IMG/VR virus record: IMGVR_UViG_3300007777_000008
Location: 1 to 27,924 of that record
Length of the DNA stretch: 27,924 nt
Direction: 5' to 3' (one strand)
DNA from: a virus
Shown here: positions 1 to 27,924 of the stretch, piece after piece
How the letters are laid out: each line of letters begins with the position of its first letter
Numbering within the stretch: position 1 is the stretch's first letter
Program-made: the position numbers and the translations under genes
The notes under the pieces: generated by a model
Databases searched by the model: none
Told to the model about the DNA's origin: nothing
What the model saw: only the letters and a program-made list of their open reading frames with translations

Positions 1-81
1 GGTACAGATGGTACAGATGGTAGTGATGGTGCTACAGGTGCTACAGGTGCTACAGGTGCTACAGGTGCTACAGGTGCTGGA
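1..81 (+). repeat. 9-bp tandem repeats coding collagen-like Gly-X-Y
   Basis: Nine in-frame 9-bp units: GGTACAGAT twice, GGTAGTGAT, GGTGCTACA five times, then GGTGCTGGA. They encode GTD, GTD, GSD, GAT (five times) and GAG. The array probably continues upstream of the window. Such repeats can expand or contract by slippage and can also break assemblies. Confidence 0.9.
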
Positions 82-948
82 TTTGATATTAACGATGCAG
101 CTGTGCAAGCTTCTATTGATTATGCTGTATCAACCAATACAACAACAATAAACGGCTCTCGTATAGCCACAGGAACGATAACAGCTAATGAAATTGCTGC
201 GAATGCAGTAACGGCAAGTGAGCTATCTGCAAATGCTATTACAGCTGCGCACATTCAAGCAGGTCTTATTAATGCTGACGCTATTAGTGTTGGCACACTT
301 ACAGCTGATGAAACAAACTTCGATGTATCTCACAGATTTACCTCAAGCGGCTCTTTTAAAGTTCCTACAGGTGTCACCCAATTGCTTGTAACTGGATGTG
401 GTGGCGGTGGTGGTGGTGCAAGATCGTCAACTTCCTCATACTGTACACAAGGATATGGTGGTGGTGGTGGTGGTGCAATTCTAAATGAAACCTTTAATGT
501 CACACAGGGTCAAACTATAACTGTAACAATCGGCTCTGGTGGCGCTGGTTTTGTGGGAGGTGGAAATGGCTCTGGATCTAATGGTGGAGCAACTACATTT
601 AGTGGGGCAGGAATATCTACAGTAACCCTAGGTGGTGGATTTGGCAACGGAACAGGCGGTACTGTTACTGGGGCTATAGGCATACCAGGCGGTAATGGAA
701 CTATTTCTATGGGTGGTTGTCCTATTCAGTTTGCAAAACCTACTTGTGTAAATATACCGTCTAATACTTCTACTCCAGGTTATGGTCCGCTAGGCTATGG
801 TGGAGAAGGCGCTCACTCAGGTACTGCTACAGCTCCTCCTGGATATGGTGGTGGCGGTGGTGGCTCAGGTGACTGGCCCAGCTCTCGTTCAGGTCCAGGC
901 TCAGGCGGAATACTAATGTTTGATACAATTCGAGGAGAGCATTCATAA
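1..948 (+). CDS. tail fibre protein, 5'-truncated by window edge
   Basis: The reading frame is open from base 1, so the start lies outside the window. It begins with nine Gly-X-Y triplets (collagen-like, bases 1-81). A stretch of repeated short motifs follows (ANEIAANAVTASELSANAIT type), as found in phage tail-tip and fibre proteins before a trimer region. From about base 330 it has the glycine-rich tail domain: HRFTSSGSFKVPTGVTQLLV leads into poly-Gly runs and a GGGGGGSGDW end. Such domains form polyproline-II or glycine-rich sandwich tips in fibres that touch the host. It overlaps the next gene by one base (TAATG), which suggests coupled translation. The exact fibre class is unknown because the N-terminus is missing. 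Confidence 0.85.
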   Translation, partial: GTDGTDGSDGATGATGATGATGATGAGFDINDAAVQASIDYAVSTNTTTINGSRIATGTITANEIAANAVTASELSANAITAAHIQAGLINADAISVGTLTADETNFDVSHRFTSSGSFKVPTGVTQLLVTGCGGGGGGARSSTSSYCTQGYGGGGGGAILNETFNVTQGQTITVTIGSGGAGFVGGGNGSGSNGGATTFSGAGISTVTLGGGFGNGTGGTVTGAIGIPGGNGTISMGGCPIQFAKPTCVNIPSNTSTPGYGPLGYGGEGAHSGTATAPPGYGGGGGGSGDWPSSRSGPGSGGILMFDTIRGEHS

Positions 949-1286
949 TGGACTTTCTAGAAATTAACGAAGAGGGTTCCGCTATCGGTGGACTCTACAA
1001 TCTAAATCCTAATGACTCTAAACCTGATAACTGGATTGAAGTAGCAGGTGATGCTTGTATAGGATGGAGCTGGAATGGCACTAACTGGAACAGTCCTTTG
1101 CCTTCTATGGATGCTATCAGATATGAGCGTAATAAGCTACTATCAGATTCAGACTGGAGAGACTTGCCTAGCTACCCTGGAAATGACCAGATAGCGTGGA
1201 GAGCGTACAGGGATAAGCTAAGAAGCCTACCCCAAGACTTTGCCTCTGTAGCTGATATAGAATTCCCAATAGAACCAAACACGTAA
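948..1286 (+). CDS. tail fibre assembly chaperone-like protein
   Basis: A 112-aa protein. The C-terminal half (residues 57-97) carries the pattern RYERNKLLSDSDW, then a Pro-rich turn and AWRAYRDKLRSL. This is typical of the phage tail assembly chaperone family (Phage_tail_APC), small proteins that help fold or trimerise fibres. The N-terminal half has WIEVAGDACIGWSWNG, a common small beta unit in fibre-linked genes. It starts on the ATG overlapping the stop of the upstream fibre, with a GAGGAGAG ribosome site ahead, so it is made with the fibre it may serve. The family call is from pattern memory and the role is inferred from position. Confidence 0.7.
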   Translation: MDFLEINEEGSAIGGLYNLNPNDSKPDNWIEVAGDACIGWSWNGTNWNSPLPSMDAIRYERNKLLSDSDWRDLPSYPGNDQIAWRAYRDKLRSLPQDFASVADIEFPIEPNT

Positions 1287-1325
1287 CTTATTGATATATA
1301 ATGAAATTAACTGGAGATATAAAAA

Positions 1326-1994
1326 ATGCCTTATAGTAATCTAATAGCCTGGGCTGATAAAGACAACCTTCCCAGCGGAAGTGCTGAGAAGATAATTTCA
1401 GGCGCTGACTTTAACACTGAGTTTTCAAATATTGTTCCAGCTATTAATTCTAAAGCTGATACTAACGGTAATGCATCTAATGCGTTTAGCGCAGCCACAG
1501 CAGCCACAGGCACTAATAACAATCAAGTTGCAACAACAGCTTATGTTCAAGATGAGGTTGGAAACTTTAATACTCAAGCTCAAATACTTCTAGCAGCTTA
1601 TCCTGTCGGGGCTGTATATATAACTGTTGTTGATACAAACCCTGGTACGTTATTTGGTGGAACTTGGTCATCTTTCGCAACAGGCAGAACTCTTGTTGGT
1701 TTAGACTCTAGTGACTCTCAGTTTGATACTATTGAAGAGACTGGTGGTGCTAATACGCATACACTGACTGAAGCTGAAATGCCTGAGCATAAGCATTTGT
1801 CACCTAATAAGGATTGTCAATCTTACGGTGGCGTTTACGGCACTGGCACTGGAACAGTAAATACCTGGTGTGATACTAATGGCATTTCTACTAATAACAC
1901 AGACGCTCCTTACGGTCAGCCTGTAGGTGGCGATGGCGCACATAACAATTTACAACCATATATCACTGTGTATATGTGGAAACGGACAGCATAG
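1326..1994 (+). CDS. baseplate/short fibre protein with gp10 C-terminal-like domain
   Basis: A 222-aa protein preceded by a TGGAGATAT ribosome site. Residues 1-80 include NNQVATTAYVQDEV, a usual fibre shaft or linker motif. From residue 92 the YPVGAVYITV..NPGTLFGGTW segment, MPEHKHL (152-158), and the final HNNLQPYITVYMWKR are the signature of the phage T4 gp10 C-terminal / tail collar-like domain found at fibre tips. It sits between a fibre and the ejection proteins in the late operon. It most likely forms part of the adsorption apparatus. The middle, with Cys and Thr/Asn-rich sequence between residues 160 and 205, is the variable part in relatives. Confidence 0.8.
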   Translation: MPYSNLIAWADKDNLPSGSAEKIISGADFNTEFSNIVPAINSKADTNGNASNAFSAATAATGTNNNQVATTAYVQDEVGNFNTQAQILLAAYPVGAVYITVVDTNPGTLFGGTWSSFATGRTLVGLDSSDSQFDTIEETGGANTHTLTEAEMPEHKHLSPNKDCQSYGGVYGTGTGTVNTWCDTNGISTNNTDAPYGQPVGGDGAHNNLQPYITVYMWKRTA

Positions 1995-2003
1995 GAGAAT
2001 ATT

Positions 2004-2885
2004 ATGAGTTTATTTGGAACAATTGGTAACTTTTTAGCCCCAGGCTGGGGTGGATTAGCAGGTGATTTAATCGGTGGAGCTATTTCAGGTGGTGGTGGCA
2101 CGAGCGCTGCGAATGACTTAAAGAAAGAGCAATACCGTCTTGCTGATGAGGCTACAAAGGAAGGTAGAGCTAGAGATGTTAGTGGAATCCTAGGAGGCGT
2201 TACTTTTGATCCTGAGACTGGAAGCCCTACACAAACACTTTCTCCTGAGATGCAAGAATATTTTGACAAGATGAATTCTAGAACGTCAAGATTAGGCAAT
2301 CAAATTGATGAATATGGCACTGGAGAAGAAGCTGCTGATAGATTCTACAACCAGCAACGATCTTTATTTGGTCAGAAAGATATGACTGATAAATTAAGGA
2401 TGGAGAATAGACTGAGGGCGCAAGGTGGCTCTACTACAGCGGATGCTCAAAAGATGGGTAACTTTGCATATCAGCAAATGATGGCTGACCAAGGTAGGCA
2501 AGTAAATGCATGGGATAAGTCTCAAGACTACCTAGACAAGTTGTATGGCAGGGAAACAGATGCTTTTGGACAAGCTGTTAAAGCAGGAAGTGTTGGAGAT
2601 AAATATACAAAATTAGGTATGGATCTTGGAGATATGTACGGTGATAATGCATGGAAATCAGCTAACTTTAAGTTAAGTGGTGCTGAAACCAAAGCTGGTG
2701 CTGATGCTGGGTTCTGGAAAGGAATTGGCTCGTCAGTTGGTGATGCTGATTTTAACGGGATGTTCGGTGGCGGTAATTCATACGACTATACAGAGGATTA
2801 CGGCTCGGCTGCTGGTACTGCTGGAAACCCAGGTTTTGGTCCTAATACTATGTACTCTGGTGCAGGTAATTGGACGTACGTGTAG
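2004..2885 (+). CDS. putative internal virion (DNA ejection) protein 1
   Basis: A 293-aa protein with a TAGGAGAATATT ribosome site. The N-terminus is hydrophobic and glycine-rich (residues 1-35, GGLAGDLIGGAISGGGG), followed by a long charged and Gln-rich helical middle (about 45-190) and a Gly/Tyr/Asn-rich tail. A glycine-rich hydrophobic head plus coiled helix is common in podovirus ejection proteins (P22 gp7/gp20/gp16 type) and in tail-associated DNA transfer proteins. It opens a run of four similar late genes at the 3' end of the virion module, the usual place for ejection proteins. I see no enzymatic motif. The function is inferred from composition and position only. Confidence 0.55.
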   Translation: MSLFGTIGNFLAPGWGGLAGDLIGGAISGGGGTSAANDLKKEQYRLADEATKEGRARDVSGILGGVTFDPETGSPTQTLSPEMQEYFDKMNSRTSRLGNQIDEYGTGEEAADRFYNQQRSLFGQKDMTDKLRMENRLRAQGGSTTADAQKMGNFAYQQMMADQGRQVNAWDKSQDYLDKLYGRETDAFGQAVKAGSVGDKYTKLGMDLGDMYGDNAWKSANFKLSGAETKAGADAGFWKGIGSSVGDADFNGMFGGGNSYDYTEDYGSAAGTAGNPGFGPNTMYSGAGNWTYV

Positions 2886-2902
2886 ATAATTAGGAGATAA
2901 GA

Positions 2903-4006
2903 ATGGCACAATCAATGTTCGGCAGTATGTATGATGCTAAAAAATCTGGTATGGATGATCTTAGAGACAGCGCTTATAAAACAGGCTCTTTAGGTGGTAG
3001 GGGAGCTATTATTGAAGCTGCTACTTTAGGTGGTGGAATGCTTGGTCGTGGTGCTAGTAGAGCTTTTGGAGGTTTGCCTCAAGCCGAAGCTAAACAAGCT
3101 AAGATTCAAGAGCTTAAACAGAAATTCCCTAATCCTGTTACTTATGAAGACTACATGGAAATATCTAATGAGTTTATGAATTCTAACCTTCCAGATGTTG
3201 GTGAGAAATTCTTCGATATGGCTCAAGAGTTGAAGACCTCGACCTCTCTAAGCACATCTATGAAAGATAAACGTGATATTGCTGAGTTTGAGTTGATGTG
3301 TGATTATAGCGACCCTACAAAAGACAAAGACGGTCTTACTTGTGCACAACGAGCTAGTGCCAGATTTGTTGAAATCAAACGTCAAACAGCAGGTGAGAAA
3401 GGTGAGGGCGAGTTCAGAAAAGGACAGTCTAAAATACTAAACGCAGCAGAAACAAAGATTTATGATGATGCTGATGAAGCAAACTATCAAATTGCTTCTA
3501 TCGACCAATCTATTAAGATGATGGATGATATTTATACTGGTGCTGGTGGTGATTGGCTTGCTTATGGTAAGAACTTAGCGTCATCTTTTGGTTTTGCTGA
3601 GGCTGACTGGGCTGCTGGTGAAGAACAATTCAAAGTTAATACTATGAAGTCAGTAATGGCTTGGGTTAAACAGACTAAGGGTGCTATTTCAGAGAAAGAA
3701 ATGAAACTATTTGCTGATGCCTCTCCTGGATTATCAAGAACTAGGGCTGGTAACAGATTGATTCTAAACACAATGCGTGAAGCGGCTCTTTATCAGAGAA
3801 GATTAGAAGATGAGTATGGTATATGGGCTGAAGAAAACCCTAAAGGTGGAATTAGACAGTGGAGAGCACACAAGCGTAATTGGAACTTAACTAATGGTAT
3901 TAAAGCACCTACAAGTGCTGAAATCCAAGCAGCACTTAAACCTGATAGCTCAGTTCCTGCTGTTAGTGCCACATCCAAACCATTCACTATTGAGGTTGTG
4001 GAATAA
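2903..4006 (+). CDS. putative internal virion protein 2
   Basis: A 367-aa protein with an AGGAGATAAGA ribosome site before the ATG. The N-terminus has a small Gly/Ala-rich patch (residues 30-55). The rest is mainly charged alpha-helical sequence with no recognised enzyme motif. The segment at about 240-300 (EKEMKLFADASPGLSRTRAGNR-like) resembles helical regions I associate with large virion proteins of marine podoviruses, but I cannot name a family. The stop overlaps the next start by one base (TAATG), indicating linked production with the 665-aa protein downstream. Likely a DNA ejection or inner-core component. Confidence 0.5.
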   Translation: MAQSMFGSMYDAKKSGMDDLRDSAYKTGSLGGRGAIIEAATLGGGMLGRGASRAFGGLPQAEAKQAKIQELKQKFPNPVTYEDYMEISNEFMNSNLPDVGEKFFDMAQELKTSTSLSTSMKDKRDIAEFELMCDYSDPTKDKDGLTCAQRASARFVEIKRQTAGEKGEGEFRKGQSKILNAAETKIYDDADEANYQIASIDQSIKMMDDIYTGAGGDWLAYGKNLASSFGFAEADWAAGEEQFKVNTMKSVMAWVKQTKGAISEKEMKLFADASPGLSRTRAGNRLILNTMREAALYQRRLEDEYGIWAEENPKGGIRQWRAHKRNWNLTNGIKAPTSAEIQAALKPDSSVPAVSATSKPFTIEVVE

Positions 4007-6003
4007 TGCCAACATATAGATTAACAGACCCTGTATATGGTCGAGTAATTAAGGTTGATTTACCTAAAATTCCTACAGAAGAAGAAATAAAGGGCTTTTT
4101 CTCAGAGACATTTCCTGAAGACAGAGAATTAAAGTTCTCAGGGCTTGTAGAAAATAAACAATATATGGCGGACTTAAAAGGCAACTGGAAGTCTGAAGGT
4201 AACGAAGAGTTTGAAGGCGAAGATTCAGAACTTATAGAAAAAGATTTTGAATATTGGAACTCTGTTGAATTTAATCTTACTAATGGTGCTATTGAGTTAG
4301 CAACCACGTTTGCTAATTTAGAGCCTAAAGAAGCACAAAGAATATTGCGTAGATACGACACATACGATAGAACAAATGCTACTGGAGAAGGTTCAAGAGA
4401 TTTCTCTGAGCAATTCAAAGGTGTTAGTTGGGCAATGATAACTGACCCTACGAGTTATGCTGGTGGTTTCGGAATAATTAAAAATCTATTAGCTAAGAAT
4501 GGTACTAAAAGTCTACTAAAAAGCATCTTAATCAAAGCCTCTACGCCTATGGGTGTTGGCGCTGCCTATGGTGCTGCTGCCGATGCAGAACATCAAGCAA
4601 TGTTGATGGAATTAGGCGCACAAGACGAATATAGTGGCACTCAAACCGCTGTGTCTGGTGTCTTAGGTGCTGTTGTTGGTAAGGTTGCACCGATAGCAAC
4701 TAAAGCAGTTATAGGAGCTACGAAAACTGCTGCTAAAATGCTACAGCCATCTAAATGGAAGTCAGGACTAGAAGGTGCTGAAGCTGCTGCTATGGAAACT
4801 ATGGGTGGTGCAACGGTTGCTAAACAAGGAGTGATCAAAGAGGGTGAAGAATTATTAACGACAGGCGGTGGTCATGCTGAAGCTGCTATAACAGCAAGCA
4901 ACAGATTAAGTGATGAATTTGCGGCTGGTTGGACAAAGTTTGATGAGAAATATACAGCATTAGGTCAACTTGATGTTAGACCTCAACATCTAATTTCTCT
5001 TCTTAAGAATCTTAAACAGAAAGAAATTAAAGGACTAGGCAACATAGAGCAATATGTCGATTTAATGTCTAAAGGTGAAATAACACCAACGAGGGCATTG
5101 AGATTAATTCGTAGTCAGCTTGGTAAGTTGCAACAAGCATCTTTAAAAGACTCAAATGCCAATCACGGTGCTGATGAAATTTTAAAAACAATTCACAGCA
5201 AGTCTAAAGTTATGTTTTCTAGGGCTGCTCAAAGAGTGAACAAGGGAAAAGAAGCGAAGAAAATTGATGCTGAGTATGCTGAGTTTGCTTCAATCCAAGG
5301 AAGACATGATATTATTAAAGCATCTAATCAGACAAGCAAAGCATCGGACCTAATATCAACGATTGTATCAATACCTGAAAAATCACATATTCGCATTGAT
5401 GAATATCTAACAGAAATATCTAAGATAGCAAAAGCCTCTGGCAATAAAGGGTTTGTAAAAGAGCAAACAGAATTAATTGGTGCGTCTTTATCAGAATATT
5501 TGTTTAAAGGAGGCTCTGGTAAATTCCAAGCATTTGTAAAGTCACCTTCTGGTCAGAAAACATTACTAGCCTTATATCCTGATTTAACATCAAACGGTTT
5601 AAATAGATGGTCAAGAATCCTTGAGAACGCCTCAGTACACGGTGGTGCTGCAACATTCTGGGGAAGGATGATTTCTCAAACACTTGCTGGAACTCTAGGT
5701 GCTGGAATTGCTGGCAAGATGGGTGGTGTTTTATCATTCATTGGTATGGCTAGACTCTTACGTTCACAGAAGTTTCAAGATATGGCTATGCGTGTTTACG
5801 CTAGAGAAGGAATTAATCAAAAAGCACTTAACAGAATGGAAACTTATCTTGTTAAGCAAGGAATGAGTGAGAAGCAAGCACAAGGTTTTATTGCTAATAT
5901 AAGTGGAACTGTAGTGACTAAAGCCACTACATCTCAAATTCCACAAGAAACAAAAGATACAGCGGTTCAATACACTGACATATTACAAAAGAAAATTCAA
6001 TAG
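4006..6003 (+). CDS. putative internal virion protein 3 with hydrophobic segments
   Basis: A 665-aa protein, the largest of the ejection-protein candidates. The N-terminus YRLTDPVYGRVIKVDLP..PTEEEIKGFF is a short motif I recognise at the start of many phage virion proteins. Two Gly/Ala-rich hydrophobic stretches occur at about residues 214-244 and 545-585. They could insert in a membrane, as expected for proteins that form an ejection channel. Between them is a long charged helical region. No lytic transglycosylase catalytic motif is apparent. It starts on the ATG overlapping the upstream stop. The role is inferred from size, hydrophobic patches and location near the end of the late operon. 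Confidence 0.55.
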   Translation: MPTYRLTDPVYGRVIKVDLPKIPTEEEIKGFFSETFPEDRELKFSGLVENKQYMADLKGNWKSEGNEEFEGEDSELIEKDFEYWNSVEFNLTNGAIELATTFANLEPKEAQRILRRYDTYDRTNATGEGSRDFSEQFKGVSWAMITDPTSYAGGFGIIKNLLAKNGTKSLLKSILIKASTPMGVGAAYGAAADAEHQAMLMELGAQDEYSGTQTAVSGVLGAVVGKVAPIATKAVIGATKTAAKMLQPSKWKSGLEGAEAAAMETMGGATVAKQGVIKEGEELLTTGGGHAEAAITASNRLSDEFAAGWTKFDEKYTALGQLDVRPQHLISLLKNLKQKEIKGLGNIEQYVDLMSKGEITPTRALRLIRSQLGKLQQASLKDSNANHGADEILKTIHSKSKVMFSRAAQRVNKGKEAKKIDAEYAEFASIQGRHDIIKASNQTSKASDLISTIVSIPEKSHIRIDEYLTEISKIAKASGNKGFVKEQTELIGASLSEYLFKGGSGKFQAFVKSPSGQKTLLALYPDLTSNGLNRWSRILENASVHGGAATFWGRMISQTLAGTLGAGIAGKMGGVLSFIGMARLLRSQKFQDMAMRVYAREGINQKALNRMETYLVKQGMSEKQAQGFIANISGTVVTKATTSQIPQETKDTAVQYTDILQKKIQ

Positions 6004-6013
6004 GAGAATAACA

Positions 6014-7051
6014 ATGGCAAGAGGCGCAGACGGATCTTTACTAACTAAAGACGAACTAGAGAAACTAAACTTAGAAAGATATAACCAAGCTATCGCTAAC
6101 GGTAACTTATACAACACTGGTCCTATTGTTGAGGGTGGCACATCGTTTGCACCTGAGCGTTGGGATGAATACTTTAACAAGAATGAAAGCTTAAAGCCTA
6201 AAAACTACCTTCCTCAGAAGGAAATGCAAGCTCAGCTAGATGCTGGTGAAGAGATTGATACAAGCTCACAAGAATTTGTAGTTGATAGAGATGACGTAGA
6301 AATCATTAGTGAAGAAGACATGAAGCCTTCATACCCTTCTCGTGGCAATGACAACTCATTCTTAACTGCTGAGCAAGCCAAAGCAGAATCAGGACAATCT
6401 GAATTGTCTAAAGAAGTACAAGCTGATATGGCTATGGAAGCTGAGATTGAAGCTGACTCTTCTGAATCTGATGAGTTTGACTCTCCAGTAAGTGAGTGGG
6501 TTAAAGAATTTGAAGAATTATCTGATGAAGAATTTAAGCAAGCTGGACTTGCTATTGAACAACTACCTGCTAATGCTCAAGAGGCTTACGCTAAGATGGC
6601 TGGTGTTAGAGATGACATCGAGTTTGAAGACGCTATAAAGAAAGGCGCTGAAGCTAATCAGGCTCAGTTTGATGAATTACCTGATGTTGATGCAACTGAT
6701 ATTAAGAGTTCTTTAAACCAAAAGGCTTCTGATGCTAAAGATAGAATTATCTCTAATGTTGACGATGAACTAATAAACCTTACTGAAAAAGCTGATCTAA
6801 AAGAGATTGACGATGTTTACAATGTAGTTAGAGAGTCTAAAGGCATGATGTTTGATAAGGCTACAGAACTAGGTGAAGGCTCTCCAGAAGCTATGGCTGA
6901 TATGTTGGCTAGAGATCAAGCTGGTGATATGGAAATCTCTGACATGAAAGGTAAAGATGCAGAAATTACAACTACCATCATGAAAGACACAGGTTTAGAT
7001 ATGAATCAAGCTAATGCTCTTATGGGTAAACTAAAAGGACTTTGCGGATAA
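6014..7051 (+). CDS. acidic late virion-associated protein, unknown
   Basis: A 345-aa, strongly acidic protein rich in Glu, Asp, Ala and Lys, with a TAGGAGAATAAC ribosome site ten bases downstream of the previous gene. It appears largely helical, with an Asp/Glu-dense middle (about residues 95-190) and no membrane segment. It is the last long gene of the late operon. Its acidity suggests either a partner that keeps the neighbouring ejection proteins soluble or an internal head protein. I do not recognise a family. The stop codon overlaps the start of the next small gene by one base. Confidence 0.5.
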   Translation: MARGADGSLLTKDELEKLNLERYNQAIANGNLYNTGPIVEGGTSFAPERWDEYFNKNESLKPKNYLPQKEMQAQLDAGEEIDTSSQEFVVDRDDVEIISEEDMKPSYPSRGNDNSFLTAEQAKAESGQSELSKEVQADMAMEAEIEADSSESDEFDSPVSEWVKEFEELSDEEFKQAGLAIEQLPANAQEAYAKMAGVRDDIEFEDAIKKGAEANQAQFDELPDVDATDIKSSLNQKASDAKDRIISNVDDELINLTEKADLKEIDDVYNVVRESKGMMFDKATELGEGSPEAMADMLARDQAGDMEISDMKGKDAEITTTIMKDTGLDMNQANALMGKLKGLCG

Positions 7052-7245
7052 TGACAATGAAAGAATTATTTGACGCTTTTATTGAGCGTGAGCCTCATCC
7101 AACAGCTAAAAGATGGAAGGCTTGGATGAAAGACATGGAAGCCAAAGGTCATTACAAAAGCGAAGGTGGAATGTTAACGTCCAAAACACCACTAGATGAA
7201 GATGTATCGAGCAACTTTGGCTCTGGCACTCTCAACGGTCGTTAG
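7051..7245 (+). CDS. small late protein, unknown
   Basis: A 64-aa basic-to-neutral protein, MTMKELFDAFIEREPHPTAK at its start. The ATG at 7051 overlaps the stop of the upstream gene (TAATG), so it was preferred over an in-frame TTG three codons earlier. The protein has a Trp-rich helix (RWKAWMKDMEAKG) and a Gly/Ser/Asn-rich tail. It is the last gene of the plus-strand structural operon, 14 bases from the convergent ribbon-helix-helix gene. No family recognised. Confidence 0.55.
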   Translation: MTMKELFDAFIEREPHPTAKRWKAWMKDMEAKGHYKSEGGMLTSKTPLDEDVSSNFGSGTLNGR

Positions 7246-7259
7246 TACGGGGTTCGAGG

Positions 7260-7424
7260 TTAAATTTTAGGGGTTTTAATATGACCTCTAATTTCATAGC
7301 TTAGTTCAGCATTCAAGGCTAGATACTTCATCATAGAAGAGCGTGATATTCCGTATCGTTTGGCTTTATCGTCAATCTTTCGTAAATCAGAAGAGTCTAT
7401 CTTGATGTTTATTTGTTGAACCAT
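7260..7424 (-). CDS. Arc/CopG-like ribbon-helix-helix repressor
   Basis: A 54-aa protein with start CAT at 7422-7424 and stop at 7260-7262. It begins MVQQINIKIDSSDLRKID, a beta strand followed by helix A, and continues with KRYGISRSSMMKYLALNAEL, a turn and helix B. This is the classic ribbon-helix-helix order, and the length is close to that of P22 Arc. Such proteins bind DNA as dimers through the paired strands (here Q3-I9 region) and usually repress phage promoters. It faces the end of the late operon. A TATAAT at 7454-7459 (minus strand) gives a likely promoter about 23 bases upstream of the ATG. The ribosome site is weak. The target operator is unknown. Confidence 0.75.
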   Translation of the reverse strand: MVQQINIKIDSSDLRKIDDKAKRYGISRSSMMKYLALNAELSYEIRGHIKTPKI

Positions 7425-7453
7425 GAGTGTTTTTGTGTAGTTTGTATGACTGC

Positions 7454-7459
7454 ATTATA
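7454..7459 (-). promoter_or_regulatory. -10 box for the ribbon-helix-helix gene
   Basis: A perfect TATAAT on the minus strand, with the likely start of transcription about 23 bases from the repressor ATG. No good -35 hexamer is found at 16-18 bases, so this is either a weak promoter or one needing an activator. Confidence 0.4.
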
Positions 7460-7482
7460 TACTATGTATTTACCGAAAACTT

Positions 7483-7511
7483 TTGTGCATTAGTATTCAG
7501 GTGTGTATAAT
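7483..7511 (+). promoter_or_regulatory. candidate promoter for a short terminator-ended RNA
   Basis: TTGTGC at 7483-7488, a 17-base spacer, and a perfect TATAAT at 7506-7511. Transcription would start near 7518, only about 80 bases before the strong terminator ending at 7599. The -35 match is partial (three of six), so the call rests on the perfect -10, the exact spacing and the downstream structure. Confidence 0.35.
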
Positions 7512-7517
7512 CCATAT

Positions 7518-7599
7518 CAACAGGTTGAGACTCTCCTCAAGTGTTTTTCCTGTGTTATCCCTTCCCTAGCCTTGTTCCCTCTTGGTTAGGGTTTTTTTT
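7518..7599 (+). ncRNA. candidate small structured RNA at end of late operon
   Basis: No plus-strand gene lies between 7246 and 7599. The predicted 82-base transcript folds as a nested hairpin. ACAGG (7520-7524) pairs with CCTGT (7549-7553). Directly inside it TTGAG (7525-7529) pairs with CTCAA (7536-7540) around ACTCTC, leaving GTGTTTTT as a bulge. It then ends in a Rho-independent terminator. It could be a stand-alone phage sRNA or the stabilising 3' end of the late mRNA. It has not been compared with known RNAs. Confidence 0.35.
7564..7599 (+). terminator. Rho-independent terminator of the late operon
   Basis: CCCTAGCC (7564-7571) pairs with GGTTAGGG (7584-7591), eight pairs with one G-T, loop of 12, followed by eight Ts (7592-7599). 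The T tract is only on the plus strand, so it stops rightward transcription from the structural genes before it runs into the minus-strand replication operon. Confidence 0.85.
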
Positions 7600-7601
7600 G
7601 C

Positions 7602-7814
7602 CTAAAGCAAAGCTGTGTTTAGGATGAATCCTGTGTTTGTTTTGTTTTGCAGTCCTTGAACTACATACTGTTTGCTTAGATTTTCTTCATCTCTGGATAA
7701 GCATCTTTCCATGTAGTGACTATAAGCATCGTCATAATTAGCACCACCTTTACTTGCTCTGTCTGCGTAGTCTTCTGATAACTTTTCACAAAGATATTCT
7801 TTCGATAAATCCAT
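7602..7814 (-). CDS. small early protein, unknown
   Basis: A 70-aa acidic protein starting MDLSKEYLCEKLSEDYADRA, with a TTGAGGTTTAATT ribosome site. It looks helical, with two Cys residues (9 and 33) that are not in a zinc-binding spacing. It lies beyond a terminator that follows the RusA gene (7838-7861), so it would be made by read-through or from an unseen promoter. The gene ends three bases from the plus-strand terminator. No family recognised. Confidence 0.55.
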   Translation of the reverse strand: MDLSKEYLCEKLSEDYADRASKGGANYDDAYSHYMERCLSRDEENLSKQYVVQGLQNKTNTGFILNTALL

Positions 7815-7837
7815 AATTAAACCTCAAGTTTAGATAA

Positions 7838-7861
7838 TAAAAAAGGGCAACTTAATGCCCT
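7838..7861 (-). terminator. terminator after the RusA gene
   Basis: On the minus strand AGGGCA pairs with TGCCCT (plus-strand coordinates 7856-7861 and 7844-7849) around a six-base loop, followed by a run of Ts. It sits 21 bases after the RusA stop and would end or attenuate the replication operon before the 70-aa gene. Confidence 0.8.
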
Positions 7862-7881
7862 ATTCACTCCCCCACGGAATT

Positions 7882-8274
7882 TTAGTCTTGCATTTCTAAT
7901 AGTTCACACTCTATGCGAGGAGTGTTAGACCAGAACTTTCTAGCTCTAATCATCACGATTTGTCTATCGTCTTCATAATATACACCATTAAGAGAATCAA
8001 GTACAGATTTACAGTAATTGTCTATGTCAGCGTTATTGTCACAATATAGCCCTTCCTTGGACGTTTTCTTTTTCTTAGTCCAAGACTTCGGTATTTGAAC
8101 AAAGAAGTCTAATTTCGCATATACGTTACTCTTAAAGGGTACAAAGTATGTATTGCTCACTGCCATTTCCATGTCAGACTTAAACTGAGTGTATTTCTTT
8201 GGATAGAATGTTGACCATCTTGTTACTCTAGGTCTTGCTGCTGGAACTGGTGCTACATAGTATGTTACTTTCAT
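7882..8274 (-). CDS. rusA: RusA-family Holliday junction resolvase
   Basis: A 130-aa protein, near the usual RusA length of about 120. RusA dimers cut four-way DNA junctions symmetrically, resolving recombination or replication intermediates before packaging. The N-terminal PVPAARPRVTR (residues 9-19) and the NADIDNYCKSVLDSLNGVYY block (81-100) followed by EDDRQI (101-106) match the family core. D83, D85 and D102/D103 are the likely metal-binding acids. The Lys-rich loop WTKKKKTSK (65-73) fits DNA contact. Its ATG overlaps the upstream stop (ATGA). The presence of Erf and SSB genes upstream in the same operon supports a recombination role. Last strong member of the operon before a terminator. 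Confidence 0.92.
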   Translation of the reverse strand: MKVTYYVAPVPAARPRVTRWSTFYPKKYTQFKSDMEMAVSNTYFVPFKSNVYAKLDFFVQIPKSWTKKKKTSKEGLYCDNNADIDNYCKSVLDSLNGVYYEDDRQIVMIRARKFWSNTPRIECELLEMQD

Positions 8275-8468
8275 GAGTGTGTTTCGTCCTCTCCTAAGTT
8301 AACTTCATTGCTTAAATACATCAAGTCTTGTAAAGCAAGCTCTAGCTTACTCCTAATCCACTCTTCTCTATCAGTCTTTGGATACTCAATTGTATCTTGA
8401 ATCTCATCTAAGAAACCAACAATACACTCTAGTTTCGCTTTACATAACTCATCATCGTGGTATTTCAT
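8271..8468 (-). CDS. small acidic helical protein, unknown
   Basis: A 65-aa protein starting MKYHDDELCKAKLECIVGFL. I chose the ATG at 8468 because AAAAGGAGAAGA lies directly in front of it. A longer form from 8534 has no ribosome site and overlaps another small gene. It is mostly alpha-helical and acidic. Its stop overlaps the RusA start by four bases, so it is co-translated with the resolvase. No family recognised. Confidence 0.6.
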   Translation of the reverse strand: MKYHDDELCKAKLECIVGFLDEIQDTIEYPKTDREEWIRSKLELALQDLMYLSNEVNLGEDETHS

Positions 8469-8568
8469 TCTTCTCCTTTTTTTTAGTGTGCCACTCAACC
8501 CTTCCACAGCCACTATGAACTTTATCACGGTCAATCTTACACTCCCAAAAGTATGTTAGCTTAGTCAT
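8452..8568 (-). CDS. very small basic protein, overlapping the next gene
   Basis: A 38-aa reading frame, MTKLTYFWECKIDRDKVHSG at its start, with Cys 10 and Cys 21 and a Lys/Arg-rich end. It begins 25 bases after the DnaB ATPase gene ends. It overlaps the 65-aa gene by 17 bases and carries that gene's ribosome site inside its own 3' end, which suggests translational coupling. The ribosome site (GGAAATATA) is modest. It fills an otherwise empty gap in a fully packed operon, which supports reality. The function is unknown. Confidence 0.45.
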   Translation of the reverse strand: MTKLTYFWECKIDRDKVHSGCGRVEWHTKKKEKNEIPR

Positions 8569-8593
8569 TATATTTCCACAGTTACAAATCATA

Positions 8594-9529
8594 CTACCAA
8601 GCCATAGCCAAAGGCTTGTTGTTTGGGTTATATCTCAAAGACATACTATCATCGTCTGTCCACTGCAAGGACTCTGGTTCATACCAGAAGCCCCATGTAC
8701 CTAACCAATCCCCGTTACGTTGTTTAACAACACGCATCCAAGCATCTGGTTCATCCCAAGCTGTGGGTTCATTGTTCTGTTTGTCTCGTTGCTTCTGTTC
8801 ATTCAAGTGAATGATTATGATATTGAATGCTAGGTTAGAGATAGCTGAGCTACCAGCAATATCAAACTTGTCAGGAAAGAAGTTCTTAATCCCGGCTGGA
8901 GCTTTACGGCAATGAGTCACAAGGTGTATGTGAACATTGTGTTGTTTAGCTTTCGTAGTTAGTGAACCGATAAACTGTTTCTGACTCTCGTTATCATCTT
9001 GATTAACACCACACATCATTAACGAATCAATCATTATGTGCTTAACGCCTTTCTGTTCTGCAGCCCAATCAATCATTGCATAAATATCATGTGTTTCAAC
9101 AGTGTCAGTAGCATCGTAAATCCATAGACGTAAGTCTGTTTCATCTTTGAATCTATCGTAGAAGCTAGGGTCAGGCTTTGAATGACCATAGGCTTGTCTA
9201 CACATACGAGCAACTGTTATCTCACCTTTCATTTCCATCGAAGCTATCAATACGGATGTTGTCTTTGTTAGCCACAATGCAACTTGACCCATGACCATAG
9301 ACTTACCGTTACCGTTTACACCTGACCAAATAGTTACTTCACCCTCTCTAAATCTAAACTTATCGTGTGTTCGTTCCCAAGGCATCTTGTCACCTGTGTG
9401 ACTGATACCCTTCTCAAGTAACACTTGCGCTCTAGCTAAGAAGTCAGAAGCTGGTTTGATTAACTGTCTCTGCTTCTGTGCCTGATAGTTCTTGAATTCC
9501 TCTAGTTTAATATTGTTCATTCTACTCAC
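8594..9529 (-). CDS. DnaB-type replicative helicase, C-terminal ATPase only
   Basis: A 311-aa RecA-fold ATPase like the DnaB C-terminal domain, which drives fork unwinding as a hexamer. Walker A is GVNGNGKS (residues 70-77), the probable catalytic Glu is in ASMEM (E99), Walker B is HIMIDSL (D168), a THCRK sensor loop is at 205-209, and DIAGSSAISNLA (223-234) is a DnaB-like motif. The first about 45 residues are only a short helical linker. The primase-interacting N-terminal domain is missing and seems to be a separate gene at 10197-10514. There is no Toprim or primase domain. A GTG at 9529 follows GGGGGAAA closely. The ATG at 9520 is an equally likely start. Confidence 0.85.
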   Translation of the reverse strand: MSRMNNIKLEEFKNYQAQKQRQLIKPASDFLARAQVLLEKGISHTGDKMPWERTHDKFRFREGEVTIWSGVNGNGKSMVMGQVALWLTKTTSVLIASMEMKGEITVARMCRQAYGHSKPDPSFYDRFKDETDLRLWIYDATDTVETHDIYAMIDWAAEQKGVKHIMIDSLMMCGVNQDDNESQKQFIGSLTTKAKQHNVHIHLVTHCRKAPAGIKNFFPDKFDIAGSSAISNLAFNIIIIHLNEQKQRDKQNNEPTAWDEPDAWMRVVKQRNGDWLGTWGFWYEPESLQWTDDDSMSLRYNPNNKPLAMAW

Positions 9530-9595
9530 TTTCCCCCAAATAATAATTATCCATGATAGGTTATGGTTCTTTATAACAACCTACTTACATTCCCA

Positions 9596-10204
9596 CTATT
9601 GCCATTTAACGCCACCGTAGTAGCCTTTCTTTTCTTGAGCCAAACCATCGTCTAGTTCATCATTCCAACGCTCACCATTTAGATAGGTCATTGGGTTTGG
9701 TATGTATTGCTTCTCAGTTTCTACGAAACGAACCTTGCAATCTTCAGTAGCAAGTTTGGCATCAACCTTCCCAAGCTTACCAAATGCAACCATAGACAAC
9801 TTCTTGTTTATCTTCTTAGGATAATTATCCCAAAACTTTTCAAATGCTATATTAACTTTACCTTTATCCTTATCCTTATCCTTATCATTATCATTATCAT
9901 TATCATTGTTACCAAGCCCCTTACTAACCCCCTTGACAACCCCCTTACTAACCCCCTTGCTAAGGGTGTCTTCATAGACTAACTTTTGCTTATAGCAGTA
10001 GCCATCAATAGATGATTGAAGAGAGTGTTTAATTGATAACCAAAGCATTGATAACATCTTGTCTTTAAACTCAACATCGTTTATGTGTTGCTCATAAAAC
10101 ATCACACTGAAAATAGCATTGTTAAATTCATAGAACTGTTTTTGGTCTAACTCTTTTGAAACTTCATAGAAGCTCGCATAATATTTCATGACTTTTTTAT
10201 TCAT
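9596..10204 (-). CDS. replication organiser, lambda O-like helicase loader/initiator
   Basis: A 202-aa protein. Residues 1-75 form a helical domain resembling the DUF6291 family (KYYASFYEVSKELDQKQFYE). Residues 82-116 are a low-complexity linker of KGV repeats and Asn/Asp/Lys pairs. Residues 119-183 carry the typical replication-protein C-terminal pattern FEKFWDNYPKKINKK, then YIPNPMTYLNGERWNDE. Such proteins bind the origin and bring in the DnaB helicase. The gene lies between the two DnaB-half genes. The ATG at 10204 overlaps the upstream stop by eight bases and is preferred over a GTG at 10234. The linker DNA has origin-like repeats, as in lambda O. Confidence 0.75.
   Translation of the reverse strand: MNKKVMKYYASFYEVSKELDQKQFYEFNNAIFSVMFYEQHINDVEFKDKMLSMLWLSIKHSLQSSIDGYCYKQKLVYEDTLSKGVSKGVVKGVSKGLGNNDNDNDNDKDKDKDKGKVNIAFEKFWDNYPKKINKKLSMVAFGKLGKVDAKLATEDCKVRFVETEKQYIPNPMTYLNGERWNDELDDGLAQEKKGYYGGVKWQ
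9864..9905 (-). repeat. seven tandem hexamers, AT-rich, in replication gene
   Basis: On the plus strand TTATCC three times (9864-9881) then TTATCA four times (9882-9905), coding alternating Asp with Asn or Lys. The block adjoins four G-rich 12-bp repeats. AT-rich arrays beside initiator-binding repeats often act as the melting site of an origin. Confidence 0.85.
9915..9962 (-). repeat. four 12-bp G-rich direct repeats with G-quadruplex motif
   Basis: Minus strand units AAGGGGGTTAGT, AAGGGGGTTGTC, AAGGGGGTTAGT and AAGGGGCTTGGT, coding KG(V/L) repeats. The C-runs on the plus strand are at 9917-9920, 9928-9932, 9940-9944 and 9952-9956, each separated by seven bases. The minus strand therefore meets the classical G-quadruplex rule (four runs of at least three Gs, loops of seven or fewer). 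They resemble iterons placed in an initiator gene. Binding by the organiser is inferred. Confidence 0.85.
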
Positions 10205-10514
10205 TGTTAAGCGCTCTCTCAAGTATCCAGTCACACTTAATCTCTGTGTTAGTAGTTATACAGTTGTCCATAATAGATAGCATCTCGTTATTAAGGTGGA
10301 TATTAGACGATTCTAGCAACTTATCTTGATACAGCCTACCAAACTGTTGATTAGCAATCATCAGCTTGTATATGACCCTATGAATCTCAAACCTCAAGTC
10401 TGTTGTTGCGAGTCCTTTAATTAGAGCATCTCGCATATCCCCGTTAATTAACATTGTTCCTATTACATCTTGCTCGTTCCACTGTTGTATCTCATTCATG
10501 CGAATGGTATTCAT
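10197..10514 (-). CDS. stand-alone DnaB N-terminal domain-like protein
   Basis: A 105-aa protein with an AAAGGAAAATTACC ribosome site. EQDVIGTMLINGDMRDAL (residues 14-31) followed by FEIHRVIYKLM (42-52) matches the first helices of the DnaB N-terminal domain, which assembles the hexamer collar and contacts DnaG primase. There is no ATPase part. It is followed by the organiser gene with an eight-base overlap and then by the DnaB ATPase gene. This fits a helicase divided over two polypeptides, or a decoy or adaptor that binds host primase. The match is by pattern only and has not been tested against profiles. Confidence 0.6.
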   Translation of the reverse strand: MNTIRMNEIQQWNEQDVIGTMLINGDMRDALIKGLATTDLRFEIHRVIYKLMIANQQFGRLYQDKLLESSNIHLNNEMLSIMDNCITTNTEIKCDWILERALNNE

Positions 10515-10647
10515 GGTAATTTTCCTTTGTTTTGTTTAATTTGGTGGTTCTTCGCAGTAGTTATCTTTATTAACACCCAAAACCGTAGTGTTGGATAATT
10601 AGTTTAAGTCTGCATTATCAGTCGGACTTTCCCCTTGCCCTCTACTC

Positions 10648-11094
10648 TTAGCTTGCTCGCATAAGCAACGACCAATCAAATTCCTTTGAATACATCATTC
10701 GGTCTTTATAGTAATTCTTAACCTCGCGTGCTTGGCTCTCAATAGGCACATAGCCATTGATACCCTCAGGTCGTTTACCTTGCCCAGGCTTCTTTGCTAA
10801 CTTCTCAACGTCTGTTATGCCTTTAGCAAGTCTTGCGTTCATAGTTGAGTGGTTAATATTAAAGCGTTCAGATATTTGCCTTGCGCTTAGCTTAGTTCCA
10901 TCAGAAAGTTCATACTGCTTGCTGTTATAAACAGAATGGCGTGAAGTTTCTTTTTTTCTTAAAACAACCTCAGCCGTTTGAGATGTTTCTAATCTATACC
11001 TAGCCGCGGCATGGCACATTTTAAGTTCAGCTCCCAAGGTCATGGCTGTCCATACAGTGCCATCGTCAAGAGTGTATTCTTTAGGTGTTATCAT
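10648..11094 (-). CDS. protein with two HTH-like repeats, putative DNA-binding
   Basis: A 148-aa basic protein with a GGGGGAGAG ribosome site. It contains two related segments: YTLDDGTVWTAMTLGAEL (residues 7-24) and YELSDGTKLSARQISERFNI (61-80), each continuing into a helix (NHSTMNARLAKGITDVEKL after the second). The second segment fits a helix-turn-helix. The duplication suggests one protein binding two half-sites. It is followed by a gap of 133 bases before the DnaB N-domain gene. It may be an operon regulator or an origin-binding factor. No named family recognised. Confidence 0.5.
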   Translation of the reverse strand: MITPKEYTLDDGTVWTAMTLGAELKMCHAAARYRLETSQTAEVVLRKKETSRHSVYNSKQYELSDGTKLSARQISERFNINHSTMNARLAKGITDVEKLAKKPGQGKRPEGINGYVPIESQAREVKNYYKDRMMYSKEFDWSLLMRAS

Positions 11095-11112
11095 TTCTCT
11101 CCCCCTTAGCCG

Positions 11113-11364
11113 TTAAAATGGAATCGGGTCATCTTGAAACTCAGAAGCTGGCGCTCTAGCTTCTTCTACCTTAGCTTCTTTAGGTTGAACTGAGAATGAT
11201 AGGGCTGGTGCTTTAGGGTTTGCATCAGCTTTACGCTTCCAAGCAGATACCCAAAACTCTTTGCCCTCAACATTAATAGAACCTGTAAAGTCTGGATGGT
11301 TAGGTGTTGTCTGTTTGTCGTTTTTCCAAATAGAACCACGGTTTGTATTGTCATAATCTGACAT
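11113..11364 (-). CDS. mini single-stranded DNA-binding protein
   Basis: An 83-aa protein with an AAGGAGTAACAACT ribosome site. Residues 9-60 have beta-rich sequence (NRGSIWKND, FTGSINVEGKEFWVSAWKRK, ALSFSVQPKE) compatible with a reduced OB fold. The last residues are DDPIPF, almost the DDDIPF tip of bacterial SSB that docks partners such as RecO, RecG and PriA. Cellular SSB is about 170-180 aa, so this is a minimal form. It lies between Erf and the helicase genes. Its 165-base leader contains three inverted repeats, which suggests control of its translation or transcription. SSB function is inferred from the tail and context. Confidence 0.6.
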   Translation of the reverse strand: MSDYDNTNRGSIWKNDKQTTPNHPDFTGSINVEGKEFWVSAWKRKADANPKAPALSFSVQPKEAKVEEARAPASEFQDDPIPF

Positions 11365-11384
11365 AGTTGTTACTCCTTATGAGT

Positions 11385-11448
11385 GAGCATTATTGCTCGG
11401 TTTAAAATTAAGTGTCACATTTACGTTGTGACGAACGTACTATTCGTC
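11385..11448 (-). promoter_or_regulatory. three-hairpin leader of the mini-SSB gene
   Basis: Three perfect inverted repeats lie in the leader. GACGAA/TTCGTC is at 11430-11435 and 11443-11448 (loop 7). GTCACA/TGTGAC is at 11414-11419 and 11427-11432 (loop 7). GAGCA/TGCTC is at 11385-11389 and 11394-11398 (loop 4). The first two share three bases and so exclude each other. The gap between the Erf and SSB genes (11365-11529) has no gene. A cis-acting RNA switch or a protein-binding leader is possible. Confidence 0.5.
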
Positions 11449-11529
11449 TTAACTAAGGACGGAGGGGAAAGGCATGAAACCAAAAAACTCCACCCACTAG
11501 CCGTAGGTTGTAATCCTCTCTAGTTCTTG

Positions 11530-12117
11530 TTACATTCCCTCGTCATCGTCTATTCCAAATAGCATAATGTACCTATCTATTACTTGATTGATAGGGGGGT
11601 TGTTGCTTTCAGCTTTATCGAATATTCTCTTTGCTAATGCTGTGTTGCCGTCTTCAAATGCTTTGTCGAGCATCTTAATAGCTTTCTCAATGTCAGCTTT
11701 AGGCGTGTAACTTAGCTTAGTGTTGTCTAAAGAGTCTGCATCAGGACTGTTTTCACTAATTGCAAACAATCCGTTCATTGCGTATTTACGGGCGTATGAG
11801 CTAGCCGAACCGGTACATTGACTTGCATCCATACCTTTACGCATCTCTTCCCAAGCAAATGCAGTAGTACATATTGAGTCTGAGCCATCACCAAGGCAAA
11901 CAGTTGCCTTAACGTAATTACGACCGCCAACATTCTCGATTGTATCGGACATAGTGACTGAAGTCTGAGTAAGGGATAGTAAAGGCTTTAACGCATCTAA
12001 AATCCCCTCTAAATTACGGTAAGCATATTTACCGAATGAGTTCTTTTTGTCTTTCTTAGCATCAAGTGATGTTTGCAATTGAATTAGCTTATCGCATAAT
12101 TTCGTGGTTTTATCCAT
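11530..12117 (-). CDS. erf: ERF-family single-strand annealing protein
   Basis: A 195-aa protein, similar in size to P22 Erf (about 204). Erf proteins bind single-stranded DNA, anneal complementary strands and support recombination and genome circularisation. The N-terminal FGKYAYRNLEGILDALKPLL (residues 28-47) and the later GSASSYARKYAMNGLFAI (about 102-119) are the family's core motifs. The C-terminal about 60 residues are helical and acidic. The ribosome site is TAGGAGATACAC, provided by the end of the upstream zinc-ribbon gene. Neighbouring SSB and RusA genes complete a recombination set. An acidic end (GIDDDEGM) could contact other replication proteins. Confidence 0.9.
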   Translation of the reverse strand: MDKTTKLCDKLIQLQTSLDAKKDKKNSFGKYAYRNLEGILDALKPLLSLTQTSVTMSDTIENVGGRNYVKATVCLGDGSDSICTTAFAWEEMRKGMDASQCTGSASSYARKYAMNGLFAISENSPDADSLDNTKLSYTPKADIEKAIKMLDKAFEDGNTALAKRIFDKAESNNPPINQVIDRYIMLFGIDDDEGM

Positions 12118-12126
12118 GTGTATCTC

Positions 12127-12300
12127 CTATTGGTATTTAAATTTTAATCTTGTATCGTTATCTTCTGGCTCTTCATAGCTAACTACTACGCATGGCTCTT
12201 TACAATCAGAACATATATCTATATCGCAGTAAACTTCCATGCCACAGCAGTTAGATACATAAGGCATATCGTATGTGTATTGGTGTAAATCAGCACTCAT
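12127..12300 (-). CDS. small zinc-ribbon protein
   Basis: A 57-aa protein with Cys at residues 18, 19, 25, 30, 33 and 37. SNCCGMEVYCDIDICSDCKE includes CxxC (30-33) and a CC pair, a layout seen in small phage zinc-ribbon proteins. It starts on an ATG that overlaps the upstream stop by four bases (ATGA), and its stop is part of the Erf ribosome site (TAGGAGAT). Probably a nucleic-acid-binding accessory or an inhibitor of a host protein. The exact job is unknown. Confidence 0.65.
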   Translation of the reverse strand: MSADLHQYTYDMPYVSNCCGMEVYCDIDICSDCKEPCVVVSYEEPEDNDTRLKFKYQ

Positions 12301-12701
12301 TGCATACTCCCAAGCATTTTCTCAATCGCGTTATCAACAGATAGCTTGTCTTGCTTAAAGGCATATACGCATTTGATAGCGTAGGTTTTAAGTCGTGCTG
12401 TTTTCTTGATAAATGTGTTAGTGTCGTTTTCAAGTATTAGGCTTAATTTATCTTTCCAAGATGTTGGTATTACATCAAGGTCAATCTCTTTGATATAAGC
12501 AATCTCAGCATCATAACGAGCATTTCTTTTGTCTGTGTCCTTGTTATATCTACCAACAGATTCAAAGTAAGACTTCTGGGCGTTATTGTGTGACTCTTGC
12601 TTTTGCTTTGGTGTCATCATTGAACGCTTTACAGCTTTCTTGCGTAACCTCCTTTGCTTGAATGTTTCAATATCAGGTATTGTTGGCTTGATTTGCATCA
12701 T
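12297..12701 (-). CDS. basic helical early protein, unknown
   Basis: A 134-aa strongly basic protein. The N-terminal part (residues 5-45) is rich in Lys, Arg and Gln (FKQRRLRKKAVKRSMMTPKQ), fitting nucleic-acid binding, and the C-terminal part is helical. It is fixed by four-base ATGA overlaps at both ends with neighbouring genes. No family recognised, and a DNA-binding role is only suggested by charge. Confidence 0.55.
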   Translation of the reverse strand: MMQIKPTIPDIETFKQRRLRKKAVKRSMMTPKQKQESHNNAQKSYFESVGRYNKDTDKRNARYDAEIAYIKEIDLDVIPTSWKDKLSLILENDTNTFIKKTARLKTYAIKCVYAFKQDKLSVDNAIEKMLGSMQ

Positions 12702-12889
12702 AGCGAATGACCTTTAACACTAGCGATAAAATCATCAATCATCAATTGCTCATGATCGTTATGATCCTTGGCGTACTCTTCAGTCAGCATATAGTCCTTG
12801 GCATAGCTAAGAAAATCTGGTTCGTTTTCCTCAGGCAGTAAAGCACCTTGTGACTGTAGTTCTATTACAAAATTTCCGATTTTAGACAT
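12698..12889 (-). CDS. small acidic early protein, unknown
   Basis: A 63-aa protein starting MSKIGNFVIELQSQGALLPE. I chose the ATG at 12889 because it overlaps the upstream stop (TAATG) and has GGGAG eight bases ahead, rather than a GTG or TTG-type start five codons earlier. It is acidic and helical. It overlaps the downstream gene by four bases. No family recognised. Confidence 0.55.
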   Translation of the reverse strand: MSKIGNFVIELQSQGALLPEENEPDFLSYAKDYMLTEEYAKDHNDHEQLMIDDFIASVKGHSL

Positions 12890-13230
12890 TATTGATTCTC
12901 CCAAATATAACCAAGTTCATCAGCTAGTAGGTCTACCACCTCAGCTTTTAGGTTGTATTCAAAGGTGTCAGAATACTGCGAGTTCCAACGACCCTCTCTA
13001 TCACCCGTGTAAGTGTAATAGGCTAGGTCTTTCAATTGCTGAATAGCTTTGTAAACGGCATCAATGTTATCCATCTCAACTGTTAAGCAGTTATTATTAA
13101 TATGGTGCTGTACGCCTTGTGCTATACATTGAGCGTGTTCGTACATCTCTGATATAGCATCTTCTTTATGATATTCAAAGTCGGTTTGGTAATCGTCAGC
13201 GAGTTTAAAATCCGTTTCGGTTTCTCTCAT
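12889..13230 (-). CDS. acidic early protein, unknown
   Basis: A 113-aa acidic protein with an AAAAAAGGAACTAAAA ribosome site. It is helical, with many Asp, Glu, His and Tyr residues (DDYQTDFEYHKEDAISEMYE at 12-31) and a C-terminal DLLADELGYIWENQ. It has no Cys pairs or membrane segment. The acidic, short and early profile is common for host-takeover proteins, but there is no specific evidence for a target. Confidence 0.55.
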   Translation of the reverse strand: MRETETDFKLADDYQTDFEYHKEDAISEMYEHAQCIAQGVQHHINNNCLTVEMDNIDAVYKAIQQLKDLAYYTYTGDREGRWNSQYSDTFEYNLKAEVVDLLADELGYIWENQ

Positions 13231-13264
13231 TTTTAGTTCCTTTTTTGTTGCGTTAAGGTCTTTA

Positions 13265-13283
13265 AGTATATAGTAACTATACT
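13265..13283. promoter_or_regulatory. operator-like dyad inside the early operon
   Basis: AGTATA (13265-13270) and TATACT (13278-13283) form a 6-base inverted repeat with a 7-base centre. It covers the stop of the coiled-coil gene and precedes the 113-aa gene in a rare gap of the operon. Possible binding site for one of the encoded repressors. Confidence 0.25.
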
Positions 13284-13447
13284 CTAGTGGGCAGATTTTT
13301 AATGAAATTATCTATCTTGTTGAGTTGTGTTTCTTGAATTTTAATAATCTTATTGGCACTCTCAAGTTGACTTTTAAGAGCTTCAATTTCAATTTCTAAA
13401 ATGTGCATTTGAAAAACTGGGTCGATGTTGTTTAATTGTTCAGACAT
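13277..13447 (-). CDS. small coiled-coil protein
   Basis: A 56-aa protein starting MSEQLNNIDPVFQMHILEIE, with stop at 13277-13279. Residues 14-50 show heptad-like spacing of Leu and Ile (ILEIEIEALKSQLESANKII), a short coiled coil able to dimerise. The ATG overlaps the stop of the upstream winged-helix gene (TAATG), so translation is coupled. It may be a partner or oligomerisation aid of that regulator. No family recognised. Confidence 0.6.
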   Translation of the reverse strand: MSEQLNNIDPVFQMHILEIEIEALKSQLESANKIIKIQETQLNKIDNFIKNLPTRV

Positions 13448-13749
13448 TATAGTTTTTCCTTTATTTTTAAGATTCGTTCACGCTTATCTAGCGGATTAGC
13501 TACAGACTCTATTATGCTATTTATCAATAGCTTGTTAACAGCACGCTTGATAGTGCTTATTGATGAATTACCGTTGTCATAGTACGGATGTTGCAGGATT
13601 TTGTTAATCGTCATTGCACCGTCATTGTGTGCTATTAAACATAACACGCTAAATTCAACGTCTATTAGTTGCACGGGCAAACTATCTTTGATGTGGCGTG
13701 CTTGGGTTAGCTTAGACCAAGTTTTGGTCAAGGTATATTTGTTAATCAT
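13447..13749 (-). CDS. winged-helix (MarR-like) transcription regulator
   Basis: A 100-aa protein. Residues 31-95 read as a winged helix: FSVLCLIAHNDGAMTINKIL, then SSISTIKRAVNKLLINSIIE as the recognition helix region, and DKRERILKIKEKL as the wing and C-terminal helix. The arrangement resembles MarR/PadR-type DNA binders and small phage regulators. Both ends overlap neighbours by one to four bases. It is early in the operon, so it probably modulates the early or late switch. The operator is unknown. The dyads at 13265-13283 and 14476-14497 are candidates. Confidence 0.65.
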   Translation of the reverse strand: MINKYTLTKTWSKLTQARHIKDSLPVQLIDVEFSVLCLIAHNDGAMTINKILQHPYYDNGNSSISTIKRAVNKLLINSIIESVANPLDKRERILKIKEKL

Positions 13750-13874
13750 TTATGTGTTTCTCCTTTATTAATAATTTTGTTGTTAAATTCTGTCGAGCAT
13801 TCAATCAGATATATAAGCTTGAACGCCATATACATAATCGTAACTCCAACTATAAGTTCTAATAATTCGCTCAT
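13746..13874 (-). CDS. single-span membrane micro-protein
   Basis: A 42-aa protein starting MSELLELIVGVTIMYMAFKL with GGGGGGAGT ahead of the ATG. Residues 4-25 are one hydrophobic segment, followed by a polar tail ending KGETHK. Both ends have ATGA overlaps with neighbouring genes, which strongly supports translation. It could be an early inner-membrane effector, for example one acting in superinfection exclusion. That role is a guess from topology only. Confidence 0.6.
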   Translation of the reverse strand: MSELLELIVGVTIMYMAFKLIYLIECSTEFNNKIINKGETHK

Positions 13875-14098
13875 ACTCCCCCCTTAACGGGTGTTAGCGT
13901 GTATTCCTTGCCCTTTTCATCATAGACTTCACCATCGGTATCAGTTTCAACATACCATTCAGTGTGATAGCAAATTTCTTCTAAGTACAGCCACTCGAGT
14001 AAGCAGTCTGCACCACAGAACGTGTGAATATTATCCCAAATGTGTCCTTCGTTCATTCCCTTGCCACAACAGTGGCACTTTCTTGCAAATAGTTCCAT
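13871..14098 (-). CDS. small zinc-finger protein
   Basis: A 75-aa protein with a GGGAGATAAAATAAC ribosome site. Residues 8-32 have CHCCGKGM followed by FCGADCLLEWL, so Cys 8, 10/11, 28 and 32 form a treble-clef or MYM-like zinc site. The C-terminal half is acidic and Tyr-rich. Small proteins with this pattern are common in phage early operons, but their role is not known. It overlaps the membrane micro-protein gene by four bases. Confidence 0.65.
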   Translation of the reverse strand: MELFARKCHCCGKGMNEGHIWDNIHTFCGADCLLEWLYLEEICYHTEWYVETDTDGEVYDEKGKEYTLTPVKGGV

Positions 14099-14099
14099 G

Positions 14100-14294
14100 T
14101 TATTTTATCTCCCCTAGTAGCCCACCATAATCAGCCACTTCTAACAATTCCACGACCTCTAAATCGTTGTAGTAGTTGAATGCGTCATCGTGGTAAAGTC
14201 TTGTTAAATCCTTTTGACTAGCAGACTCTACGGCTTGGTCAGCTAACTTATGTACTAGCTCTAAACGCTGTTCTTCAGCTGTTGTTACTTTCAT
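14100..14294 (-). CDS. first gene of early operon, unknown small protein
   Basis: A 64-aa acidic helical protein starting MKVTTAEEQRLELVHKLADQ, with an AAAAGGAAATAGAAA ribosome site. It is the first gene after the minus-strand promoter at 14329-14356, so it is expected to be among the earliest phage products. No family recognised. Confidence 0.6.
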   Translation of the reverse strand: MKVTTAEEQRLELVHKLADQAVESASQKDLTRLYHDDAFNYYNDLEVVELLEVADYGGLLGEIK

Positions 14295-14328
14295 TTTCTA
14301 TTTCCTTTTAGTTGTTAAGTTGTAGACC

Positions 14329-14356
14329 ATTATCCACGGTTTTAAATGAATTGCAA
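14329..14356 (-). promoter_or_regulatory. main leftward early promoter
   Basis: On the minus strand TTGCAA (14351-14356), a 16-base spacer and GATAAT (14329-14334). It matches sigma70 sites in four and five of six positions and lies about 30 bases ahead of the first early gene's start. It would drive the whole operon down to 7882. Confidence 0.65.
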
Positions 14357-14475
14357 TACCTTTAACCACTTATTTTAATAAATAGTTCATTAATACTTAT
14401 AAGTCATTGATAGTTAGTACATTATCTATTTGAAAATAATTCTCATTAACTCATATAGAGCGTTAAGCCTTATAG

Positions 14476-14497
14476 AATAGGGCGTGTAGAGCCTATT
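14476..14497. promoter_or_regulatory. operator-like inverted repeat
   Basis: AATAGG (14476-14481) and CCTATT (14492-14497) with a 10-base centre, between the two divergent promoters. A dimeric repressor such as the winged-helix or ribbon-helix-helix protein could bind here. Confidence 0.3.
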
Positions 14498-14577
14498 GCA
14501 TACTATATGTAAGACACTTATATATTAAGGTAATTAATACTTATTAGTTTTTACAGTGTTTTTGTTGGTTGGTGGTG

Positions 14578-14618
14578 TATATATATTATTTTAAATAAAT
14601 TATTAAATATAATTATTA
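14578..14618. other. 41-base A/T-only run
   Basis: Uninterrupted A and T just upstream of the ArdA promoter. It could be an UP element for RNA polymerase alpha subunits or an easily melted DNA site. Confidence 0.6.
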
Positions 14619-14630
14619 CGTATCAAATAA

Positions 14631-14641
14631 TGCTATATAAT
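14631..14641 (+). promoter_or_regulatory. extended -10 promoter of ArdA unit
   Basis: TGCTATATAAT: a TGn extended -10 fused to TATATA and TATAAT. No good -35 is present. An A/T-only run lies upstream. Eleven bases, AATGCTATATA, recur exactly ahead of the terminase operon at 16377-16387. Confidence 0.55.
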
Positions 14642-14694
14642 ACGCACTAAGTCAAACGGCTTATTACTTAACAATAATAAAAGGATAGAACAAA

Positions 14695-15246
14695 ATGATT
14701 GAAACAAAAATAAAATATGATGATGGACAGAATAATACACAATCCGAATCATGGGTGCATTATTGGGAGCTATCAAGCTACAACAACGGGAGCGCTTTGG
14801 GTCGATTCTTTGGGCTTGATGGAAAAAGCCTAGAAGAGCATAATGCAGAAATTCAAAAATGGCTTGAAGATTTATCAGAAATTACCGGTGGATTGTGTGA
14901 AGAATGGATTTTAGGCGATGCTGAGGGCGTGCCAAGTAAGTATGTAAATGAGTATAGCATTTCAAATGAATTTTTTGAATTAAGCGAATTGATGGCAGAA
15001 TCCCATCTAACAAAAAAAGCTTTTGAGGCCGGTATTGCTTGTGGAATCGATATAGAACATATTGAAGATGCTTTTGTGGGTGAGTATGAAAATGATGAAG
15101 ATTTTGCTTTTGAGATGGCCGAAGCGTTTGGCTTCGAAGAAACAAACAAGTGGCCTCAGTCTTGCATTGATTGGAAGCAAGCAAGTTATGAACTAATGTT
15201 TGATTATTCAAGTGATAACGGCTGTTATTTCTCTGATAACTATTAA
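14695..15246 (+). CDS. ardA: ArdA-like antirestriction protein
   Basis: A 183-aa protein with AAAAGGATAG upstream. It has 40 Asp/Glu against 10 Lys/Arg, as expected for a DNA mimic. The order of blocks fits ArdA: WELSSYNNGSALGRFFGL at residues 24-41, EEWILGDAEGVP at 69-80, ELSELM at 95-100, FVGEYENDEDFAFEMAEAFG at 127-146, and a final IDWKQASYELMFDYS. ArdA dimers occupy the DNA groove of type I restriction enzymes and block cutting and modification of entering DNA. It is outside the large operons with its own promoter and terminator, suited to immediate expression after injection. The usual length is about 165-180. Confidence 0.85.
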   Translation: MIETKIKYDDGQNNTQSESWVHYWELSSYNNGSALGRFFGLDGKSLEEHNAEIQKWLEDLSEITGGLCEEWILGDAEGVPSKYVNEYSISNEFFELSELMAESHLTKKAFEAGIACGIDIEHIEDAFVGEYENDEDFAFEMAEAFGFEETNKWPQSCIDWKQASYELMFDYSSDNGCYFSDNY

Positions 15247-15258
15247 GGGGATATTAAA

Positions 15259-15438
15259 ATGCAACTAACAAAATTCAAAGAATTAACAAAAGAGGTTAAT
15301 AAAATTAATACCATAGATGATATTTTTAATGATGATGCTTTGCATATTCTAAAAGACAAGCGAGAAAATGCATTTGTATATGATTTAAAGCGTTATAAAA
15401 ACAAGGTTAAAAAGTTTATTAAACTACTCAATAGTTAA
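15259..15438 (+). CDS. small basic partner gene of ArdA, unknown
   Basis: A 59-aa Lys-rich protein starting MQLTKFKELTKEVNKINTID, with an AAGGGGATATTAAA ribosome site 12 bases after the ArdA stop. It looks helical, with a basic C-terminal helix (RYKNKVKKFIKLLN). It is transcribed with ArdA and followed by a terminator. It might be a second anti-defence factor or a DNA-binding regulator. No family recognised. Confidence 0.6.
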   Translation: MQLTKFKELTKEVNKINTIDDIFNDDALHILKDKRENAFVYDLKRYKNKVKKFIKLLNS

Positions 15439-15464
15439 AACAATCAGAATCAACTCAAACCACT

Positions 15465-15489
15465 AAGCCATCTTATAGATGGTTTTTTT
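15465..15489 (+). terminator. terminator of the ArdA unit
   Basis: CCATC (15468-15472) pairs with GATGG (15478-15482) around TTATA, extended by AAG with TTT to about eight pairs, then seven Ts (15483-15489). Confidence 0.85.
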
Positions 15490-15502
15490 ACGTTCGGGCA
15501 AT

Positions 15503-15522
15503 AAAAAACCCTAATGAAAGGG
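15503..15522 (-). terminator. terminator facing from the 86-aa gene
   Basis: On the minus strand CCCT pairs with AGGG (15519-15522 and 15509-15512) around six bases, followed by six Ts. It lies 25 bases after the stop of the 86-aa gene and back to back with the ArdA terminator. Confidence 0.7.
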
Positions 15523-15547
15523 CTTAATGTTTGAATGGTGGTTAGTG

Positions 15548-15808
15548 TTAGTTGTATTGTTTTAATATCTTTTTGACAGCCGTTAGTTTATGACTATCTT
15601 CTAACCCTTGTTGATTAGCTAAGTCGCCAAGTTGAAAACTATTTAACCTGTTTGTTGATTGATAAATTGCCCAACAAAAGGCATTGAATTGGTTATCAGT
15701 ATATAAAACCGTTTGTCTAAAGTCTTTTACTTTATCAAGTCCGGCGCTTATAATATTTTCGTTGATTGTAATATCAAAATATTCGTATAAATCGTTTGTC
15801 ATTTTCAT
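15548..15808 (-). CDS. early protein of unknown function in anti-defence locus
   Basis: An 86-aa slightly acidic protein starting MKMTNDLYEYFDITINENII. I chose the ATG at 15808 because AAAGGATATACAAC stands in front of it. A start ten codons upstream would place this site inside the gene. The region NQFNAFCWAIYQSTNRLNSF is helical with aromatic residues. It is an isolated gene with its own -10 (TATAAT at 15887-15892, minus) and terminator, facing the ArdA unit. Such isolated early genes are often host-takeover or anti-defence factors. I see no motif that proves it. Confidence 0.6.
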   Translation of the reverse strand: MKMTNDLYEYFDITINENIISAGLDKVKDFRQTVLYTDNQFNAFCWAIYQSTNRLNSFQLGDLANQQGLEDSHKLTAVKKILKQYN

Positions 15809-15886
15809 GTTGTATATCCTTTTGTTTGTTAAGAACAACGCTAACAGATAAATAATATCTTGTTGAAGTGTTAACGCTTAGATAGT

Positions 15887-15914
15887 ATTATACATGGTAT
15901 AGATTGGTATAGAT
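15887..15914 (-). promoter_or_regulatory. promoter with two tandem 10-bp repeats
   Basis: A perfect TATAAT on the minus strand (15887-15892). Upstream of it TGGTATAGAT is repeated exactly (15895-15904, 15905-15914, plus strand), one helical turn apart, where the -35 and spacer would lie. This suggests an activator or repressor site for the 86-aa gene. Confidence 0.5.
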
Positions 15915-16034
15915 AACTAATACACTAGAATAATATTAATCAATTGTAAAGGTTATTTCGTGGCTTGGTATTGCTAATAAATGGTGTTGGGTTGTTAATC
16001 ATTCCCACTCATATAAGCATTTCCATAGTATTTA

Positions 16035-16073
16035 GCTAAGTTTTGTCCACTTGATGCTAAGTTTTGCTATAAA
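16035..16073 (+). promoter_or_regulatory. extended -10 promoter with direct repeats
   Basis: GCTAAGTTTTG occurs at 16035-16045 and 16056-16066, 21 bases (two turns) apart. The second copy runs into TGCTATAAAA, with TG at 16065-16066 and the -10 TATAAA at 16068-16073. Transcription would start near 16080 in the structured region ahead of the terminase genes. Confidence 0.45.
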
Positions 16074-16074
16074 A

Positions 16075-16303
16075 GAGCCTTGATAATCCACACACTTAGA
16101 GTAAGGGTACAGGGGAGGCTCAATGTAGCTACTGAATAGTTAAATTTACTACCCAAAGCACAAGAAATGAACTTTCAAAGTAACTTCAAGAATAGGGCTA
16201 AGATGTTTCCCTTGCTTGCGACCAGCAAGCCCCTATCTGGTTAACTCTTGATACGCTAAGACTAAGTTAGGTAAACAACAAGTTGTTTGTGTTAAAGAGT
16301 TAA
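16075..16303 (+). ncRNA. candidate structured RNA or leader before terminase genes
   Basis: Successive helices can form. GAGCCT (16075-16080) pairs with AGGCTC (16116-16121). ATAGGG (16192-16197) pairs with CCCTAT (16231-16236), stacked directly on GCTTGC/GCAAGC (16214-16219, 16225-16230, loop GACCA). TTAACTCTT (16241-16249) pairs with AAGAGTTAA (16295-16303), enclosing AAACAAC/GTTGTTT (16273-16288). GGGTA near 16104 can also pair with TACCC near 16149. There is no terminator before TerS, so it may be a long leader. A packaging site is the main alternative. Confidence 0.35.
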
Positions 16304-16378
16304 AGAAGATTTTAGCTGATAAAAGCTATACTGTCAAATGCTTATATTGTAATAATAGGTATATACTTGTATTGTTAA

Positions 16379-16387
16379 TGCTATATA
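16379..16387 (+). promoter_or_regulatory. extended -10 promoter of late (terminase) operon
   Basis: TGCTATATA with the start near 16394, 38 bases before the -10-proximal TerS ATG. AATGCTATATA is shared exactly with the ArdA promoter. No strong -35 is found, so an activator is likely. Confidence 0.45.
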
Positions 16388-16424
16388 CTGTTTAACTGTT
16401 GATTTAACCTATATGGGTAATTAA

Positions 16425-16859
16425 ATGAAGACTAAGATACATACTGATTTGTTAGATCCTCTTGTTCCTAAGAAGAAGAGAGGTAATCCTAAGTTTCAGA
16501 AGGGTGTTAATGCTTATCCTGATGCTAAGAGAGGTAGACCACCAGGTACAGTTAATAAGATGACTTTATTAGCTCGTCAGATGATGACTGATAGAGGACC
16601 TATGGTTGTAGAGAAAGTTATTGATATGGCATTAGAGGGTGATGTTCATTGTCTAAAGATGTGTCTTGATAGAATATTACCTTCTCATAAAGCTATTGAT
16701 TCTAATCGTACTAAGACTGATACACAGATTGTTATTAATGTTGGTGCGTCTGCAGATATACAAGCTAAGATAAATGAAACTCCACAAGAACGGTTAGTTA
16801 ATCCTGAAACTAAGGATGATGAAGCTGTGATTATTGAAGTAGAAGAGGTAGTTAAATGA
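16425..16859 (+). CDS. terS: putative terminase small subunit
   Basis: A 144-aa protein. The N-terminal part is basic with GNPKFQKGVNAYPDAKRGRP and an AT-hook-like RGRPPGT. A helical region LLARQMMTDRGPMVVEKVID and LEGDVHCLKMCLDRILPSHK (about 45-88) resembles small terminase and DUF5681-like proteins that lie before TerL. The small subunit recognises the packaging site and regulates TerL. The C-terminal half is acidic. It is the first gene of the late operon, 200 bases before TerL, with a weak ribosome site (ATGGGTAATTAA). Identification rests mostly on position and pattern. Confidence 0.7.
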   Translation: MKTKIHTDLLDPLVPKKKRGNPKFQKGVNAYPDAKRGRPPGTVNKMTLLARQMMTDRGPMVVEKVIDMALEGDVHCLKMCLDRILPSHKAIDSNRTKTDTQIVINVGASADIQAKINETPQERLVNPETKDDEAVIIEVEEVVK

Positions 16860-17056
16860 TTGATTACGATTTGAGTTATTACAAGACTATGACTATTGAG
16901 AGTCTGATTAAAGTTTACTTTGAAAGGTTTCCTGAAGAGTTAAGTGAAGATGCAACTTATGAAATAGAAAAGGTTATTAGTTTCAACTCAAGAGAAGTTT
17001 GGAATGGTGATGCTCAAGTAGTTCTGAGTATTAACTACGAGGAAGAGGATGCCTGA
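16856..17056 (+). CDS. small protein between terminase subunits, unknown
   Basis: A 66-aa acidic protein starting MIDYDLSYYKTMTIESLIKV. It overlaps the TerS stop by four bases (ATGA) and the TerL start by eight. No Cys pairs or membrane segment. No family recognised. Tight coupling suggests it works with packaging. Confidence 0.6.
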   Translation: MIDYDLSYYKTMTIESLIKVYFERFPEELSEDATYEIEKVISFNSREVWNGDAQVVLSINYEEEDA

Positions 17057-18299
17057 ACTTAATGTTGATTTACATCCTGCTCAATTAGAGATCTTTCACT
17101 CTGAAAAGAGATTTAAGGTTGTTGCTGCTGGACGTAGATTCGGTAAGTCTCGACTTGCTGCTTGGATCTTGTTAATTAAAGCTCTTCAGTCTGATTCAAA
17201 GGATGTGTTTTATATTGGTCCTACGTTTCAACAAGCTAAAGACATCATGTGGGCGATGCTGAAGGAACTGGGTGAGGATCTGATTGTTGCTGCTCATGAA
17301 AACACTGCTGTATTAACTCTTGTAAATGGGCGGAAGATCTATTTGAAAGGGTCTGATAGACCTGATACCTTACGTGGTGTTGGTCTTGCTTATGTTGTAC
17401 TAGATGAGTACGCTTCTATGAAGCCACAGGTGTGGGAGCAGATTATTCGTCCTACTCTTGCGGACGTGCGTGGTGGTGCTTTGTTCATTGGTACTCCAGC
17501 AGGTAAAAACCACTTCTATGATATTTATACAGACTCGATGGGGCTAGATGACTGGGATTCGTTTCAATTTAACTCGACTGATAATCCGTTTATTCCAGAT
17601 GATGAAATCGAAGCAGCAAGAACCTCAATGTCATCAATGTCTTTCAGACAAGAATTTGAGGCATCGTTTGAGACGTTCACAGGTGGTGTATTCAAAGAAG
17701 AGTGGTTTAAGACCGCAGAAGAACCTGAAGAAGGATCGTATGTAATTGCTATTGATCCTGCTGGATTTGAAGCTATCGAGAAAGAACGTAATCTTAAACG
17801 CAGTAGACTCGATGAAACCGCTATTGCCATTGTTAAGATTGATAGAGATAAGTGGTGGGTTAAAGATATACTTCATGGTCGTTGGAATATTAAAGAAACT
17901 GCCAAGAAAATCCTAAAATCAGCATTAATAGTTGAATCTTCGACTGTTGGTATTGAGACTGGTTCATTAAGAAACGCTATATTGCCATATCTTGAAGATG
18001 AGATGCGAACTGAAGGTCAATATGTGTCGATTATTGAAATGAGACACGGTGGAAAGAAGAAAACAGACAGGATTGTGTGGTCGCTACAAGGAAGAATGGA
18101 ATATGGACAGATTACGTTCAATGAAGATAGAGATTGGAGACCTTTTGTGTCACAACTCGTTGATTTTCCTAACAAATTGTCGCATGATGATATGTTAGAT
18201 GCTCTTGCTTACATAGACCAAGTATCTGTTGCTGATTTTGCACATACAATTGAATTAGAAGAAGATTGGGAGCCTGAAGATGAGGTTGCTGGCTACTAA
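17049..18299 (+). CDS. terL: terminase large subunit
   Basis: A 416-aa packaging motor. The ATPase domain has Walker A AAGRRFGKS (residues 26-34), Walker B YVVLDEYA (D119, E120) and the coupling motif LFIGTPAG (about 150-157). The C-terminal RNase H-like nuclease shows VIAIDPAG (first catalytic Asp, about 233), GIETGSLRN, and HDDMLDALAY near the end. It pumps DNA into the prohead through the portal and cuts concatemers. At 416 residues it is in the short range for TerL, but all core motifs are present. The ribosome site GAGGAAGAGG lies within the previous gene. Confidence 0.95.
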   Translation: MPELNVDLHPAQLEIFHSEKRFKVVAAGRRFGKSRLAAWILLIKALQSDSKDVFYIGPTFQQAKDIMWAMLKELGEDLIVAAHENTAVLTLVNGRKIYLKGSDRPDTLRGVGLAYVVLDEYASMKPQVWEQIIRPTLADVRGGALFIGTPAGKNHFYDIYTDSMGLDDWDSFQFNSTDNPFIPDDEIEAARTSMSSMSFRQEFEASFETFTGGVFKEEWFKTAEEPEEGSYVIAIDPAGFEAIEKERNLKRSRLDETAIAIVKIDRDKWWVKDILHGRWNIKETAKKILKSALIVESSTVGIETGSLRNAILPYLEDEMRTEGQYVSIIEMRHGGKKKTDRIVWSLQGRMEYGQITFNEDRDWRPFVSQLVDFPNKLSHDDMLDALAYIDQVSVADFAHTIELEEDWEPEDEVAGY

Positions 18300-18332
18300 T
18301 ATTTTCAAAAACCACCCATAAGTATCTTTTTA

Positions 18333-18341
18333 TGATATATT
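18333..18341 (+). promoter_or_regulatory. possible extended -10 before portal gene
   Basis: TGATATATT in the 73-base gap between TerL and portal fits TGn plus a five-of-six -10. No -35 is visible. This is one of few gaps in the late operon, so a booster promoter is possible. Confidence 0.25.
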
Positions 18342-18372
18342 ACACATAAATTCGCAGGGAAATCAAGCACTT

Positions 18373-20331
18373 ATGTTCGATGACAAGGAAACTCAGTACA
18401 AAGCATTATCTTCTTGGCTTACATATAGACTAGACGGATGGCGCACCCATCGTGATATTAATTATGTCACTAAGTGGGATGAGTATTACCGCCTTTGGCG
18501 TGGTATCTGGGTTCAATCAGACCGTATGCGTGGTTCTGAGAAGTCTCGTATTATTTCTCCTGCCTTACAGCAAGCTGTAGAGTCTGCTGTTGCAGAATTA
18601 GAGGAAGCTACGTTTGGTCGTGGCAAATGGTTTGACATTCAAGATGATTTTCTAGATCAGGACAACTCTGAAGCTGAGTTTATCCGTAACCTATTACAAG
18701 AAGACCTTGAGAAGACTGGCGTTAAAGATGCTATCTGCGAAGTGTTCTTAAATGCTGCTATCTACGGTACTGGCGTTGGTAAGATCGTTGTTGAGCAGAA
18801 TATTGAAAGAGTTCCTCAAGAAGTTCCTGTTGAAGGCACTATGACCACGACTCGTTCTCTATTAGAGATTCCAAGTATCGATGTTAAGATTGAAGCAATC
18901 TCTCCTAAAGAGTTTTTGATTGACCCTTCAGCTAATTCTATTAAAGATGCTCTTGGAGTTGCTCATGAAGTCATTAAACCGCGCTACCATATCGTGGATG
19001 GGATTAAGTCTGGTATTTATCGTGATGTTCCCCTTGATGGTGATTATGATACTATTCGTTTTGGCTTCGATCCTGAGACCAAACAAGCTGATGAGTCTGA
19101 TTCGGTTAAAATTACTGAATACTGGGGCTTAGTTCCTAAAAGATTCCTTAAAAAGAGCAAAGATCAAGACGATTTTGAATACACTAAGAAAGATGAGCTA
19201 GTTGAAGCGGTAGTTACTATCGTAAATGACGAATACATCCTTAGAGCTGAAGAAAATGCCTTTATGATGAAGGATAGACCGTTCATTAGTTATCAACATG
19301 ACATTGTTCCAAATAAATTCTGGGGTAGAGGTGTTTGTGAGAAGGGTTACAACCCTCAAAAAGCATTAGACACTGAAATGAGAGCAAGAATTGACTCTCT
19401 AGCCCTAACAACTACACCTATGATGGCAGCTGACGCTACTAGATTGCCTCGTGGTATTAAGTTTGAGGTTAGACCTGGCAAAACTATACTAACGAATGGT
19501 GATCCAAGAACGGCTATTATGCCTCTGACTTTGGGAACCACAGACCAAACAACATTTTCCCAGGTTGCCTCACTTCAAAACATGATTCAGATGGGTACTG
19601 GCTCTTCTGATGCTGGTTCAGCTGAAAGAGCTACCTCGTCAGGTATGTCTATGGCACAATCTGCGTCAATTAAGCGTCAAAAACGTACATTAATGAATTT
19701 CCAGAACACGTTCCTTATTCCGATGATTAATAAATCAATGTGGCGTAAGATTCAGTTTGATGTTGAACGTTACCCTGCTACAGATTATAAGTTTGTTCCG
19801 TATTCAACTATGGGAATCATGGCTAAAGAGTTAGAAATGACTCAGATGGTACAGATGTTGCAAGCTATCCCTAAAGATTCACCTGCTTTCAACGTGATTC
19901 TATTGTCAATGATTGGTAATTCATCAATGCACGATAGAGATAAGATTACAGCTGCCCTTACACAAGGTAGTCAACCTAATCCTGAGCAACAACAGATGCA
20001 ACAGATGGGTACACAGTTGCAGATGGAAGAGATGAAGGCTAAGATTACTAAGTTATATGCCGAAGCTGAAGAAGAAAAAGCTAAAGCAATCAAATGGCAA
20101 GCTGAAGCAGCTAATTTACAGCCAAATGAGATCGATATTCAAGAGAAAGTGCTTAAATTGCAGAAGGATTCTATTGGTTTACAGAAAACTCAAGCAGATA
20201 TTAACAGTAAGAACATGGATACTGAGAGAACATACCCAGAAGTAGACCATTTACGTTCAGAAACTGCATTAAACATGGCAAATGCTAGAAAGATTGCTCA
20301 AGAAACAGAAATTAGTAGATTTGTTCAATGA
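18373..20331 (+). CDS. portal protein (P22-like)
   Basis: A 652-aa protein forming the dodecameric DNA gate at the capsid vertex. It is the gene after TerL and before scaffold and coat. N-terminal YRLDGWRTHRDINYVTKWDE (residues 18-37), ISPALQQAVESAVAELEEATF and the AAIYGTGVGKI block (about 136-146) are typical of P22-type portals. From about 530 a Gln/Lys/Glu-rich coiled coil (QQQMQQMGTQLQMEEMKAKI) matches the barrel-like C-terminal extension. The ribosome site AGGGAAATC is 7-11 bases ahead. P22 gp1 is 725 aa, so this is somewhat shorter. Confidence 0.9.
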   Translation: MFDDKETQYKALSSWLTYRLDGWRTHRDINYVTKWDEYYRLWRGIWVQSDRMRGSEKSRIISPALQQAVESAVAELEEATFGRGKWFDIQDDFLDQDNSEAEFIRNLLQEDLEKTGVKDAICEVFLNAAIYGTGVGKIVVEQNIERVPQEVPVEGTMTTTRSLLEIPSIDVKIEAISPKEFLIDPSANSIKDALGVAHEVIKPRYHIVDGIKSGIYRDVPLDGDYDTIRFGFDPETKQADESDSVKITEYWGLVPKRFLKKSKDQDDFEYTKKDELVEAVVTIVNDEYILRAEENAFMMKDRPFISYQHDIVPNKFWGRGVCEKGYNPQKALDTEMRARIDSLALTTTPMMAADATRLPRGIKFEVRPGKTILTNGDPRTAIMPLTLGTTDQTTFSQVASLQNMIQMGTGSSDAGSAERATSSGMSMAQSASIKRQKRTLMNFQNTFLIPMINKSMWRKIQFDVERYPATDYKFVPYSTMGIMAKELEMTQMVQMLQAIPKDSPAFNVILLSMIGNSSMHDRDKITAALTQGSQPNPEQQQMQQMGTQLQMEEMKAKITKLYAEAEEEKAKAIKWQAEAANLQPNEIDIQEKVLKLQKDSIGLQKTQADINSKNMDTERTYPEVDHLRSETALNMANARKIAQETEISRFVQ

Positions 20332-20570
20332 AGACGGATGAACAATTCTTAAAAGATAGATTAGATTTATTTGAGACAGAAGGTTGGCTAGACCTGATGG
20401 CTGAATTAGAAACCATTGAAGATACAACTCGAGACATTGAGACTATCAACGATGAAAAATCTCTTTGGGATGCCAAAGGGCAGTTAAAGGTACTAGGTTA
20501 TTTGCTTAGCTTAGAATCCGCAACGCAAATAGCCGTGGAACAATCGGGTCAAACCGACACCACACATTAA
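20328..20570 (+). CDS. small acidic protein between portal and scaffold
   Basis: An 80-aa acidic helical protein starting MKTDEQFLKDRLDLFETEGW, overlapping the portal stop by four bases (ATGA). Proteins of this size and position with a WLDLMAELE motif are frequent in marine podovirus-like genomes. They may help head assembly. The function is not established. Confidence 0.65.
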   Translation: MKTDEQFLKDRLDLFETEGWLDLMAELETIEDTTRDIETINDEKSLWDAKGQLKVLGYLLSLESATQIAVEQSGQTDTTH

Positions 20571-20605
20571 GTAACTTCATAACCCCTCGGGGCGGAGACA
20601 TAGAA

Positions 20606-21388
20606 ATGAGTATAGTAGTAGATACAGCACCAGAAGGTGTGGAACAGGTAACAGAACCACAGGAAGTTATACAGGAAGCTCCACAAGAGCCAACTTATGA
20701 ACCACCTGAGAAGTATGCTGGGAAGACATTAGAAGATGTAATAACCATGCACCAGAATGTTGAAAAAGCATTCGGTAAGCAAGGTCAAGAGGTTGGACAA
20801 CAGAGGCAAATGATACAACAGCTTCTGGATTCTAAACCTCAAGTGAATCAAGCTACTGAAACAACAGAAGAAACTGTGAGTTTCGAGGATACTTTCTACG
20901 ATGATCCTGCTAAGGCAGTAAATTCAGCGATAGAGAACCATCCAGAGATTCGCAAAGCTCGAGAAGGTAATGTTAAGTCAGCTCAACAGGCTAATTTAAC
21001 TCAGTTAGAAGCTACACATCCTGATTTTATGGATGTTGTGGGTGATAAAGGCTTTCAAGAGTGGATAGGAAAGAGTGCTATACGCACTGAGCTATTCCGC
21101 AAAGCTGATGCAAGCTATGATTTTAATGCTGCAAACGAATTATTGGGAACTTGGAAACAAATCTCAATGATTGGAAAGACCCAAGAGGTCAACAAGGCAG
21201 AGAAAGCTAAGCGACAACAGGCAATGCGACAAACTAGTTCAGAAACTCGTTCTTCAGGAGATTCTGTTGGTGGTAAAAAGATGTATCGTAGAAGTGATTT
21301 AATCGCTCTACAAAGAACTGACCCATCTAGGTATGAGGCACTCGGTGACGAGATTATGGCAGCATACGCAGAGGGTCGGGTTAAATAA
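20606..21388 (+). CDS. capsid scaffolding protein
   Basis: A 260-aa protein between portal and coat, with GGCGGAGACATAGAA ahead. The N-terminal third is rich in Pro, Glu and Gln, the middle is helical, and the end is basic with a helix-turn-helix (KKMYRRSDLIALQRTDPS, then LGDEIMAAYAEGRVK). A basic C-terminal helix-loop-helix is how P22-type scaffolds bind coat subunits. It guides assembly of the prohead and then exits or is degraded. Sequence similarity among scaffolds is low, so position is the main evidence. Confidence 0.8.
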   Translation: MSIVVDTAPEGVEQVTEPQEVIQEAPQEPTYEPPEKYAGKTLEDVITMHQNVEKAFGKQGQEVGQQRQMIQQLLDSKPQVNQATETTEETVSFEDTFYDDPAKAVNSAIENHPEIRKAREGNVKSAQQANLTQLEATHPDFMDVVGDKGFQEWIGKSAIRTELFRKADASYDFNAANELLGTWKQISMIGKTQEVNKAEKAKRQQAMRQTSSETRSSGDSVGGKKMYRRSDLIALQRTDPSRYEALGDEIMAAYAEGRVK

Positions 21389-21412
21389 TAATACTCAATA
21401 AGGAGAAATAAT

Positions 21413-22273
21413 ATGGCTTTAGGTACTAATAATACTACTACAGCTGTTGCTAACAATTTCATCCCTGAACTATGGTCGGATGAAGTTATTGGTGCATATA
21501 AAACAAACTTAGTTTTAGCAAACTTAGTTACAAAGATGTCTCACAAAGGTAAGAAGGGCGATACTATTCATATCCCTAAACCTGCGCGTGGCTCAGCTTC
21601 AGTTAAGGCTGCAAACACACAGGTAACACTGTCTGCTTCAACTAACACTATGGTTGACATCTCAATTAACAAGCACTATGAATACTCGAAGTTAATCGAA
21701 GATATTGCAGACGTACAAGCTTTAGCATCTATGCGTAAGTTCTATACTGATGACGCTGGTTATGCACTAGCTCAACAAGTAGAGTCTGATTTATTCGGCA
21801 CTATGACAGGTGGTTCATTTGTTAAGGCTGATGGTACTGCTTGGACTTCAGGTAACGGTGGTGCAATCACTGATGCTGGTATCCGTGCGATGATTCTTTC
21901 ATTAGATAATAATGATGTTCCTATGGATAACCGTGCTTTGGTACTACCTCCAGTTGCAGCATCTACATTGTTAGGTCTAGCTCGTTTCACTGAGCAAGCT
22001 TTCAATGGCGATGGTACAGCGATGGCTACTGGTAAGATTGGTAACATCTATGGTATGGAAGTTTACATCACTAACTCTGCTCCAACTACTGGCACTAACC
22101 GTGAAGGTCTAATCCTTCATCGTGATGCTGCTGTATTTGCTGAGCAAGTTGGCGTTCGTACGCAGACACAGTACAAACAAGAATACTTAGGTGATTTGTT
22201 TACTGCTGATACCATCTACGGTGTAGGTGAGTTACGCTCTGAAGCTTCTGTAGCTTTCAAAGTAACTGCTTAA
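21413..22273 (+). CDS. major capsid protein (HK97-fold, P22-coat-like)
   Basis: A 286-aa protein with an AAGGAGAAATAAT ribosome site, the best in the region. FIPELWSDEVIGAYKTNLVL at residues 17-36, KKGDTIHIPKPARGSASVKA (46-65) and NKHYEYSKLIEDIADVQALA match coat proteins of P22-like and related marine phages. PPVAASTLLGLARF and ERVGVRTQTQY-like C-terminal regions complete the fold. It follows the scaffold and is shorter than P22 coat (430), lacking the extra inserted domain. A stable hairpin follows its stop. Confidence 0.88.
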   Translation: MALGTNNTTTAVANNFIPELWSDEVIGAYKTNLVLANLVTKMSHKGKKGDTIHIPKPARGSASVKAANTQVTLSASTNTMVDISINKHYEYSKLIEDIADVQALASMRKFYTDDAGYALAQQVESDLFGTMTGGSFVKADGTAWTSGNGGAITDAGIRAMILSLDNNDVPMDNRALVLPPVAASTLLGLARFTEQAFNGDGTAMATGKIGNIYGMEVYITNSAPTTGTNREGLILHRDAAVFAEQVGVRTQTQYKQEYLGDLFTADTIYGVGELRSEASVAFKVTA

Positions 22274-22290
22274 TCTTAGTTAGTTAAGTG

Positions 22291-22316
22291 TAACCCTTGT
22301 CTACATGAGAGGGTTA
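22291..22316 (+). promoter_or_regulatory. hairpin after major capsid gene
   Basis: TAACCCT (22291-22297) and AGGGTTA (22310-22316) pair perfectly around 12 bases, without a T tract. Probably an mRNA 3'-end protector or weak attenuator that lets the capsid be made in excess of downstream fibres. Confidence 0.5.
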
Positions 22317-22339
22317 TCCTGAACTAATTAGGAATAACA

Positions 22340-22561
22340 ATGCCACTTTTTGAATATACCTGTAAGAACAACCATAAAGCTAACAGTGTGGTATCCTATA
22401 AACATCGTGAAGAACCTCAAGTCTGCTCTGACTGCGGAGAACCTTCTTACTTTAAGCAAACATTCTGTACTAATTTCCAATATGGCAAAGACTATAGTTC
22501 TTATGCTGCTGATACCAAAAGATGGAATACTAGAGAGAATCATAGATTAGGAAAAGGTTAA
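22340..22561 (+). CDS. FmdB-like zinc-ribbon protein
   Basis: A 73-aa protein starting MPLFEYTCKNNHKANSVVSY. The start and the Cys 8/His 12 and Cys 29/Cys 32 (CSDCGEP) pairs match the FmdB zinc-ribbon family, here with His in place of one Cys. The C-terminal half is basic and Tyr/Arg-rich. It lies between capsid and the large fibre in the late operon, an odd place for a putative regulator. It might bind nucleic acid in the head or act as late regulator. The ribosome site is TTAGGAATAAC. Confidence 0.7.
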   Translation: MPLFEYTCKNNHKANSVVSYKHREEPQVCSDCGEPSYFKQTFCTNFQYGKDYSSYAADTKRWNTRENHRLGKG

Positions 22562-22562
22562 C

Positions 22563-25500
22563 ATGGCAATTGATAGAGGACAAGGAATATCCATATCTAC
22601 AGAATTAGCTGATAGCTATGATGTACAAGGTTTAATTGAAGAGGCTACAGCTGCCAAAGAAGGGGCTGAATTAGCTTTATCTAACATTGGAGATGCCGAA
22701 ACTAACGCTGCCGTTAGTGCAGCTAGTGCTGCCACTAGTGCTACTAGCGCTTCTGCTTCGGATACAAGTGCCACTATTGCAAAGAATGCTGCAGAATTAG
22801 CTGAGACTAATGCTGAAACAGCTGAGACTAATGCTGAGACTGCTCAAACCGCAGCTGAGTTAGCAGAAACACACGCTGAAACTGCAGAAACCAATGCTCA
22901 ATCATCAGAAAATGATGCAGAAACAGCACAAACAGCTGCAGAAACAGCCAAGACTCAAGCAGAAACTTCCAAAACAGCAGCAATATCAGCCAAAACTTCA
23001 GCAGAGGCAGCAGAAACTAGCGCATTATCTTCCAAGAATGCAGCTTCAGCTTCTCAATCAAGCGCTACCGCTTCAGCTACTTCAGCTACAGCAAGTGCTG
23101 CTAGTGCTGGTAGTTCAGCTACTGACGCTCAAAGCTCAGAAGATGATGCAGATACTTCAGCTATAGCTTCAGCTGCTAGTGCAAGTGCTTCTTCTTCTAG
23201 TGCTTCTTCTGCCAGTACATCGGCTTCAACAGCTACAACTCAAGCTGGAATAGCAACTACTAAAGCAAGTGAATCGAGTACGAGTGCTACAAATTCAGCC
23301 AATAGTGCAACTAGTTCTGCAGCATCGGCTACAGTCGCAACTACTAAAGCAGCAACAGCCACTACACAAGCTGGCATTGCTACTACACAAGCAGGTATTG
23401 CAACTACTAAAGCTGGCATTGCAACTACTAAAGCAGGAGAAGCTTCTACTAGCGCTACATCTGCAGCAGGTTCAGCAACTACAGCGACTACTAAGGCTAC
23501 TAGCGCTACAGTCAGTGCCACTACTGCAACTACTCAAGCTTCTACAGCTACTACCAAGGCAGCATCGGCTTCAACTAGTGAGGGTAATGCCTCTACTAGC
23601 GCTACATCTGCAGCAGGTTCAGCTACAGCAGCAGCAGCTTCGGCAGCTAACGCAGCAGCTACTTACGATGGTTTTGATGACAGATATTTAGGCTCTAAAG
23701 CTACTGCTCCTACAGTCGATAATGACGGTAATGCATTAGTAGTAGGTGCTTTATTCTTCGATAGTGCTGGTGGTGTAATGAAGGTGTATACAGCCTCTGG
23801 TTGGATTGCAACATCTTCAGCTACATTAGCTACAATGGAGCGATTTACATTTAACGCTACTGCTGGACAAACTGCATTTAGTGGTTTAGACGAAGGTGGA
23901 GTAGATACCTTAGCTATTATTGTAGGTGCAGAAATTGTAACTATGAATGGTATCGTTCTTGAAGAGGGATCTTCAAACGACTACACAGTAACTACTTCTA
24001 CATTAACCCTTACATCAGCAGCAGCTGTTAATGACGAGGTTAATATTTATGCCTTTGGTAACTTTGAAGTTGCAAATCATTATACTAAGACAGCATCTGA
24101 TGCTAGATACGCTCAAACAGTTAACCATTATACTAAGACAGAGGGTGATGCTAGATTTGAACCTATTGATAGCGCTTATACTAAGGCTGAATCGGATACA
24201 TTATTAAACACTAAGCTACCTACCGCAGGTGGCACACTAACTGGCAACCTAAACCTAGGTGATAACGTCAAGGCACAGTTTGGTGCTAGTAATGACTTAC
24301 AGATATATCACGATGGTAATAGCTGGATTAAAGATGAAGGCACTGGTTATTTAGGGATAACAACTAACGGTACAGCTATTTATCTGCAAAAAGGAACATC
24401 TGAAACCCTTGCAGAATTTGGTGTAGATGGCGCTTGTAAGTTCAGATATGACAACTTACCTAAACTAGCCACAACCTCTACTGGTATTGATGTTACTGGT
24501 AGTGTTACTTGTGATGGTTTAACTGTAAAACCCTCATCAGGTTCGCTCACAACACGAATTGAAGGCGCAACTAATAATGATAGCTCTAAACTATATGTCA
24601 GTAATATATCGTCAGGGGATGGTGGTATTAAATATAATGCCGCTAGCAATGAGATGGATATATTCTCGTACTCAACGCTTAGGTTCAATGTAGGTACGGC
24701 AAACATATCAGGAGCTATCGGCAACGAAAGACTACGTATCACCTCAGCGGGCAACGTTGGTATTGGTACGAGTACACCTACAAGTGAACTTACAATAAAA
24801 GCAGCTACTCCGCAGATTGACTTCACTAATTCAACTAGTAATGATGTTCTTGCTAATATCCGAGCCGAAATTGATGCAGGAACTGGCGGTAAATTAGTTA
24901 TCCAGACGAAGCGTGACGGTAATACTGCGCTTGATAGGGTCACTATTAACGATGATGGCAAAGTAGGTATCGGGACGAGTAGTCCTGGTGCTAAGTTGCA
25001 CAGTACTGGTAATGTATTAGTGGGTGCAGGTAACAGTAAAGAACCTCTGATCCAGTCAACCAATTCAGGTCGTGTAGCTTCTAATCCAGGTTACTCATTT
25101 AATGGTGATCTAGATACAGGAATGTTCAATCCGAACACTAATAACACTATTGCTTTTGCTACTGGTGCTACAGAACGTATGCGTATCACCTCATCTGGCA
25201 ACGTGGGCATTGGTACGAGTAGTCCTAGTGGTAAGTTGCATATTGGTGGCGTTGGAGAACAGATCAAATTTGATACTCTTAATAGTACTGGCTCTGCTGA
25301 AATACAAGTTGTGAATGATTATGAAATCGCGATGCGGACTTGGCGTGGTGCAGCTTTTGGTGTGTACGCAGGTAATTCTAACTTTAGAATACAAGAAGGC
25401 TCAGTTACAAGATTAATGGTAAATGGGGGTGGCAACGTGGGTATTGGTACTTCGTCGCCTAGTGCTAAGTTACATGTTGAAGGTTCCGGATTGATTGATG

Positions 25501-26567
25501 CATATAATACAGGGGCCGAAGAAGGAATATTCTTTAGGGAAGGTTTCAGTAGTAGTAATAAATACAATATGGGCATAATGACATATGCCCATAATGGCTC
25601 GAGCCATGATGGTATTACTATTGGTGCATATAATGGATTCTCTATATGCACCGGCTCTAATGCTAGACAAGAACGATTTAAAGTTCATGGCTCTGGTAAT
25701 ATAACTATTAGTGCCTATAATGGTACAGCCGCATCACCATCTGAATCTGCTGATTGGCCGACACCTGCTTTAGCTATACGCACTTATGATAGTCATTCTA
25801 GAAACTCTGTTATGTCATTCGGCTATCCTGGGGATGGTATATATCAAACAGGTGATACTGTTTGGAACCTTAGGTTATCTAATATCACTGGCGGAAACGC
25901 GGCCACATCAAGTAGTAATACAAATTTAGAGCTTTTAGGACCAGGCAAACTTATTGTTGGTAAGTTGCATGTAGGGGCCACGGATGAAACAACTAAGCAG
26001 CAGATAGGCTCAATGCCTCATTTAATTGCTATAAATGGTGGTAGTTTAAGGGACGGGCAGCAATATCCATTTACGTACGCCTGGTCAGGTGCTTACTCGA
26101 CATCAAATGTAACCGAGGAAACTGTAACTACTGGTACTGTTTGGTCAAGTCGTTCAGCATCTTCACAAGAACTTTTAACATTAATGGGTAGAGCAAACGT
26201 ACAACATTTTGTCCGTAGTTTTGAGATTCGTAGAGTAACAGCAGCTAAAGCCGCAGGTGGATATACTTTCCCTTATCAACAAGTGCCTTACGGCAGAAGT
26301 TGGACAAACACGCACGCAGCCTTTGTTAAATGGGTGTCTGGACCACTACCTTATGGTTGGTGGTGTAATGGTTTAGTAGCAGATGGAAATTGGCACTGGT
26401 GCGCACAGCACACCTCAGGAACAAACCACCACTACAGCCATACACACCCTTATCTACATGCTAATGATGGCACCCCTTCAGTGATTCTAGTGGCATTACC
26501 AGGTAGCGTTGATAAGCGAGTTGATGAGCCGACAGAGTGGCAAACTTTCTCCGAAACTGAGTTTTAA
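22563..26567 (+). CDS. large modular tail fibre protein
   Basis: A 1334-aa protein. Residues about 35-365 are a low-complexity Ala/Ser/Thr/Glu/Gln region in seven-residue periods (for example AGIATTQ and AGIATTK), probably an elongated trimeric coiled coil. At 366 a YDGFDDRYLG motif opens a new domain. Around 505 come the TKTxxDARYAQ fibre repeats, then TAGGTLTGNLNLGDNVKAQF. From about 730 NVGIGTSSP repeats recur at 70-80-residue spacing (four copies). The C-terminal about 160 residues, rich in Trp, Tyr and His (FPYQQVPYGRSW, HHYSHTHPYLH), are likely the receptor-binding tip. No autocleaving chaperone motif is visible. Confidence 0.85.
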   Translation: MAIDRGQGISISTELADSYDVQGLIEEATAAKEGAELALSNIGDAETNAAVSAASAATSATSASASDTSATIAKNAAELAETNAETAETNAETAQTAAELAETHAETAETNAQSSENDAETAQTAAETAKTQAETSKTAAISAKTSAEAAETSALSSKNAASASQSSATASATSATASAASAGSSATDAQSSEDDADTSAIASAASASASSSSASSASTSASTATTQAGIATTKASESSTSATNSANSATSSAASATVATTKAATATTQAGIATTQAGIATTKAGIATTKAGEASTSATSAAGSATTATTKATSATVSATTATTQASTATTKAASASTSEGNASTSATSAAGSATAAAASAANAAATYDGFDDRYLGSKATAPTVDNDGNALVVGALFFDSAGGVMKVYTASGWIATSSATLATMERFTFNATAGQTAFSGLDEGGVDTLAIIVGAEIVTMNGIVLEEGSSNDYTVTTSTLTLTSAAAVNDEVNIYAFGNFEVANHYTKTASDARYAQTVNHYTKTEGDARFEPIDSAYTKAESDTLLNTKLPTAGGTLTGNLNLGDNVKAQFGASNDLQIYHDGNSWIKDEGTGYLGITTNGTAIYLQKGTSETLAEFGVDGACKFRYDNLPKLATTSTGIDVTGSVTCDGLTVKPSSGSLTTRIEGATNNDSSKLYVSNISSGDGGIKYNAASNEMDIFSYSTLRFNVGTANISGAIGNERLRITSAGNVGIGTSTPTSELTIKAATPQIDFTNSTSNDVLANIRAEIDAGTGGKLVIQTKRDGNTALDRVTINDDGKVGIGTSSPGAKLHSTGNVLVGAGNSKEPLIQSTNSGRVASNPGYSFNGDLDTGMFNPNTNNTIAFATGATERMRITSSGNVGIGTSSPSGKLHIGGVGEQIKFDTLNSTGSAEIQVVNDYEIAMRTWRGAAFGVYAGNSNFRIQEGSVTRLMVNGGGNVGIGTSSPSAKLHVEGSGLIDAYNTGAEEGIFFREGFSSSNKYNMGIMTYAHNGSSHDGITIGAYNGFSICTGSNARQERFKVHGSGNITISAYNGTAASPSESADWPTPALAIRTYDSHSRNSVMSFGYPGDGIYQTGDTVWNLRLSNITGGNAATSSSNTNLELLGPGKLIVGKLHVGATDETTKQQIGSMPHLIAINGGSLRDGQQYPFTYAWSGAYSTSNVTEETVTTGTVWSSRSASSQELLTLMGRANVQHFVRSFEIRRVTAAKAAGGYTFPYQQVPYGRSWTNTHAAFVKWVSGPLPYGWWCNGLVADGNWHWCAQHTSGTNHHYSHTHPYLHANDGTPSVILVALPGSVDKRVDEPTEWQTFSETEF
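23228..23440 (+). repeat. heptad-coding repeats in fibre
   Basis: Near-identical 21-bp in-frame units code AGIATTQ or AGIATTK, with several copies in series, and related units continue downstream. They extend the Ala/Thr-rich fibre shaft and can change copy number by slippage. Confidence 0.7.
23445..23623 (+). repeat. 32-bp direct repeat in fibre gene
   Basis: The same 32 bases begin at 23445 and at 23592, 147 bases apart (49 codons, in frame), starting TCTACTAGCGCTACATC. Recombination between them would delete exactly 49 residues of the shaft without a frameshift. Confidence 0.85.
24748..25480 (+). repeat. NVGIGTS repeats in fibre
   Basis: Four copies of a NVGIGTSSPxxKLH-type motif, near 24754, 24963, 25200 and 25435, mostly after an ERLRITS-like or related strand. 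The module spacing is 209-237 bases. A repeated beta module in the distal fibre. Confidence 0.75.
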
Positions 26568-26579
26568 TAAGGAACTATT

Positions 26580-26792
26580 ATGATTGAAAGAAACGGACAA
26601 GAATATTTAGATGAGGCAGATTATCAGACGATTGTTGATGAAATGGCGCGCCAAGATACTAATCAAGAATCTTTGAAGTACCTAAAGGACAGCGACTGGT
26701 ATGTAACGCGCCAAGCTGAAACGGGCAAACCCATTCCTGAAGACATCTTAACTAAACGACAAGCAGCAAGAGAATCAATAATAGGAGAATAA
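26580..26792 (+). CDS. small fibre-associated protein, chaperone-like
   Basis: A 70-aa protein with TAATAAGGAACTATT ahead. Residues 36-66 (YLKDSDWYVTRQAETGKPIP, then KRQAARESI) resemble the C-terminal part of tail-fibre assembly proteins: DSDWY, a Gly-Lys-Pro turn and a basic helix. It directly follows the 1334-aa fibre, so it may assist its trimerisation. The family call is tentative. Confidence 0.55.
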   Translation: MIERNGQEYLDEADYQTIVDEMARQDTNQESLKYLKDSDWYVTRQAETGKPIPEDILTKRQAARESIIGE

Positions 26793-26795
26793 ATA

Positions 26796-27104
26796 ATGAA
26801 CGTAACAATCAACAACGTAGAGTCAAACACAGCAGATGGCACTATTACAACAGCACACTGGAACGCATCAATCACAGAGGGTGATTACACAGCATCATCA
26901 TACGGTTCAGCGGGATTTACAAGAGATGAAGAGTCACCAACACTAATCCCATTTGCCAACGTAACAGAGGTAGATGTGGTGGCGTGGGTAACAGCATCAC
27001 TTGACGAGAACTTAGAAGCAAACCTATTAGCAGACATTGAGAGTCAAAAGAACCCAACGTCTGTTAGTGGTGTGCCTTGGGTAGCAGAAGAAGCAGCAGC
27101 TTAA
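26796..27104 (+). CDS. DUF7936-like tail-region protein
   Basis: A 102-aa acidic protein with an ATAGGAGAATAAATA ribosome site. Sequence blocks GTITTAHWNASITEGDYTAS, then FANVTEVDVVAWVTASLDEN and KNPTSVSGVPW, are those of a small protein that recurs beside fibre genes in many aquatic phages (DUF7936). The role is unknown, possibly structural or a fibre accessory. Confidence 0.7.
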   Translation: MNVTINNVESNTADGTITTAHWNASITEGDYTASSYGSAGFTRDEESPTLIPFANVTEVDVVAWVTASLDENLEANLLADIESQKNPTSVSGVPWVAEEAAA

Positions 27105-27127
27105 TTTAACAACTAGGAGAAATACAA

Positions 27128-27355
27128 ATGTCTAAAAAACAAAAAGAACAGACTATTACTATTGATGACGTAGAGCATAAGGTAGATGATTTAACACAAG
27201 AGCAAGTGGCAATGGTTAATCACGTTTCAGACTTAGACCGTAAGCTATCATCAGCACAGTTTAATATTACACAGTTGCAATTTGGAAGGGATGCGTTTAT
27301 GAGCGCCCTAACTCAATCGTTAAAAGTTGAAGAAGCAGAAGAAGTTACAGAGTAA
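27128..27355 (+). CDS. DUF6447-like small protein
   Basis: A 75-aa acidic protein with a CTAGGAGAAATACAA ribosome site. TITIDDVEHKVDDLTQEQVA (residues 9-28) followed by a coiled-coil helix is the DUF6447 pattern, found next to tail-fibre genes in marine phages. The function is unknown. Confidence 0.7.
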   Translation: MSKKQKEQTITIDDVEHKVDDLTQEQVAMVNHVSDLDRKLSSAQFNITQLQFGRDAFMSALTQSLKVEEAEEVTE

Positions 27356-27361
27356 ACATTA

Positions 27362-27378
27362 GGCGGTGAGAGTCCGCC
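27362..27378 (+). promoter_or_regulatory. G/C hairpin between late genes
   Basis: GGCGG (27362-27366) and CCGCC (27374-27378) around TGAGAGT, just after the DUF6447-like stop. No T tract follows, so it is more likely an mRNA processing or stability element than a terminator. Confidence 0.35.
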
Positions 27379-27403
27379 AACACATTAAATAAAGGAGCTA
27401 ACT

Positions 27404-27924
27404 ATGAGTAAAGCAAGAAAACTAGCGGACCTACTAACATCTAGTGGTGACGTTAAAACCGATCATTTAGATAATGCTACTTATAGTGATGCAACTACAT
27501 CCGCTAAAGGGTTAATGGCCTCTGGTGATAAGAGTAAGTTAGATGGTATTGAGACAGGTGCTAAAGCAGACCAAACTAAAGCAGACATAGATGCCCTAGG
27601 TGTTAATGCTTCTACTGTTAATTCTAAGACAGTAGCTACTAATGTTCCTTCAGGTGCAGTCTTCACAGATACTAATACAACATATTCAGTCGGTGATGGT
27701 GGATTAACTCAGAAGAACTTCACTACTACGTTAAACACTAAGTTAAGTGGTATTGAGGATGGTGCTAAAGCAGACCAAACTAAAGCTGATATTGAAGCTC
27801 TTGGTGTTAATGCTAGTACATTGGATGCTTACAACAACACCGCAGCTATCACAGGTAACGCAGTTGACATCTTTATCTATGACACATCTAAAGGCAGTGA
27901 TGGTGGTGCTTGGAGAAAACGTAC
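27404..27924 (+). CDS. tail fibre/appendage protein, 3'-truncated by window edge
   Basis: It starts MSKARKLADLLTSSGDVKTD with the strong site AAAGGAGCTAACT and stays open to the window end (173 codons). It has two copies of GAKADQTKADI(D/E)ALGVNA, 204 bases (68 codons) apart, and the KLDGIE motif common in fibres. The end DIFIYDTSKGSDGGAWRKR is a pattern I know from tail proteins of marine phages. It is not in frame with the truncated gene at base 1, so the two are not one simple gene joined at the window ends. Confidence 0.8.
   Translation, partial: MSKARKLADLLTSSGDVKTDHLDNATYSDATTSAKGLMASGDKSKLDGIETGAKADQTKADIDALGVNASTVNSKTVATNVPSGAVFTDTNTTYSVGDGGLTQKNFTTTLNTKLSGIEDGAKADQTKADIEALGVNASTLDAYNNTAAITGNAVDIFIYDTSKGSDGGAWRKR

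Follow-up and report, generated by a model that had tools for sequence, protein, structure and literature searches.

Iterons conserved as DNA within a phage initiator gene as a very probable replication origin

The layout in which a replication origin lies inside the gene of its own initiator is already known. In phage lambda, as in the origins of Stx phages, iterons in the middle of gene O are followed by an AT-rich tract that is required for unwinding, and additional iterons just lengthen the protein (PMC7466680). In SPP1, oriL lies in gene 38, where direct repeats and an AT-rich unwinding element are found within the gene that encodes the origin-binding protein (PMC6316719). The locus described here, in a virus record of 27,924 bp analysed over its whole length (the window), resembles both systems in having iterons and an adjacent unstable tract within the initiator's own gene. 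It differs from the lambda origin in that its units are spaced at 12 bp, have the core AAGGGG[G/C]TT, and shift strand and frame between relatives, and from SPP1 in its initiator, host, and helicase/loader genes; the likeness to SPP1 is one of layout, not of a base-by-base repeat comparison.

The initiator gene (9596–10234, minus strand) probably starts at the ATG at 10204, giving 202 amino acids; a GTG at 10234 would give 212. A preliminary description of this DNA called the gene lambda O-like, which holds for the gene layout but not for the protein: no sequence relation to O was found in Pfam or PHROG, the whole protein had no Pfam match, its C-terminal half matched other PHROG families (phrog_270 and phrog_9474, replication initiation protein), and neither sequence nor fold comparison with solved structures yielded a useful match. 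An AF2 model of the N-terminal domain (DUF6291-like; 9974–10204, minus strand), built from a shallow alignment, was all-helical with a pLDDT of about 84 and corresponded to no solved DNA-binding fold. The DUF6291 label (PF19808) comes by way of two distant homologues, L102 and L105, which are 61% identical to each other and whose N-domains matched the family weakly, at 22.8 and 24.2 bits, both under the curated cut-off of 27.2; the N-domain of L105 is homologous to that of the window (hhalign, E 1.8e-7), and the window protein itself had no match to DUF6291 at E≤1. A search of phage records with the L105 N-domain returned no matches.

The genes around the initiator belong to replication and recombination and include SSB-like, ERF, and RusA genes. 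A DnaB-C/RecA-like helicase gene (8594–9529, minus strand; DnaB_C 1.1e-10) adjoins the initiator, and a small DnaB-N-like gene (10197–10514, minus strand; PF00772, 5.5e-4, under the curated cut-off) overlaps its start. The initiator is flanked by these two genes as though one DnaB gene were split, an order that is also present in L002 and is absent in L098.

Within the linker between the two domains, four 12-bp repeats lie on the minus strand at 9917–9964, located as the preliminary description stated. In coding order they are CTTAGCAAGGGG (9953–9964), GTTAGTAAGGGG (9941–9952), GTTGTCAAGGGG (9929–9940), and again GTTAGTAAGGGG (9917–9928), each composed of the core AAGGGG[G/C]TT and a 3-bp spacer, and TRF reports the region as a period-12 repeat of 4.6 copies at 9909–9963. 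The pattern STTNNYAAGGGG, composed after the repeats had been seen, has these four in-register minus-strand matches and no other match in the window, compared with 0.09 matches expected in shuffled sequence. Comparison of the relatives' linkers revealed a conserved array end, CTTGGTAACAAT (9905–9916, minus strand), whose pattern STT-N-S-TAACAA is present in 9/9 genes with a complete linker.

Next to the array, the seven plus-strand hexamers previously noted at 9864–9905 were confirmed as three copies of TTATCC and then four of TTATCA (TRF: 9864–9907, period 6, 7.3 copies). This tract is the candidate melting site: within the replication module (8594–12117), the 45-bp windows of lowest stability start at 9847–9864, in and beside the hexamers, and over the whole window the tract belongs to the 1.1% of lowest stability. 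Among relatives in the window family, the coding strand of the tract is rich in purines (0.68–0.87), and the tract is not in every case AT-rich. The hexamers contain TTATCC, though no DnaA box (TTWTNCACA) occurs near them, and DnaA boxes were rejected as an origin element. Features of the tract also lend themselves to another reading, in which a flexible protein linker has expanded and its DNA repetition is merely a by-product of slippage. The tract varies by whole hexamers, being two longer in the window than in a 98%-identical relative, and codes for low-complexity charged dipeptides, and slippage is able to make the copies within one array alike. Slippage homogenises inside a lineage, and the preliminary description had asked whether relatives keep the DNA itself or just its composition.

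Viral contigs were searched first with the whole protein and subsequently with just the N-domain. Relatives found in this way were L001 (98%), L002, L093/L258, L094/L259, and L095/L260, together with copies, and later the N-domain relatives L265, L267, and L269; L264, L266, and L268 (the same as L117, L125, and L128) were first found by the DNA repeat pattern and then confirmed as N-domain relatives. The N-domain of Nitratiruptor phage NrS-4 is a 31% relative of that of the window and a 40% relative of that of L128.

First, in seven genes (the window and six relatives), the KG[V/L] units are encoded by AAG GGG GTT or AAG GGG CTT in 21/21 cases, while the codon preceding each unit varies (S, T, D, V, A, N, or Y). 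GGG accounts for 35/610 glycine codons in the window (5.7%); counting only the genes on its minus strand, the share is 14%. The N-domain is scrambled at synonymous sites, with as few as 17/47 codons the same at identical amino acids (window versus L260), and slippage would not preserve one codon choice across lineages scrambled to this extent. Second, in L265, L266, and L267 the unit lies on the opposite strand, at an equal distance from the start of the N-domain, where the other genes have AAGGGGSTT. There it reads AACCCCCTT or AAGCCCCTT and codes for N/K-P-L (for example, the peptide PLSNPLDNPL); the reverse complement of AACCCCCTT is AAGGGGGTT. Third, the frame changes in distant homologues: the unit is read as GGYQGGCQ in L105, as YQPP from the other strand in L102, and as KGGRQGATEGG in NrS-4. 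Finally, NrS-4 has additional non-coding copies in the gap directly upstream of its start codon.

The DNA was thus kept, both as invariant codons and through changes of strand and frame that bring different amino acids. Since the unit persists despite changes of strand, frame, and amino acid, a protein linker cannot account for the repeats, and slippage would neither keep a DNA unit through such changes nor place copies ahead of a start codon. By this pattern of conservation, the 12-bp repeats are DNA elements rather than an expanded linker. The earlier caveat that they might be just that is ruled out for the 12-bp units by the relatives' DNA, linker expansion being refuted by codon invariance, by strand and frame change, and by the copies before the start codon; for the block as a whole we regard the linker reading as very improbable. 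The stretch is a clear instance of two superposed codes, a DNA repeat that is kept and a protein that tolerates KGV, NPL, YQPP, or GGYQ at that place.

The presence of an array goes together with the type of N-domain that the gene encodes. Arrays were found in 10/11 genes with the window-type N-domain versus 1/57 genes that share the C-domain but have a different N-domain (Fisher 4e-10), and in 7/8 versus 1/57 when the three relatives found by the repeat pattern (L264, L266, and L268) were dropped. The exception without an array is L269, in which the start of the N-domain is present and the gene enters an HNH-like segment. The C-domains differ among the relatives: the FWxxYPxK domain of the window (coded at 9599–9847, minus strand) is shared with L002, L128 has Phg_2220_C, L094 and L095 have a C-domain unlike that of the window in which a resemblance to DnaT was seen by eye, and others occur elsewhere. 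In this set of genes, the distribution of arrays shows the repeats tracking the N-domain and not the freely swapped C-domain, which points to the N-domain as the putative DNA-binding half of the initiator. That an N-domain keeps its iterons while C-domains are exchanged suggests recombination at the origin as the way in which initiators are rebuilt. In L269, at 2001–2420, the N-domain runs into HNH-endonuclease-like sequence, which may be a homing element that has entered the gene.

The locus combines tandem direct repeats conserved as DNA, an adjacent unstable element, and co-segregation of the repeats with the N-domain half of the initiator. The reading as a lambda-like intragenic origin is strongly supported by this comparison of relatives, and the repeats are very probably the replication origin of the phage. 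We put a probability of roughly 0.87 on an intragenic iteron origin that would work in three steps, modelled by analogy on lambda (PMC7466680) and SPP1 (PMC6316719). The initiator N-domain would bind the four 12-bp iterons within its own gene, the bound array would open the adjacent unstable, purine-rich hexamer tract, and the C-terminal domain would then recruit the phage's own DnaB-like helicase. The replication and recombination genes around the locus and the frequency of tandem repeats in other initiator linkers also favour this reading. On the other side stand the N-domain model, which corresponds to no solved DNA-binding fold, the tract of the relatives, which is not in every case AT-rich, and L269, which has no array. 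What the comparison shows is that the repeats are kept as DNA and go with the N-domain; binding of the iterons by that domain, melting at the hexamers, helicase loading through contact with the FWxxYPxK domain, and origin activity of the repeat block are the parts of this scheme that we infer.

An array bound by the initiator could instead serve the initiator as an operator for repressing its own gene. Rep-type initiators frequently autoregulate, and L145, L149, and L150 have non-coding copies upstream of the start codon. In the window, however, as in its close relatives, the array is intragenic, lying about 240 nt past the start codon and beside the part of the module with the lowest stability, and a search with the STTNNYAAGGGG pattern found no copies upstream of the initiator start codon in the window; an operator in place of an origin is quite improbable. 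A third reading gives function to the minus-strand G-quadruplex motif that the preliminary description had pointed out. The motif is literally present, and its runs (G5-N7-G5-N7-G5-N7-G4) fit the usual definition, but four G runs are not conserved: L002 and L259 have only three, L264 has two, and in L265–L267 the G runs are replaced by C runs. What is conserved is the period and the core, not a four-run quadruplex, and a functional element of this kind is extremely improbable. The GC skew of the window changes course near 7 kb and again near 14 kb, at the points where the genes reverse orientation; because the turns follow gene direction, skew is silent on an origin at 9.9 kb and was rejected as origin evidence.

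A second family of initiators, of the MRDY...FW type (phrog_25210/phrog_1701), from phages of E. coli, Klebsiella, and Acinetobacter, resembles the window in its linker, which holds 2–3 copies of AAGGGGCTT or close variants, on either strand, followed by a hexamer tract of the CAGGAA type. These initiator genes are followed by genes for a DnaC-like loader or for primase/helicase. Unlike the window, they have an 11-bp spacing and an unrelated N-domain: hhalign found no sequence relation between the two N-domains, and the predicted fold is winged-helix-like in the MRDY type and all-helical in the window. Comparison of the MRDY domain with solved structures gave weak winged-helix matches only, none significant. 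Because 11 cannot be divided by three, every copy falls in a different frame, which is a further argument against linker expansion. In the Acinetobacter phages of this family, non-coding copies are also found upstream of the start codon. L144–L151 and L152–L231 have a second AAGGGG pair at 11-bp spacing, at about nt 184–204 of the initiator gene in the N-domain code, where the peptide EGASKGL is modelled as a helix of the winged-helix-like fold.

Repeats of this general kind extend beyond these two families. Among 60 distinct initiator linkers picked by C-domain alone, 43 contained tandem repeats (period 9–24, p≤0.02), compared with 2/68 control coding segments, and many of the periods were 10–12 or 21–23. 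Initiator genes thus seem, as a rule, to contain iterons, and these come in several sequences, of which AAGGGGSTT is one type. The linker of L008 (before 4001), which has another N-domain, carries repeats containing CCCCTT at 22-bp spacing, about two helical turns. The reversed control pattern TTSGGGGAA also matches initiator genes (L234, L238, L246, and the L239 group), so enrichment of AAGGGGSTT in initiators is by itself no proof of one shared recognition sequence. The TTSGGGGAA-type units occur in genes for DnaD-like or other replication-initiation proteins (L234 3939–5099, L238 2094–3182, L246 37–816, and L239 1787–3895). A genome scan with the three-copy pattern returned mostly unrelated tandem repeats, with 1/12 clearly an initiator (L132, Contendobacter).

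We propose tentatively, at somewhat less than even odds, that one orientation- and frame-independent core, AAGGGG[C/G]TT, is common to at least two sequence-unrelated N-domain families, and hold with the same reserve that it spans phages infecting Campylobacterota (Nitratiruptor), Enterobacteria, Acinetobacter, and uncultured hosts. If true, a shared core would mean either a very old initiator–origin pair or convergence, more than once, on a single DNA site, and in the latter case what is read may be a host factor or DNA shape (a G run between AA and TT, one helical turn).

The literature searched, which covered few subscription papers, contained no description of these repeats and no mention of DUF6291. 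The iteron, its independence of strand and frame, and its occurrence with two N-domain families that are unrelated to each other are apparently undescribed in the searchable literature. Such a DNA signature could allow the replication origins of many uncultured phages to be read in initiators that databases call hypothetical or unknown. At the left end of the record, the window also carries a nine-base tandem repeat, GGTGCTACA, at 1–78.
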